Below are positions 1-64,000 of a DNA stretch of 64,000 nt, piece after piece. Positions within the stretch are counted from its first letter, which is position 1; each line of letters opens with the position of its first letter. This stretch comes from Candidatus Lambdaproteobacteria bacterium RIFOXYD2_FULL_56_26 (GTDB lineage: Bacteria; SAR324; XYD2-FULL-50-16). The notes below the pieces were generated by a model. That model saw only the letters and a list, made by a program, of their open reading frames with translations. It ran no database searches and had not been told where the DNA came from. Position numbers and translations under genes: made by a program. The stretch covers positions 62,001-126,000 of the forward strand of contig MFNF01000001.1 in assembly GCA_001783715.1 (NCBI GenBank), in the 5' to 3' direction.

Positions 1-284
1 GCCTCTTCCGCCCCGATCCCGGTGATTGCCACCGCCGCCCGGTTGAAGCTTTTGATCCGCCCCGCCAGATCGGTGACCACCAAACCGCTTTGCAGGCTTT
101 GCAAGACGTTGCCCAGCTCCTGGTTTTTGGCCTGCAACTCGTTGTTGAGGGTATCTACCTGTTCTTGCAGTCGGGCTTGGTAGGTCCTGAGTTTTTCAAT
201 GGACCGGTTGAAGGTCTCGAAGGCCTCGCTCAGGAGCTGCTTTTCCGCCAAGTTGAGGGTGGAAAGGTCTAGTTTTTTGTCCAT
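1..284 (-). CDS. PAS-domain sensor histidine kinase, N-terminal fragment (FlrB/AtoS-like), continues past left edge
   Basis: Reverse-strand reading from ATG (284..282): MDKKLDLSTLNLAEKQLLSEAF...LQAKNQELGNVLQSLQSGLVVTDLAGRIKSFNRAAVAITGIGAEEA; coiled coil then PAS-like core; next to a flagellar cluster with a sigma54-type promoter. Confidence 0.65.
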   Translation of the reverse strand, partial: MDKKLDLSTLNLAEKQLLSEAFETFNRSIEKLRTYQARLQEQVDTLNNELQAKNQELGNVLQSLQSGLVVTDLAGRIKSFNRAAVAITGIGAEE

Positions 285-472
285 GTTGTTTTGGTCCTCA
301 GACTGAAACTTTTTCCCGGAAGCGGTGCCCCCAAAAAAGGCCCAATGACCGGCGGAGGCCCGTTTTTGTGGCCAAGACTACGTAAATGGGCAGTTGCCTT
401 TGAGGGCGCAAAACGTTTAAACTGTGCCGAAACTTTAGAAGAACTCCGTTCACCGTACCGAAGGAACCCCCA

Positions 473-1678
473 ATGACTCAACCAAAAATCGAGATTTACA
501 GCAAGGCCCAATGTCCATACTGCGACCGGGCCAAGGTGCTTTTGACCAACAAAGGGGTGACCTATGAGGAGATCAGGATCGATCTTTTTCCCGAACGCAA
601 GGAAGAAATGATCAAACGGGCCAACGGGGGGAGGACGGTGCCGCAGATCTTCATTGACGGACAGCACCTGGGTGGCTGTGACGACATTCATGCCCTGGAT
701 GCCCAAGGGAAACTGGACCCTTACCTGAAACAGGAAAAAAAAGCCATGTCCGAAGAACATCATCAGGTGATCATTCTGGGTTCCGGCCCCGCCGGTTACA
801 CCGCTGCCATTTATGCCGCCAGGGCCAACCTGAACCCTTTTGTGCTCTCTGGCCCCCAAAAGGGCGGTCAGTTGACCACCACCACGGAAGTGGAAAACTT
901 CCCCGGATTTGAGCACGGCATCGACGGGAACCAGTTGATGATGAACATGGAAGCCCAGGCGGCCAGGTTTGAAACCAAAATCGAGTATGGGGACGTTCGT
1001 TCGGTGGACCTTTCCAAACGGCCCTTCACCTTGGTCACCGACGACAAGACCTACAAGGCGGAGGCCCTGATCGTGGCCACCGGGGCCAGCGCCAAGTACC
1101 TGGGCCTGCCCAGCGAGATCAGCTACAAAAACCACGGGGTTTCCGCTTGCGCCACCTGTGACGGTTTCTTTTACAAAGGCCAAGCGGTAGCGGTGGTCGG
1201 CGGAGGGGATACGGCCCTAGAAGAGGCCAGCTATCTGGCCAACATCTGCTCCAAGGTCTTTTTGATCCACCGCAGGCAGGACTTCCGGGCTTCGGTAGCG
1301 ATGCAAACCCGGGCCAAAAACCACCCCAAGATCGAAATGGTCCTTGACAGCGCTGTGGACGAGGTTCTAGGGGACGGCAAGCTGATGACCGACCTGAGGG
1401 TCAAAAACCTCAAGACCGGTGCCACCAGGAACCTGGGCTGTACCGGCTTGTTTGTGGCCATCGGCCATTCCCCCAACACCGAAGCTTTTAAGGGGCAGTT
1501 GGAATTGGACTCCATGGGCTACATTGTGATCCAAGGCGGGACCTCCAAGACCAACGTGGAAGGGGTTTTTGCCGCCGGGGACGTGGCCGATCCGCACTAC
1601 CGCCAAGCGATCACCGCCGCTGGGATGGGATGCCGGGCTGCCATTGATGCCGAACGCTGGCTGGGCGAGCAGGGGTAG
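473..1678 (+). CDS. Glutaredoxin (CPYC) - thioredoxin reductase (CATC) fusion protein
   Basis: N-term IEIYSKAQCPYCDRAKVLL...GGRTVPQIFIDGQHLGGCDD (Grx3); C-term HHQVIILGSGPAGYTAAIYAARANL...GVSACATCDGFFYKG...GDVADPHYRQAITAAGMGCRAAIDAERWL (TrxB). Confidence 0.95.
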   Translation: MTQPKIEIYSKAQCPYCDRAKVLLTNKGVTYEEIRIDLFPERKEEMIKRANGGRTVPQIFIDGQHLGGCDDIHALDAQGKLDPYLKQEKKAMSEEHHQVIILGSGPAGYTAAIYAARANLNPFVLSGPQKGGQLTTTTEVENFPGFEHGIDGNQLMMNMEAQAARFETKIEYGDVRSVDLSKRPFTLVTDDKTYKAEALIVATGASAKYLGLPSEISYKNHGVSACATCDGFFYKGQAVAVVGGGDTALEEASYLANICSKVFLIHRRQDFRASVAMQTRAKNHPKIEMVLDSAVDEVLGDGKLMTDLRVKNLKTGATRNLGCTGLFVAIGHSPNTEAFKGQLELDSMGYIVIQGGTSKTNVEGVFAAGDVADPHYRQAITAAGMGCRAAIDAERWLGEQG

Positions 1679-1686
1679 GCACAAAA

Positions 1687-1730
1687 CCCTTTGCCTGGGG
1701 GAATCCTCCGGGCAAAGGGGGCCTTTTTTC
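1687..1730 (+). terminator. Rho-independent terminator after grx-trxB
   Basis: CCCTTTGCC...GGGCAAAGGG hairpin followed by CCTTTTTT. Confidence 0.85.
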
Positions 1731-1905
1731 TTGGCCTGAGCTTTGCACCTCCTATTCCTTGGAGGCAGCTGCTTTTGGCCAAACCCCATGGACAAGACCG
1801 CCCCTTCGGGCCTGCCCCGGCCCCCAAAAGCCGAGCGCCCTCTTTGGGCACAGACCTCGCCCAGCCTTCCCCTTCTTCAGAGTCCCGGCAAAAAAAATCC
1901 CAGTA

Positions 1906-1922
1906 TTGGCCCTTTCTTTGCA
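1906..1922 (+). promoter_or_regulatory. Putative sigma54 (RpoN) -24/-12 promoter upstream of flgB
   Basis: TTGGCCCTTTCTTTGCA: GG (1908-1909)-N10-GC (1920-1921), matching the TGGCACG-N4-TTGCW layout; ~57 nt upstream of the flgB ATG. Confidence 0.7.
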
Positions 1923-1978
1923 TTTCCAATAGTGAAACTCTCCTTGGGCTCACGCCGGGAGAAGAACAAAGGAAAGCG

Positions 1979-2398
1979 ATGAGCATCAACCTATTTGACA
2001 AGCACTTGACCCTTTTGGAGCGTTCCATCGACCTGCGGGTCAAACGGAACGACCTGCTTGCTTCAAACGTGGCCAACCAAGAAACCCCAGGCTATCGGGC
2101 CCAGGACCTAGTCTTTGAAAAACAATTGGACAAGGCCTTGTACTCCGATGAACCAGGCCCGCTCAAGACCACCGACCCCAGACACTTTGACGGGATGCAA
2201 CGAGAGCCGTTGGAAACGGTGGAAGGGGACCGGATCAACAGTTTTAATCCCGATCCAAGGATGGATGGGAACACGGTCAACTTGGACAACGAAATGGCGA
2301 AATTGGCAGAGAACCAATTGATGTTCCAAGCGATGACCAAGGCGATCAATTGGAAATTTCGGATGCTCAAGAGCGCCATCACGGACGGAGGTAGATAA
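1979..2398 (+). CDS. flgB: Flagellar basal-body rod protein FlgB
   Basis: MSINLFDKHLTLLERSIDLRVKRNDLLASNVANQETPGYRAQDL...VNLDNEMAKLAENQLMFQAMTKAINWKFRMLKSAI. Confidence 0.95.
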   Translation: MSINLFDKHLTLLERSIDLRVKRNDLLASNVANQETPGYRAQDLVFEKQLDKALYSDEPGPLKTTDPRHFDGMQREPLETVEGDRINSFNPDPRMDGNTVNLDNEMAKLAENQLMFQAMTKAINWKFRMLKSAITDGGR

Positions 2399-2844
2399 TG
2401 AGCTTATTTGACGCAATGGAGATCAGTTCCTCGGGGTTGTCGGCACAGCGGACCCGGATGAAGGTGATTTCTTCAAACATCGCCAACGTCAACACGACCC
2501 GGACCCCAGGGGGCGGACCTTACCGCCGCAAAGAGGTGATCTTTGGGGCCTTGCCCCAGGCCAAAAGCTTCATGGAGGAGCTGCGGACCCAAGAGAAGGA
2601 CCAAGGGGCTAGGGAAGTCAAGGTTTTGGGGGTAGTGGAGGATTCCAGGCCGCCCAAGATGAAGTACGACCCCAGCCACCCCGATGCCAACGAAGAAGGC
2701 TACGTTGCCTTGCCCAACGTGGACATCGTTGAGGAAATGACCAACCTGATGGTCTCCAAACGGAGCTATGAAGCCAACTTGGCCGCCATCAACGCCACCA
2801 AGAACTTGATTGCCAAGTCCTTGGAAATCGGCGGACGAGCGTAA
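2398..2844 (+). CDS. flgC: Flagellar basal-body rod protein FlgC
   Basis: MSLFDAMEISSSGLSAQRTRMKVISSNIANVNTTRTPGGGPYRRKEVIF...VDIVEEMTNLMVSKRSYEANLAAINATKNL; overlaps flgB stop. Confidence 0.95.
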   Translation: MSLFDAMEISSSGLSAQRTRMKVISSNIANVNTTRTPGGGPYRRKEVIFGALPQAKSFMEELRTQEKDQGAREVKVLGVVEDSRPPKMKYDPSHPDANEEGYVALPNVDIVEEMTNLMVSKRSYEANLAAINATKNLIAKSLEIGGRA

Positions 2845-2860
2845 AGTTTAGGGGGAGGTG

Positions 2861-3175
2861 ATGAGCGAAATCAATAAAATCAGCCCGGTTGGTCTGGAGC
2901 CCACCAAGGTCCAAGGAGGACCTAAAAAGCCCCAACCGGAAGAACCGAAGTTCCAGGAGTTCCTCAAAAGTGCGGAGGTTTTTTCCCAGGAAGTGGAGCA
3001 GTTGATCAAGGCCGCCGAAGAAGGAACGGTCAACGCCAAGGTCAACACGGTGGGCAAAACCATCGACAGCTTGGGGGAGCTGGTCAGCCACCTGAACCCC
3101 GACAAGCCCCACGGGCCAACGGCAAAACAGGCCTTGGAACGGTACGAAAAACAAGACCCGAAACATAAAGTGTAA
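2861..3175 (+). CDS. Small uncharacterised protein between flgC and fliE
   Basis: Open frame MSEINKISPVGLEPTKVQGGPKKPQPEEPKFQEFLKSAEVFSQEVEQLIKAAEEG...; purine-rich SD-like GGGGGAGG just upstream; lies in the co-directional flagellar operon; family not recognised. Confidence 0.6.
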   Translation: MSEINKISPVGLEPTKVQGGPKKPQPEEPKFQEFLKSAEVFSQEVEQLIKAAEEGTVNAKVNTVGKTIDSLGELVSHLNPDKPHGPTAKQALERYEKQDPKHKV

Positions 3176-3204
3176 CCTCCGGCAAAAATTACCAAGGTAG
3201 CCCT

Positions 3205-3483
3205 ATGATCCGCCAAATCAGCCCGATCCACCAAAACCCGGTCACCACCAAGACCTCGGCCTCCAAAAACGTGGTGGAAGGGTTCAAACAGATGTTTGAC
3301 CAAGTCAACCAGGACCAACTCCAGGCCGACACCAAGGTGGCGGACTTGGCGACCGGCCGGAGCAAGGACGTTCCAGGCACCATGATCGCCTTGGAAAAAG
3401 CGGAAACCTCGATGAAGCTGCTGGTGGCGGTCAGGAACAAGATCGTGACCACCTACGAAGAGATGATGCGGATGCAGGTGTAA
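3205..3483 (+). CDS. fliE: Flagellar hook-basal body complex protein FliE
   Basis: VVEGFKQMFDQVNQDQLQADTKVADLATGRSKDVPGTMIALEKAETSMKLLVAVRNKIVTTYEEMMRMQV. Confidence 0.93.
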   Translation: MIRQISPIHQNPVTTKTSASKNVVEGFKQMFDQVNQDQLQADTKVADLATGRSKDVPGTMIALEKAETSMKLLVAVRNKIVTTYEEMMRMQV

Positions 3484-3484
3484 A

Positions 3485-3546
3485 TTTTTTTTAAGTCCTT
3501 GGCCTTGGTTTTGCAAAAACCCAGGAAAAAGGCAGACTTAAAAGCC
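3485..3546. other. Nested inverted repeat between fliE and fliF
   Basis: TTTTAAGTC ... GACTTAAAA flanking an inner CTTGGTTTTGCAAAAACCCAGG hairpin. Confidence 0.5.
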
Positions 3547-3736
3547 GGGGGTGACCCCAGCGGAATCAAAGGTGGCGGCCCTAGGCCGCACCGATTGGCA
3601 AGGATGCCGGTAGATTCCAAAGACCAGACGGAAAAACCGTCCCACCAGACCCGAAGGGATGCGGGCAGAAAATTCGTTGCGAAAACGCCGGGATTCAGCA
3701 AAGATTCCGGTAAACCCTATTTCTGCATAGCCCGAC

Positions 3737-5368
3737 ATGGCCGAACAATCCGTAGGACTGGTTGAGGATTTTCAATCCCAGTTTCAAAATTTCTTCTCCG
3801 GCCTGACCACTGGCAAGAAGATTTTCCTCTTTTCCAGCCTAGGCGGTATTGTCTTAGGGCTGATCGTTTTTGTCTTCTTCACCCAACAAGTCACCTGGGC
3901 ACCCCTGGCCACCGGCCTCAAACAGGACGATGCCTCCAAGATCGTGGCCAAGCTGGACGAGCTGAACATCCAGTACGTCTTGCAGCCCGGCGGGGGTGGG
4001 ATCATGGTTCCGGTGGACCAGGTGGACAAGGTCAGGCTCCAGATTGCTTCCTCGGGGTTGCAACTGGGCGGTTTGGTCGGCTTTGAGTTGTTCGACAAAA
4101 ACAACTTCGGGGCCACCGAATTCCAGCAACAGGTTCAGTACAAACGGGCCTTGGAAGGAGAGCTGGCCCGATTGATCACCCAAATCGACATCATCGAGTC
4201 CGCCAAGGTTTCGGTGGCCCTGCCCGAAAAAAGCCTGTTCATCGATGACGAGGTCAAGACCACCGCCAGCGTAGTGGTGGACATGGCCGGCAGCAACAAG
4301 CTGAACCAAAAGGGCGTGAACACCATCGTCAACTTGGTTTCCGGGGCGGTCCCCGGCTTGCAGGCCGAAGACGTGCGGGTTTCGGACTCTTCGGGCAACC
4401 TGCTCTCCAAGGGCCTTTCGGACCAGGACGGCTCCGAATCTCGGGACAAGAACTACGCCTACCTGCAACTGGTGGAACAACGGGTGGAAGCCAAGTTGTT
4501 GAGCCAATTGGAAAAGGTGACCGGCAAGGACCGGGTTGAGGTACGGGTGTCCTTGGACATGGACTTCAACATCTCCGAAACCACCGAAGACTTGGTGGAC
4601 CCGGACTTGAGCGCTGTGGTCAGCGAAGAATCCACCTCCGAAAAGGCGACCGGCAGCCGCTCCATCCCCGTAGGGGTCCCTGGGGTAACCTCCAACAGCC
4701 CCGAGGTGCGGGCGGGGGCCTCGGAAATCGCCAACGTTTCGGATGTGGACAAAAAGGTCAAACGGACCAACTACGCCAACTCCAAGCGCCATGTGATCAG
4801 CAAAAAATCCCCCGGTGGGATCAAACGGATGAGCGTGGCGGTATTGCTGGACGGCAAGTACGAATATGTCCGGGATGATGCCGGAGAGATTGTAGGTTCG
4901 CCGGTGTACAAACCCTGGTCCCCCTCGGACATCCAGATCATTGAATCGGTAGCCAAACAAAGCGTCGGCTTTAGCGCCGAACGGGGCGACACCATTACGG
5001 TACAAAACATCCGGTTTACCAAACCTTTGGTGGAACAAGAACGGCTCAAACAAGAGCGCAGTCAGGCCACCCGCCGGTTCATCATCGATCTGGTGCGGTA
5101 CGTGTTGGTTGGTTTGATCGTGATTGTGCTGGTCTTTATGGTGATCCGGCCAATGGTGATGAAGCTTTCCGCCAAACCCGAAGACCTCGACCTCCTCATG
5201 GGTCTGCCGACCACCATCGGCGAGCTGGAAGGCGAAGAGCTGGAGATCCCGACCGAAAAGGAAACCGGGATTCCGCCTCGAGACAAGATCATCGAGATCG
5301 CCAAGCAAGACCCGCTCAAGACTGCTTCCTTGGTGCGTACTTGGCTTAAGGAGAAAAAAGGTCCCTAA
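3737..5368 (+). CDS. fliF: Flagellar M-ring protein FliF
   Basis: FSGLTTGKKIFLFSSLGGIVLGLIVF...IMVPVDQVDKVRLQIASSGL...ARLITQIDIIESAKVSVALPEKSLFIDDE...; C-terminal IIEIAKQDPLKTASLVRTWLKE (FliG-binding end). Confidence 0.97.
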   Translation: MAEQSVGLVEDFQSQFQNFFSGLTTGKKIFLFSSLGGIVLGLIVFVFFTQQVTWAPLATGLKQDDASKIVAKLDELNIQYVLQPGGGGIMVPVDQVDKVRLQIASSGLQLGGLVGFELFDKNNFGATEFQQQVQYKRALEGELARLITQIDIIESAKVSVALPEKSLFIDDEVKTTASVVVDMAGSNKLNQKGVNTIVNLVSGAVPGLQAEDVRVSDSSGNLLSKGLSDQDGSESRDKNYAYLQLVEQRVEAKLLSQLEKVTGKDRVEVRVSLDMDFNISETTEDLVDPDLSAVVSEESTSEKATGSRSIPVGVPGVTSNSPEVRAGASEIANVSDVDKKVKRTNYANSKRHVISKKSPGGIKRMSVAVLLDGKYEYVRDDAGEIVGSPVYKPWSPSDIQIIESVAKQSVGFSAERGDTITVQNIRFTKPLVEQERLKQERSQATRRFIIDLVRYVLVGLIVIVLVFMVIRPMVMKLSAKPEDLDLLMGLPTTIGELEGEELEIPTEKETGIPPRDKIIEIAKQDPLKTASLVRTWLKEKKGP

Positions 5369-5371
5369 CCG

Positions 5372-6373
5372 ATGGAAACCAAACCCGCCTGGGAGAACCA
5401 GTTTCTCCCCCCGCAATTTGAAGACCTTACCCCAGGGGCGGCCAAGGCTGCTCCCAAGGCGGAGCCCCTGCCGGTCACGGTCAAGGACACCGAAAACGGG
5501 GTGCGGCCTTTCCGGTTGGACTCGTTGCTCAAGGATGCCAAGGCCAAGGTCCTCAAACTGGAGGCCAGCGATGCCGCAAGGTTCAGCAGCAATCAGTTTG
5601 TTGAAGAAGGGACCCTGCTGACCAACGTTGAGGAATACGCCAAAAGGATTCGGGCCGAAGCGGACAAACAGGCGCGGCTGATTTCCCGGCAGGCCGAATT
5701 GGCCTTGTCCGAAGCGGAAGAAACCTTGGCCCACGCCCAGGTGGTGGAGTCGGAGGCCAAAAAGTCCGCTCAAACGATGATTGAAACCGCCGAGGCGACG
5801 GTCGAGAAGATCGAACGGGCGGCCTACGAAAAAGGGTATGCCGAAGGCCTGGCTCGGGGGATGGAACAGGCCCGGGTGGACAACGAACTGGCCACCGCCA
5901 AGGTGATGGACCTCCTGGCCGAGCTGCAAGACCTACGGTTGGCGCTGTTTCGGGAACATGAAACGGAGATTGTCGGGCAGGTCTTGTTGTTGGCCAAAAA
6001 AGTGGTCCACGAAGAACTGCGGACCCAGCCCGAGTTTGTGCTGAACCTGCTCAAAGGGGCGGTGCATTACCTGGAAGGGCAAGGGAAGGTCAAGATCACC
6101 TTACACCCGGTCGAATACGACTTTATCGCCAAACACCAACCCGAACTGGCCGCCTACCTCGAAGAAGGGCAGGTGATCACCCTCAAGCGCAGCGGGGAAA
6201 CCTCCCCTTCCGCCCCGGTGATCGAGACGGATTTTGCGGTGGTCGAGCTTTCCTTGGCTAGGCAGTTCGAGGAGGTGGACCACCTTTTGGAAAACTGCTT
6301 GGACGAACGGCGGCAGCTGTTTGACCCTCGGTACAAAGCGGAACGGGAAGCCCAGAAGGGGACCCAAACCTGA
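5372..6373 (+). CDS. fliH: Flagellar assembly protein FliH
   Basis: Long coiled coil, then AYEKGYAEGLARGMEQARVDNELA...VLLLAKKVVHEELRTQPEFVLNLLKGAV...VKITLHPVEYDFI; upstream of fliI. Confidence 0.9.
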   Translation: METKPAWENQFLPPQFEDLTPGAAKAAPKAEPLPVTVKDTENGVRPFRLDSLLKDAKAKVLKLEASDAARFSSNQFVEEGTLLTNVEEYAKRIRAEADKQARLISRQAELALSEAEETLAHAQVVESEAKKSAQTMIETAEATVEKIERAAYEKGYAEGLARGMEQARVDNELATAKVMDLLAELQDLRLALFREHETEIVGQVLLLAKKVVHEELRTQPEFVLNLLKGAVHYLEGQGKVKITLHPVEYDFIAKHQPELAAYLEEGQVITLKRSGETSPSAPVIETDFAVVELSLARQFEEVDHLLENCLDERRQLFDPRYKAEREAQKGTQT

Positions 6374-6407
6374 AGCTTCTTTCCACCTCCGACCTTGGTC
6401 TAGCCTA

Positions 6408-7730
6408 ATGTTTACCTTAGAACCCTTTTCCCAAGCGATTGAACAAGCCCGCACCGAGCGCCTGGAAGGCAAGGTGGACGAGGTGGTGGGCTTTTTGATC
6501 CGAGCCCACAACCCTGGAATGCGGATCGGCGGGCGCTGTTACATCCTCAACCGCAAAACCGGGGAAAAGGTGGCCGGAGAGGCAGTTTCGATCAAAGGGC
6601 GCAACGTGCTGGTGATGCCCCTGGGGGACATTCGGGGGATCGGCCCCGACTCGGTGATCCAGCCGACCGAAGAAAAAACCCAGGTCCCGGTAGGCCCCGA
6701 ATTGCTGGGTCGCTGCCTGGACGGCACCGGGCGGCCGATCGACGACCTGGGGCCGATCTTTACCGCCCACAAGGCTAACCTTTATTCCGAACCGATCAAC
6801 CCCCTGCACCGAAGAAGGATCGAAGAGCCCCTGGACGTTGGGGTCAAGGCGATTACCGGGGTGCTGACTCCGGGCAAAGGGCAGCGGATGGCCATTTTGG
6901 CCGGTTCCGGGGTCGGGAAATCGGTCCTCTTGGGTATGATGGCCAGGAACACCACCGCCGAAATCAACGTGATTGCACTGATTGGTGAACGGGGCCGGGA
7001 GGTCCGGGAATTCATCGAACGGGACTTGGGTCCCGAAGGTTTGGCCCACAGCGTGGTGATTGCAGCGACCAGCGACCAGTCCCCCTTGGTGCGGCTCCAC
7101 GGGGCCTATCTGGCGACGGCGATTGCCGAATGGTTTAGGGAACAGGGCCGGGACGTGATCCTGATGATGGACTCGGTCACCCGGTTTGCCATGGCCCAAC
7201 GGGAGATCGGCCTTGCCGTCGGCGAACCTCCGACCACCAAAGGTTATCCTCCCTCGGTTTACAGCCTCTTGCCCCGGCTCTTGGAACGGGCGGGCAACTC
7301 CAAATCCCAAGGGTCCCTGACCGGGTTTTACACCGTTCTGATCGAAGGGGACGACCCGAACGAACCGATCGGCGATGCCGTCCGTTCGATCGTAGATGGC
7401 CACATCCTTCTGAGCCGGGACATCGCCGCCCAAGGGCATTATCCGGCCATTGACGTGCTGCGCTCCAAAAGTCGGGTCATGGTGGACGTAACCGGCAAGG
7501 TGCACCAAAAGTCCGCCAGCCGTTTGGTGCAAACCTTGGCAACCTACAAGGAAGCGGAAGACTTGATCAACATTGGGGCCTATGTTAAGGGTTCAAACCA
7601 GATGATCGATTATTCGATGAACAAAATCGGCCAAATCAACAAATTCCTACGCCAAGAGGTGGAGGAACGAGTGCCGATGATTGAAGCGGAAGCAAGCCTT
7701 GAGCAGATGTTCAAGGATTTCCCGACCTAA
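6408..7730 (+). CDS. fliI: Flagellum-specific ATPase FliI
   Basis: GKGQRMAILAGSGVGKSVLLGMMARNT...INVIALIGERGREVREFIERDLG...DSVTRFAMAQREIGLAVGEPPTTKGYPPSVYSLLPRLLERAG. Confidence 0.97.
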   Translation: MFTLEPFSQAIEQARTERLEGKVDEVVGFLIRAHNPGMRIGGRCYILNRKTGEKVAGEAVSIKGRNVLVMPLGDIRGIGPDSVIQPTEEKTQVPVGPELLGRCLDGTGRPIDDLGPIFTAHKANLYSEPINPLHRRRIEEPLDVGVKAITGVLTPGKGQRMAILAGSGVGKSVLLGMMARNTTAEINVIALIGERGREVREFIERDLGPEGLAHSVVIAATSDQSPLVRLHGAYLATAIAEWFREQGRDVILMMDSVTRFAMAQREIGLAVGEPPTTKGYPPSVYSLLPRLLERAGNSKSQGSLTGFYTVLIEGDDPNEPIGDAVRSIVDGHILLSRDIAAQGHYPAIDVLRSKSRVMVDVTGKVHQKSASRLVQTLATYKEAEDLINIGAYVKGSNQMIDYSMNKIGQINKFLRQEVEERVPMIEAEASLEQMFKDFPT

Positions 7731-7754
7731 AACTCCAACCGCAAAAGCAGGCAT

Positions 7755-8711
7755 ATGGGCAAAAAAAGCCGTTTGGGCGGTTGGTGGAAGGCCGCCTTGG
7801 TACTGGTTTGTGGGATAGCCCTGTTTGCCGCCGGCGGCAAGGTGGCCCTGATGGCCTATGCCGCTTTGGAGGCGAAGGGTTGCTTTCCTCCCGAGCCTTT
7901 GGTCACCATGGACGAATGGAAGGCCCAGGGCGAGGTCACCTTTGTGGCGGTTGGAGACATGGGCACCGGGGAGACCCAACAGCTGCGGGTTTCCCAAGCG
8001 ATGGAACAGGTGTGCCAGGAAAAAGGTTGCGATTTTGTGCTGGGCCTGGGGGACAACTTTTATCCTGCCGGGGTCCAGGGCCTTCGAGACCCGCTGTTTG
8101 GCAATTACTTTGAAGCGGTGTACGGTCCCTTGAACCTGCCCTTTTTTACGGTGCTTGGGAACCACGACCTCAAGGGGAACATTGAGGCCCAAAGGCTTTA
8201 CACCCTAGTCAGCGAACTCTGGCGGATGCCCAGTTACGATTACCGCTTTAAAGCCGGACCGGTCTCCCTGTTCGGGGTCAACTCCAACTGTGAAGCCTTT
8301 TCCTGGCCCCGGCTCCACGGCTGGCTGGCCAAAGCGCCACAGCAGGACTGGAAATTGGTTTTTACCCACCACAATCTTTATGGTTCCGGGGCGCACCAGG
8401 ATGCCCCGGTTTTGGAGCGGGGCCTTTGGCAGCTGATGTTCGGCAGCAAGGTGGACCTGCACCTTTCCGGCCATGAGCACCAGTTGGAACACCTGCAAAT
8501 TGCCGGAACCGAGACCGACTATCTGATCAGCGGGGGAGGCGGTGCCGCCTACGGCGGACCCAAGGACCCCAAACCCAGGGAAGGTTCAAAATTCCTGCAC
8601 CCCGGCCAGGGCTTTTTGTGGGTCCATGCCTCGCCCAAGAGGCTGGAACTGGAGTTTTTTGACCTTTACGGAGCTTCCGTTTACCGGTATCAAAGGACAA
8701 GAAAAGAATAA
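7755..8711 (+). CDS. Membrane-anchored metallophosphoesterase (purple acid phosphatase / TRAP-like)
   Basis: N-terminal TM segment, then VAVGDMGTGETQ...VLGLGDNFYPAGVQG...FFTVLGNHDLKG...FTHHNLYGSG...LHLSGHEHQLEHL. Confidence 0.88.
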   Translation: MGKKSRLGGWWKAALVLVCGIALFAAGGKVALMAYAALEAKGCFPPEPLVTMDEWKAQGEVTFVAVGDMGTGETQQLRVSQAMEQVCQEKGCDFVLGLGDNFYPAGVQGLRDPLFGNYFEAVYGPLNLPFFTVLGNHDLKGNIEAQRLYTLVSELWRMPSYDYRFKAGPVSLFGVNSNCEAFSWPRLHGWLAKAPQQDWKLVFTHHNLYGSGAHQDAPVLERGLWQLMFGSKVDLHLSGHEHQLEHLQIAGTETDYLISGGGGAAYGGPKDPKPREGSKFLHPGQGFLWVHASPKRLELEFFDLYGASVYRYQRTRKE

Positions 8712-8732
8712 CCCCAAGGCTAACGAGTCCCT

Positions 8733-9695
8733 TTGACCAGACGTGAGTTCTTGCGCCTGCTTTCCACCGGTGCGCTTTCTACAGCTTTTTTATCGACCCA
8801 GCTCGGGGAACTGCTCGCCCAAGAAGAAGGCGGACAGGCAGAGTCTTTGGTTTGGCTGACCGGCCACCACAGCCAGACCCACAGCCTGGGCCTGGTGGGG
8901 CAATCCGAATCCTTTGCCTTTTTGGGCCGTTATTTCCAGCGGTTGGAAAACGAAGGGGAAGAACCCTTGGCCGACCAACGTCCGCCCATTTTGATCTTGG
9001 AAGGGTCGTTTGCCGACGATGCCCTGGAACGGGGCAACCAGATCCTTCGGGCCTGGGTCCCCAGAGCCAAGGTCGTGGTTTTGCTCGGCAACGAAGCGGC
9101 CTTTTCCAAGGAACAGCCGGGCGGCTACCTGGACATGATGGGCCAAGCCTTGTCGGAGGTCCCGGTTCCGGTTATCCGCCTCCCCGGCAGCCCTGCCCAA
9201 CCTCGGCACCTCCTGGGCGTGCTCAACCACCTTTTGATGTACGGTCTGCCGGAGCTTGACGAGTTCCGAAGGCCCAAGATGTTCTTTGGCACCCTGATCT
9301 GTGACCGGTGTGAATACCGGGGCCAGTTTGAGGCCGGGGACTATGTGCAGTACTTTGGGGAAAAGGAAGGCTGCCTGTACCTGCTCGGTTGCAAAGGCAA
9401 GGTAACCTACAACGATTGTCCGACCGCCAAATGGAACGGCGGCATCAACTGGTGCGTCGGGGCCGGGAGCCCTTGCACCGGTTGTTCGGAGCCCAATTTC
9501 CCCGACCACCTGAGCCTGGGCCTTTATGGCCAACTGAGCCACCGCAAGGCGGGGGTTGCCTCCGGCTGGGTGCGACATGCCGAAACCTTGGCCTACGGTG
9601 CTCTGGGGACGACGGTCGTCGGGCTGGGGGTACACCAGGGGGCAAAACGTTCGGTCGCCAGATACCGGATCAAGGTTGACGAGGAGGAAATTTGA
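8733..9695 (+). CDS. [NiFe]-hydrogenase small-subunit-like protein, Tat signal, lacking proximal-cluster cysteines
   Basis: TRREFLRLL Tat motif; C-terminal ICDRCEYRGQFEAGDYVQYFGEKEGCLYLLGCKGKVTYNDCPTAKWNGGINWCVGAGSPCTGCSEPNFPD typical of HyaA/HydA; C-terminal TM helix; no Cys before C190. TTG start. Confidence 0.9.
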   Translation: MTRREFLRLLSTGALSTAFLSTQLGELLAQEEGGQAESLVWLTGHHSQTHSLGLVGQSESFAFLGRYFQRLENEGEEPLADQRPPILILEGSFADDALERGNQILRAWVPRAKVVVLLGNEAAFSKEQPGGYLDMMGQALSEVPVPVIRLPGSPAQPRHLLGVLNHLLMYGLPELDEFRRPKMFFGTLICDRCEYRGQFEAGDYVQYFGEKEGCLYLLGCKGKVTYNDCPTAKWNGGINWCVGAGSPCTGCSEPNFPDHLSLGLYGQLSHRKAGVASGWVRHAETLAYGALGTTVVGLGVHQGAKRSVARYRIKVDEEEI

Positions 9696-11152
9696 AGGTC
9701 TTGGTGGAACGGGTGCCCAACCTTGAGGGGTTGTTGAAGGTCGCCTACGATGGCGAACCGGGCAAAGAGAAGTATTTCCTTCAAAGTGGTCGGACCTTGC
9801 ACCAGGAAGGCCGGTTGTTCGGCAAGTATCCCTTAGAAGCGGTCCAGCACACCCAAACCCTTTCGGCCAAATCCGGGGTGGCCCACGGCATTGCGGCAGT
9901 CCTGGCCTTGGAAAACTACCTGCAGTGGACCCCCACCTACAACGGCCAAAAGATGCGGCAAATCCTGCTGCACCTTTCGACCTTACATTCCCACCTGCAC
10001 CATTTTTACTTCGAGGTCCTGCCGGACTACCTGAACCAGAAGCACTTCAAGGGACAGGGGTTGCTGCGTTCCACCTACTACCCGACCTTGGCCTTGCGGG
10101 AAAAGGACGACCAGGACTTGAGCCCCGAAGCGGCAAAACAGATTTTTACCCACCTGCCCCAAGTGGTTCGGACCTTGGCGGCGCTGCAACAGGCCATGGC
10201 GCTTTTGGGTGGCAAGTACCCGGTGGTGATGAATCTGATCCCCGGCGGAGTGGCTAACACCAATCTGGGCCGGGCGCAGGGGATGAAGCTTTTGCGGATC
10301 TTGGAGTCCGCCAAGGAAATGGTCGAGGAGATTTGGCCGACGGACATCAAAACCGTGATCGCCGGGGCCACCGACCTTTTGCAAAGTTCGGACGAGGACC
10401 AACAGCTGATCAGCTTCGGCTCCCTGCCTATTGAAAACGGCAAGGAAGAAAAAGCCTATTTCTCCCCGGGGGTTTACGTGGAAGGCAAGCTGGAGCCGTT
10501 GAACGTCACCAAGATCACCGAATCCTACGTGGACACCTACTACCGCCCGGCGGACAACCGGAGCCTGTCCAACGACCTGATCTACGACCTGAACAAAAAA
10601 AAGGCCCACACCTGGATCAAAGCCGCCCGGTACGAAACCGACGTGGCCCTGACCGGCCCCCTGGCCCGGCTTTTGATCACCCACTACGGCGGCGGCAACG
10701 TGCAGGTTTCCGACTCCATCGCCGGGTGGATCGAAAACCTGGGCCTTTCGATCGACAAGGCGAACAGCGGAGCCGCTCGGCTTTTGGCCGGGGCCTTCGA
10801 GGGAAGGTACATCCTGCAAAACCTCTTTGACAGCCTGCTCAAGCTAGACTTTACCGGTCCGCTCAACCAGCGCAAACCCTTTGCCTTCAAGGGCCGGGGC
10901 ATCGGCATGGGCATGGTGGAGGCTCCGGGCGGGGCCTTGCTGCACCAAGTGTACATTGAAGGGGGGAAAATCACCGGGTACCGGATCGTCGCTCCTTCAA
11001 ACTGGAACCTTTCGCCAGGCGATGAATTCGGCAAGACCGGACTCCTGGAAGCAGGGTTAAACCGTATGGGAAAATTTGGCCCCCTGCGGCCCGAAACGGC
11101 CATTCGCTTGGCCCACAGCTACTACGCCCAGGCGTTGGACGCAACCCAGTGA
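9692..11152 (+). CDS. [NiFe]-hydrogenase large-subunit-like protein lacking all four active-site cysteines
   Basis: Large-subunit landmarks [98 protein letters not shown]; follows the small subunit with 4-nt overlap; SD GAGGAGG. Confidence 0.9.
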   Translation: [486 protein letters not shown]

Positions 11153-11158
11153 GGGACT

Positions 11159-11698
11159 ATGAATCTACAAGGGTGGTTCTTCTCCCTTTATAACTCGGCA
11201 GTGCGGCAAACCCGCCGGTTTGGGTTGCCCATTGCCATGTTGCTTTGTTACCTGACCGCCCTGGGGCTCGAACGGGCGGAGTTCCTCCCTTCTTTTGACC
11301 GCAGCGAAATGGACTTGCTGCACCGGGCTTTTGGGTTGTTCCTGTTTGCCTTGCTCCTGCTTTTGCTCTACGACCGGCTCCAAAGGAGCGGTCGGCCTAA
11401 GGTGGGGCTTTCCTCCGCCAAAAATGCGGCCAAAAAACAATTCCGTCAGATCTCCGAAAAAGGCCCCCGCCATTGGGTGGACCTGTTGTTTTTGGGCGGC
11501 TTGAGTTTGATCGTGCTCCTGGGCCTGTTGCTGCACTTCAAGACCCGGCTGGGTTGGACCGGCTGGCCGGGGCTGGAGGGCTTGGGGATCCTGCACGGCA
11601 CCTTGGTCTGGTTTTTCTTGAGCGTGATCCTGGTCCGTTATTATCTGGTTTTGACCCGCTGGATGGTCTCCCTGCTTGCCTACCTGAAAGAGCGCTGA
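11159..11698 (+). CDS. Membrane protein, cytochrome b561 / HyaC-like putative membrane anchor of the hydrogenase-like complex
   Basis: Four predicted TM helices with His in LLHRAFGLFLFALLLLL, LLLHFKTRLGW, GILHGTLVWFFLSVIL; position directly after the large subunit. Confidence 0.7.
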   Translation: MNLQGWFFSLYNSAVRQTRRFGLPIAMLLCYLTALGLERAEFLPSFDRSEMDLLHRAFGLFLFALLLLLLYDRLQRSGRPKVGLSSAKNAAKKQFRQISEKGPRHWVDLLFLGGLSLIVLLGLLLHFKTRLGWTGWPGLEGLGILHGTLVWFFLSVILVRYYLVLTRWMVSLLAYLKER

Positions 11699-11700
11699 CC

Positions 11701-12345
11701 ATGATCCTGGTGGGGCTGACCGGGGGGATCGGGGCGGGGAAGAGCACGTTGCACCCTTGGGTTGCAGCTTTGGGTTGGGAGGTACTTGATGCCGACCGGC
11801 TGGCTCGGGAAGTGGTGGAGCCTGGGCAGGTAGCCTTTGGCGAAGTGGTGGAACATTTTGGCCCACAGATTCTAGGTTCGGACGGCGGGCTTGACCGGGC
11901 CAAGTTGGCCGCTCAGGTCTTTGCGGACCCGGAGCAACGGAGGGTATTAGAAAAGATCGTACACCGGCAGATCCACCTCAAGAAACAAGCGTACCTCAAA
12001 GAAATGTATGACCGGAACCCCCAAGCCAAGGTGGTTTATCTGGTCCCCCTGCTGTTTGAGCGGAACCTGGAATCCCAGTTCCAGGCCACGGTGTTGATTG
12101 AGTTGGACCCAGAGGAGCAGTTGCGCCGTTTGGTGCAGCAACGGGGGATGGAGCCGGAGGACGCAAAACGGCGGATGTCCGCCCAGATGCCCTTGGCCGA
12201 AAAGCTCAAACGAGCGGATTTTGTGGTCAACAACAACGGTCCCCTGGAGAAAACCCAGGCGGAGGTGGAGGTTTTGTTCACCCGTCTCGCCCAGCTTCCC
12301 CAGTTGGACCTCCAACAGGTCTTGGACCCCCATGAGCCCCAGTGA
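11701..12345 (+). CDS. coaE: Dephospho-CoA kinase
   Basis: MILVGLTGGIGAGKSTLHPWVAALGWEVLDADRLAREVV...YLVPLLFERNLESQFQATVLIELDPEEQLRRL. Confidence 0.95.
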   Translation: MILVGLTGGIGAGKSTLHPWVAALGWEVLDADRLAREVVEPGQVAFGEVVEHFGPQILGSDGGLDRAKLAAQVFADPEQRRVLEKIVHRQIHLKKQAYLKEMYDRNPQAKVVYLVPLLFERNLESQFQATVLIELDPEEQLRRLVQQRGMEPEDAKRRMSAQMPLAEKLKRADFVVNNNGPLEKTQAEVEVLFTRLAQLPQLDLQQVLDPHEPQ

Positions 12346-13006
12346 ACTGACCGGCCAAACCCGAGGGCACATCGCCCAGTTCCAGGAACCCCGTTTTGCC
12401 GCCCATCCCTTGGCGGTCAAAGCTTTTGTGGCCATGCAGGAGAAGGCCCGTGGTCAGGGGTTGGAGCTGGCGATTTTCAGCGGTTTCCGGGACTTTGAAA
12501 CCCAAAGGAAGATTTGGCAAACCAAGGCCACAGGCCAGAGGCCCCTTTATGACCCGAAGGGCCAAGAGATTTCGTTTGATACTTTAGGCCCCGACGGCCT
12601 GATCGAGGCGATTCTCCGCTGGTCCGCCTTGCCGGGGGCCAGTCGGCACCATTGGGGCAGCGACCTGGACCTGATCGACCTCAACGGGATGCCTCTGGGC
12701 TACCGGGTGCAGTTGCTGCCCGATGAGTATGCCCCGGGTGGGGTGTTTGGGAAACTCAACTTTTGGCTGACCCAAAACATCCGGGAATTCGAGTTTTTCC
12801 AGCCCTACCTGGTGGACCGGGGCGGAGTCTCCCCGGAGCCTTGGCACCTTTCTTTTGCCCCGGTGTCGGTCCCCGCCTTGGCCCAAATGCACCCGCAACT
12901 GCTCAAGGAGGCCTGGGGGCCGGTGGAGATGGTTTTAAAGGACCGATTGTTGGAACGGTTGGAAGAACTGTTTGAACGGTATGTCACCAACATCAATCCT
13001 CCTTAA
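12332..13006 (+). CDS. D-alanyl-D-alanine carboxypeptidase (VanY-like, M15)
   Basis: LELAIFSGFRDFETQRKIWQTKA...ALPGASRHHWGSDLDLIDLNG...PEPWHLSF. Confidence 0.88.
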   Translation: MSPSELTGQTRGHIAQFQEPRFAAHPLAVKAFVAMQEKARGQGLELAIFSGFRDFETQRKIWQTKATGQRPLYDPKGQEISFDTLGPDGLIEAILRWSALPGASRHHWGSDLDLIDLNGMPLGYRVQLLPDEYAPGGVFGKLNFWLTQNIREFEFFQPYLVDRGGVSPEPWHLSFAPVSVPALAQMHPQLLKEAWGPVEMVLKDRLLERLEELFERYVTNINPP

Positions 13007-13158
13007 AAAACAAGGAACTTTCCCTTTAACCCGGTTTGCCCGGTTTCCCCTGCCCCCCAAAGCGCCCAAAGGCTTGGAAACCGAAGGGGACGGTCCTTTT
13101 GGGGGTTGCCGCAATTTTACAAATCGGGGATGATGGGAAAAATTATTTCAGGTCCCCC

Positions 13159-13869
13159 ATGTCAACCAAACGCCTGCTTTTGATCGCCCTCCTGGGGTTG
13201 ATGCCCCTGGCGGCGATGGCCTTTTATCCCGAACAGGTGACCCGGCTGGTCAACACCAAGGCCTGCCCCGACTGCAACTTGGTGGATGCCAACCTGGAGT
13301 CCTTGAGCCTGGAAGGGGCCAACCTGCAAGGAGCCAAGCTCAACGGAGCCAAGGCCGACTGGATCGTGCTGACCGGAGCGGACCTGCGCAACGTTAGGGC
13401 CGAAGAGGCCAGCTTCCGGTGGGCCCGGTTGGGTTCAGCGGACCTCTCCGGGGCTCGGTTGATCGGGGCGGATTTTAACTTGATCCAAGGGGGGCAGTCC
13501 TTTTGGAAAGGGGCCAACCTCCAAGGGGCGGACCTCAGTTTCGCCGACCTTAGCGAGGCCGACCTTTCCGGGGCGGAGTTGTATTTTGCCAAGATGGTGG
13601 GGGTCAATCTCCATGCCGCTAGATTGATCCGGGCCAACCTGGAAAACGCCTTTTTGGGCCAGGCCAACCTGACCGGGGCCTACATGGCCGGAGCCAAGCT
13701 GGGCAAGGCAAGCCTGGAAGACAGCATCCTCAAACACGCCGACCTCCAAGGGGCCGACCTGACCGGAGCCAAGGTCAAGGGCGCTACCTTCGAGGGGGCC
13801 AAACTGGGCGAGGCAACCTGGATCGATGGGCGGGTCTGCGCTCGGGATTCGGTCGGCGAGTGCAACTGA
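13159..13869 (+). CDS. Exported pentapeptide-repeat protein
   Basis: Signal peptide MSTKRLLLIALLGLMPLAAMA, then A(D/N)LxG repeats (LEGANLQGAKLNGAKAD...GADLSFADLSEADLSGAEL...). Confidence 0.92.
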   Translation: MSTKRLLLIALLGLMPLAAMAFYPEQVTRLVNTKACPDCNLVDANLESLSLEGANLQGAKLNGAKADWIVLTGADLRNVRAEEASFRWARLGSADLSGARLIGADFNLIQGGQSFWKGANLQGADLSFADLSEADLSGAELYFAKMVGVNLHAARLIRANLENAFLGQANLTGAYMAGAKLGKASLEDSILKHADLQGADLTGAKVKGATFEGAKLGEATWIDGRVCARDSVGECN

Positions 13870-14177
13870 GGCTTATGGGCTTTGAAGGGGAATTTGTCCC
13901 GGTGGACGAAGAGGTCCTCAAACGGGAGAAGGCCAAGGCCAGAGAACTGCGCCAGTCCCAGTGGTGGAAAAATCTCCGTGGCCAAGGGGTCTGCTACTAC
14001 TGCAAAAAAAAGGTGCATCCCTCCGAGTTGACCTTGGACCACAAGATCCCGCTCAGTCGGGGCGGCAAGTCGGTCAAGGGCAATCTGGTTGCCGCCTGCA
14101 AGGAATGTAACAACAAAAAAAAATACCTGCTCCCGGTAGAGTGGGAAGACTTTGTCCAAGGCAAGCTCAATGACTAA
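13860..14177 (+). CDS. HNH endonuclease family protein
   Basis: GVCYYCKKKVHPSELTLDHKIPLSRGGKSVKGNLVAACKECNNKKK; start may be GTG 13860 or ATG 13875. Confidence 0.88.
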   Translation: MQLRLMGFEGEFVPVDEEVLKREKAKARELRQSQWWKNLRGQGVCYYCKKKVHPSELTLDHKIPLSRGGKSVKGNLVAACKECNNKKKYLLPVEWEDFVQGKLND

Positions 14178-15096
14178 GCTCCAAAACCTGCCCCGCCCCT
14201 TGATGGCCTTGGCCCCCATGGACGGGGTGACCGACCGAGCCTTCCGGCAGATTGTGCGCAAGCTCAATCCTGGGGTGTTGCTGTATTCAGAGTTCACCAA
14301 CGTCAACGGGATCGTCCATTCCTCCAAGGTGCGGGAAAGGCTGCTCTTTGAGGGGGCCGAGCTGCCTTATGTGGTGCAGATCTTTGGCCGGGACCCGTTG
14401 CTGTTTGCCCAAATTGCCCGGGAAGTCCAGGACCTGGGGATCACCGGCATCGACATCAACCTGGGCTGCCCCTCCAAGCGGGTGGTCAGTGGCGGGAACG
14501 GTGCGGCCTTGATCAAGGAACCGGACTTGGCTTTTGCGATTGTTGAAGCGACTGCAAAGGCTACGGCCCTGCCGGTGACGGTCAAAACCCGGCTGGGCTG
14601 GGCGGATGCCTCGACCCTGGTGGGCTTCGCCAAAGGGCTGGAATCCGCCGGGGCTAGCCTGATCACCGTCCATGGCCGGACCGCCAAGATGGCCTACCGA
14701 GGGGAAGCGGACTGGGAACCTATTTATGAGCTCAAGAAGGAACTGAAGATTCCGGTCCTGGGCAACGGTGACCTAAGGTCTCTGGAACAAGGAATGGAGC
14801 AGCTCAAGGACCTGGATGGCTTTATGATAGGCCGGGCGGCAGTGGGCAACCCTTGGGTCTTTTGGCCCCAGGAGCAACGAGATAAATTGACCCTCAAAGA
14901 CAAGGTGGACGTGATGTTGGAGCATTTTACCCTGCTGAGACGTTACCAGTCGGAACACAAAACCCTGGTGGAGTTCCGCAAACACCTGGGCGGTTATCTG
15001 AGCGGCTTTCGGGATGCCAAGGCCCTGCGCCGGGAATTGATGGAAACCCAAACGGAACAAGACTTCACCTTAGCAGCCCTGAGGCTGGCCTCATGA
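14170..15096 (+). CDS. tRNA-dihydrouridine synthase family protein
   Basis: LMALAPMDGVTDRAFRQIVRKL...DINLGCPSKRVVSGGNGAALIKEP...VTVKTRLGW...TVHGRTAKMAYRGEADWEPI...FMIGRAAVGNPWVF. Confidence 0.93.
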   Translation: MTKLQNLPRPLMALAPMDGVTDRAFRQIVRKLNPGVLLYSEFTNVNGIVHSSKVRERLLFEGAELPYVVQIFGRDPLLFAQIAREVQDLGITGIDINLGCPSKRVVSGGNGAALIKEPDLAFAIVEATAKATALPVTVKTRLGWADASTLVGFAKGLESAGASLITVHGRTAKMAYRGEADWEPIYELKKELKIPVLGNGDLRSLEQGMEQLKDLDGFMIGRAAVGNPWVFWPQEQRDKLTLKDKVDVMLEHFTLLRRYQSEHKTLVEFRKHLGGYLSGFRDAKALRRELMETQTEQDFTLAALRLAS

Positions 15097-16274
15097 GCGA
15101 ATCGGACCTGTACCTCCGCCGAGGGGTTTCCTCGGCGAAAACCGAAGTGCACCAAGCGATTGCGGGCATGGACAAGGGGCTCTATCCGGGGGCCTTTGCC
15201 CAGGTCCTGCCCGACCTGATCGGCGGGGACCGGGATTTCTGTTTTATGATGCACGCCGATGGCGCTGGGACCAAGTCCTCTCTGGCCTACCTGTACTGGA
15301 AGGAAACCGGTGACCTTTCGGTGTTTCGGGGCATTGCCCAAGACTCCCTGGTGATGAACCTGGACGACCTCGCCTGTGTGGGGGCGCTGGACGGTTTTGT
15401 GCTGTCGAATACCATAGGGCGCAACAAACTTCTGGTCCCCGGAGAGGTGATCAAAGAGGTGATCTTGGGTTACCAGGAACAGGTGGAGCTTTTGGCCCAA
15501 GAAGGCATCGGGATGGTCATGGCCGGAGGGGAAACCGCCGACCTGGGGGACTTGGTGCGCACCTTGGTGGTGGATTCCACCTTGGCGGTGCGGCTCAAAC
15601 GGTCCCAGGTGATCGACCTGAGCCGGGTTCGCCCTGGAGATGTGATCGTCTCTTTTGCCAGTTTCGGCCAAGCGAGGTGGGAGCGGACCTACAATTCGGG
15701 GATCGGCAGCAATGGCTTGACTGCGGCTAGGCACGACAGCCTGGACAAAAGTTATGCCGACCGTTACCCGGAAACCTATGCCCCCGAAGTGCCCCGGAAC
15801 TTGGTTTACATCGGCCCCGGCAAACTGACCGACCCGCTCGAAGGCACCCCGCTCAACCTGGGCCAAGCCCTGCTTTCCCCGACCCGAACCTACGCCCCTT
15901 TGATCAAAAAACTGGTGGCCGCCTTTGGTGGCGAGCTGCACGGCCTGATCCACTGCTCCGGCGGCGGGCAGACCAAGTGCCTCAAGTTTGGCCAGGGGAT
16001 TCACTACCACAAGGACCAACTGTTTGACCTGCCCCCGGTGTTTGCTTGGATCCAAAAGCACAACCGCTACAGCCTCAAGCAGATGTTACCGGTGTACAAC
16101 CTGGGGGCCCGGATGGAGGCGATCCTGCCCGGCTCTTTGGCCCAAGAAGCGGTGGAACTCTCCCGGTCTTTGGGGATTGAGGCCCGGATTTCGGGACGGC
16201 TGGAAGCCTCGGGCAGTAAGGGCAACCGTCTGACCGTCAAGCACCAAGGGGAGGAGCTTCACTTTGAAGCCTAG
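15093..16274 (+). CDS. purM: Phosphoribosylformylglycinamidine cyclo-ligase, long (Bacteroidetes-type) PurM
   Basis: GVSSAKTEVHQAIAGMDKGLYPGAF...MHADGAGTKSSLAYLYWKETGDLSVFRGIAQDSLVMNLDDLACVGA...GGETADLGDLVRTLVVDST. Confidence 0.85.
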   Translation: MSESDLYLRRGVSSAKTEVHQAIAGMDKGLYPGAFAQVLPDLIGGDRDFCFMMHADGAGTKSSLAYLYWKETGDLSVFRGIAQDSLVMNLDDLACVGALDGFVLSNTIGRNKLLVPGEVIKEVILGYQEQVELLAQEGIGMVMAGGETADLGDLVRTLVVDSTLAVRLKRSQVIDLSRVRPGDVIVSFASFGQARWERTYNSGIGSNGLTAARHDSLDKSYADRYPETYAPEVPRNLVYIGPGKLTDPLEGTPLNLGQALLSPTRTYAPLIKKLVAAFGGELHGLIHCSGGGQTKCLKFGQGIHYHKDQLFDLPPVFAWIQKHNRYSLKQMLPVYNLGARMEAILPGSLAQEAVELSRSLGIEARISGRLEASGSKGNRLTVKHQGEELHFEA

Positions 16275-16836
16275 TTTGCTGAGCCCAAGCCAGAAGACCA
16301 AGCTGTTGGTTTTGGCCAGAAAGGCGCTGGAAAAGCGGTTGCTGCACCGGGACTACGACCCGCAAGCCTACCATGACCCAGGGTTTGAGGAAAAACGAGG
16401 CTGTTTTGTGACACTCAAGGACCAAGGGGAATTGCGAGGTTGCATCGGCCAGATTAACACCAAGACGACCTTGGCCAAACTGGTGCCCCAAATGGCGGTA
16501 GCGGCGGCTTTGGAAGACCCGAGGTTTGAGCCGGTTCGGCCTGCCGAATTGAGCGGGTTGACCTTGGAGGTTTCGGTATTGACCCTGCCCCAGCCAGTGG
16601 CAACAGGGCCGATCCAAAAACAAATGGAACAGCTCCGGCCTATGGTGGACGGAGTGATCTTGGAAGCCCAAGGGCACCAAGCCACTTTTTTGCCCCAGGT
16701 GTGGGAGCAACTGCACAGCAAGGAAGAATTTTTAACCGCACTCTGCCAAAAGGCCCACCTGCCGGGAGATTACTGGCGGCAAGGGGACCTGAAACTGTTC
16801 ACCTACCAAGCCCAACACTTCGAGGAAGCAACATGA
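16264..16836 (+). CDS. AMMECR1 / AmmeMemoRadiSam system protein A-like
   Basis: KRGCFVTLKDQGELRGCIGQINTKTTLAKLVPQMAVAAALEDPRFEPVRPAELSGLTLEVSVL...GVILEAQGHQATFLPQVW. Confidence 0.9.
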   Translation: MKPSLLSPSQKTKLLVLARKALEKRLLHRDYDPQAYHDPGFEEKRGCFVTLKDQGELRGCIGQINTKTTLAKLVPQMAVAAALEDPRFEPVRPAELSGLTLEVSVLTLPQPVATGPIQKQMEQLRPMVDGVILEAQGHQATFLPQVWEQLHSKEEFLTALCQKAHLPGDYWRQGDLKLFTYQAQHFEEAT

Positions 16837-17870
16837 CCGCAACCAACGACCTTTTGATCCGAGCGGCCTTTAAACAGCCCATTGAGCGTACCCCGGTTTG
16901 GGTGATGCGCCAAGCGGGGCGTTACCTCTCCGAATACCGGGCGACCCGGGCCAAGGCGGGGAGCTTTTTGGAGCTCTGCAAAAACGTGGAGTTGGCCGCC
17001 GAGGTCACGATTCAGCCCTTGGACCTGATCGAGGTGGACGCAGTGATCCTCTTTTCGGACATCCTGACCCCCTTGGAAGGCATGGGCCTGGAGCTGAGCT
17101 TCGACCCGAGCCCCAAGTTCGCCAATCCGATCCGCACCCAAGCGGACATTGAGGCCCTCCGGGTGCCCGACCCGGACCAGGGGACCCCTTATGTGGGCAA
17201 GATCTTGAACCTCCTGCAAAAAGAAGTGGCGGGCCGGGTGCCGATCATCGGCTTTGCAGGGGCACCCTTTACCCTGGCCTGTTATGCCATTGAAGGAGAG
17301 GGGAGCAAGCTGTTCTCCAAGACCAAGGCCCTCTTTTTTGACCAGCCTGCCTTGGCCCACAAGCTGATGGAAAAACTGACCCAAATGACGATCAACTACC
17401 TCAATTACCAGATCGAAAATGGGGCCCAGATGGTCCAGCTCTTTGACACCTGGGCAGGCAGCCTTTGTCCCGACGACTACGACCGGTTTGTGTTCCCCTA
17501 TGTCCAACGGATTTTTGCGGGGATCAAACAGCCTGGAAAGGTGCCTAAGGTTTATTATATCAACGGCGGGTCCCATCTTTTGACCCGGATGGCCAGGACC
17601 GGCTGCGACGTGGTCGGGCTTGATTGGATGAGCGACCTCAAGGAAGCCAAAGACCTGATCGGCGGGCAAGTGGGCCTGCAAGGCAACCTGGACCCCAACG
17701 TCCTGTTTGCCGGGGAAGACTATATCCGCTCCCAGGTCAAATCGATCCTGGAAAAATGGGGTCCCCAGTCCGGCCACATCTTTAACTTGGGGCACGGCAT
17801 CGACAAGGACGTTAACCCGGATCACTTGAGGGCGATGGTGCGGGCGGTCAAGGAACTTTCCAAAAGGTAG
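16833..17870 (+). CDS. hemE: Uroporphyrinogen decarboxylase
   Basis: PVWVMRQAGRYLSEYRATR...VILFSDILTPLEGMGLELSF...GFAGAPFTLACYAIEGEGSK...NLGHGIDKDVNPDHLRAMV. Confidence 0.97.
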   Translation: MTATNDLLIRAAFKQPIERTPVWVMRQAGRYLSEYRATRAKAGSFLELCKNVELAAEVTIQPLDLIEVDAVILFSDILTPLEGMGLELSFDPSPKFANPIRTQADIEALRVPDPDQGTPYVGKILNLLQKEVAGRVPIIGFAGAPFTLACYAIEGEGSKLFSKTKALFFDQPALAHKLMEKLTQMTINYLNYQIENGAQMVQLFDTWAGSLCPDDYDRFVFPYVQRIFAGIKQPGKVPKVYYINGGSHLLTRMARTGCDVVGLDWMSDLKEAKDLIGGQVGLQGNLDPNVLFAGEDYIRSQVKSILEKWGPQSGHIFNLGHGIDKDVNPDHLRAMVRAVKELSKR

Positions 17871-17873
17871 CCT

Positions 17874-19115
17874 GTGGGTCTGATGGACCTGGTTTATTTG
17901 TTGCCGATGCTGGTTTGCAGCCCCTGTTTGGGGCTGGGGGCGCTGTTTGTGCCCAAGGTTCGCCAAGCTCTCTTGCGGCAGTTTTTTTCTTGGCCTCCCC
18001 GTTTGCCCAGGGCGGCCCAGGGGCGGGTTTGGTTCCATTCCGCTTCGGTAGGCGAGATGGCCTTGGCGCTACGTTTGGCCAGAGCCCTTGAGGCCCGAAG
18101 ACCGGGCTTGGAAACGGTTTTGACCACCAACACCCCGACCGCCTTGGCCATGGCCCAGGCCCAGGGGCAACCGGTGTTTTACAAGCCCTTTGACTTCAGC
18201 CTCTTTGCCTCTTTGCTGCTGGGCCGACTCCAGCCCAATCTGCTGGTGCTGGTGGAAACCGAGCTTTGGCCCAACCTGACTCGGGTGGTGTCCCGGAAAA
18301 TCCCGATGGTCCTGGTCAACGGCAGGTTGAGCGACCAGCATTTTGAGAGCTACCGGAAATTTCGTTTCCTCTTTGCCCCGCTCCTGGGGCGGATCAGCCG
18401 GATCTTGGCCGGAGACGCTACTTCCGCCCAGCGGTTTGGGGCCTTGGGGGCCAAGGTGGAACTTTTGGGTAACCTCAAATGGGGTTCAACCGCCGCCCCG
18501 GACCCGGTCTTGGTCCAACGGCTTCGGGAACAATTGGGCTTGCAGCCCGATGAATTTGTGTTTGTCGCCGGTTCGCTCCAGCCGGAAGAGCTGGCGGTGC
18601 TGGTCCCCGCAGGCCTCAAGATGGCCCAAGGGCACCCCAAGTTTCGGGCCTTGTTGGTCCCCAGGCACCCGGACAAACGGGCAGAGTTTGTGGCCCAATC
18701 CCAGGCTTTGGGCGTAGAGTTGTCCCTGACCTCCCAAGGAAGTTGCCTGGGGGCCCAATGGGTCTTGGCCGATCAGATGGGGCTGTTGACCGCCTTGTAC
18801 TCTCTGGCCAGCTTTGTTTTTGTAGGTGGCTCCTTTTGCAACCGTGGGGGGCAAAACATGATCGAGCCGGTGGGGTTGGGCAAACCTACGGTGGTAGGCC
18901 CTTATACCGCCAACTTTGCCGAGCCGGTCGCACTTTTGAGTGCCGCCCAGGGGTTGGCGGTAGTGCAGGACGCAGACGCTTTAGTGGCTCTTTCGCAATC
19001 CCCCTCCGCCCTTGAATCTTTGGGGTCCAATGGACTCCACCGGCTGCAAAGGGAAGAGGGGGCTTGGACCCGTACAATTGAGGTTTTGGATGAAGTTTTG
19101 GGGCCTTTGGTTTAG
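17874..19115 (+). CDS. waaA: 3-deoxy-D-manno-octulosonic acid (Kdo) transferase
   Basis: GRVWFHSASVGEMALALRLARALEARRPGLETVLTTNTPTALAMA...VLVETELWPNLTRVVSRKIPMVLVNGRLSDQHFESYRKF...FVGGSFCNRGGQNMIEPVGLGKPTVVGPYTANF. Confidence 0.95.
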   Translation: MGLMDLVYLLPMLVCSPCLGLGALFVPKVRQALLRQFFSWPPRLPRAAQGRVWFHSASVGEMALALRLARALEARRPGLETVLTTNTPTALAMAQAQGQPVFYKPFDFSLFASLLLGRLQPNLLVLVETELWPNLTRVVSRKIPMVLVNGRLSDQHFESYRKFRFLFAPLLGRISRILAGDATSAQRFGALGAKVELLGNLKWGSTAAPDPVLVQRLREQLGLQPDEFVFVAGSLQPEELAVLVPAGLKMAQGHPKFRALLVPRHPDKRAEFVAQSQALGVELSLTSQGSCLGAQWVLADQMGLLTALYSLASFVFVGGSFCNRGGQNMIEPVGLGKPTVVGPYTANFAEPVALLSAAQGLAVVQDADALVALSQSPSALESLGSNGLHRLQREEGAWTRTIEVLDEVLGPLV

Positions 19116-19818
19116 TGGTTGTTGGGTCTGCCTGAGCGGCATCGCCTTGGGTGCCGAGGGGGTCAAGATCGACCCGGCTTTGTCGGGACCCGAATATGCC
19201 CAGATCAAACCTTTTGTGATCGACAAGACCGAGGTGACCCTCGGCGAATTGATCCACTACCGGCAGGCAAACAAGTTTAAGCTGGTGCCTGACTACCAAC
19301 ACAAGTTCCCTTCCGACCTGAGTATGCCCGCCAATCTGGTGGACTGGTTCGAGGCGGCTGCCTACTGCCGGACTTTGGGCAAACGGCTGCCGACCCGGCA
19401 GGAGTGGGAGTTGGCCGCCGGAGTCAACCGCACCTATCCCTGGGGCGAGGCTCCTTTGGATGGTACTAGGGCCAACCTGTGCGACAAAAACTGCAAAACC
19501 CCTTGGTCCTTATGGCGGATCAGCGACGGCTACGAACGGCAAGCCCCGGTGGGCAGCTATCCCTTGGGAGCCACCCCTGAGGGACTCCTGGACATGGCCG
19601 GAAACCTGTGGGAATGGACCGCCACCAAGGTGGACGGGACTTGGTTGGCTTATAAGGACAAGGACCAGGACCGGGACGATTTTATGGCCGAGGTAATCAT
19701 CAAGGGAGGGTCCTACGGCAGCAACCCCGAGCAGCTCAAAAACAAGGAATTCGCCAAAAGCCCCACCAACTTCCAGGCCAGCCATGTGGGCTTTCGTTGT
19801 GTTGGAGAGGTCCAGTGA
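19090..19818 (+). CDS. Formylglycine-generating enzyme (FGE/SUMF1)-family exported protein
   Basis: FVIDKTEVTLGELIHYRQANKFK...WFEAAAYCRTLGKRLPTRQEWELAAGVNRTYPWGEAP...LDMAGNLWEWTATKVDG...IKGGSYGS...HVGFRCV. Confidence 0.9.
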   Translation: MKFWGLWFSGCWVCLSGIALGAEGVKIDPALSGPEYAQIKPFVIDKTEVTLGELIHYRQANKFKLVPDYQHKFPSDLSMPANLVDWFEAAAYCRTLGKRLPTRQEWELAAGVNRTYPWGEAPLDGTRANLCDKNCKTPWSLWRISDGYERQAPVGSYPLGATPEGLLDMAGNLWEWTATKVDGTWLAYKDKDQDRDDFMAEVIIKGGSYGSNPEQLKNKEFAKSPTNFQASHVGFRCVGEVQ

Positions 19819-20573
19819 ACCAAACCCAGTTGGTGGAGCGGATCAACCAAAAGCTCGCCATCGATACAGTCCCGGACCATTATTGCCCCAATGGGCTCCA
19901 GGTCGAGGGGGACGGCAGATTGGTCAAGAAAGTGGCCCTGGCGGTGAGCATTGGTCTGGAGGTGATCGAGCAGGCCAACCATTGGGGGGCAGAACTGTTG
20001 GTTACCCACCACGGGCTGTTTTGGAAGCACCAGAGCCAGACGGTGACCGGGCCAATGGCAAAAAAGCTTAAGGCTCTGCTGGGGACTGGATTGGCTTCGG
20101 CCAGCTACCATCTGCCTTTGGACTTTCACCCCGAACTGGGCAACAACATCCAGCTGGCCAAGCTTTTGGGGCTGACCGAGATCCGGTTTTTGGCCCCCAA
20201 AGGGGAGATCAATTCTATGGTCATGGGCCGTCCGGCGCAATCTACCATCGAGGCATTGGGGGCACAAATCGAGGCCCTGCTGGGGGCCAAGCCCCTGGTA
20301 CTCAACTTTGGGCCACAGAAGATCGAACGGTTGGTGATTTGTTCGGGCGGAGCCCAGTCCGGTTTTGTTCCGGCCATCGCCCTGGGAGCCCAAGCCTACC
20401 TGACCGGGGAGGCCTCAGAGTACGTTTTTGGGGAAGCCAAGGAAAACGGGGTTCATTACCTTGCGGCCGGTCACTACAAAACCGAGCGGTTGGGAATCCT
20501 GGCCTTGGGGGACTGGTTGGCCCAGGAATTCAAACTGGACTGCCGGTTTTTTGAGGTAGAAAACCCGATCTGA
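19815..20573 (+). CDS. Nif3-like dinuclear metal center hexameric protein
   Basis: DHYCPNGLQVEGDGRLVKKVALAVSIGLEVIEQANHWGAELLVTHHGLFWKHQ...LASASYHLPLDFHPELGNN...SGGAQSGFVPAIALGAQAYLTGEASEY; GTG start. Confidence 0.92.
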   Translation: MNQTQLVERINQKLAIDTVPDHYCPNGLQVEGDGRLVKKVALAVSIGLEVIEQANHWGAELLVTHHGLFWKHQSQTVTGPMAKKLKALLGTGLASASYHLPLDFHPELGNNIQLAKLLGLTEIRFLAPKGEINSMVMGRPAQSTIEALGAQIEALLGAKPLVLNFGPQKIERLVICSGGAQSGFVPAIALGAQAYLTGEASEYVFGEAKENGVHYLAAGHYKTERLGILALGDWLAQEFKLDCRFFEVENPI

Positions 20574-20961
20574 ACTGGGCCACCAAGGCCCTCGCCTGGG
20601 CCAGCACCTCGGAAATTTGGGATTTTTCCAGCCCTTCGTAATGGATCCCGGCCAGTACCGCCACGTTCCCCGGCAAGAAGGACCGCAACTCCAGGGCCAG
20701 CTCTTGGGCAATCGGGCCTTCCTTGTGGGGGGGCTGAACCAGCGCCGTTCCCGCAAAGGCCACCGCCCCCAGGTGCCGTTCTCCGCCGCCCAAAAAGGCC
20801 ACAAAATCACGACCCCACTGATAAACCTGGAGATCGACCTGCCAAGGCAAGGGACCTGTTGCCTGAAATACCTGTTCCACAAGACCTCTCTTGACCCAGT
20901 CTGGGGCAGTCTCTATCCTCAAGGGATGAACCGATCCAACCTCAGCATAAACTCTTTGCAA
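20530..20961 (-). CDS. Conserved protein, possibly LpdD-like prenylated-FMN chaperone domain
   Basis: HLGAVAFAGTALVQPPHKEGPIAQELALELRSFLPGNVAVLAGIHYEGLEKSQISEVLAQARALVAQF; 5' end overlaps the divergent neighbour. Confidence 0.5.
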   Translation of the reverse strand: MQRVYAEVGSVHPLRIETAPDWVKRGLVEQVFQATGPLPWQVDLQVYQWGRDFVAFLGGGERHLGAVAFAGTALVQPPHKEGPIAQELALELRSFLPGNVAVLAGIHYEGLEKSQISEVLAQARALVAQFRSGFLPQKTGSPV

Positions 20962-21558
20962 TCTTACGCCACCTTATTGCGGCGAACGCTGCTCAAGGGA
21001 TGTGAGATTGAGGGCCTGCTCAAGCTGCACGAAAGCCAACAAGAGATGGTAGAAAGGCTGACCCCCCTGGTCAAGGGGAAGAAGCTACACCCTGCCGACG
21101 GGTTCGCTTGGGGGTTCATCAAAGAGGTGAAGATCCTGCGGCCCGACTTCAAACCAGAAGCGGCCCGGCTTCGGCCCAGAGGGGCCGGGGTGTTCCAGGA
21201 CTTTACCGCCAGGGTGATCCGGGTGCAGGAGAAATACTTTCCCGAGCTGGAGGAACGGCCCAAGGTGCGCTGGTTGGCCAAGTTTACGGTCCGAAAGCTG
21301 GCCCATTACAACCTGACTCGTGACGAAGTGGCCTTTTCCCTGATCTTTGACCGGCTGGACGCACCCAAGGAGATCCTGGACTATTTGGCCTTCCACGAAT
21401 TGCTCCACAAGGTGGTGGGGCTCAAGCGGGAGAAGGGGCGGATGATGGCCCACACCCCGGAATTCAAGGCTTTGGAACGCAACTACCCGGACTTTGCCCA
21501 GATGGACCCCAAGATCACCGCCTACATCCAAAGCCAGCAAACCCCGGAGCCCAGATGA
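20926..21558 (+). CDS. YgjP/SprT-like metalloprotein with M48-type zincin core
   Basis: LAFHELLHKVVGLKREKGRMMAHTPEFKALERNYPDF. Confidence 0.75.
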   Translation: MNRSNLSINSLQSYATLLRRTLLKGCEIEGLLKLHESQQEMVERLTPLVKGKKLHPADGFAWGFIKEVKILRPDFKPEAARLRPRGAGVFQDFTARVIRVQEKYFPELEERPKVRWLAKFTVRKLAHYNLTRDEVAFSLIFDRLDAPKEILDYLAFHELLHKVVGLKREKGRMMAHTPEFKALERNYPDFAQMDPKITAYIQSQQTPEPR

Positions 21559-22673
21559 TCCTGGCGATTGAGACCTCCTGCGACGATTCGGCCCTGGCCT
21601 TGATTGGGCGGCAAGGAGAGGTGGTTTATGAATCCCTGTCCTCCCAGGTGGATTTCCACGGCAAGTATGGCGGCGTGGTCCCGGAAATCGCTTCCAGACG
21701 GCACCTGTTGACCTTGCCCCTGCTCTTTGAGGAACTCAAGGCGGCTCGGGGGCTCAAGGCGGAAGAGATTCGGGCCATTGCGGTCACCCAGGCCCCCGGT
21801 CTGGTGGGCTCAATCCTGGTGGGGCTCAGTTGGGCCAAGGCTCTGGCCTGGGCTTGGGACAAGCCTTTGGTGGCGGTGGACCACCTGGAAGGCCACCTCT
21901 TGGCCGCCAGACTGGACCACCCGGAACTGGAGTTCCCTTTTCTTTCCCTGATTGCCTCGGGTGGGCATACCCATTTGGTCTTGGCCGAAGGGCTGGGGCG
22001 GTACCGGCTGCTGGGCAAAACCCTGGACGATGCCCTGGGCGAAGCCTACGACAAGGTGGCCAAGCTGTTGGGCTTTGAATACCCCGGCGGACCAATCTTG
22101 GACAAAATCGCCAACAGCTCCAAAACTGCGAGCACCCAGTTCACCTTACCACTGCAAAAACACAAGACCCTCAACTTCAGCTTTTCGGGGATCAAAACCG
22201 CAGTGCTCAACGAAGCGATAGCCCGCAATTTGAGGGTAGAAAATTTGCGGCTCCTTGGGTACTCTGACTTTCAGGCCCTACCGGAACCCAGCCGACTGGC
22301 GATTGCCGATCTGGTGAACAGTTTCCAAACCACCGCCGCCAAGATCGTGGTCCAGCGGTTTGAACAGGCCCTGGCCAAGGTTTCGGTCCAAAGAATCTCC
22401 CTGACCGGAGGGGTGGCGGCCAACAGTGCCTTGAGGCAGGCCCTAGGGGAATTGGCCCAAAAACGGGGACTGGAGTTTTATTGCCCCTTGCCCAAACATT
22501 GTACCGACAATGCCGCCATGATCGGTCAGGTCGCCTTTGAATACCTCAAGCTCGGGACCGGGGTGCACCCCAACCCCCTGAGTCTGGGGGCCAGCCCGAA
22601 AAGCCCAATGGGCCTGATGGAACTTGACTTAGGAGAGTCCTTAGATGTTAAAAAAGTTGATCCCCGTCCTTGA
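21555..22673 (+). CDS. tsaD: tRNA N6-adenosine threonylcarbamoyltransferase TsaD
   Basis: MILAIETSCDDSALALI...SSQVDFHGKYGGVVPEIASRRHL...DHLEGHLLAARLD...SGGHTHLVL...GEAYDKVAKLLGFEYPGGPILDKIA. Confidence 0.97.
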   Translation: MILAIETSCDDSALALIGRQGEVVYESLSSQVDFHGKYGGVVPEIASRRHLLTLPLLFEELKAARGLKAEEIRAIAVTQAPGLVGSILVGLSWAKALAWAWDKPLVAVDHLEGHLLAARLDHPELEFPFLSLIASGGHTHLVLAEGLGRYRLLGKTLDDALGEAYDKVAKLLGFEYPGGPILDKIANSSKTASTQFTLPLQKHKTLNFSFSGIKTAVLNEAIARNLRVENLRLLGYSDFQALPEPSRLAIADLVNSFQTTAAKIVVQRFEQALAKVSVQRISLTGGVAANSALRQALGELAQKRGLEFYCPLPKHCTDNAAMIGQVAFEYLKLGTGVHPNPLSLGASPKSPMGLMELDLGESLDVKKVDPRP

Positions 22674-23733
22674 ACGTTTGGCCCGGTTGGACCCCCAAAA
22701 AACCTGGGGGATTCCGTTGGTGCTGGCCGGGGCGCTGGGGCTTTTGCTTTTGGGCAACCTCTTGTTTGTCGGCTCCAAGAACCCTGGGGAGAACCTGACC
22801 CAAACCACCCTCAAGGCCGTCGCCACCGAAGATTCACAGGCCCAAACCCCCGAAGAGGACCAAGTGGACCCCCTGCCCCAACGGCCCGAGCCCGACCTGT
22901 GGCCGACCCGCATCTTTGAGGTGAAACCTGGGCTTTGGCGGTTGCAGGGCCGGGACTATGTTTATACCGAACAAAACCTCCCCCACATCCTGGCGGTGAT
23001 GCGCCAACGGAGGCTCTTCCTGCCTTTGGCTTCGGAGCAGCCGGGGCATTTGGATTGGGCCTTGGAATCGGAGCTGAAGCTTTCGGTATCCCGCAAAAGC
23101 AACCAGTCCCAAGGCAACCTGAGTTTTGATCGCTCCCGGCAGCTGCGCTACGCCTTGCAGGTGGCTTCGGTGCCCCAGGAGGAGGTTGTTCCCTTGGTGG
23201 TTTTGGCGGCCAAATTGATGGAGGCCGGTTATTATTCCTATCTCTACGCCAGCGAACAAACCAAGCCGACCGACCAGGGGAACCAGCGGTTCTTCCAACT
23301 GCGGATCGGTTATTATGCCGCCGAACATGAGGTGCTGGACCTGGCCGAAGAACTGAAAGCCAAATTCCCGGCGGAGCCTTTGTTGCAGGCCCGGCTCTGG
23401 CCGGTGTTGCCCAGCGCCGAAGAGGTGGACTCCGAGTTGGTCAACTTCCGGGTCCAAAAAAACCAGCCTTGGGGTATCGAACTGGGTGCTTACCGGGACC
23501 GGGGCCAAGCGATGCAGGAGATGGCCAGCCTGGGACCGGAGCTGAACTTTTTGTACCTCTCCCAGGCCAAGTCGGAAGGCAAGTGGCTGTACCGCCTCTT
23601 TGGGGGATTTTATGTCGGCCAAACCGAAGCGCAAAAGGGGCTGGACCTGTTGCGGAAAAAAACCGGACTTTCTTTGGCCGGGGCTCGGCTGGTGTCCCGG
23701 AAGTTTAAGGTCCAACCGGAGAGCAGTAAATAG
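22645..23733 (+). CDS. Membrane-anchored protein with SPOR-like C-terminal repeats
   Basis: Single N-terminal TM; C-terminal NQPWGIELGAYRDRGQAMQEMASLGPELNFLYLSQAKSEGKWLYRLFGGFYVGQTEAQKGLDLLRKKTGL resembles a SPOR domain. Confidence 0.6.
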   Translation: MLKKLIPVLERLARLDPQKTWGIPLVLAGALGLLLLGNLLFVGSKNPGENLTQTTLKAVATEDSQAQTPEEDQVDPLPQRPEPDLWPTRIFEVKPGLWRLQGRDYVYTEQNLPHILAVMRQRRLFLPLASEQPGHLDWALESELKLSVSRKSNQSQGNLSFDRSRQLRYALQVASVPQEEVVPLVVLAAKLMEAGYYSYLYASEQTKPTDQGNQRFFQLRIGYYAAEHEVLDLAEELKAKFPAEPLLQARLWPVLPSAEEVDSELVNFRVQKNQPWGIELGAYRDRGQAMQEMASLGPELNFLYLSQAKSEGKWLYRLFGGFYVGQTEAQKGLDLLRKKTGLSLAGARLVSRKFKVQPESSK

Positions 23734-24539
23734 TGGTCAAAGTGCTGCACCTTTCGGACCTGCACTTTGGGGACGAACTTTTGGGTTGGAGGTGGCTGGC
23801 TGGCCAGGGTGGGCTGTTTTCCAAGGCTTCCCTGGGGCTTTTGAACCACCGGTACGGCGGTGCCCGCAAGTTTGACCCGGTGCAGAGAGAAGGCCTGCTC
23901 CAGACATTGGCAAAGCAGGATTGGGACCTGTTGGTGGTCTCCGGCGACTTGGTCCACCTGGGCACCCAGCCGGAATTCCTCTTGGCCCGTCAACTCCTGG
24001 AACCTTTGATCCAAAAGGGTCCGGTGCTCCTGAGCGCCGGGAACCATGACCGGTACACCCCTAGGGCCAAGGGTTTGATGGAGGAGATTTTTGCCGATTG
24101 TTTTCCCTTTGACCGCCCTTGGGGATCGCCCTTTGAGGGGCCGGAGGGCTGGCTGTTCCAGGAATTGCCCCTGTCTCGGCCCAGTGGGCTTTGGGCCAAA
24201 GGAAAGTTGCAACCGGATTGGCAGGACTGGCTGGAGGCGCTCAAAGGACAGCCGGACCGGCCCAAGGTCGTTTATGGCCATTACCCGCTCTTTTATCCCC
24301 CAGGGACCCAAGAATCCTTTGGCCACAAGGTTTGGGGGCAAGAGCGACTGGCCCGGAGCCTAACCCAAGCGGGGGTCAAGGCCTACCTGCACGGCCACCT
24401 GCACCAAACTTGGGCCTTTGAGCCCCCTGGCCAAGGCCTCTGGTCGATCAACGCCGGAGGCAGCCTCACCCAGGGGTACTGGTCTATTTCCCTAGAGAAT
24501 CAATCGGTTTTCCCGTCAAGGCAAGCACCGCCTCTTTGA
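23733..24539 (+). CDS. Metallophosphoesterase
   Basis: VLHLSDLHFGDE...LLVVSGDLVHLGTQPEF...LLSAGNHDRYTP...VVYGHYPLFYP...AYLHGHLHQTW. Confidence 0.93.
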   Translation: MVKVLHLSDLHFGDELLGWRWLAGQGGLFSKASLGLLNHRYGGARKFDPVQREGLLQTLAKQDWDLLVVSGDLVHLGTQPEFLLARQLLEPLIQKGPVLLSAGNHDRYTPRAKGLMEEIFADCFPFDRPWGSPFEGPEGWLFQELPLSRPSGLWAKGKLQPDWQDWLEALKGQPDRPKVVYGHYPLFYPPGTQESFGHKVWGQERLARSLTQAGVKAYLHGHLHQTWAFEPPGQGLWSINAGGSLTQGYWSISLENQSVFPSRQAPPL

Positions 24540-25038
24540 GTTTGCCGATCATCTCGTTGATCTGGGGCTGGCCCATGGTGCCGTCGTAGCTGTAAAGCAC
24601 GGTTTGGTCCGGGCCGATCAAGCTGACCATATAGGTGTCGTCTCCGGCACCCCATGCCTTGACCAGGGTTTTGTTGAGGTCTTTGACGTAGGTGGTCCGG
24701 GGGTGTTCCTTTTGGCTCTCTTCCAGCTTGGAGGCAATCACCGAATTGGGCAGCCAAGTGGCCCCCAGGTTGATGATCGCCACACTGACCACTTCAGGCC
24801 CCTGGGGCAATGCCCCCAAGGCAACTTCGATTTCCTTGTTGCTCCCCTTTTCGTCCGGGTCCACGTAAAAAAGCAGGACAATTTTGCCCTTGAGGCTTTC
24901 GGACTTCCAAGGCCCGCCGGTCACCAGCCCGCCCGCTTCCCCTTCGAGGGTCAGGGGCGAAAGAGGCTTGCCCACCGGCAAGGCCGCCTGGGCAAGCAGA
25001 GGGAACAACAAGGCTAGAGCAAGGATCGGTGCTTTCAT
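24484..25038 (-). CDS. YtfJ-like periplasmic thioredoxin-fold protein
   Basis: Signal peptide MKAPILALALLFPLLAQA; LKGKIVLLFYVDPDEKGSNKEIEVALGALPQGPEVVSVAIINLGATWLPNSVI. Confidence 0.75.
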   Translation of the reverse strand: MKAPILALALLFPLLAQAALPVGKPLSPLTLEGEAGGLVTGGPWKSESLKGKIVLLFYVDPDEKGSNKEIEVALGALPQGPEVVSVAIINLGATWLPNSVIASKLEESQKEHPRTTYVKDLNKTLVKAWGAGDDTYMVSLIGPDQTVLYSYDGTMGQPQINEMIGKLKEAVLALTGKPIDSLGK

Positions 25039-26300
25039 GAAACCTCTTTTTGTCGGATTAGGGCATCTAAAATCTGTTGGTTGCCGTAAGTGGTCTTGTA
25101 ACTCAGCCGCACGCCCTCTTCCTCAAAGGATTGGGAGAGGACCTCGGTCAGCTCGAAGTACCGGTTGACCCACTTGGAGAAAGCATAAGGGATCAGCACT
25201 TCTTGGGAAATGTAATTTTTTGCAAAATGTTCTTTGACCCGTTCCAACAAACCGGCCAAGTCTTCCTTGGAAAAACTCGAAACGGTCAGACAGCCGGGGT
25301 AGCGGCTTTTGAGCCAGACCAGCCTTGAAGGGTCTTCCACCAAGTCGGCCTTGTTGAACACCAACAACTGGGGGACTTGGTCGGCACCGATCTCCTCCAA
25401 GACCTTAAAAGTGGTCTCCAGGTGCTGCTCCAGGTTGGGGTTGGAGGCATCGGCCACATGGAGCAGGAGGTCGGCATCCCGGACCACCGAAAGGGTGGAC
25501 CGAAAACTGGCCACCAGCCCGTGGGGAAGGTTTTGGATGAAGCCCACCGTGTCGGTCAAGAGTAGCTCGGGGTGGGAAAAACCGGGCAGTTTGCGGGTCC
25601 GGGACTCCAAGGTGGCAAAAAGTTTGTCCTCCCCCACCTCTTCAAGCTCGGAGACCTGGTGCATCAAGGTGGTTTTCCCGGCATTGGTGTAGCCGGTCAA
25701 GGCCACCTGGAAACAGTTTTGCCGTTGTTTGCCCTGGACCCCACGGTCCTTTTGGGCCTGGGCGAGGATCTTTTCCAGCTTGGTGATCCGGTTGCGGATC
25801 AAGGTTCGGTCGATGTTGATTTGTTTTTCCCCGGTGCCCCTGGAAGCACCGATCCCGCCCTTTTCCCGGTCCAAGTGGGCCCACATGCCTACCAACCGGG
25901 GCAACATGTACTCCAACTGGGCCACTTCCACCTGGGCTTTGGCCTCCGGGGTCTTGGCGTGGTCAAAAAAGATTTCCAGGATCAGCTGGGTCCGGTCGAG
26001 CACCATCATCTCCAAGGCCCGCTCCAGGTGCTTGCCCTGGTTGGGGCTGAGGTCGTGGTCGAAGATCACCAGATCGATCTTTTGCTCGGCGATGATCTGC
26101 TTGACCTCCTCCAGCTTCCCCTGGCCCACGAAGGTCCTAGGGTCCGGTGAATCTCTGGACTGCATCTCCTTGGCCACCACCTCGATCTCCAGGGTGCGGG
26201 CCAGGGCTTCCAACTCCAGAAGCGACTGTTCGGCCGACCAGAGGTCTTTGGATTTGAGGTGAACGCTCAAGAGCAGCGCCTTTCGTTTTGGTTCGTTCAT
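25035..26300 (-). CDS. hflX: GTPase HflX
   Basis: DPRTFVGQGKLEEVKQIIAEQKIDLVIFDHDLSPNQGKHLERAL...RLVGMWAHLDREKGGIGASRGTGEKQINIDR...VALTGYTNAGKTTLMH...LLTDTVGFIQNLPHGLVASFRSTL. Confidence 0.97.
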   Translation of the reverse strand: MNEPKRKALLLSVHLKSKDLWSAEQSLLELEALARTLEIEVVAKEMQSRDSPDPRTFVGQGKLEEVKQIIAEQKIDLVIFDHDLSPNQGKHLERALEMMVLDRTQLILEIFFDHAKTPEAKAQVEVAQLEYMLPRLVGMWAHLDREKGGIGASRGTGEKQINIDRTLIRNRITKLEKILAQAQKDRGVQGKQRQNCFQVALTGYTNAGKTTLMHQVSELEEVGEDKLFATLESRTRKLPGFSHPELLLTDTVGFIQNLPHGLVASFRSTLSVVRDADLLLHVADASNPNLEQHLETTFKVLEEIGADQVPQLLVFNKADLVEDPSRLVWLKSRYPGCLTVSSFSKEDLAGLLERVKEHFAKNYISQEVLIPYAFSKWVNRYFELTEVLSQSFEEEGVRLSYKTTYGNQQILDALIRQKEVS

Positions 26301-27223
26301 GTTTGTCCCAGCTGGGACCCCACTTGGAGTTGATGGCCTTGGGCAAAGCCGTAAGCAGTCATAGCCCCTTTGGATTCGGGCATCACCTGGGTCAAAAGCA
26401 AGGCCCCGGTTCCGGCGGCCACCAAGATCCCTTGGGGGGTGATGGACAGAACTTCCCCCGGTTGCCCTTGCCCCTCTGCCGGTTGGAGGCCCAGGAGCCG
26501 GAGCGATTTGCCCAGGGCCTTGGTCAAGACTCCCGGCTCGGGGCTCAAGGCCCGGAAGCGGTTGTGGAGTTCCGGGGCCGGGAGGGCCCAGTCCAACACC
26601 CGGTCTTCCTTGGTAATCATCCGGGTATAGGTGGCCGCACTGTGGTCCTGGGCTTGTGGGGTCAGTTGGTCGAAGTCTTCCAGGGTTTGGGTCAGGAGTG
26701 CCGCCCCCAGGGTGGACAACCTTTGGCCCAACTTGCCTGCATCCTCGAAAGGGTCGATAGGGGTGGTCCAGGTTTGCAACAGGTCCCCGGTATCCATGCC
26801 CACGTCCATCTTCATGGTGCAGACCCCGGTTTCCTGGTGTCCGAGCCAAAGGCTGAACTGGATCGGTGCCGCCCCGCGGAGCTGGGGCAAAAGGGAGGCA
26901 TGGAGGTTGATGCAGGCTTTTTGGGGCAGGTCCAAAAGGGCCTTGGGGAGAATTTTTCCGTAGGCAACCACCACAAAAAAGTCGGCCTTGTGGGCGGCCA
27001 ACCGCTCCAACACCTCCGGGGACTTGAGGCTTTCAGGTTGATATACTTCGAGCTGCCGAGACAGCGCCAACTCCTTGACCGGAGGGGCTTGGAGCTTGTG
27101 GCCTCGGCCTTTTTTACGGTCCGGCTGGCAGAGTACCAAGGGGACCTCGTGGCCCGCCTCCAGCAACGCTTCCAGACCGGGACAGGCGAATTGCGGGGTG
27201 CCCATAAACAGGATTTTAGCCAA
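26297..27223 (-). CDS. fmt: Methionyl-tRNA formyltransferase
   Basis: AKILFMGTPQFACPGLEALLEAGHEVPLVLCQPDRKKGRGHKLQAPPVKELAL...CINLHASLLPQLRGAAPIQFSLWLGHQETGVCTMKMDVGMDTGDLL; probable TTG start. Confidence 0.95.
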   Translation of the reverse strand: MAKILFMGTPQFACPGLEALLEAGHEVPLVLCQPDRKKGRGHKLQAPPVKELALSRQLEVYQPESLKSPEVLERLAAHKADFFVVVAYGKILPKALLDLPQKACINLHASLLPQLRGAAPIQFSLWLGHQETGVCTMKMDVGMDTGDLLQTWTTPIDPFEDAGKLGQRLSTLGAALLTQTLEDFDQLTPQAQDHSAATYTRMITKEDRVLDWALPAPELHNRFRALSPEPGVLTKALGKSLRLLGLQPAEGQGQPGEVLSITPQGILVAAGTGALLLTQVMPESKGAMTAYGFAQGHQLQVGSQLGQT

Positions 27224-28727
27224 CCAGGGCTCCCTGGGGTACGCTACCGGCCAAGGCTTGGCCCAGCGAAGGAGGGGCCCAGATCCGGTAGATTTCCTCA
27301 AAGGGGCTGGGGCCCGGCTCGATCTCCAGCCCGCCGATGTAGGCTTTGTTGACCATGTACTTCAACTCTTCTTTGATCTTGGCCTGAAACCCGGCCCGCT
27401 GGCCTGGGGATTTCTGCAACACAAAAGCGTCCAGCAACCGGCCGCCTTGGCATTCAAACACACCCTTCTTTTGGGCAAATTCCAAAACCCAGCAACCGGT
27501 CAAAAAGGCACTAAGCCCCGGCACCAGCCCGTGGGTTTGGGGGTTTTCCAAAAAGACTTCGGTGGGCACCAAGGCCAGCTCTCGGCCCAGACCCAGTTCC
27601 AGGACCAAGGGGTCCAACAGCAATTCCCAGGACCCCGGCCCACAAGCTTGGGTCCGTTTGCCCCAAAGGCCAAGCAGTGGGGTTTCTACACTGCCTTGGG
27701 CGGTGGAGCGAACCACCTTGACCTTGGTCAGGGCTTCCAGGACCGAGCCCAACAGGCCCAACTGCCGGTCGCTGACCTGCTGTCCTTTTTTGAGCTTGCC
27801 CAGCCATTCAAAATGGGTGGTCAAACAAAATTCAAACCGCTCCTCGGTCGCCCGGCCCAGCTGGCGCAGTACCGCCAGCAGGTGCTTGGCCCCCTCGAAG
27901 CTGTGTTGCCTTTGGATCTGGTGCTGCAAGGACAAAAGAGTTTGGGTCGGGTCGGCCGGGATCAGCTCGGGCGCTTCGTCCTTCCCGCCGAACCGCAGGC
28001 TCACTGGCCCGGTTGAAGCCAGCTGTGGCCTCCGTGCCGCCGATTCTAGACCCGATTCCAAGGCCAAAAGCCGGTCCTCGAACAACCGCTCCAAGACCAG
28101 CTGCTCCAGCACCAAAGAGCGGCAGAGTTGGTTTTGGGGCTGCCAAAAGGGGTTGAGCTGTGGGTTGATCTGGTCTTTCCTCCGCCAGACCAGCCGGGGG
28201 AAGTCCTGGCGCAGAAACTCCATCTCCAGCCCTTGGGGGGGGGGTTCCTCGTCCTGGTCCAAAAAGAACAGCGCCACCGTGTCGAGCAGGCGGTGGAACC
28301 CCGAATCTGGGTTGAGCAACAGGGCCTCGCCATACTGGGGGTCCAGTTCTTTGAGCCCGGCCACCAATTGTTCCCTGACCATGGGCCATTTTTCCTCAAC
28401 CGAACGGGGCAAGGCCAACAGCCGTAAAACCGTTATCTTGAGGGACTTCAGGGCCGGTTCGGCAAAAAGAAAGTGGCCGATGTCCTTGGTGCGAAACCAC
28501 AAGGCGACCTGCCGCCGCTGGTCCTGCCGGTTCTGCCCCTCGCCCCCTTGGGCCTCGAACAGCCGGTTGAGCCGGGCCTCGACCTCCGCCAAGACCGCTT
28601 CCTTTTGCCCCCCTTGGGCCTCATAGACCCCCAAGAGGAACTGCAAGGAAGAGAGCAGGTCGTAGCGGAGCGAATAGCGCTCCGGTGCGCCTTGGCGGTT
28701 GGTACGGATTCCTTGGAACAGCAGCAT
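27216..28727 (-). CDS. Uncharacterised protein (~503 aa)
   Basis: Long ORF, ATG at 28727, overlaps the fmt start; no family recognised. Confidence 0.7.
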   Translation of the reverse strand: MLLFQGIRTNRQGAPERYSLRYDLLSSLQFLLGVYEAQGGQKEAVLAEVEARLNRLFEAQGGEGQNRQDQRRQVALWFRTKDIGHFLFAEPALKSLKITVLRLLALPRSVEEKWPMVREQLVAGLKELDPQYGEALLLNPDSGFHRLLDTVALFFLDQDEEPPPQGLEMEFLRQDFPRLVWRRKDQINPQLNPFWQPQNQLCRSLVLEQLVLERLFEDRLLALESGLESAARRPQLASTGPVSLRFGGKDEAPELIPADPTQTLLSLQHQIQRQHSFEGAKHLLAVLRQLGRATEERFEFCLTTHFEWLGKLKKGQQVSDRQLGLLGSVLEALTKVKVVRSTAQGSVETPLLGLWGKRTQACGPGSWELLLDPLVLELGLGRELALVPTEVFLENPQTHGLVPGLSAFLTGCWVLEFAQKKGVFECQGGRLLDAFVLQKSPGQRAGFQAKIKEELKYMVNKAYIGGLEIEPGPSPFEEIYRIWAPPSLGQALAGSVPQGALVG

Positions 28728-28866
28728 TGGGGGACCGGGAAAGTTAGGTCCCTAAGATAGGTTGAAATGGGGGGGCAGGTCAAAGGGTTTCCAAAACCAT
28801 TGCTTAACCCTTCGGGATTCCAAGGGTTTTTGTTTTGGCTTCTGGGCAACCCTTTGAAACCTAAAA

Positions 28867-29868
28867 CTACCGAACCTGTTCTTGGGCCAGTTGGACCGAA
28901 GAAGCGCCCAGCAGGCTGGTCCGCTTGATTGCTTCGAGCTGTTCGAGCACAAAGGGGATCATGATGGCATCCCGTTGCTCAAATACCGGCTCTTTTTTCA
29001 GGACATGGAGCAACAACATCTGGGTGGCCTGGGTCATCTTGAGGTGGACCTGGTGGTGCAGCTCGCTTTGGCACAAGGGGTTGGGGGTGTTGTCTTCCAG
29101 CCTTGCGGGGAACAAGGAATGCAACCAACCGCTCAAGCCCGCCTCCAGGTTGTCCGAAGGGAGGTAGTCCAAAAAGGCAGTCAGAAAGGCGGACATCGCC
29201 TTGAGTTCCAAGGCTGCGTTCATCCACATCAGGTGGTGGGCACCAGCTACTTTTTTGGCATTTTTTTCAAACCGTCCGGCGATTTCCAAAAAGACCCCCA
29301 TGATCTTGGCAATCTGGGTCCCTGCTTGTTCCACTTGGATCCGTTTGACCGTAAAGGGGTTGTTTTGGGCGGACTGGTTGATCCTCTTGAACTCCCAAAA
29401 CCGTTTGAGTTCGCTCAACATCTTGCCGGGGCCGGTGGTCAGTTTGACCAACAGGTGTTCAATCTCCAGGATCAAGGTGAAGTTTTCGGTTGGGTTGCCG
29501 CCGATTTTTTCGCATGCCGATTCAATGGCCATGCAGCCCTCGCCATCGGCAAAAAAGTCCGGTCCCTGGAATTTTTGGTTTTTGTACTGGATCCACCAAT
29601 GGTAAAATTCCTTGGTGGCGTGGCGCAACAAGGCCGCCTGCCAGGAGAGCACCTCTTGGTTGAGGTCAAAGTCATGGGGGGTTTTTAGGCAATTGATCGC
29701 TTTGTGTTGCACCAGTTCGTACCCGTCCCGGTGGTGCAGTCTTTCCTCTCCATCGTCTTCATAGGCCAGGGAGTTTTGCAACCGCATAAAGAGAGCCCCG
29801 GCCAAGTATGACTCGGCTCCGGCGGCGATTTCCAGTTCGGTGCGAACGGCTTCTATGTACTGGTGCAT
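28867..29868 (-). CDS. Uncharacterised, mostly helical protein (~333 aa)
   Basis: MHQYIEAVRTELEIAAGAESYLAGALFMRLQNSLAYEDDGEERLHHRDGYELVQHKAINCLKT...; no family recognised. Confidence 0.65.
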   Translation of the reverse strand: MHQYIEAVRTELEIAAGAESYLAGALFMRLQNSLAYEDDGEERLHHRDGYELVQHKAINCLKTPHDFDLNQEVLSWQAALLRHATKEFYHWWIQYKNQKFQGPDFFADGEGCMAIESACEKIGGNPTENFTLILEIEHLLVKLTTGPGKMLSELKRFWEFKRINQSAQNNPFTVKRIQVEQAGTQIAKIMGVFLEIAGRFEKNAKKVAGAHHLMWMNAALELKAMSAFLTAFLDYLPSDNLEAGLSGWLHSLFPARLEDNTPNPLCQSELHHQVHLKMTQATQMLLLHVLKKEPVFEQRDAIMIPFVLEQLEAIKRTSLLGASSVQLAQEQVR

Positions 29869-30007
29869 GACCTCAGTCCCTCTTTTGTGGCGCAAAGGAA
29901 AAACCCAGGAGGGGGTTTTCTTTTTTGCGGTTTGGCAATAGACTACTCAAAAATTGGTTATTCAAGATTCAGTCCATTCTCAAAATCCCCGGCATTTTCG
30001 GAGTGTC

Positions 30008-31444
30008 ATGGCCCCTCGAGTCCGCTTTGCCCCCAGTCCTACCGGTTATTTGCACGTAGGCGGGTTGCGTACCTGTCTGTTCAATTTTTTGTTTGCCCGG
30101 TCCTGCGGGGGGACGATGATCCTGCGGTTTGAAGACACCGACCAAACCCGCAAGGTGGAGGGAGCCGAAGAAAACCTGTTGTCCTCCCTGGCTTGGGCAG
30201 GGATCACCTTCGATGAAGGGCCGACCCAGGGGGGGGGCTTTGGGCCTTACGTACAAAGCCAACGGTTGCCGGTATATAAAGAACACGTGGAAACGTTGCT
30301 GTCCCAAGGGGACGCTTACCCTTGTTTTTGTACGGAAGAAGAGCTGACCGCCATGCGGGAAGACCAGATCAAAAAAAAGCGACCCACCCGCTACGATGGT
30401 CGCTGCCGGAGGCTTTCCGCCGGTGAGGTGCAAGCCAAATTGGCGGCGGGCACCCCGCATGTGGTGCGGATGAAGATTGTCCATTCCCAAGGGGATTATC
30501 AGGTCAACGACCTGATCCGTGGGCCAGTGACCTTTTCGCCCAGCCAGATCGACGACCAAGTGATCTTAAAGACCGACGGCTTCCCGACCTACCACCTGGC
30601 TTCGGTGGTGGACGACCATTTGATGGAGATCACCCATGTGATTCGAGGGGAGGAATGGCTGCCTTCTACCCCCAAGCACCTCCAGCTGTACCAGTATTTT
30701 GGTTGGACCCCGCCCCAGTTTGCCCATCTGCCCCTCCTGCTGAACCCGGACCGGAGCAAACTTTCCAAACGGCAAGGAGACGTGGCGACCGAAGAATTCA
30801 AGGAAAAGGGGTACCTCAAGGAAGCGCTGGTCAACTTCGTGGCCCTCTTGGGCTGGAACCCCGGGGACGAACGGGAACTTTTTTCCATGGACCAGTTGGT
30901 CCAAGAATTTAGCTTGGAACGGGTCGGCAAGGCCGGATCGGTCTTTGACTTGGCCAAGCTGGGCTGGATGAACCAACAGCACATCAAGGGGCTGACGGTC
31001 GAAGCACTGATGGAACGGCTCGACCCTTGGATGCCCCTGGAGGCAAAGGCCTTGGACCCGGCTTTGCTTTTGAAAATGGTAACCTTGGTCAAAGACTCCT
31101 TGGTCCAATTGAGCGACATTGGAGAGAAGTTGGGGCTGTTTTTGAACCCCTCGGCCCAGGTCCAGGACCCGGCGTTGGTCGCCTTGATGACCACCCCGGA
31201 GGCCAAGGCGGTGTTCCGGGCGTTCCTGGAGGAAGCGGCACCTTTGGAGCAGTTGAACGGCCAGAACTTTGGGGAACTGATGAAAGGGGTGGCCAAAAAG
31301 TCGGAGGTCAAGGGCAAAGGCCTTTGGGTCCCCATGCGCTTGGCGATTACCTTGGCCGAACATGGCCCCGAGTTGCCTCTGGTGGCCGAGATTTTGGGGA
31401 AAGCCACCTGTCTGCGTAGGGTGGAACAGGCGTTGGCGCTGTAA
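30008..31444 (+). CDS. gltX: Glutamyl-tRNA synthetase
   Basis: VRFAPSPTGYLHVGGLRTCLFNFLFAR...MILRFEDTDQTRKVEGAEENLLSSLAWAGITFDEGP...HLPLLLNPDRSKLSKRQGDVATEEF. Confidence 0.97.
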   Translation: MAPRVRFAPSPTGYLHVGGLRTCLFNFLFARSCGGTMILRFEDTDQTRKVEGAEENLLSSLAWAGITFDEGPTQGGGFGPYVQSQRLPVYKEHVETLLSQGDAYPCFCTEEELTAMREDQIKKKRPTRYDGRCRRLSAGEVQAKLAAGTPHVVRMKIVHSQGDYQVNDLIRGPVTFSPSQIDDQVILKTDGFPTYHLASVVDDHLMEITHVIRGEEWLPSTPKHLQLYQYFGWTPPQFAHLPLLLNPDRSKLSKRQGDVATEEFKEKGYLKEALVNFVALLGWNPGDERELFSMDQLVQEFSLERVGKAGSVFDLAKLGWMNQQHIKGLTVEALMERLDPWMPLEAKALDPALLLKMVTLVKDSLVQLSDIGEKLGLFLNPSAQVQDPALVALMTTPEAKAVFRAFLEEAAPLEQLNGQNFGELMKGVAKKSEVKGKGLWVPMRLAITLAEHGPELPLVAEILGKATCLRRVEQALAL

Positions 31445-31463
31445 CGTCCCCTCGCAAAACCAC

Positions 31464-31970
31464 ATGGAGCCGAACATGACCTTGCCTGCCAAACGTGCGG
31501 AACCGATCAATACCATCGAGATTGTCTTTCCCGAAGACAGCAACCACTTCCAATCCCTCTTTGGCGGCAGGTTGCTGGCCTGGATGGACAAAGCCAGCTA
31601 CTACGCCGCCTTCCGTTATGCCGGGTTTCCGGCGGTGACCGCTTCGGTGGAAAGCTTGGACTTCAGTCACAGCCCCAAGGTGGGGGACGTGCTCGACATC
31701 ATCGCCCAAGTGATCCACACCGGTCGCAGCTCCATGGTGATCAAGGTGGATGTTTACTGCCAGGATGTTTACCACAAAAAAGAAAAGGTCTTGGCCAACA
31801 CCGGTTTTTTTAACTTTGTGGCCCTGGACCATGAAGGCCATCCTCAGCCCATCCCCCCTTTGCTGGTGGAAACCGAGACGGAAAAATCCCTCTGGGAATT
31901 GGGTCTAAAGGTCAAGGAAAGGGCTCGGAACCGTCGGCAAGACACCCCCAGGAAAGGACAAAAAAATTGA
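31464..31970 (+). CDS. Acyl-CoA thioesterase (hotdog fold)
   Basis: NTIEIVFPEDSNHFQSLFGGRLLAWMDKASYYAAFRYAGFPAVTASVESLDFSHSPKVGDVLDIIAQVIHTGRSSMVIKVDVY. Confidence 0.88.
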   Translation: MEPNMTLPAKRAEPINTIEIVFPEDSNHFQSLFGGRLLAWMDKASYYAAFRYAGFPAVTASVESLDFSHSPKVGDVLDIIAQVIHTGRSSMVIKVDVYCQDVYHKKEKVLANTGFFNFVALDHEGHPQPIPPLLVETETEKSLWELGLKVKERARNRRQDTPRKGQKN

Positions 31971-31995
31971 CCTTTGGTGCCAATCCCCTTAATCT
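31967..31995 (+). promoter_or_regulatory. Putative sigma70-type promoter of the Rrf2 gene
   Basis: TTGACC-N17-TAATCT ahead of ATG 32019. Confidence 0.5.
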
Positions 31996-32018
31996 GATCT
32001 TAAATAGAGGTATGGGCG

Positions 32019-32435
32019 ATGTTGTCGATCAGCAGCAAATGTAGGTACGGGATTTTGGCGGTTCTGGCGCTGGGGGAGAACTACGGCGGGGGCCTTTTGC
32101 AGATCAAGGACATAGCTGCAGCCAAAAACATCCCTCGCCAATACCTGGAACAAATCTTCAACCGTCTGGTGAACGCCGGGGTAGTTTCTTCGGTGCGAGG
32201 CAAAAAAGGCGGGTATGTCCTGGCCCAAGACCCGGCGAAGGTCAGCGTGCTGGATCTGGTGGATGTTCTTGAAGGCGGGGTACAGCTCTCGGGGGATTCC
32301 ACCAGCGGCCTGGACGCAATCAACGAATTGTTCAAAAAAGCCGAAGAAAAACTCAAACAAGACTTTTCCATCACCTTGGCCGACCTGATTTTGCGCCAGC
32401 AAGCGTTGTTGGAAAACGTGATGTACCACATTTAA
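32019..32435 (+). CDS. Rrf2-family transcriptional regulator lacking Fe-S cysteines (CymR-like)
   Basis: MLSISSKCRYGILAVLALGENYGGGLLQIKDIAAAKNIPRQYLEQIFNRLVNAGVVSSVRGKKGGYVLAQDPAKVSVLDLVDVLEG. Confidence 0.9.
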   Translation: MLSISSKCRYGILAVLALGENYGGGLLQIKDIAAAKNIPRQYLEQIFNRLVNAGVVSSVRGKKGGYVLAQDPAKVSVLDLVDVLEGGVQLSGDSTSGLDAINELFKKAEEKLKQDFSITLADLILRQQALLENVMYHI

Positions 32436-32628
32436 GTTTCCCGGTCCGGTCCCCTCCCTTTTGGCTTCCCTGCGTTTCTTTTTAATCCAAAGTAACTGTT
32501 TTTTTTCCGCAATCCATTGCCTTAAAGCTTAGGGACATCCGCTACCCGTCTGGGTCGCCCCTGCTGACAGGAAAAAACTTGTAGCTGGCTGCTAGAAATG
32601 ATAGGTTCAGGCAAAAGGAGAAAAACCT

Positions 32629-32988
32629 ATGAAAGTACTGGTAATCGAAGACAATCCCTCCAGCATGTTGGTGGCCAAGTCCATCCTGGAAAGCCAGGGG
32701 CACTTGGTGTTGACCGCCTTTGATGCCAAACTGGGAATGTCGCTGGCCAAGTCGGAGCACCCCAACCTGATCATTATGGACCTGGAGCTACCCGATGTGG
32801 ACGGTTTCGAGGCGACCCGGACTCTCAAGGCCGACCAACAGACCGCCCACATCCCGGTGATGGCTCTAACCGCTTGCGCAATGCCTGAAGACAAAAAAAA
32901 GGCGGTCTTGGCCGGTTGTGATTCCTACCTTTCCAAACCCTTTCGTTTGGAACCCTTCCTGGCCCAGGTCAACGGCTTTGAGCCCTAG
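32629..32988 (+). CDS. Single-domain response regulator (CheY/DivK-like)
   Basis: MKVLVIEDNPSSMLVAKSILESQGHLVLTAFDAKLGMSLAKSEHPNLIIMDLELPDVDGFEATRTLKADQQTAHIPVMALTACAMPEDKKKAVLAGCDSYLSKPF. Confidence 0.95.
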   Translation: MKVLVIEDNPSSMLVAKSILESQGHLVLTAFDAKLGMSLAKSEHPNLIIMDLELPDVDGFEATRTLKADQQTAHIPVMALTACAMPEDKKKAVLAGCDSYLSKPFRLEPFLAQVNGFEP

Positions 32989-33017
32989 GCCCTAGGCCCT
33001 TTTCCACCTCCCATTCC

Positions 33018-33051
33018 GATTGACAAGGACCCATAAAAAGGGGATTGACAA
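33018..33051 (+). repeat. Direct repeat GATTGACAA x2 (25-bp spacing) overlapping the hcyS promoter
   Basis: GATTGACAA at 33018-33026 and 33043-33051; the second contains the -35 hexamer. Confidence 0.6.
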
Positions 33052-33073
33052 CTTTTGCCCTCTGGTCTATAAC
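33045..33073 (+). promoter_or_regulatory. sigma70-type promoter of the sulfur assimilation operon
   Basis: TTGACA (33045-33050)-N17-TATAAC (33068-33073). Confidence 0.75.
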
Positions 33074-33108
33074 ATGACTAACCTGATCAACATAACAACA
33101 AAGGAAAC

Positions 33109-33315
33109 ATGGAACTGACAGTCAATGGTGAAAAGGTGCAGGTTGCCGATGGCTTAAACTTGAGCGGATTGTTGGCAGCCCAAAAGGTAGAGAACCCGGA
33201 CATGGTTTCGGTCCAGGTGAACGGTGAGTTTGTCGAAAAGGACCAATATGGCTCCACCCAACTCCAGCCGGGGCAAGAGGTGGACTTTTTGTACTTCATG
33301 GGCGGCGGGGCCTGA
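33109..33315 (+). CDS. hcyS: ThiS-like sulfur carrier protein with C-terminal -GGGA (HcyS-like)
   Basis: MELTVNGEKVQVADGLNLSGLLAAQ...VQVNGEFVEKDQYGSTQLQPGQEVDFLYFMGGGA; adjacent MetY, E1 and JAMM genes. Confidence 0.88.
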   Translation: MELTVNGEKVQVADGLNLSGLLAAQKVENPDMVSVQVNGEFVEKDQYGSTQLQPGQEVDFLYFMGGGA

Positions 33316-33333
33316 GGCCCAAGGACACAAACG

Positions 33334-34563
33334 ATGAAAGGATTTACCACCAAAGCGATTCATGGCCAAAGGAGCAAACCTGATGCCCACGGGGCACTGC
33401 GTATGCCCCTTTACGACACTGCCTCTTTTGAACACCCCAGTTCCAGGGAGATCGAGCTGGCCTTCGGCGGGAAAAGGCCCTCCCACGTCTATACCAGGAT
33501 CAGTAACCCGACCATCGAAGACTTTGAGCAAAAGATGCGGCTCATCTCCGGTGGATTGGCGGTGCTGGCCCTTTCAAGTGGCATGGCGGCGATCAGCAAT
33601 TTGGTGATGACCCTTTGTGAGGCCGGGACCAACGTGGTGACCAGCCGCCACCTTTTTGGCAACACCGTTTCCTTGTTTGAGCACAGCCTCAAGCCTTGGG
33701 GCCTGGAAGTCCGGTATGTGGACATGACCAACCTCAAGGAAGTGGAAGACGCGATCGACGAAAAAACCCGACTGGTGTTTTTGGAAGTGATCACCAATCC
33801 CCAACTGGAAGTGGCCGATTGCAAGGCCCTTTCCGCTTTGACTCAGTCCAAGGGAGTGCCCTTGGGGGTGGATTGTACCGTGACCACTCCTTACCTGTTC
33901 AATTCCAAGGAGTTTGGGGTCAACGTTGAGGTCCTCAGTACCACCAAGTACATCTCCGGTGGGGCGACTACGGTCGGTGGGGTTTTGATCGACAATGGCA
34001 ACTTTGACTGGAAAAAAAGCCCCAAACTGGCTGAGAAGGCCAAGAAGATGGGGCCTATGGCTTTTATCGCCACTTTGCGCATGGAGGTTTACCGAAACCT
34101 GGGGGCTTGTTTGGCTCCGCACAATGCCTACCTGCAGGCCTTGGGGCTGGAAACCTTGGGCCTGCGGGTGGACCGTAGTTGCGAAAACGCCTTGGCCTTG
34201 GCCAAACAGCTGCAAAACCACCCCAAGGTCAAACGGGTGCTGTACCCAGGTTTGCCCGAGGACCGGTTCCACAAGCTGGCCAAAGCGCAATTCGGTGGAA
34301 GGTATGGAGGGATTGTTTGCTTTGAATTGGCTGATAAAGAGGCTTGTTTTACTGCCATGGATCGGGTCAAATTGATCAAGCGGGCCACCAATATCAACGA
34401 CAACAAAACTATGATCCTTCACCCCGCCTCAACCACCTTCATCGAATACAGCGAAGAAGAAAAAGCCAAGATGCAGGTCGGGGAAGCCCTGATCCGCCTT
34501 TCGGTAGGAATTGAGGACCTGGAGGACTTGACCGAAGACCTAACCCAAGCGCTGGAGACTTGA
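33334..34563 (+). CDS. metY: PLP-dependent O-acetylhomoserine sulfhydrylase
   Basis: FTTKAIHGQRSKPDAHGALRMPLYDTASFEHPSS...HVYTRISNPTIEDFEQKMRLISGGLAVLALSSGMAAI...EVLSTTKYISGGATTVGGVLID...ILHPASTTF. Confidence 0.92.
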   Translation: MKGFTTKAIHGQRSKPDAHGALRMPLYDTASFEHPSSREIELAFGGKRPSHVYTRISNPTIEDFEQKMRLISGGLAVLALSSGMAAISNLVMTLCEAGTNVVTSRHLFGNTVSLFEHSLKPWGLEVRYVDMTNLKEVEDAIDEKTRLVFLEVITNPQLEVADCKALSALTQSKGVPLGVDCTVTTPYLFNSKEFGVNVEVLSTTKYISGGATTVGGVLIDNGNFDWKKSPKLAEKAKKMGPMAFIATLRMEVYRNLGACLAPHNAYLQALGLETLGLRVDRSCENALALAKQLQNHPKVKRVLYPGLPEDRFHKLAKAQFGGRYGGIVCFELADKEACFTAMDRVKLIKRATNINDNKTMILHPASTTFIEYSEEEKAKMQVGEALIRLSVGIEDLEDLTEDLTQALET

Positions 34564-34566
34564 GGC

Positions 34567-35382
34567 ATGATTGATTTTACCGAAGAACAACTGGAGCGAT
34601 ACTCAAGGCACATCATCCTCAAGGAAGTGGGGGTCGAAGGCCAATCCAAGCTGCTCCAGGCCAAGGTCCTGATCATCGGTGCCGGGGGCCTGGGTGCGCC
34701 GATCGCCCTTTATCTGGCTGCCGCCGGGGTGGGGACCATTGGGATCGTGGATGCCGACGTGGTGGACCTTTCCAACCTCCAGCGGCAGGTGATCCATTTC
34801 ACCGCCGACGTGGACCGGCCCAAGGTCGAATCTGCGGCCAACAAGATGAGGGCGATCAACCCCGATGTCAACGTGATCACTCACCAGCTCTTTGCCGGGG
34901 CGGAAAATATCCTGGACCTCTTGGCCCCCTACGACTTTATTGTGGACGGGACCGACAACTTCGGCACCAAGTTCCTGGTCAACGATGCCTGTGTCGTAGC
35001 CAAAAAGCCCTATTCCCATGGCGGAATCCTGCGGTTCACCGGCCAGATGATGACCATTCTGCCCGGCGAGACTGCCTGTTACCGTTGTGTCTTCCGGGAA
35101 CCCCCTCCGCCGAACTCGGTGCCCACCTGCTCCCAAGCGGGCGTATTGGGGGCGATTGCCGGGATGCTTGGGACCATGCAGGCCACCGAAACCCTGAAGT
35201 TTATCACCGGGGCGGGACAGTTGGCCACCAACAGCTTGGTGAGCTTTAACGCCTTGAACATGGACTTTCGTAAAGTGAAGCTCAAGCGGCAAGCCAACTG
35301 CCCGATCTGTGGGGACCACCCGGTGATCACCCACCTGGAAGAAGCCGCCATGCCCCTTTGCGACCTCAAGGCGAAGCATTGA
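34567..35382 (+). CDS. hcyF: HesA/MoeB/ThiF-family E1-like adenylyltransferase (HcyF-like)
   Basis: LERYSRHIILKEVGVEGQSKLLQAKVLIIGAGGLGAPIALYLAAAGVGTIGIVDADVVDLSNLQRQVIH...CPICGDHPVI. Confidence 0.93.
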   Translation: MIDFTEEQLERYSRHIILKEVGVEGQSKLLQAKVLIIGAGGLGAPIALYLAAAGVGTIGIVDADVVDLSNLQRQVIHFTADVDRPKVESAANKMRAINPDVNVITHQLFAGAENILDLLAPYDFIVDGTDNFGTKFLVNDACVVAKKPYSHGGILRFTGQMMTILPGETACYRCVFREPPPPNSVPTCSQAGVLGAIAGMLGTMQATETLKFITGAGQLATNSLVSFNALNMDFRKVKLKRQANCPICGDHPVITHLEEAAMPLCDLKAKH

Positions 35383-35780
35383 TGAAGCTGAAAAAGTCGA
35401 TTTATGAAGCGATCATTGCCCAGGCCCAGCGGGAGCTTCCCAACGAGGCCTGCGGCTATTTGGCCGAGAAGGACGGCCAGGTGGTGGCTCACTATGAGCT
35501 GTACAATGTGGATCAGTCCTTTGAACATTTTTCCATGGACCCCAAGGAACAGTTTGGGGCGGTCAAATCCATGCGGAGCCAGGGACAAACCTTGGCGGCG
35601 GTTTATCACAGCCACCCCAGCACCCCGGCGAGGCCTTCGGTGGAAGACATCAAGCTGGCCTACGACCCGAAGTTGAGTTACCTGATCATCTCCCTGGCCG
35701 AGCCGACCCCGTCGGTGAAGTCTTTTAAGATCGAAGGGGGACAAGTCAGACCTGAAGAAATCACCCTCCTGGAGGATTAA
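35382..35780 (+). CDS. hcyD: JAMM/Mov34 metallopeptidase (HcyD/Mec+-like)
   Basis: ELPNEACGYLAEKDGQVV...TLAAVYHSHPSTPARPSVEDIKLAYDP (HSHPS-x7-D JAMM motif). Confidence 0.92.
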   Translation: MKLKKSIYEAIIAQAQRELPNEACGYLAEKDGQVVAHYELYNVDQSFEHFSMDPKEQFGAVKSMRSQGQTLAAVYHSHPSTPARPSVEDIKLAYDPKLSYLIISLAEPTPSVKSFKIEGGQVRPEEITLLED

Positions 35781-38183
35781 ATGCGGTTTTTCCAACTGCC
35801 CCCCCAACTGCCCGCCGACCTGGACCTCTTTGAAACCCAGGTTGCGGATTACCAAAAAGGAAGCCTCCCGGCGGTAAAATTTAAAGGGCTGCGGGTCGCC
35901 CACGGTCTCTATGAACAGCGCCAAGAAGGCACCTTCATGGTCCGGCTGCGTTGCCCCGGCGGTGCCTTGACTCCTGCTCAGTTGGAAAAGGCCGCTATGG
36001 TCAGCGCCAGGTATGGTGCCGAAACCTTGGCGGTGACCACCCGGGGCGGAATTCAGCTTTCCTTCGTCAAACTGGGCGATCTGATTGCCGTGGTTCGAGA
36101 ACTGGTCTCGGTGGGCCTTTCGGGCCGTGCAGGGGGCGGCAATACGGTGAGAAACCTGATAGCCCCCCATGACTCCGGGGTGGCTACCGATGAAGTCTTT
36201 GACATCAGCCCCTATCTCTTTGCCTTGACCAGCCGGATGGTCGCTGAGCCCGATTCCTTGGACCTGCCTCGGAAATTTAAGATCGGTTTTTCCGGCAAAA
36301 AAAACGACCCGGCCAAAACCAAGCTCTCCTGCCTTGGTTTTTGGGCCAAGGAGAACGAAGGCCGCCGGGGCTTCGAGGTTTGGGTGGCGGGGGGGACCGG
36401 GTCTTCGGTCAAACCAGGGCACCTGCTCTTGGACTGGATCCCCGACCACCGGGTGTATTACGTGACCAAGGCGCTCAAGCGGATGTTTGACCAGCACGGC
36501 AACCGGCGGCAGAGGAGCAAGGCCAAAATCAAGTGGCTCTACGAGAAGTTGGGCAAAGAAGAGTTTGAACGGTTGTTTTTCCGGTTTTATGCCCTGGAGC
36601 AACAGGAGCCGGGTCTGGAGTTGAAGTTGGAGCCGGTCAAAAACGAAGCCCAAGTGGCGGCAGGTTTGGCCGTTGAATCCCCCCAGGACGAGGCCGCCTT
36701 TGGACGGTGGAAACAACGAAACCTCAAGGCCCAGTCCCAACCAGGGCTTTGGCAGGTACGGGTGCCGCTGTTGCACGGAAACCTCAAGAACGAAGAGGCC
36801 CAAGCGCTGGCCAAACTGGCCGGTTCCTTCGGTCCCAACAGCCTGCGGCTGAGTACCGAACAAAACCTTTATTTACGCAACATCCCCGAAACCCACCTGG
36901 GCAACATTTTTAATCTGGTCAGCCGCCTGGAGAGCACCGGGCTTTCCAACCGCCCGGCTTTGCTGGGCAACATGGTGACCTGTACCGGTGCCCATACCTG
37001 CGCCTTGGGCATGACCCTCTCCCGCCCGGCGGTGGTGGAGGTGCAAAAGGCCCTCTTGGCCAGCGACCTGGACCTGGATGCCTTAGGGGACCTCAAGATT
37101 TACAGCAGCGGTTGCCCCAACGCCTGCGGCAACAACCACACCGGGGACATTGGCTTTTTCGGCAAGACCGGTAAGCTGGGCCAGGATCTGTACCCGGCTT
37201 ACATGGTGCAGATCGGTACCAAGATGGAAGGGGCGGAGATGCAGCTGGCCAGAAGGATTGAATCGGTGGCGGCCAAGGACCTGCCTGCCTTTACGGTGGC
37301 CTTTTTGAAGGGCTGGCAAAACAAGCGGCCCTTGTGGCCCAAGATCCAAGACTACCTCAACAGCGACGAGGCGGTCGCCGACCTTTTGGCCGTGGCCGGT
37401 AAGTTCAACGCCACGGTGCCGACCATTGAGGCCAACGAGGATTATTACAAGGATTGGTCCGATTCCAACCGCTTTACCCTGCTCAAGGGTAGGAAGGCCG
37501 AATGTTCGGCTGGGTTGTTTGACATGATTGAGGTGGACTTTGAAACCATCCGGGAGTCAACCAAGCTTCTGGAAGCGGGGCTCAAAGGGGAATCTCGCAA
37601 GAAGGAACTGTACCGACTGGTCTCCTCTGCCGCCCACTGCCTTTTGGTGACCCGGGGGATCGAAGCCTTTTCGGACCAGGAAATTTTTGATGCCTTTTTG
37701 GAGCACTTCATCGGTGCCGGTCTGGTGCCCAAGCTGTACCAGCAGCCGATCGAGCTGGCCAAGGGGCGAAACCTGGACGGGTTGGACCCGTGGGCCGGAG
37801 AGGTGATCGCCTTGGGTGAGTTCATGAAAAAACTTTACGACTCGATGGACGACTCCTTGCGGTTTAACCTGGAACAAATGGCGGGGATCGAGCCGGTAGC
37901 GGTGCCCCAAACCAAGGCGGAGGAAACGGTTCCCCAAACGGTGCAGGCCGAGAAAAAGACCGACGGCTTCAAGGACTTCCGGGGCGTTTCTTGTCCGATG
38001 AACTTTGTCAAAACCAAGATCGCCCTGGCAGCCATGACTTCCGGCCAGACCTTGGAGGTCCTCTTGGACGATGGGCAGCCGATCTTGAACGTGCCCGAAT
38101 CGGTGCGCCTCGAAGGGCACCAGATCCTTTCCCAGACCCAGGACCCGGCGGGTCATTGGTCGGTGATGGTTTTAAAGGCGTAA
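35781..38183 (+). CDS. Sulfite reductase (siroheme, NirA/Sir-type) with helical extension and C-terminal TusA domain
   Basis: LAVTTRGGIQLSFVKL...VTCTGAHTCALGMTLS...KIYSSGCPNACGNNHTGDIGFFG; C-terminal FKDFRGVSCPMNFVKTKIALAAMTSGQTLEVLLDDGQPILNVPESVRLEGHQIL (TusA). Confidence 0.93.
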   Translation: MRFFQLPPQLPADLDLFETQVADYQKGSLPAVKFKGLRVAHGLYEQRQEGTFMVRLRCPGGALTPAQLEKAAMVSARYGAETLAVTTRGGIQLSFVKLGDLIAVVRELVSVGLSGRAGGGNTVRNLIAPHDSGVATDEVFDISPYLFALTSRMVAEPDSLDLPRKFKIGFSGKKNDPAKTKLSCLGFWAKENEGRRGFEVWVAGGTGSSVKPGHLLLDWIPDHRVYYVTKALKRMFDQHGNRRQRSKAKIKWLYEKLGKEEFERLFFRFYALEQQEPGLELKLEPVKNEAQVAAGLAVESPQDEAAFGRWKQRNLKAQSQPGLWQVRVPLLHGNLKNEEAQALAKLAGSFGPNSLRLSTEQNLYLRNIPETHLGNIFNLVSRLESTGLSNRPALLGNMVTCTGAHTCALGMTLSRPAVVEVQKALLASDLDLDALGDLKIYSSGCPNACGNNHTGDIGFFGKTGKLGQDLYPAYMVQIGTKMEGAEMQLARRIESVAAKDLPAFTVAFLKGWQNKRPLWPKIQDYLNSDEAVADLLAVAGKFNATVPTIEANEDYYKDWSDSNRFTLLKGRKAECSAGLFDMIEVDFETIRESTKLLEAGLKGESRKKELYRLVSSAAHCLLVTRGIEAFSDQEIFDAFLEHFIGAGLVPKLYQQPIELAKGRNLDGLDPWAGEVIALGEFMKKLYDSMDDSLRFNLEQMAGIEPVAVPQTKAEETVPQTVQAEKKTDGFKDFRGVSCPMNFVKTKIALAAMTSGQTLEVLLDDGQPILNVPESVRLEGHQILSQTQDPAGHWSVMVLKA

Positions 38184-38190
38184 GTTGGCC

Positions 38191-38901
38191 ATGAAAGCGC
38201 AACTTGAAGCTTACCAAGCAGCGGTCCAGGGACTAAGTCCGGCTCAGGCAATGGCCTGGGCGCTCCGGGAATTTGGGGTCGGACAGGTGGCCCTGGCCAG
38301 CAGTTTTGGGCTGGAAGACCAATTGTTGACCCAGTGGCTGGTAGAGCTTGAGCCCAAGGCCAGGGTTTTTACCTTGGACACCGGACGGCTGTTCCAGGAA
38401 ACCTACGAATGCATGGGGGCAACCCAAAAGAAATTGGGGTTGAGCTTCGAGGTCTATTTCCCCGATCCACAGAAAGTGAAGGAACTGTACAAAACCAAAG
38501 GTCCCAACAGTTTTTACGAGTCTGTGGCGAACCGCAAGGAATGTTGCGGCATCCGCAAAGTCGAGCCGTTGGGAAAAGCTCTTTTTGGGCTCAAACTCTG
38601 GATCACCGGGCAAAGACGGGACCAGTCCTTGACCCGGGCGGCTTTGGAGACGGTGGAGTGGGACGAGGCCCATGGGCTTTTTAAACTGAACCCCTTGGCC
38701 GACTGGACCGAAGAACAGGTCTGGGCCAGGGTGCTGGCCGAAGAGGTCCCCTACAACAGCCTGCATGACCTGGGGTTTCCCAGCATCGGTTGCTTGCCCT
38801 GCACAAGGAAGGTGGAACCGGGCCAAGAGGCCAGGGCCGGACGTTGGTGGTGGGAAGAACCGGAGCACAAGGAATGTGGCCTGCACTCCCGACCCAAATA
38901 G
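38191..38901 (+). CDS. cysH: Assimilatory APS/PAPS reductase with [4Fe-4S] cysteine motifs (APS-reductase type)
   Basis: [14 protein letters not shown]...[14 protein letters not shown]...[38 protein letters not shown] (CC...CxxC). Confidence 0.93.
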
Positions 38902-38986
38902 GCACCTCGATTCCAAAAGATTCCCCGGTCCCGGCCTTGGGCCTTGGACGGGTGTAACCCCAAACAACCTAGAATCAGGACCCCAA

Positions 38987-39868
38987 GTGGACCATCTGGA
39001 CAGACTGGAAGCGCAGAGTGTTTACATCCTGCGGGAAGCCTACAAGGAATTTAAAAATCTGGTGATGCTTTGGTCCATCGGCAAAGACAGCACCGTTCTG
39101 CTTTGGTTGGCAAGGAAGGCCTTTTTTGGCCATGTGCCCTTCCCCTTACTGCACATCGACACCCATTTCAAGATGCCCGAGATGATCGCCTACCGGGACA
39201 GGGCGGCCAAGGAATGGCGGTTGAACATTGTTTATGGGGAAAACAAGGAAGCACTGGAAAAAAAGCTGACCTACCCGGACGGCAACCTGGATCGATTGGG
39301 CTGCTGCAAGAACCTCAAGACCGAAGCGCTCAAACACACCTTGTCGGGGGAATGGCCTCGCTGGCGGTTTGACCACAACCTGGGCCAATATGCTCCCGAT
39401 ACCAACCAAGAGGCCTACACCGGCGTAATCGTTGGGGTGCGGGCCGACGAAGAGGGCAGCCGTTCCAAGGAACGGGTTTTTTCCCCCCGGGATGCCCAAA
39501 ACGACTGGGATGTCGGCGACCAACCGCCCGAACTGTGGCGGCAGTACAAAACCGACTTTGCACCGGGCACCCACCTACGGATCCACCCGCTCTTGGAATG
39601 GACGGAGCTGAACATCTGGGAGTACGTGGAACGGGAAAAAATCCCAATCATCGATCTTTATTTTGACCAGGGAACCGGACAAAGGTGCCGGAGCTTGGGA
39701 TGTTGGCCCTGTACCGGCAAGGTGGATTCCACCGCCAAAACGGTACCCGAGATCATCGAAGAACTAAAAACCGGCAAATTCGCCAACATCGCCGAGCGCT
39801 CCGGTCGGGCGCAGGACAAAGAAGGAGGCGGAGGCCTGGAGGCCTTACGTCGCCAAGGATACATGTAA
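38987..39868 (+). CDS. cysD: Sulfate adenylyltransferase subunit 2
   Basis: [69 protein letters not shown]...[25 protein letters not shown] start after AGGA. Confidence 0.95.
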
Positions 39869-39875
39869 GGGAACC

Positions 39876-41678
39876 ATGTTTGACCAACAAAGAATGAACA
39901 TCGTCATCGTCGGCCATGTGGACCATGGCAAATCGACGGTGATCGGCAGGCTCCTGGCTGACACCGGCTCCCTTCCCCAAGGGAAGCTGGAGGCGGTCAA
40001 GCAGCAGTGCTTGGCCAACGCTAGGCCCTTTGAATATGCCTTTTTGCTGGATGCCCTCAAGGACGAACAGGCCCAAGGGATCACCATTGATGCCGCTCGG
40101 TGCTTTTTTAAGTCCAACAAACGGCATTACATCGTCTTGGATGCCCCGGGGCACATCGAGTTCCTCAAGAACATGGTCACCGGGGCGGCGACCGCAGAAG
40201 CGGCCCTATTGGTGATCGATGCCAAGGAAGGGGTGCAGGAGAACACCAAGCGGCACGGCTATCTTGTGTCCATGTTGGGGATCAAGAAGTTGGTGGTGTT
40301 GGTCAATAAAATGGACTTGGTGGAAAACAGCCAGGAAGCCTTTGAGCGGACCGTGGCCGAATACACCGCCTTTTTGGCCAAGCTTAACCTAGAACCCATC
40401 GCCTTCATCCCTGCTTCGGCCAGGTCCGGTGAAAACATTGTGTCCCCCAGCGAGACGATGCCCTGGTACCACGGGAAAACTGTCTTGGGGCAGTTGGACG
40501 CTCTGGAGCCCGAAGGGGAGACGGAAAAGATCAAGGCTCCTTTGCGGTTTCCGGTGCAAGATGTTTACAAGTTCACCGCCCAAGGGGACGACCGCAGAAT
40601 CTTTGCGGGAACCTTGGAATCCGGGCAAGTGAGCGTTGGTGATGAGGTCGCCTTTTTGCCTTCAGGCAAACAAAGCCGGATCGCCTCGGTCGAGGCGTTC
40701 AACGAAGGGCCAAAGACCACGGCCCAAGCGGGGCAGGCGGTCGGCTTTACCTTGACCACCCAGGTTTATATCCCCCAGGGGGAATTGATGGTCAAGGTCA
40801 ACGAGGTGCAACCGATCCAGGCCCGAAGGTTCCGGGCCAACCTCTTTTGGATGGGCAAGGCCCCGTTGATCCAGGGCAAGGACTACAAACTCAAGCTGGC
40901 GACCCGCAGGGTTCCGGTCCGTCTGGTCGAGGTGCTCAACGTCCTGGACGCTTCGGACCTACGGTCGGTGGTCGGAAAGCAGATGGTGGAGCGCCACGAC
41001 GTGGGGGAATGTCTTTTTGAGACCCTCAAGCCCATTGCCTTTGACCCCAGCGCCTTGATCGACGCTACCGGACGGTTTGTGCTGGTGGACGATTTTGAGA
41101 TCGCCGGGGGTGGGATTATCTTGGAAAAGGTGGAGTCCAAGGAAACGGTGGACCAAGCGCATGTACGAAAACGGGAACAAGCTTGGTCAACCGGCTACAT
41201 CTCCGCTGCCAACCGGGCTGCGGCCTGTCTGCACCATGCCAAGTTCGTGGTTTTTTCCGGTCCGCCAGAGGTGGGTAAACGAAAGATGGCCATGGAGTTG
41301 GAGCGCCGGTTGTTCATGGAGCGGCGCAATGTTTATTACCTCAGCGATGCCAACCTCAACGGCGGCCTGGACCAGGACATCCGGGTTCTGATGCGAGACA
41401 AGTCCGAAGAGGTGCGCCGTTTGGGCGAATTGGCCCGGATCATGACCGATGCCGGGCTGATCTTCATTACCGCCTTGGGCGGGGCCGATGAGTACGACCT
41501 GTTGCAGCTCAAGACCCTCAACCTGCCCAACGAGATTTTGGTGGTCCATGTGGGAGAAAATCCACCCGAGCAGTTTAAGGCCGACTTGGTCCTACCTGCC
41601 GGGATTGACCCCAAGGAAGCGGCGGAGAAGGTTTACCAGCTGATGAGCCGTTACCAGATCTTGGAGTATTTTATTTAG
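39876..41678 (+). CDS. cysN: Sulfate adenylyltransferase subunit 1 fused to a degenerate APS-kinase-like domain
   Basis: [26 protein letters not shown]...[46 protein letters not shown]...VNKMDL; C-terminal [20 protein letters not shown]...[26 protein letters not shown]. Confidence 0.93.
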
Positions 41679-42381
41679 GGGAGAGAAAAATCCTGACCAT
41701 CATCTGGTGCAGATAAGGGCCGATCTCGGTCAGGATTTGTTCGGTCCTCTTTGTGGTCTCCAGGCCATCGGCAACAGACAAGATACTGCCCACCGGTTCT
41801 CCGCTTTTGGGGTGCAGGCCCCGGTAACCGATGGAATACCCGTCTGCCAGGATGCCCCATTCCCGCACATAGTCCAAAAACTTCAAATGTTTGTCGTACA
41901 GCTCTTTTGACAGTTCCCCCCGTTCAAGCTGGGCTTGTGCCGCTTGGTAGGTGTCTTGCCAGTGTTGCAGGACCCCAAACCCTGCTTCCCGAAAGTGGGC
42001 CCAAACCACCAGGTCCACATAGTACGCCTGCTCTTCCAGGTAGTTTTGGACATACTGCTCCGGGTAGTTGGTCAGGTGCCAATCCAGGTGTTTGGGGAGC
42101 AGGTGCTCATCCAAGGGGCAGATCAAAAAGGCGAAGTGGGTGAAGGGAACAAAGGCTTTCAGCCGTTGGATGAAGATCCGCATTTCCTCGGGGTTGGAGA
42201 CCAAAAAACCAAAGGAGACCAACTCTTGGAGCTGGATCTGGTCGGCCGGGGAGAAGGCACTGTTGGGTTGCATTGGGTCCACAGGTACAGGCTGTTTGGG
42301 CAAGCTCGGCTCAATCTTATCTGGTCTTGGGCCAGAGTTAAAGAGTTTTTTGCGGGGCCGCAAAGGAGGTGGAACCCCCAA
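41671..42381 (-). CDS. Stand-alone LuxR-type autoinducer-binding-domain-like protein without HTH
   Basis: [63 protein letters not shown]...[36 protein letters not shown]...[16 protein letters not shown]; probable start ATG 42273. Confidence 0.65.
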
Positions 42382-42420
42382 GGTCGGCCTTGAGGAAAAA
42401 AATTATTCCCTTTACAAAAC

Positions 42421-42468
42421 AAAAGCCGAAAACCGGAATTTTTGGGAAAAATCCTGTTTTCGGCTTTT
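42421..42468. terminator. Strong, probably bidirectional hairpin terminator
   Basis: AAAAGCCGAAAAC-c-GGAATTTTTGGGAAAAATCC-t-GTTTTCGGCTTTT followed by T-run; positioned after the minus-strand DUF3606 gene. Confidence 0.8.
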
Positions 42469-42544
42469 TTTTGGGCGCAAAAGAAAGAAAAGACAGTGGA
42501 CAGGGTCTTTGGGCGGCCCCAAAGGTAGAATTTGGATCAAAAAT

Positions 42545-42727
42545 TCAGCACTGGACCTTAATCCGGTTGTGACACCGGAGGAAGTCATAAACATCGGCGG
42601 CAAGGCTGCCTACCGTTTCCAAGGCCTCTCTGATGTCGGCCAGAGAGACTTTAAACTGTTCGGCCCAACGACGGAGGTCGTCGTAGCTGTATGGATCAAT
42701 GCGTTTTTGATCGTCCGGTCTTCTCAT
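42545..42727 (-). CDS. DUF3606-like small protein
   Basis: MRRPDDQKRIDPYSYDDLRRWAEQFKVSLADIREALETVGSLAADVYDFL. Confidence 0.75.
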   Translation of the reverse strand: MRRPDDQKRIDPYSYDDLRRWAEQFKVSLADIREALETVGSLAADVYDFLRCHNRIKVQC

Positions 42728-42871
42728 CCGTTTCAGCCCTCTAAAAATGTGGGTTAAACCGACCTGATAGCAATGCAAACCGCCAATCGGCGGATCCGAA
42801 CCTACGGATCAGCCTCGACGGAATAGCCCTTTTGCGAGCGGCTGCAAGCAGCTTAGATGATTTAATCCCAA

Positions 42872-42882
42872 GATTGTCAATC
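42872..42882. repeat. Perfect palindrome GATTGTCAATC
   Basis: Read directly; TTGTCAATC is the reverse complement of the GATTGACAA repeat in the hcyS promoter. Confidence 0.5.
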
Positions 42883-43071
42883 ATCGACAGAGATTTTGAC
42901 CGACTTTGCCGGAAATAAAAAATAATGTATATACCCTAGGTAAAACACCCTATATTTATAAATGGTTAATAAAATACAATTAGATAAAGAAAGAGAAAAC
43001 CGCTTGGTCTTGTATTCCTACCGCTGAGAAGATAGACTGGGGCCAAGCCTGACTTTGGAGTAGCGGTCCTG

Positions 43072-43770
43072 ATGTGCGGAAGATTTGGCCTTGCCAAAAA
43101 AATTGAAGAACTGCAAACCGCCTTTGCTGCGCTCCCTCTGGAGGTTGGTCTTACTCCCCGGTACAACATCGCTCCCGGCCAACCGGTCTTGGGGTTGGCC
43201 AAATCCAAGGTGCCGGGACTGCCCCAATGGGGTTGGTTCCACTGGGGGTTGGTCCCCTCCGGCGCAAAAACCGAACCCAAAGAGCAGGGTTGGATCAATG
43301 CTCGGTGCGAGACGGTCGGCCAAAAGCCTGCCTTTCGCACTTCCTTTGAAAGACGCAGGTGCGTGATCGTGGCGGACGGATTTTATGAATGGCAGACCCA
43401 AGGGAAACAAAAAAGGCCCTTCCTTTTTGCCCGGTCCAACCAAGAACCCTTTGGCCTGGCGGCGATTTGGGACCGTTGGAGTCCGGGCTTTGGCGCACCG
43501 GAGCAGGTCACTTGCGCCTTGTTGACCACCAGGGCCAATCCTTTGGTTGGCCAGATCCATGACCGGATGCCGGTGATTTTGGAACCCCAAGCGGTAGGCT
43601 TATGGCTGTACCTGACCGACCTGGGGCAAGCGGCCCCTTTGTTTGAACCCTACCCGGCCCCGAAGATGACCGCCTGTGAGGTCTCCTCCTCCGTCAATTC
43701 CCCGCAGTCGGATCGCCTCGAAGGTTACGCCCCCCTGGTTGGGGGTCAACAGCTCACCTTTTCCCCCTAA
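43072..43770 (+). CDS. SOS response-associated peptidase (SRAP, YedK/HMCES family)
   Basis: MCGRFGLAKKIEEL...PRYNIAPGQPVLGL...WINARCETVGQKPAFRTSFERRRCVIVADGFYEWQ...HDRMPVIL. Confidence 0.95.
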   Translation: MCGRFGLAKKIEELQTAFAALPLEVGLTPRYNIAPGQPVLGLAKSKVPGLPQWGWFHWGLVPSGAKTEPKEQGWINARCETVGQKPAFRTSFERRRCVIVADGFYEWQTQGKQKRPFLFARSNQEPFGLAAIWDRWSPGFGAPEQVTCALLTTRANPLVGQIHDRMPVILEPQAVGLWLYLTDLGQAAPLFEPYPAPKMTACEVSSSVNSPQSDRLEGYAPLVGGQQLTFSP

Positions 43771-43771
43771 G

Positions 43772-44383
43772 ATGTTGGAACTTTTTTTGGATGTAGATGG
43801 CGTGATCCTGGACTTTGAGTCCACCTTCATGGATTTTGTGCGGGAGTATTACATCCCCGAATTGCCGCTCAACTACCTGCCCAAAAGCTGGGAGCTGAAA
43901 GACGGTCTGTTGTCCCGGTTAGACGTGGACCAGACCTGGAATGCTTTTATGGGCTCGGGCCGGTTTGCCCAGTTGAACCTCTTGGCCGACAAGGAGAGCT
44001 TCAACCGGCTCAGTTCCACCTTTCCGCTCCATCTGGTCACCAACCTGCCCCAGGAGCATTACGGACAAAGGATAAAAAATTTAATCCTCCATGGCCTCAA
44101 CTATGCCAGCCTCAACCTGGGGGGGCACCACAGCTTCGGGATCAAGGATTACCCCAGCAAGGCCCAGGTGATTGAGGGGTTGCGGGACAAAAACCGGCAG
44201 GTGTTTTTTTTGGACGACCACCCGGAAAACTGCAGGCAGGTCAAGGCTGCTTTTCCCCAGGCTCGGGTCTTTTTGATGCAACGGCCCCACAATGAGGAGG
44301 TGCCGGACGAAGATTGGGAGAGGGTCTTGGATTGGCCGGAGTTTGTGGCCGAGGTGGATCAGGCAGTTTTGTCCAGGGGGTGA
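43772..44383 (+). CDS. HAD-superfamily hydrolase
   Basis: MLELFLDVDGVILDFESTFMDF...FPLHLVTNLPQEHYG...VFFLDDHPENCRQVKAAFP. Confidence 0.85.
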   Translation: MLELFLDVDGVILDFESTFMDFVREYYIPELPLNYLPKSWELKDGLLSRLDVDQTWNAFMGSGRFAQLNLLADKESFNRLSSTFPLHLVTNLPQEHYGQRIKNLILHGLNYASLNLGGHHSFGIKDYPSKAQVIEGLRDKNRQVFFLDDHPENCRQVKAAFPQARVFLMQRPHNEEVPDEDWERVLDWPEFVAEVDQAVLSRG

Positions 44384-46110
44384 TCCCGAAATTGCATCTG
44401 GTAAAGCCGGAAGTATTCTCCCTTGGCCTCCAACAGCTGTTGGTGGTTTCCCGATTCGATGATTCTCCCCGCCTTGAGGACATGGATCACATCGGCATGG
44501 GAGATGGTTGAAAGCCGGTGGGCGATCACCAGACTGGTCCGGTTGCGCATCAGGTTTTCAATGGCCGCCTGGACTTCCTTTTCCGATTCGGTGTCCAGGG
44601 CGCTGGTGGCCTCGTCCAAAATCAAGATCGGCGCATCCTTGATCAAGGCACGGGCAATGGAGATCCGCTGCCTCTGTCCGCCCGAAAGCAGATTGCCCCC
44701 CTCGCCGATCACCGTTTCAAAACCTTGGGGCAATGCGTTGATGAAGTCGTAGGCATAGGCCACCTTGGCGGCCTGTTCGGTGGCCTTGTGGTCGCACAGG
44801 ATGTTGCCGTAGTTGATGTTCTTGGCGGCGGTGTCGTTAAAAAGCAGGATCTCCTGGGTGACCAGGGCGATTTGGGAGCGCAGGCTTTCCAAGGTCACCT
44901 CCCGGATGTCCACCCCATCGATGGTGATCCGGCCCTCTTCGGCCTTGAGGTCGTAAAACCTGGGCAGCAGGTTGGCCAAAGTGGTCTTGCCCGAGCCCGA
45001 AGCCCCCACCAGCGCCGTCACGCTGCCCGCCTTCAGTTGGATCTGGATGTCTTGCAGGACCTTTTGGTTTTCGTAACAAAACTCTTTGATTTCAATTTTG
45101 ATTTCTTTGCTCAAAGGGGCCAGGTTGGCCTTGCCCGAGGATTCATAGATCGGGTTTTTGGCATCAAGGACCTCATAGACCCGGCGAGCTGCCCCCAGGC
45201 CTTCTTGCAGCTTGAGGGTGAAGCCGTTAAATTTTTTGATCGGCTCGTTCATCATAAAAAAGGCGACCAGGAAGCTGGCAAAATCCCCGCCAGTGATCTG
45301 GTGGTGGATGATCAGGTACCCGCCCACGGTCATAATCGCTGCCCCGCAAATGCCACCGATCAGCTCCAAGATGGGGAAGGAGTAGCTGCTGATCCGGGCG
45401 GAATCCAAAAAGAAGTTGAACAGTCGGCGGTTTTCCTTTTTAAAACGATCGTTTTCGTACTCCTCCATCCCAAACGCCTGGACCACCCGAATCCCCAGGA
45501 TGGTCTCGTTCAGGAGCCCGGTCAGCTCTCCGTATTTGCCCTGCCGTTTGTCGGAAACCTCCTTGTTCTGTTGGCCGAATTTTTGGATCAAAAGCCCGGC
45601 AGGGGGCAGCAGCAGCAAGGTCAAGAAAAAGAGGTGCCAGCTCCGGTAGGCCATGATGCCCAAGAGGATCAAGATCTGGGGCAGGTCCCGCAAGGGACCG
45701 GCGATGCCCACCTTGACCGCTTCCGAAAGGGTGGTAAGGTCGGTGGTAAACCGGGAGATCAGGTCCCCGGTGTTCTTTTGGTTGTGAAAGGCCACCGGCA
45801 GGTGCAGGGTTTTTTCAAACAGTTTTCCCCGCAGTTCCCGGATCAGCCGCTGGCCCATGCTGTTCATCAGGTAGCTTTGCCCAAAAAAGGACAGGCCCTT
45901 AAAAAAGAAGACCAACACGATCCCTAGCCCCACCAGGATAAATTTGTTTTGGCTGGGGACATCACCGGCGCTCAAGGCATCCACGATGTCCTTCATGTAT
46001 TTGGCGGGGGCCACCGTAAAGAGGGCGTAAAGAAGCATGAACAGCACCCCAAACCCCAATTGGAGCTTGTGCTTGAGGACTAATTTGATCAGTCTGGCAG
46101 GGATGGTCAT
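44359..46110 (-). CDS. msbA: ABC transporter, MsbA-type lipid flippase
   Basis: TM domain with QRLIRELRGKLFEKTLHLPVAFHNQKNTGDLISRFTTDLTTL; NBD ALVGASGSGKTTLANLLPRFYD...LLSGGQRQRISIARALIKDAPILILDEATSALDTESE. Confidence 0.93.
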   Translation of the reverse strand: MTIPARLIKLVLKHKLQLGFGVLFMLLYALFTVAPAKYMKDIVDALSAGDVPSQNKFILVGLGIVLVFFFKGLSFFGQSYLMNSMGQRLIRELRGKLFEKTLHLPVAFHNQKNTGDLISRFTTDLTTLSEAVKVGIAGPLRDLPQILILLGIMAYRSWHLFFLTLLLLPPAGLLIQKFGQQNKEVSDKRQGKYGELTGLLNETILGIRVVQAFGMEEYENDRFKKENRRLFNFFLDSARISSYSFPILELIGGICGAAIMTVGGYLIIHHQITGGDFASFLVAFFMMNEPIKKFNGFTLKLQEGLGAARRVYEVLDAKNPIYESSGKANLAPLSKEIKIEIKEFCYENQKVLQDIQIQLKAGSVTALVGASGSGKTTLANLLPRFYDLKAEEGRITIDGVDIREVTLESLRSQIALVTQEILLFNDTAAKNINYGNILCDHKATEQAAKVAYAYDFINALPQGFETVIGEGGNLLSGGQRQRISIARALIKDAPILILDEATSALDTESEKEVQAAIENLMRNRTSLVIAHRLSTISHADVIHVLKAGRIIESGNHQQLLEAKGEYFRLYQMQFRDHPLDKTA

Positions 46111-46149
46111 AACTTCCTTGGATGGTTCCGAAAAACTAGTAGAAATCTG

Positions 46150-46665
46150 ATGAAAAAGCCACTTATTTTCCTGCTTTTTAGCGTTTTTGCTGCCCTTTCA
46201 ACTGGTTTTGCTCAAGAAGTGGAACTCCTGGAAGGCCCCAGGTTCGCCGCTTCCTTGGAACAGGCGATAGACGGGGCCCAAAGCTCGGTCCGCTTGGCCA
46301 CCTATGTCTTTCGCCTCAGCCCCAGGGGAGAAACCGGCAGGCTCGCCAAAGCCCTGGCCCAAGCGGCCAAAAGGGGGGTCGAGGTGGAACTTTATTTGGA
46401 GACTACCGGGTTGAAGGACAGCCTGGAACGGGGGAATAGACAAGTGGCCAAGTGGCTCAAACGCAACCAAGTGAAGGTTTATTTTGATACCCCCAACCAA
46501 AGGTCCCACGCCAAGGCGGCGGTGATTGACCACAAGTTTTGTTTTGTTGGCAGCCACAACCTGACCGAGTCGGCCTTGAAGCACAACTACGAGCTGACCT
46601 TGCGGGTGGACTCCCCCGCTTTGGCCCAAAAGCTGGAACAAAGTTTTACCGCCCATTTTAAGTAG
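46150..46665 (+). CDS. Exported phospholipase D-family nuclease (single HKD motif)
   Basis: Signal peptide; RSHAKAAVIDHKFCFVGSHNLTESALKHNYELTLRV. Confidence 0.88.
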   Translation: MKKPLIFLLFSVFAALSTGFAQEVELLEGPRFAASLEQAIDGAQSSVRLATYVFRLSPRGETGRLAKALAQAAKRGVEVELYLETTGLKDSLERGNRQVAKWLKRNQVKVYFDTPNQRSHAKAAVIDHKFCFVGSHNLTESALKHNYELTLRVDSPALAQKLEQSFTAHFK

Positions 46666-48061
46666 GACCAGCCCCCGCCAGGGCCTTGAGCCCGTTGAGG
46701 GCCGCCACCTTGTAGCCGGAGGAGAGGCTGGGGAAGTTGAAGATTTCTTCCACAAAATAATGGACCGTTCCCCCAAAGGCCATCACCGCTTGGCCAATGT
46801 GGATCAGCTCGCTGGCTTGCTGGCCCAGGATGTGTACGGCCAACAGTTTCCCGGTGGAAGGTTCAAACAAAAGTTTGATCAGTCCCTCTTGGACCCCTAG
46901 AATCTCCCCACGAGCCAGATCCTGGTAATGGGCTATCCCTACTTTGTATTCCTTGCCCGATTGTTTGAGCGCCTCTTCGGTGGGGCCGATCATCGCCACT
47001 TCGGGTAGAGTATAAACGGCGCAGGGGTAAGGGCCAGTGATCTTGTGGCCCCTTTGGCCGGTGACCGAATGACGGGCGGCCATACGGCCTTCTTCGTTGC
47101 TGATCGAAACCAGACTGGGCATACCGATGATGTCGCCAACGGCGTAAATATGGGGGATCAAGGTTTGGTAGTTTTCGTTGACCTCAATCTGGTTGCGGTG
47201 GTTTACCTCGATCCCCACCTGTTCCAGCCCCAGTCCTTGGACGTTGCCCTGTCTGCCGTTGGCGTAGAGCAGGTATTGGCTTTCCAAGACCTCCCCGGTT
47301 TTGAGGGTCAGCCGGACTCGGTCGGTTTGGCCTTTGAGGGATTCAAAATCCTGGCCCAGCCGAAACTGCACCCCGCTGGCCGACATCGCCCGGACCAGGG
47401 CCAGACTGAGGTCGGAATCCAAAAAGTTCAAGACCTGCCCCCGAGGCTCCACCAGGGTCACCAAACAGCCCAGACGGGCAAAGATACAGGCATATTCGCA
47501 ACCGATCACCCCGCCGCCGTACACCAAAAGACTTTGGGGTAGCTCCTTCAGTTCCAAGATACGGTCCGAATCCAGGATCCGGGGGCAGGAAAAGTCAACC
47601 CCTGGGGGATGGTAGGGGCTAGTGCCCACCGCGATGATGGTTTTTTGGGCCCGCACTTGGGTTGGCCCGGCCTTGGACTCCACGCCCAAGAGTTGGGGGA
47701 CCAAAAAATGGGCCCTCCCTTGGAGGAAGTCCACCCCCGCCTTCCGGTACCCCGCCAGAATCTCCGCCACCCGAGCGGCAATGACCCGGTTCTTGCGGTC
47801 CATCAATTCGCCGACTGTCAGCATCGGTGCCGGTTCGGACCTGACCGAGGCATACCGGTCGAAGGTCCGCCGTTCCAAGAAGATTACCGTTTCCCGCAGG
47901 CTTTTGGAAGGGATGGTTCCCGAGAGGGTCCCCGCTCCGCCCGGATCGGCGAGCCGCTCAATGACCAAGGTCTTGGCCCCCAACCTAGCCGCTTCCAGGG
48001 CCGCCTTTTCCCCGGCCGGGCCTGAACCGATTACGGCTACGTCGTAGGTGGTGGAGGCCAT
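46658..48061 (-). CDS. sthA: Soluble pyridine nucleotide transhydrogenase / FAD-NAD(P) oxidoreductase
   Basis: YDVAVIGSGPAGEKAALEAARLGAKTLVIERL..GGAGTLSGTIPSKSLRETVIFL...AVGDIIGMPSLVSISNEEGRMAARHSV; SGTIPSK in place of the redox CxxxxC. Confidence 0.88.
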   Translation of the reverse strand: MASTTYDVAVIGSGPAGEKAALEAARLGAKTLVIERLADPGGAGTLSGTIPSKSLRETVIFLERRTFDRYASVRSEPAPMLTVGELMDRKNRVIAARVAEILAGYRKAGVDFLQGRAHFLVPQLLGVESKAGPTQVRAQKTIIAVGTSPYHPPGVDFSCPRILDSDRILELKELPQSLLVYGGGVIGCEYACIFARLGCLVTLVEPRGQVLNFLDSDLSLALVRAMSASGVQFRLGQDFESLKGQTDRVRLTLKTGEVLESQYLLYANGRQGNVQGLGLEQVGIEVNHRNQIEVNENYQTLIPHIYAVGDIIGMPSLVSISNEEGRMAARHSVTGQRGHKITGPYPCAVYTLPEVAMIGPTEEALKQSGKEYKVGIAHYQDLARGEILGVQEGLIKLLFEPSTGKLLAVHILGQQASELIHIGQAVMAFGGTVHYFVEEIFNFPSLSSGYKVAALNGLKALAGAGPT

Positions 48062-48072
48062 AGGGTTCCAGG

Positions 48073-48969
48073 TCAATAAACCTCAACGTTCCAACGGCCA
48101 GTGGCTTTGAGTTCTTCCTTGTAGGCTTCCCAATCCATCCCGTCTTGTTCGGCCCAGGAACCAAAGACTTTGTCCACTCCGGCCTCCATGCCCTTGAGGC
48201 CGCAGAGGTAAACCACCGACTTCCCGGCCTTGAGCCCCGGCCAGAGGCTCTCTCTTTGTTCGGCGATCTTGTGTTGGACGTACACCCGCTCCCCGGTGGA
48301 GGTTTTTTCCTGTCTGGAGAGGGCTTGGAACGCCTGGAAGGTTTCCTTGGTGTAATACTGTCCGATGTCGTTGTTTTCCTGGTTCATGTAGAGGGTTTCA
48401 AAGCCGGTTTTGGCCCCGAAAAAGAGGCTGATCTTGCCGCCCCAACTGCCCCGTTCGTGGAAGATGTATTTGATGAACGCACGGAAGGGAGCAATGCCGG
48501 TGCCCACGGCCACCATGATCAGGTTGACTTGGTCGTCCTGGGGGAGCAGAAATTTCCTGCCGGTAGGGCCGGTCAGGGCCAAGTCCTCGCCCACCTTGGC
48601 ATCACAGATGTGGTTGCTGGCCACGCCGCGGACCTCTTGGCCGGTGGCTTCGTCGGTAAAGACCACCCGTTTGACGCACAAGGTCACGGTTTTGGAGGTT
48701 CCATCGTCGCCGACCCTGCTGCTGGCGATCGAATAAAGCCGGACCCGGTGTTTCTTGCCGTCTTCGTCCACACCGGGCGGCAGGATCCCCACCGACTGGC
48801 CTTCCAGGTAGGCAATCTCGCTCCGGGAAAGGTCGAGCACGATGTTGTGGATGTCGTCGGCGCTGTCCTTGGGGGTCAACCTTGTGTTTTCGATCACCTG
48901 GGCCAAAAAGGGGTCGCTCGGTTTGTACACCGTGCCGGGGGTGGGAATGACTTTTGTGATCAGTTCCAT
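48073..48969 (-). CDS. Plant-type ferredoxin--NADP+ reductase
   Basis: HRVRLYSIASSRVGDDGTSKTVTLCVKRVVFTDEATGQEVRGVASNHICDAKVGEDLALTGPTGRKFLLP...MVAVGTGIAPFRAFIKYIF...VYLCGLKGMEAGVDKVF. Confidence 0.93.
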   Translation of the reverse strand: MELITKVIPTPGTVYKPSDPFLAQVIENTRLTPKDSADDIHNIVLDLSRSEIAYLEGQSVGILPPGVDEDGKKHRVRLYSIASSRVGDDGTSKTVTLCVKRVVFTDEATGQEVRGVASNHICDAKVGEDLALTGPTGRKFLLPQDDQVNLIMVAVGTGIAPFRAFIKYIFHERGSWGGKISLFFGAKTGFETLYMNQENNDIGQYYTKETFQAFQALSRQEKTSTGERVYVQHKIAEQRESLWPGLKAGKSVVYLCGLKGMEAGVDKVFGSWAEQDGMDWEAYKEELKATGRWNVEVY

Positions 48970-49106
48970 AGTTTGGGCCGGGAAAGGTGGAAGGGACAGT
49001 TGTTGGGTTTTATGGCTTGATCCTAGCTCAATCTGCCGGTTTCCTCCAAGGGGCAACCGTACAAGCCTCTTTTTTTGTTTTTGGATTGATGGGGAGGAGC
49101 CTGGGC

Positions 49107-49541
49107 TCACCCCTGGAACCGGAGCGGGATCAGGTCTCCCGGCTTGGCATCACAGAGGAAATTACTGGCCGTCCCCCGCTTGACCTCGCCGGTAAAAAGG
49201 TCCTTGTACACCAACCGCAGGACCGAAAAGGTCAGGTTCAGAGAGTGGCCCGCACCGTCTTGTTCGGTTTGGATCACCGAATAGGCCCGGAGGTCAAAGG
49301 GCCGGTCGTTTTCATCCCGTCCCGGCGGCTGGACCCAAACCGATTGATCGAGGGCCAGGGACACCTGGGCGGAAGCCACCTCCAAAACCAGGTGGAACAC
49401 CTCGTCGGAAGCCCCTTCCGGGGTGATCTTGCGGTTGGCCAAAACCTTGGCTTGGTAGGGCTCCGTAGGCGGAGAGGCAGCTGGGTCGGTCACCTGGGTC
49501 CTCAAAGGGGGCGGTTCAAAAACCGGAGGTTGGAACGTCAA
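49107..49541 (-). CDS. FAD-binding-domain-only FNR paralogue (no NADP domain)
   Basis: YQAKVLANRKITPEGASDEVFHLVLEVASAQVSLALDQSVWVQPPGRDENDRPFDLRAYSVIQ...SVLRLVYKDLFTGEVKRGTASNFLCDAKPGDLIPLRFQG, parallel to the N-terminal half of the neighbouring FNR. Confidence 0.8.
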   Translation of the reverse strand: MTFQPPVFEPPPLRTQVTDPAASPPTEPYQAKVLANRKITPEGASDEVFHLVLEVASAQVSLALDQSVWVQPPGRDENDRPFDLRAYSVIQTEQDGAGHSLNLTFSVLRLVYKDLFTGEVKRGTASNFLCDAKPGDLIPLRFQG

Positions 49542-49545
49542 AAGG

Positions 49546-50631
49546 TTAGGTCGGCGGCTTTTTGAAAAATCCCAGGCCCGCCAAAAAGGCCTCCATGTTC
49601 TTGAGCCGGTTCAGGAAGCTGTCCAACTGCCCAAGCAGGGCCTCGTTGTGCCGCCATTTGTGGTAGGGACGGCCAGGCATTCCAGCCAGGGTTTCCTGGT
49701 CTCCGGTTTTGCTGGTCACCAAGGTCCGGGCCAGCAGGGTCACCTGGGAGCCGATCTTAAGGTTGTCCCGGATCCCCGATTGTCCACCCATCATCAGGTG
49801 GGAGCCGGTCTTGGTGCTCCCGGCGATACCCGATTGGGCGGTGATCAGGCTTTCTTCGCCGACCTCCACATTGTGGGCGATGTGGACCAGGTTGTCCAAC
49901 TTGGTGTTCCGGCCCAAACGGGTTTGGTCGAACCGGGCCCGGTCGATGCAGCTGTTGGCCCCCACCTCCACTTGGTCTTCGAGCACCACCCTGCCGACCT
50001 GGGGGATCTTGTGGTTGTGTCCGTCCCGTTGGTAGTAGCCATAACCATCTGCGCCGATGACCACCCCCGAATGCAGGATCACTTGGTTGCCCAGCAGGCA
50101 TCCCTCCCTGACCGTGACGTTGGGGTACAGCAGGCAGTCCTCCCCGAGGACCGAGTCTTCCATCACCACCACGTTGGCCCGGAGCACCGAGCCTTGGCCG
50201 ATTTTTACCCTGGGGTAGATAACCACCCCTGGATCGAGGGTGACGTTTTTCCCGATCTCTGCGGTGGGGTCCACAAAAGCCAAAGGGTGAATCTTGCCGC
50301 TTGAGGCCGGGCCTGGGTGCAGGATCAAGGTGGCCCGGACGTGGGTATCCAAAGGGTCGGGGGAAAAAATCAAATGCCGCCCCTCCGCTTCGGTCCCCGG
50401 CGGGACGATGATGGCACAGGGAAGGCCGGGGTCCACTTGGTGGAGATTTTTGCCCTGGTCCCGAAAGACTCCGCCGGGCGTAGGCAAGGCCGCCAGCGCC
50501 TTGGGATTGGAGACAAAGGCCAAGCCGCCGGGGCCGATCGACTCGAAGCCACAGGCGTGGGTCAGGGTTAAACTGGGATCACCCTTGTAAGGGGTACCCA
50601 ATTTGTGGCACAATGCTTCTAAGGTGATCAT
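49546..50631 (-). CDS. lpxD: UDP-3-O-acylglucosamine N-acyltransferase
   Basis: Left-handed hexapeptide repeats; IHPLAFVDPTAEIGKNVTLDPGVVIYPRVKIGQGSVLRANVVV...GADGYGYYQRDGHNHKIPQVGRVVLEDQVEVGANSCIDRA. Confidence 0.93.
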   Translation of the reverse strand: MITLEALCHKLGTPYKGDPSLTLTHACGFESIGPGGLAFVSNPKALAALPTPGGVFRDQGKNLHQVDPGLPCAIIVPPGTEAEGRHLIFSPDPLDTHVRATLILHPGPASSGKIHPLAFVDPTAEIGKNVTLDPGVVIYPRVKIGQGSVLRANVVVMEDSVLGEDCLLYPNVTVREGCLLGNQVILHSGVVIGADGYGYYQRDGHNHKIPQVGRVVLEDQVEVGANSCIDRARFDQTRLGRNTKLDNLVHIAHNVEVGEESLITAQSGIAGSTKTGSHLMMGGQSGIRDNLKIGSQVTLLARTLVTSKTGDQETLAGMPGRPYHKWRHNEALLGQLDSFLNRLKNMEAFLAGLGFFKKPPT

Positions 50632-50777
50632 ACAGCTTTTTGCAAAGATCGGCCGAACCGGTCGAGAGGTTCCAGGGGATCAGGACCTTTGGGCCCTTGT
50701 GTTGCCCAATGTGGCAGATTTTTTGTATATCCTCAAACCCAATTGTAGATTTCGGACCTCCCATCCAGGCACCAACA

Positions 50778-51320
50778 ATGAACTTGGCAGACATCACACG
50801 AGTTCCCGAAGAGATTCGCTTTTTATATCTTCGTCTGGTGAGCCACATGGCCTCGGTGGACGGGGAGTTGGCAGAGTCGGAGTTGGCCTTGCTTAACAAC
50901 ATGATCGTCAAGTTCAAGATCCCCAAAAAACACCAAAAAACCATCTTAGGTTCCACCGCTTTGACCGAAGCTGAAGTCAAGTCCGGTTTTGAGGAGCTGA
51001 GGACCAACCAACTTCACTACAGCTTTCTGCTCGACCTGATCATCATGGCCATGGCCGATGGTTACCTGCATGATGCGGAAAAGGTCTTTTTGGCCAAGGT
51101 CAACGATTGGGTGAAGATCCCCAGGGCGGAGTTCCACAACCTCATTTATTTTGCCCAATCCGCCGCTTCCGTGGGGGATACCTCCAACATCGACCCGATC
51201 TTGAGTTATGTTTTTGAGAACTTTTTCCGCTGGGCCCGGCAGGGTCACGTGAAACTGTTCCAGCAGACCCACTTTGCGGTTTCCGATGTGGTGGATCTTT
51301 ACCTCAAACATGAGCTTTAG
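50778..51320 (+). CDS. TerB-like domain protein
   Basis: FLYLRLVSHMASVDGELAESELALLNNMIVKFKIP...FLLDLIIMAMADGYLHDAEKVFLAKVNDWVKIP. Confidence 0.75.
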   Translation: MNLADITRVPEEIRFLYLRLVSHMASVDGELAESELALLNNMIVKFKIPKKHQKTILGSTALTEAEVKSGFEELRTNQLHYSFLLDLIIMAMADGYLHDAEKVFLAKVNDWVKIPRAEFHNLIYFAQSAASVGDTSNIDPILSYVFENFFRWARQGHVKLFQQTHFAVSDVVDLYLKHEL

Positions 51321-51332
51321 CAGGTACAGACC

Positions 51333-52754
51333 TTGAAATTGTCGTCCCTGGGACCGGGGTGTTTTTACCTGGAAGTCCCGGAAGTGGGTTTGCGCATCCT
51401 TTGTGGTTGCCCGCCCGACTCCGTCAAGTCCTTAAAAAAATTGGGGTTCATCTACAACCAAACCGTCCAGGGAGTGGTTTGTGAAACCGGCCCCAACGCC
51501 ATCCTTTTGGGAGATTTGGCCGTCCAGGCCGATGAAATCTCCAACCTGACCGAGTTCCCGGTCCTCCATATGTTGTACAAACAAGGCTTGGGCATTCCGG
51601 GGCACCCCAACCGGGCCAGCGGAAAACCCATGTTGATTGGCCGGTCCCCGGAGCTGAGCGGGCAGGCGGAATACATCCGAAGGGGCAACTATGGGCTCTA
51701 CTCTGAAGAGGAATACCAAGCCCTGGGGCTGGACGAAAAGACCTACAAACTTTACCTGGAGATCAAACTCCAGTTCGCCTTTGGCCGGTTTTTGGAGACC
51801 CGTGAGTTGATGGATCTGGTGGCTTTTGACCAGGAGACCTTGGAACTCAAGGGCGGACTCTGGCTGCAACGGCTGGAACCCAACCACTTTGAAGCCCGTT
51901 TGGGGGAGGAGCGGTTGGAGTTTGACCTGAACCTGACCCCCCTGCAGCGGTACCAGCCTACCTATTCCCTGCCCTGGCGACCCCTGCCCCAAGGTCGGTT
52001 TGCGGTGGTCCACCTGGGCGATGGGGACGGCTGGGACGACAAGAGGCCCTGCCTGGGCAGCCTGTTGTTGGTGGGGGAGAAACGTTATCTGGTGGATGCC
52101 GGTCCCTTTGTCTCGGAAAACCTCAAACACCTGGGAATAGGCCCCCAAGAGGTGGAAGGGCTGTTCTTGACCCATGTCCATGACGACCACTTTGGCGGTT
52201 TTTACGGGCTCTTTTGCCAAAACCCCCGGCTCAAGGTGTTGGCCACGACCCGCATCTTTTTGACCTTGCTCAAAAAGTACGCTGCCTTGACCGGAAAGCC
52301 GGAAGCCTACTGGCGGGAACGGATCGCCTTTGTGCCGCTGGTGCCCGGTGAATGGAACAGGGTTGGGGCCTTGGAGGCCAGACCGCTGCCCTCGGCCCAC
52401 CCCATCGACACCACTTTGTTTTTGTTCCGGGTCAACGGAGAAGGGGGCTACAAAACCTATGGGCACTTGACCGACATTGCCAACCTCAAGGTACTCTCCC
52501 AGTTTGCCGGCAACCTCAAGGCCCCCGAAGCGTTTGAACGGTTTGAACAGGAGCTGATCGAGGTTTATCGGGCTCCTTTGGACATTAAAAAAGTGGACGT
52601 TGGCGGTGGGTTTGTCCATGGGGACGCTATGGACTTTGCCACCGATCCTTCCCCGGTGCTTTTGCTCTCCCACACCACCGACCCGATCCCCCCCGGCACG
52701 TACCCAAAAGGGGTGCAGACCGGTTTTGGGGATTTCCACGTCCTGGTCCCCTGA
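51333..52754 (+). CDS. Metallo-beta-lactamase-fold hydrolase
   Basis: GSLLLVGEKRYLVDAGP...VEGLFLTHVHDDHFGGFYGLF...LPSAHPIDTTLFLF; TTG start. Confidence 0.85.
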   Translation: MKLSSLGPGCFYLEVPEVGLRILCGCPPDSVKSLKKLGFIYNQTVQGVVCETGPNAILLGDLAVQADEISNLTEFPVLHMLYKQGLGIPGHPNRASGKPMLIGRSPELSGQAEYIRRGNYGLYSEEEYQALGLDEKTYKLYLEIKLQFAFGRFLETRELMDLVAFDQETLELKGGLWLQRLEPNHFEARLGEERLEFDLNLTPLQRYQPTYSLPWRPLPQGRFAVVHLGDGDGWDDKRPCLGSLLLVGEKRYLVDAGPFVSENLKHLGIGPQEVEGLFLTHVHDDHFGGFYGLFCQNPRLKVLATTRIFLTLLKKYAALTGKPEAYWRERIAFVPLVPGEWNRVGALEARPLPSAHPIDTTLFLFRVNGEGGYKTYGHLTDIANLKVLSQFAGNLKAPEAFERFEQELIEVYRAPLDIKKVDVGGGFVHGDAMDFATDPSPVLLLSHTTDPIPPGTYPKGVQTGFGDFHVLVP

Positions 52755-52811
52755 GCGCTTGCCAAGGTTTCGGCCCTTGGGTAGTTTGGGAACTCAACCT
52801 TTGGAGCCCCC

Positions 52812-54143
52812 ATGAGCCTACCTGAAACCCTGCAAATCCCCTGTTCCCTTCCGGTCCATGCCGATCTTTCGATCCCCGGTTCCAAGAGCCTGACCAACCG
52901 TGCCCTGCTGGTAGCGGCACTGGCCCAGGGGACCAGCCAACTCAAGGGGATGCTCCATTCCGACGACACCCACTACATGACCGAAGCCCTCAAGGCCCTG
53001 GGCGTAACGGCGGAACCCTCGGGAACCGAGATGAAGGTGGTGGGCTCCGGGGGCCGGTTTTCCCCTTATGCCGGGGAGATTTACGTGGAAAACGCCGGTA
53101 CCGCCGCCAGATTTTTGACCGCCGCCTTGGGGCTTGGGCAGGGGACCTACCGGCTCAACGGCAATGCTAGGATGCGCCAAAGGCCGATCTTGGATTTGGT
53201 CCAAGCCTTGGGTTCCTTAGGGGTCAAGGTGACCGACCTGGAAGGGACTGGCTGCCCTCCCTTGCTGATCGAAGGGGGTGGGTTCAAAGGCGGGGCGGTG
53301 GAGGTCCGGGGAGACCAGTCCAGCCAGTACCTGAGCGCCTTGATGCTCACCGCCCCTTGTGCGCCCAAGGATACAGTGATCACCATTGAGGGACCGTTGG
53401 TTTCTCGGACCTATGTGGAAATGACCCGCAAGATCATGGCCGACTTTGGGGCCCAGAGCCATTGGTTGGACCCAACCAGACTTTCGGTCAAAGGCGGGCA
53501 GGGCTACCGGGGGCGGGAGTATCAGATTGAGGCGGATGCCAGTTCGGCTTCTTACTTTTTTGGGCTCGCCGCCATTGCCGGGGGCCGAATCCGGGTGCAT
53601 GGGATCGAGGAGAACAGCACCCAAGGGGACCTGGGGCTGGTGCGGATCTTGGAAGCCATGGGTTGTCAGGTCACCTTCGAGTCGGGGGCGGTGGTCCTCG
53701 AACGGGACCCCAACCAGCCGCTCCAGTCGGTGGAGGTGGACATGAACAGCATGAGCGACGTGGCCCCAACCTTGGCGGTGGTGGCGCTTTTTGCGCAAGG
53801 CCGGACCCGGATCGGCAATGTGGCCAACATGCGGATCAAGGAATGTGACCGGATCAAGGCGGTGGTGACCGAGCTGGGCAAGCTGGGGGCGAAGGTCGAG
53901 GAGTTCGAGGACGGGCTGGCGGTGACCGGAGGAGCTCCCCTCAAAGGGGCCAAGCTGCACAGCTATGACGACCACCGGATGGCCATGTGCCTGAGTTTGG
54001 CGGGGGTCAAATTGCCCGGAGTGGTGATCGAAAACCCAAGTTGCGTTTCCAAGACCTTCCCGGACTTTTACCAAAGGTTTTGGCCTCTGCTGGTTCCGGC
54101 CACGGAACAGGACCGGGCGCTGTTGGGGCAACTGGGGGGTTGA
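52812..54143 (+). CDS. aroA: 3-phosphoshikimate 1-carboxyvinyltransferase
   Basis: LSIPGSKSLTNRALLVAALAQG...YVENAGTAARFLTAALGLG...GDQSSQYLSALMLTAP...RIKECDRIKAVVTELGKLGAKVEE...HSYDDHRMAMCLSL. Confidence 0.97.
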   Translation: MSLPETLQIPCSLPVHADLSIPGSKSLTNRALLVAALAQGTSQLKGMLHSDDTHYMTEALKALGVTAEPSGTEMKVVGSGGRFSPYAGEIYVENAGTAARFLTAALGLGQGTYRLNGNARMRQRPILDLVQALGSLGVKVTDLEGTGCPPLLIEGGGFKGGAVEVRGDQSSQYLSALMLTAPCAPKDTVITIEGPLVSRTYVEMTRKIMADFGAQSHWLDPTRLSVKGGQGYRGREYQIEADASSASYFFGLAAIAGGRIRVHGIEENSTQGDLGLVRILEAMGCQVTFESGAVVLERDPNQPLQSVEVDMNSMSDVAPTLAVVALFAQGRTRIGNVANMRIKECDRIKAVVTELGKLGAKVEEFEDGLAVTGGAPLKGAKLHSYDDHRMAMCLSLAGVKLPGVVIENPSCVSKTFPDFYQRFWPLLVPATEQDRALLGQLGG

Positions 54144-54155
54144 GGGCTTACCCTC

Positions 54156-55400
54156 TTACAGCCGTTCGGCCATTTTCTCCAGTTTGCCCACGATCTGTTC
54201 CGAGCAGCGGTGCAGTTCTGCAACCAATGAATCGGTGGCGGCACCGGACTGGTGGGCCTTGATCAGGTTAAAAAAGACCTGATGGATCCTTTCGTGGGGT
54301 TTGTTGATTTCCTCAAAAAGTTGCAAGGATTCCTTGTCTCTTTGGATCATCGGGTGCTCGGTGCCGAAGTACCACTTGCCCAAACGGCACAGGTGGTGGT
54401 CGGCCAGGGAATCTTGGGCGACCAGCTGGATCTCTCCCTTGAGCATCCGTTCGATCCGATGGACCCACCGTTTGTGGTCCTTGATGGCGGTCAGGAGCAG
54501 GTTCCTGTCCGAGACGTTCATGGTGAAGATGGTTTTGTCCATCTTCTGGGTTTCTTCGATGGTCTTGCGGATCGCCGGTTCCAGGTGGTCGTCCAGCCGG
54601 TCTGATTCTTCCCGCAGTTCTTCCGAAAGGGTCTCGATGGTTTTGGCGGTTTCGCTGATGGCGCTGGCCTGCTCTTCCATAGAGGTGTCCAGGGTCTCGG
54701 CGGCCTGATTGACCCCTTTGGCCATTGATTGGATCTGGTTGAAGGCGGCCTGGATCAGGTCCGCTTGGTCCAGGTTGGACTGGGCCATTTTGGCGATTTG
54801 GTCGAACCGTTCTAGGGTTTCTTTGACTTTTTGTTGCATCACCTCTACCGACTCCCGGATGGTCCGAGAAGCGGTGGAGGCTCTCCCGGCTAACCGGCGG
54901 ACCTCATCGGCCACCACCGCAAAGCCCTTGCCGTGTTCGGCGGCCTTGGCGGCCTCAATGGCGGCGTTGAGGGAAAGTAGATTGGTTTGGGCGGCCACTT
55001 CGTCAATGATGCTCACCGCTTTGGCGATTCGGTCCGAATCGGCCCGCAGCTCTCCAATTGCTTCGGCAGACCGGGCGGAAGTTTCGGCGAGGTTGCGGTT
55101 GCCCACCAGCATCTTTTCTACAATGCCGCCCCCTTCCACGCTGGCATCGGCCATGTTCCGGGCAGATTCCCGGGTTTCTTTGACCAAGGCTAAGACATCC
55201 TTGGTGTTGCGGTCCAACTCTTCGGCGGTCGCCGAAAGCTCGGTGGTTTGGGCGGCGGTGCTGGAAACCCGGTCTTTGAGCATCCCGATGTCGTCTCCCG
55301 AATCGGTAGCCAAGGAGAAAATAGAAGAAATGCCCTCAACCAGCTGGGTGACCTGGGAGTCTTGTGGAGCGGAGGGAGGAGTTTTTTTTGATCCGAACAT
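54156..55400 (-). CDS. Soluble methyl-accepting chemotaxis protein with C-terminal CZB zinc-binding domain
   Basis: [45 protein letters not shown]-terminal [13 protein letters not shown]...[15 protein letters not shown]...PHERIHQVF; no TM segment. Confidence 0.9.
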
Positions 55401-55458
55401 AAGCGTCCTTTTTTGTTAATTCAGGTTGGCTGTTGGAAAACTCCCGGAGAACTTTTGC

Positions 55459-56763
55459 TCAAGGGGCCATCAGCCAGGGTTTTAAGAGGGTCTCCAGACG
55501 GAGCCTCTCCTCATCTTTAGGGGCTGGGCCAATCAAAACGAGGGCGCAGCGGTCATTGCCAAGCAACAATCCGGCCAAGTCGTTGAGTTCCTCCAAGGTA
55601 ATCCCCTTTATGACAGGGCCAATCTGCTCCAACCCCAGGTAGGAGGGGTAAAGCTCCAGGGCTACCTTTTCGTGCAGCTGCCCTTCCGCCGAGTCACAGT
55701 AACAGTCCAAAGAGGTTTGCAGCCTCAGTTTGGCCAGCTCCAGCTCTTCGGCAAAAAATCCTTCTTTTAGCCCCCTGGTGATCAGCTGGGTCAAGGCTTC
55801 CATCAGTTCAAAGAGATGTTCCTTGCCGACCGTGGCATTGAGGCTCAAGGTTGCCCCAGAGTCAAAAAAGCTGTGGTTTGCCGAGATGTCGTAAACCAAG
55901 CCCCGCTCTTCCCGGATGAACCGTTGGAGCCGGCTGGATGAACCGTCGTCCAAGATACGGCCAATCAGTTGCAACATCAACCGCATCCGAGAGCAGAGCG
56001 GGGACAAAAGAAAGCTCCACTGGAGGTTGTACTGGTTGTCCGGGTCGTTCACCCAGGTGATCTGGTTTTGGGGAACCAGCTCCTCTTCCACCGGTTTGTA
56101 GCTGAACCTTTGGCCGCCATCGAGGTCTCCCAAGTGGGCGGTCAGAATGGCCTCGGCGGCCAGAGGATCAAAGTTGCCCGAAATGCCCAGGATCATGTTT
56201 TTGGGCAGGTAATAACGTTTGTACCAGTCTTGCAGCTCCAAGAGGCTGATTTTTTCTAAGGTCTTGACCGTGCCCGAGATGGAAAGGCCCATCGGGTGGT
56301 TGGGCCAAAGGGCCTTGGCGGCGATTTGGTCAATGTCGATCAAGGTGTTTTTGTCGTTGTAATCGTTTTTGATCTCCTCCAAAACAATGCCCCGCTCGGT
56401 CTCCAGTTGGTCGAAGCTGGGGTAACGGAGAAACAGGGCAAAGTTTTTGAGTGCCGTCTCAAAGTAGTCCTTGTGGCATTCCAGCCAATATTCGGTGGCA
56501 TCGAAGCTGGTGGCGGCGTTCATCTCCCCGCCGAGCCGCTCCATGGCCAAACTCATCTCCACCGAGTTGCCCAACTTTTGGTTGCCCCGAAAGAGCATGT
56601 GTTCCAAAAAATGGCTGATCCCGTTGTTGCCGGGATTTTCATGGGCCGAACCCACAAAAACCCAGGCATGGAGGGTCAGGGTTTTGATGGAAGGGTGGGT
56701 CTGGGTGTAAACCTTGAGACCGTTTTGTAAGGTAAAAAAGTGGGGTTGGGTGGCCAAATTCAA
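55459..56763 (-). CDS. M16-family zinc protease (pitrilysin-like)
   Basis: NGISHFLEHMLFRGNQKLGNSVEMSLAMERLGGEMNAATSFDATEYWLE (HxxEH); start uncertain (TTG after folD stop). Confidence 0.9.
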   Translation of the reverse strand: MNLATQPHFFTLQNGLKVYTQTHPSIKTLTLHAWVFVGSAHENPGNNGISHFLEHMLFRGNQKLGNSVEMSLAMERLGGEMNAATSFDATEYWLECHKDYFETALKNFALFLRYPSFDQLETERGIVLEEIKNDYNDKNTLIDIDQIAAKALWPNHPMGLSISGTVKTLEKISLLELQDWYKRYYLPKNMILGISGNFDPLAAEAILTAHLGDLDGGQRFSYKPVEEELVPQNQITWVNDPDNQYNLQWSFLLSPLCSRMRLMLQLIGRILDDGSSSRLQRFIREERGLVYDISANHSFFDSGATLSLNATVGKEHLFELMEALTQLITRGLKEGFFAEELELAKLRLQTSLDCYCDSAEGQLHEKVALELYPSYLGLEQIGPVIKGITLEELNDLAGLLLGNDRCALVLIGPAPKDEERLRLETLLKPWLMAP

Positions 56764-56771
56764 AGGCGGTC

Positions 56772-57659
56772 CTACAGTTGGAAGGGTGGCATACCCTTTT
56801 GGAAACGAGCGGCGTTGATCACATTGTACATCAACATGGAAATGGTCATGGGGCCAACCCCGCCGGGCACCGGGGTGACCGCTTGGGCCTTGGTCGAGAC
56901 GGCATCGTAGTCCACATCGCCCACCACTTTGGAGCCCTTGGGGTGGCTGGGGTCTTCCACTCGGTTGACCCCTACGTCGATGACCACGGCACCGGGCTTG
57001 ACGAATTCGGATTTGATGAATTCCGGTTTGCCGATGGCGGCCACCAGGATGTCCGCTTGGGCACATTCGGCGGCCAAGTTTTGGGTTCCCGAGTGGCAGA
57101 GGGTCACGGTCGCATCCCACCCCTTGAGGGACAAGAGGATCGAAAGCGGGCGGCCCACGATGTTCGAGCGACCCACTACCACCACCTTTTTGCCTTGGGT
57201 GGGGATGTTGCTGCGCTTGAGGATTTGCAGCACCCCAAAGGGGGTGCAGGGCATGAACCGAGGCGCTCCGGCGGCCAACAGCCCGAGGTTGAAGGGGTGG
57301 AAACAGTCCACATCCTTGTCCGGGTCGATGGCTTCGATCACCTCTTGTTCATTGAGCCCCTTGGGCAGCGGGACTTGGCACAGGATCCCGTTGACCTTGG
57401 GGTCCTCATTGTACCGTTTGACCAAGGCCAGCAGTTCCTTTTGGCTGGTTTCCTTGGGCAGCCGAGTGACCAAAGAACCGATCCCCAACCGTTCACAGGC
57501 CTTTTCCTTGGAGCCCACATAAATCTGACTGGCCGGGTCTTCCCCCACCAGAATCACCGCCAAACAGACCTCTACCCCAGAAGCCTTGAGAGAAGCCACT
57601 TCTTGGGTCAGGTCTTTTTCAATCGCTTCCTTGATGTCTTTGGAGGCCAACCGGATCAT
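56772..57659 (-). CDS. folD: Bifunctional methylenetetrahydrofolate dehydrogenase/cyclohydrolase
   Basis: [23 protein letters not shown]...[37 protein letters not shown]...[10 protein letters not shown]...[17 protein letters not shown]...[16 protein letters not shown]. Confidence 0.97.
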
Positions 57660-58612
57660 GGGTTCCCTCGTTTTTGCAGGTAGTTCTCCAGGGTGACGAT
57701 GTCGGCGGCAAACTTGCGAATCCCGTCGGCCAGCTTCTCGGTGGCCATGGGGTCTTCATTGTGCAGCCACCGGAAGGCCTTTTCGTCGAGGTCCAGTTTG
57801 GGGTCTTGGCCCAGGTCCATGGCCGGGCTCAGCTTGGGGGTTAAGGAACCGGGGGCCTGCTCCAGTTCTTCGAGCAGGTTGGGGCCGATGGTCAGACGGT
57901 CACAACCGGCCAGTTCCAGGATCTCCGAGGTGTTACGGAAGCTCGCCCCCATGATCACCGTGGGGTAACCGTATTTTTTGTAGTACTTGTAGATCCGGGT
58001 GACCGAAACCACGCCGGGATCGTTGGGGCCGGTAAAATCTTGGCCCGGCTGGTTGGACTTGTACCAGTCCAGGATGCGGCCCACAAAGGGTGAAATCAGG
58101 TAGGCCCCCGCTTGGGCGCAGGCCACCGCCTGGGCGAAGCTGAACAGCAAGGTCAGGTTGCACTGGATGCCTTGTTTTTCCAGCACCCGAGCCGCCTCGA
58201 TCCCTTCCCAGGTCGCCGCTACCTTGACCAACACCCGCTCTGGTCCAACCCCGGCTTCCTGGTAAAGCCCGATCAGCCGTTTGGCCCGCTCGATGGTGGA
58301 AGGGGTGTCAAAAGAAAGCCTTGCGTCCACTTCGGTGGAGATCCGTCCAGGGATGACCTTCAAGATTTCCAGGCCGATCCCAACCGCCAAAAAGTCGATC
58401 GCCCCGCCCCACTTTTGTGCGGGACCCAATTTTTCCCCATAGGCCAGCGCCTTTTGCAACAGGTGGTCGTACTGGCCGGATTGGACCGCTTTGAGGACCA
58501 AGGTGGGGTTGGTGGTAGCGTCCACGGGGGTGAAGCGTTTGATCGAATCCAGGTCGCCGGTATCGGCTACCACTTGAGTGATCTGACGAAGGGCGGTTAA
58601 GTGATTTGACAT
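57656..58612 (-). CDS. tal: Transaldolase
   Basis: [41 protein letters not shown]...[23 protein letters not shown]...[57 protein letters not shown]. Confidence 0.97.
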
Positions 58613-58647
58613 CCAGGCTCCAAGGGGCTTGTGGTCTAGAGGGAGAT

Positions 58648-59418
58648 ATGCAAAAAAGACCTAGGCTCAAGGTTATTGGTTCACCTTTTCTTTGGCAAGG
58701 GCTGATGGGATTTTTCCTGGTGGAGCGCCCCCTGGCACAAGGGGAGCGGTTTGAGTTGGCAGGGGAGGAGGCGCTGCACCTTTTGGGGTCTCGGCGGATT
58801 CGGATTGGCGAGGAAGTGGAGGTCCAGGACCCGCAAGGCCACCGTTTTTTGGCGACCGTCTTGTCCAAGGAACGGAAGTCCTTGGAACTGCTGAATACCA
58901 AAGAACTGGTTCCCCCGGCGGAACCAAAATTCCGGCTTTGGCTGCACCAAGCAATAGTCAAGGAGAAGGCCTTGGACTGGATCCTGCAAAAATCGGTGGA
59001 ACTGGGAGCGGCCGGGGTGTTTTTGTTTGAAACCGAACATTCCCAACCGCTGCCCCAAGGGGAAGAACGGACCCACCGGCTGGAACGGTGGCACAAGATC
59101 CTATGGGAGGCCTGTAAACAGTCGGGCCGCCACCGTCCCCCGGTCTTGACCCTCTCTGCGGTCAGCCCCCTGGGGCAAGCCTTTGACCAACCGGCCTTTG
59201 TTTTTGACCCCTACCGTCCCCCGACCTCCCTGAAAAATCTTACCCTCGAAAGCCAGGGTGCCCATTTGATCTTGGGGCCGGAAGCGGGATTTGAGCCGGA
59301 GGAGTTGGCAGGGTTCAGCGGCCACTACCTGGGGCTGGGTCCTCGGATTCTGCGGGCCGAAACCGCCGCCTTGGCTGCTTTGGCGCTGTTTGGGGGCCAG
59401 TTCGGGGACCTGGAGTAG
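58648..59418 (+). CDS. rsmE: 16S rRNA (uracil1498-N3)-methyltransferase
   Basis: [24 protein letters not shown]...[28 protein letters not shown]...[14 protein letters not shown]...[18 protein letters not shown]. Confidence 0.93.
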
Positions 59419-59443
59419 GAGCTTTGGCCCCAAACGACCGGCA

Positions 59444-60637
59444 CTAAAAGAACAGCATCAGCTGTAGGTTACCCCCGTCCCACTGGCGACCGATGATCAG
59501 GTCCAGGTCCCAGGTGCTGTTCAGGTACAACCGCCAGTGGTCTGCCTCAAAAAAGACCGCCCCCAGGCTGGCCTTGAGTTGCACCCCTCGGAGGTCCTGG
59601 TCGTCACGAGAGAAGGGGTACCTTTGGGTCAGTTCGGCCCGACCTCCTTGGAGGGCTAAAAGCCACTGGAGCCCTTCTTTTTGGGTCACCAAGGCTTGGC
59701 CGTAAACTTGACGGCTGGCGAGGTCGCTGGAGAACCGGGAGAGGGGGTCATCGGCACCGACTTGGTCCCAAAATCGGCCTTGCTGCCCGCCCAAGGTCAA
59801 CTCCCAATCGGGTGCGACCGGCCACCGGGTGTAGAGTTCTTCCCACCGGTAGCCCAGGTCCTGGCGGCGGCTGGAGAGGGCCCATTCCTCCTTAAAAACC
59901 CGCTCCCCCAAGACCCGCAAACCCCAGACCCGCTCCGTTCCCCATTCGACCCGTCCCTGGTATTGGGTCCCGGACCGACGGGTCTCCAAGGCTCCCTGGT
60001 TCCACCGGTGTGAAGCGGTCGCTTGGTGGGACCAGTCCCCGTTGAGGTACCAATCCCCCCCTCCCTGCCAAGTCACCTCCAACCGGTCGGTCACCGGGTT
60101 GTTGACCGACTGGTCGGTGACTTCGGCGAGGCCGGGGCTGCGGTTTTTTTGGTTGTAAAGTAGGTTTTCATAGAGCCTGGAAGCCCGAAAGTAAAAGCCC
60201 CGGTGCCGAAGCCCGTAGCCAAACGCCCAGCCTAGGTCCCCGTCCTTTTTTGCGGCCGCCGGGAAGCCGACCAAGTCTAAGTGCCAGGGCTGGCCGAAGC
60301 GAAAATAAGCCTGTTGGGTCGGGGTGGCACTGTAGTAGAGGCTGTTTTCCAGGTACCGGTAGCCGAAGCCCACTTGGTCCCCCAGGGGCTGGTCCAAGAC
60401 CAGTTCCTGGTGCTGGTAGAACCGCTCCTGGCTCAGGCTGCCCACAGTGGCCCGCAGGCCCGAAGGGTGGGCGTGGAACTCCCGGTCCCACTGGGCCGGG
60501 TATTGGTAAGACAGGAGGTCAAAAAAGTTTTCCTCCGACAGGCTGACTTCCTCAATCGGCCCCTCTGGCCCCAAGGCCAGAAGGGGGGCCGCCGGGGCCA
60601 ACAGCCAAGCCAGAACCAGCCAACAGGATTTGGGCAT
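59444..60637 (-). CDS. Putative outer-membrane beta-barrel protein
   Basis: Signal peptide; alternating aromatic/polar strands; C-terminal ...NLQLMLFF with terminal Phe. Confidence 0.65.
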   Translation of the reverse strand: MPKSCWLVLAWLLAPAAPLLALGPEGPIEEVSLSEENFFDLLSYQYPAQWDREFHAHPSGLRATVGSLSQERFYQHQELVLDQPLGDQVGFGYRYLENSLYYSATPTQQAYFRFGQPWHLDLVGFPAAAKKDGDLGWAFGYGLRHRGFYFRASRLYENLLYNQKNRSPGLAEVTDQSVNNPVTDRLEVTWQGGGDWYLNGDWSHQATASHRWNQGALETRRSGTQYQGRVEWGTERVWGLRVLGERVFKEEWALSSRRQDLGYRWEELYTRWPVAPDWELTLGGQQGRFWDQVGADDPLSRFSSDLASRQVYGQALVTQKEGLQWLLALQGGRAELTQRYPFSRDDQDLRGVQLKASLGAVFFEADHWRLYLNSTWDLDLIIGRQWDGGNLQLMLFF

Positions 60638-60826
60638 GAGACACCTCCTAGGTTGGGGGCTTCAGTTTACTAGCTTTTTCCCCAGCGGGACAAGCAACAA
60701 GTTCGAAAAGGCAGATTTTTCAAACCCCAGAGCCGCCTTGGGGGGGCAAATGGGCTGATTGGGAATAACGGCTTGAAGGGAGAGGGAATCTGGTCTATGA
60801 TTGCCTCCTAACGTGGCCAAACCCTT

Positions 60827-62977
60827 ATGCCAGACCCCTTCGTGAACCAACCTTTCCGCCTTTTGGGACTGGGTCCCAAAGTCCAACCGGTCCTAGATGC
60901 CCTCAACCTGCCGACCGGTTCCTTCTGGCCGGAAGTGGTGGTGGTGACCGAGCCGAATCCGGCGTTGTGGATGGAAGTGGTGTTGGCACAGCGGCCCCAG
61001 GTGTTGCTCCTGGAAGCTTGGGGGCCGAGTCCCGAACTGGCGGCTTTTACCGCCGAACTGGGCCAGATGAAGGAACACCGAAGGCCCAGGGTGTTTTTGG
61101 TTTTGGAGGACCTCCAGGCCTACTGTGACGAATGGGTTTCCGCCGGTTGGCCGGTGCAGGTCAAAGGAGTCCCATCCTTTCTGCTGGCCTCCAAAGACCA
61201 ACTGGCCCCGGAAGAGGAAGCGGAAGAAGACTACCAAGCGATCGACCCCAAACCAACCTACAGCTTTGCCCCCAAGGGCGGATTGCGGCCCCTGGGCAAC
61301 TTGGGTGCCGATGCTTTTGAGGGGTTCACTTGGAAAGGCCGGAACTTCGAGCCCAAAGAGTTTTTTGAGTTGATCTCCTACCTCAAGGAAGGAGCCAGCC
61401 CCCTGCCCCAGTCCCAAAGTTTTTTTCTCTACGACCACCAACTGTACCTGCGGCACCGGTACCACTTCAAGGAAATGGAGTCTTTTCCCGGTGCGGGCCT
61501 CAACTTTGAACATGTGGCGGACCAACACGACTTGGTCGGGGAAAACACCCAGGTCTTTGCCCTCAAGCTCAAGGACCAACTGCTGGAACTGGGGCACTTT
61601 TTTATCGCCCGCCGGGCCTGGGCCGATCCGCTTTGGCTCAAGGAACATCTCTTGGTTGAACTCAAGACCGACCACAAGGTGCTCGACCTTTTTGCCCGGT
61701 ACCACCTGACCCAAGCCGGATTTCGGTTGGGCACCGGCAAGGGGACGGTTAAACTGGACCTGACTCGGCAAGCCTCGGGGTTTGATTGGCCCGAAGAACT
61801 CTGGGCGATTCCGTTTTTTGAAGACCTCAAGGAAGAACAGATGGAGGTAGAGCTGCCTCCGCAAAACCAAATGACCGTTGAGGACATCCTGCGCACCCGG
61901 GAGAGCCTCTTCCGGCGCAAGGACACCTTGAACGAACGGCACAAGGCCCATGAAGGGGCCAAGCTGCTCAAGGCCCAGGAAGAGGACATCAAATTGATGG
62001 CCAGGCGCAAGCTGGAGCTGCTGGGCCAGTTGATGGAACGGGCGGTGGTGGTGGACCCGGAGTCCCACGAGATGATCCTCAAACTGGGCCAGGACTGTCT
62101 GGTGTTTTATGAGGACGACATGGTGGCCCGGCAGATCAGCCGCCACCTCCAGGGGACCGGCAAGATTCTGGCCTTTGACATCGGCGGTTTTTCCAACCTC
62201 CAGGGCCTGTTGACCTACAAAACCGACCATTTGGTCCCCTTCCTCAGCCACGGGCATATCCTGGTGACCCAGAGGAGCAAGGATTTTCTGCTCAAAAAGT
62301 TGGACCGGATCGCCGAGGAATCCAAACGCCAGCAGGGCATCAAGACCGATCTGGCGGCCCAGGAGCTTTTCGACGAAAAGGAAAAACTGTTGGAAGGGTT
62401 TGAAAATTTGGCCTGCCTGGAAGCTTGGTCTCGGTGCCAACCTGCCTTTGCCACCTGGATCCCCCGGGTTGCCGAGGAACTGGCCGAAACGGCCCGCAAC
62501 CGGGTGGCCTTGGGGATGGGGGGTGTGGACCATGACGCTGTGGTGGTAGCCAAGTCTGGCTACCATTACGCTAGGCTCAAACAGTTGGTGGCCCCCATGA
62601 GCCTCAAGGGCTTTGTGGCCCAGCCGGAATTGTTGGCCAGCTTGCCCGAGACCGAAGGCCAAACGGTGGAAGAGCAACAAAAACGGCTGGCCCAAGAGAA
62701 CGCCACAAGGCTGGCCCGGTACTTTGCCCAGGTGGCCGAGGAACTCCGTTCTTCAGACGCAAACCTGATCTTTTTGGACCAGGACCTCTCCTTGGGCCTG
62801 CCGTTGCTCAACCACCTGCGCCGCTCCGAAGGTTTGCAGGACCGGGTTTGGGTCCTGCTCTTGGAACGTCCCCTGACGCTCGAACAGATGGACCTGGTCC
62901 TGGACCTCAAGACCCTGCCTTTGTACCTGGGGCGGCACAGCTCGCACCTGGGCAGCAACTGGAGCCGGTTTTTTTAA
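60827..62977 (+). CDS. Large uncharacterised protein (716 aa)
   Basis: Continuous ORF, MPDPFVNQPFRLLGLGPKVQPVLDALNL...WSRFF; no family recognised. Confidence 0.75.
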   Translation: MPDPFVNQPFRLLGLGPKVQPVLDALNLPTGSFWPEVVVVTEPNPALWMEVVLAQRPQVLLLEAWGPSPELAAFTAELGQMKEHRRPRVFLVLEDLQAYCDEWVSAGWPVQVKGVPSFLLASKDQLAPEEEAEEDYQAIDPKPTYSFAPKGGLRPLGNLGADAFEGFTWKGRNFEPKEFFELISYLKEGASPLPQSQSFFLYDHQLYLRHRYHFKEMESFPGAGLNFEHVADQHDLVGENTQVFALKLKDQLLELGHFFIARRAWADPLWLKEHLLVELKTDHKVLDLFARYHLTQAGFRLGTGKGTVKLDLTRQASGFDWPEELWAIPFFEDLKEEQMEVELPPQNQMTVEDILRTRESLFRRKDTLNERHKAHEGAKLLKAQEEDIKLMARRKLELLGQLMERAVVVDPESHEMILKLGQDCLVFYEDDMVARQISRHLQGTGKILAFDIGGFSNLQGLLTYKTDHLVPFLSHGHILVTQRSKDFLLKKLDRIAEESKRQQGIKTDLAAQELFDEKEKLLEGFENLACLEAWSRCQPAFATWIPRVAEELAETARNRVALGMGGVDHDAVVVAKSGYHYARLKQLVAPMSLKGFVAQPELLASLPETEGQTVEEQQKRLAQENATRLARYFAQVAEELRSSDANLIFLDQDLSLGLPLLNHLRRSEGLQDRVWVLLLERPLTLEQMDLVLDLKTLPLYLGRHSSHLGSNWSRFF

Positions 62978-63149
62978 CTCCCGCCCCTCATTTTTTCCCT
63001 GCCTTTCCTTCCAGCCTAGGCTAGCTCCGTCTTTTTTTCCAAACCATTCAAGTTTTTTTCCTTGCTGCCGATACCACAAGGAGAGGGAATCTCGCCAAAA
63101 AAGTCGAGTCCTTGACAAAAGGGTCAGGGTGTTTTTGGTGAAAAGAACA

Positions 63150-63216
63150 AAAGTACTAAAATAAAGTGTACAAAAATGCACTTTATGGCCTAAAAGAGTA
63201 CAAATGTTGCATTTTC
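63150..63216 (+). promoter_or_regulatory. Putative operator region: three GTAC-containing repeats plus ATAAAGTG/CACTTTAT inverted repeat
   Basis: GTAC at 63153, 63168 and 63198 (15 and 30 bp apart), repeats AAAGtGTACAAAAATGCA / AAAGaGTACAAATGTTGCA; 8-bp IR at 63161-63168 / 63179-63186. Confidence 0.5.
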
Positions 63217-63307
63217 CTCTTTCAAGATGGCTGGTCCATTTCATGCAGTTAAGGTAAATAACCCTGTAGAAGCCCAACAGGCTTGAAGGTAAAGAAAGGA
63301 GAACCCC

Positions 63308-63409
63308 ATGACTCACAAAAAAGGTCGGCAACTGGTGTTGATCGGAATCCGCCGGAAAGGACAAAAAGGTTTCACCCTTTCAACGGAAGCCACCCGCCCC
63401 CAGCCCTAG
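63308..63409 (+). CDS. Candidate 33-codon small ORF with strong Shine-Dalgarno
   Basis: AAAGGAGAACCCCATG; MTHKKGRQLVLIGIRRKGQKGFTLSTEATRPQP*. Confidence 0.35.
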   Translation: MTHKKGRQLVLIGIRRKGQKGFTLSTEATRPQP

Positions 63410-63583
63410 AGGACTCCAACCGGGAGTTGGAGACCGGCAACGGCTCGGTCTTGCAGCTTCGCTCTTGGGGTCCTAGAGGTTGGAACCTCCGCAAGTTTCA
63501 CCCGGAATTCAGCCATTAAAAGGGCGATTGCGGGGGTTGGTGGAAGGTACGGCAGTGGGGTTCGTTCCTGTAAGACGCAGAGG

Positions 63584-63619
63584 CCCTTTGAAGCCCGGTG
63601 GCTCCAAAGGGTTTTTTTT
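63584..63619 (+). terminator. Strong Rho-independent terminator
   Basis: CCCTTTG-a-AGCC-cggt-GGCT-c-CAAAGGG-TTTTTTTT. Confidence 0.9.
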
Positions 63620-63706
63620 GTCCAAAATTCGGCTTTGAGGAAGGGAAAGTGCGGTCGGTCCCAACGGGCGCTTCTACGTGGAAGCGCCGGTCAGATTGCC
63701 TTTAGG

Positions 63707-64000
63707 TTACTGGAGGATGTACTTCTCCGGGTCCACATGCTGGTCCCGGACCAGGATCTCGTAGTGCAGGTGGGTGGCGGTACTGCGACCGGTGTTGCCC
63801 ATCCTGGCGATCAGATCCCCCCGCTTGACCTTCTGGCCCACCACCACTTCATACTTGGACAAGTGAGCGTAGCGGCTGACGATGTTGTAGCCATGGTCGA
63901 TCACCAAAAACTCGCCGTAACCGGCGTTGTTGAAGGTGTTCACCACCACCCCGTCTGCCGGGGCATAAATCGGGGAGAAGGGGCTGTTGGAGATGTCCAT
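63707..64000 (-). CDS. M23-family metallopeptidase (LytM), C-terminal part; continues past right edge
   Basis: IYAPADGVVVNTFNNAGYGEFLVIDHGYNIVSRYAHLSKYEVVVGQKVKRGDLIARMGNTGRSTATHLHYEILV. Confidence 0.93.
   Translation of the reverse strand: MDISNSPFSPIYAPADGVVVNTFNNAGYGEFLVIDHGYNIVSRYAHLSKYEVVVGQKVKRGDLIARMGNTGRSTATHLHYEILVRDQHVDPEKYILQ

Follow-up and report, generated by a model that had tools for sequence, protein, structure and literature searches.

The unit between positions 63100 and 63620 is probably a free-standing, LexA-controlled gene for a strongly basic, non-membrane protein of 33 residues, to judge from its sequence and that of its relatives. It occupies an intergenic gap (62978-63706) of the 64,000-nt window, by which we mean the whole stretch of DNA analysed, with a 716-aa gene without a Pfam match on one side and a convergent M23 peptidase gene on the other (Table 1). 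A preliminary description had listed here a GTAC repeat array, an inverted repeat, a leader hairpin, a small ORF and a terminator, and had proposed a regulated sRNA or small-protein gene that standard callers would miss. When the sequence was re-read, the three GTAC repeats, the inverted repeat ATAAAGTG-N10-CACTTTAT, AAAGGAG with the ATG behind it, the 33-codon ORF and the terminator were all found as claimed. The leader hairpin (AAGCC-CAACA-GGCTT near 63271-63285; -8.8 kcal/mol, z -1.0) is also present, but it is probably incidental because its fold is weak and it is gapped in the related genome G003. The small-protein half of the proposal, and with it the view that callers would miss the gene, is supported by the conserved protein, the Shine-Dalgarno sequence, the terminator and the operator array, whereas the sRNA half is unneeded, there being no Rfam family. 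What that description overlooked is the LexA-type nature of the array and the inverted repeat, and the status of the gene as a family-wide core gene.

Table 1. Features in and beside the intergenic gap (window coordinates)
Feature	Position	Strand	Basis
LexA-type box 1, AGAACAAAAGTACT; includes GTAC at 63153	63144..63157	+	rank with lexA-only matrix
LexA-type box 2, inverted repeat ATAAAGTGTACAAAAATGCACTTTAT; includes GTAC at 63168	63161..63186	+	sequence; conserved in L009
LexA-type box 3, GAGTACAAATGTTGCA; includes GTAC at 63198	63196..63211	+	rank with lexA-only matrix; conserved in G003
Possible -35 TGTACA / 18 nt / -10 TAAAAG	63167..63196	+	by eye, G003 alignment; weak
Shine-Dalgarno sequence AAAGGAG	63295..63301	+	sequence
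Small-protein gene, 33 aa, MTHKKGRQLVLIGIRRKGQKGFTLSTEATRPQP; ATG at 63308	63308..63409	+	family homologs and synonymous core divergence
3'-UTR hairpin adjoining the stop codon	63410..63474	+	folding and G003 comparison
Intrinsic terminator: hairpin 63579-63616, U8 tract 63612-63619	63579..63619	+	folding
Convergent M23 peptidase gene, 313 aa in full, running past the window end	63707..64000	-	PF01551, 1e-31

A family of small basic proteins

A DNA search of relatives returned a collinear match to the unit in G003, which belongs to another genus of the same family and whose ortholog reads MQTKEPQLVLIGIRRKGQKGFTLVKTQLSRPK. The two ORFs share an unbroken run of 17 identical residues, although 12 of its 17 codons are different; the 13 nucleotide differences are all synonymous. 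Protein searches recovered the core of the family, [KR][RKQ]LV[LM][IV]GIRRKGxxxF, in all ten genomes of the window's family (SAR324 clade), in one to three copies per genome. The comparison identifies the 33-codon ORF as a real protein-coding gene, because the core is kept with purely synonymous changes and homologs occur family-wide; conservation in relatives, which had been proposed as a check, was thus found. In a profile search of 52 genomes of the class, 11 gave a match, the eleventh being a weak one in another family (E 0.03), and the clear form of the protein was absent from the 42 other genomes. Searches of Pfam, NCBIfam, PHROGs and PDB with the family gave no significant match, and by these sequence comparisons the 33-aa protein represents a previously undescribed small-protein family. 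No small-protein study of SAR324 was found in the literature searched. A separate DNA match at the start of the ORF, on contig C16 of G005, was dismissed as chance, the true ortholog in that genome lying on C30.

In the C-terminal half both sequence and length are free to vary, giving totals of ~32-64 aa across the family, and the proteins are very basic, with a pI of 10-12. No transmembrane segment was detected, the best 19-residue Kyte-Doolittle mean being 0.5 or less in ten of ten members, and the small protein has a hydrophobic run of six residues only. The best reading of these sequences is a soluble, strongly basic, non-membrane microprotein. AlphaFold returned a low-confidence model (pLDDT 74, pTM 0.27) in which a short beta-hairpin is at best hinted at. 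A type IV prepilin, as suggested by KGFTL, was considered and rejected: no hydrophobic helix or stretch follows the motif, FTL varies among relatives, and the prepilin profile N_methyl (PF07963) matched one member only, with an E of 0.23.

LexA-type boxes at the promoter

The three GTAC repeats read as one arm each of three stacked LexA-type boxes (GNAC-N4-GTNC), and the array is most likely a real operator. Each of the ten family genomes has one full-length lexA (in the window genome on contig G000:C50; PF01726, E 9e-21), and before each of these lies a box of the type RNGTACATATGTTCA, 44-123 nt from the start; that of the window genome, GGGTACATCCGTTCTA, stands 56 nt before the ATG. The SAR324 box is of the GNAC-N4-GTTC type, RGTACN4GTTCA(CTTT); the literature searched yielded neither a LexA study of SAR324 nor a LexA box published for it. 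Scan matrices, in a 14-nt and a 16-nt form, were built solely from the boxes before the family's own lexA genes, so that no circularity arises. Over both strands of the 64-kb window, the 16-nt form ranks 63196 (+) second and 63143 (-) fourth, and with the 14-nt form box 1 ranks third and box 3 seventh; this gap thus holds two sites, 53 bp apart, out of the seven best of the 64 kb. Box 2, the inverted repeat, is weaker with the lexA-derived matrix (score 6.5), and the best matrix score of the window, taken alone, ranks no higher than the top 0.5-0.8% among stretches of 200 nt. The candidate promoter has no strict sigma-70 consensus match. In G003, its counterpart by eye in the alignment is TGGACA / 18 nt / TATAAA, and the equivalents of boxes 2 and 3 are AAGTGGACAATAGTTCACTT and GTGTACGTATGTTGCA.

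Among loci of 7-14 kb, the locus-best site falls at the promoter of the small gene in L068, L066/L055, L056, L054, L058 and L061, and the second-best in L057. Upstream of the orthologs the box is clear in seven of the nine other genomes, moderate in G003 and doubtful in G004, where the boxes lie at least 240 nt upstream. Six paralogs of a second group (group-2), used as a control, showed no strong site upstream with the lexA-only matrix. The copies linked to the M23 gene carry TTGACA...ATACA upstream, flanked by TGTTCACTT on one side or on both. The promoter-operator pattern WTACANWTGTTCACYWW gave 12 matches, against 2 in reversed-pattern controls, and genes beside sites of this or a related pattern encode an SRAP protein (PF02586, 4e-55), an integron integrase (TIGR02249, 1e-134) and, in two genomes, UvrA, the last identified by sequence rather than by profile. 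Most other sites of the related-pattern scan fall within coding regions and probably match by chance; no obvious LexA-type box was seen at the recA promoters. A search for the motif elsewhere had been recommended; the same box type stands before lexA, uvrA, the SRAP gene and the integron integrase. The GTTCAC direct repeats had also been considered as a phage-type operator, and this was replaced by the LexA reading because these same four genes carry them too.

Several other genes stand behind boxes of this type. The integron integrase (L105 1424-2380, G009:C157, from a SAR324 MAG) has one ~78 nt upstream, and the two uvrA genes (L145, L146; G006:C9, G002:C11) have AAGTACAAATGTTCACTTT upstream. 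A 90-aa Cys-rich protein on L096 (G004:C128), SDCGSIFFLRTGTCHVCQTCGASQGCS, lies behind a LexA-type box and by eye resembles the C-terminal zinc ribbon of class II ribonucleotide reductase. Boxes of the form ATACATATGTTCAC occur in L097, L098 and L099, with genes that by eye look like IS91-type transposases near those of L097 and L099. An ImuA/ImuB reading of L100, made by eye, was dropped since no profile confirms it.

Transcript end, genomic setting and phage-type copies

The terminator (-21 kcal/mol, z -2.8) is real; a simple scan for terminators did not pick it up, presumably owing to a mismatch in its stem. The hairpin that follows the stop codon has a 9-bp basal stem, GGACTCCAA/TTGGGGTCC, which is kept in G003 with one A-U pair changed to G-U and which encloses a variable stem. 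An 18-nt block (63464-63481) is identical in G003, and most of it falls within the basal stem, so that the conserved hairpin explains the identity of this part. From these two sequences, it is possible that the hairpin protects the mRNA or acts as a regulatory element. Rfam gave no match at the gathering score, and chance-level matches only at a relaxed threshold. A second ORF in frame -1 (WGPRG..., 63283-63519) was rejected, since it has no start signal and its identical block is the base-paired 3'-UTR stem.

The M23 gene is convergent to the small gene in the window genome and in G001, G002 and G006-G009, and also in G004 and G005, where a TPR-type gene lies in between; the M23-linked copy is thus present in nine of the ten family genomes, and in G003 the neighbours differ. 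The genes upstream in G005 (by eye transaldolase-type, RsmE-type and a 760-aa protein) also match the gene order of the window. By this shared gene order, the M23-linked copy reads as a resident gene. Genes that look similar to that of the 716-aa protein upstream (60827-62977) occur in G005, where the gene is syntenic and encodes 760 aa, and in G003, where it encodes 646 aa. The group-2 paralogs sit elsewhere and adjoin, in G002, G006 and G009, a family of ~92-aa proteins (YEYLNxxGDPxxFVCDGHIDSxxFRE) without a Pfam match. In G006 a gene of this ~92-aa family (L077 1614 onward, G006:C40) has a doubly boxed LexA-type promoter, and homologs occur on G008:C76, G009:C449, G002:C65, G009:C130, G002:C92 and G006:C59.

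Copies with the same core occur in phage-type settings. In the viral contig L069, MQQNSKSNTVPRLVLIGIRRKGQPGFTLSAKAKGAA overlaps the start of a P22-antirepressor-like gene (P22_AR_N, PF10547, 9e-38). On contigs C62 and C42 of the window genome, an S24-type repressor lies upstream of ...KKPTLVLVGIWRKGDRSF..., which overlaps a DUF3799/RecE-like nuclease gene. These two contigs hold related prophage-like early regions (L064 5400-7356 and L065 6600-7999), each with an S24 repressor, a small HTH-like gene, the microprotein and a RecE-like nuclease. Because repressors of the S24 type commonly undergo cleavage upon DNA damage, this setting is one that damage should turn on, which would agree with the chromosomal gene.

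Could the operators belong to another repressor with a LexA-like site, for example a phage-type or XRE protein, leaving the gene outside the SOS response? Two of the window boxes depart from GTTC (GTTGC, ATGCAC), and the prophage-like copies adjoin an S24-type repressor, with other intergenic sequences. However, the same site type stands before lexA in ten of ten genomes as well as before uvrA, the SRAP gene and the integron integrase, and we consider another repressor improbable. A slightly smaller chance is given to the RNA being the main product, a small regulatory RNA in which the ORF is secondary or has a dual function. The conservation of the post-stop hairpin in two genera with its identical block, the fold of the transcript (z -3.5), the structured 3' region and the strong terminator would all suit such an RNA, yet the 3' block turned up in two genomes alone, that of the window and G003, while all ten keep the protein core with synonymous codon changes, and no Rfam family was found.

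The relatives in the viral contig and in the prophage-like contigs of the same genome would also agree with a remnant or decoy of a mobile element, such as a phage early gene, left in the chromosome. We regard this origin too as quite unlikely, because the position by the M23 gene is kept in nine of ten genomes (two with an intervening gene) and the gene is under strong purifying selection; moreover, the phages may themselves have acquired it from a host. The reading as a resident, LexA-controlled protein-coding gene is therefore retained. With a lexA gene present, a box of that gene's own type upstream, and the box conserved before the orthologs, the gene probably belongs to the SOS response; it is predicted to be transcribed into an mRNA of its own, repressed by LexA and induced by SOS.

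Proposed mechanism and comparison with known systems

According to this model, LexA dimers on up to three promoter boxes would block transcription. DNA damage would activate RecA and lead to self-cleavage of LexA, and derepression would then yield an mRNA of ~400 nt, ended at the terminator and translated from the strong Shine-Dalgarno site. The invariant core of 17 residues, which may fold into a short beta-hairpin with a basic turn, would be the acting part of the product, the C-terminal tail being free to vary. Since the protein is predicted to be soluble and basic, unlike the membrane peptides of the SOS response, it may bind nucleic acid, RecA, a nuclease or a cytoplasmic division protein. 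One may speculate that it inhibits or modulates the divisome or replication during damage; a guess of similar, low weight is that it inhibits or modulates RecA or nuclease activity, as suggested by the phage-type copies just upstream of RecE-like nuclease and antirepressor genes. More tentatively put, soluble basic microproteins could form a new class of SOS effector, with which the host and, from their early regions, phages would act on a common target in the damage response (RecA, a nuclease or the divisome), an idea we hold to be possible rather than probable.

With this gene the SOS response would gain a small protein that is lineage-specific and had escaped annotation; for the uncultured SAR324 lineage, the analysis also yields a LexA box predicted in silico and part of an SOS regulon. 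The 17-residue core, which phages share, offers a small testable handle on a new damage-response mechanism.

TisB, DinQ and HokE are small membrane peptides induced in the SOS response. SidA of Caulobacter, of 29 aa, is likewise an SOS-induced membrane peptide and acts on the divisome (PMC4211646). The window gene resembles these in its very small product and in being a stand-alone gene under (here predicted) LexA control; in contrast to them, its protein has no membrane segment and is unrelated in sequence. With the phage early ORFs it shares the core motif, and those ORFs are predicted to be expressed on prophage induction; they differ in overlapping the following gene by ATGA, the window gene being free-standing and having a terminator of its own. 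As in LexA-repressed genes with GAAC-N4-GTTC sites, a GNAC-N4-GTNC operator lies over the promoter, and is common to lexA, uvrA, the SRAP gene and the integron integrase of these genomes. The SAR324 box RGTACN4GTTCA(CTTT) is, however, less symmetric than that of B. subtilis, CGAACN4GTTCG (PMC9578287 Table 1). By these likenesses and differences, the 33-aa protein probably represents a new protein family within a known kind, the LexA-regulated small proteins.
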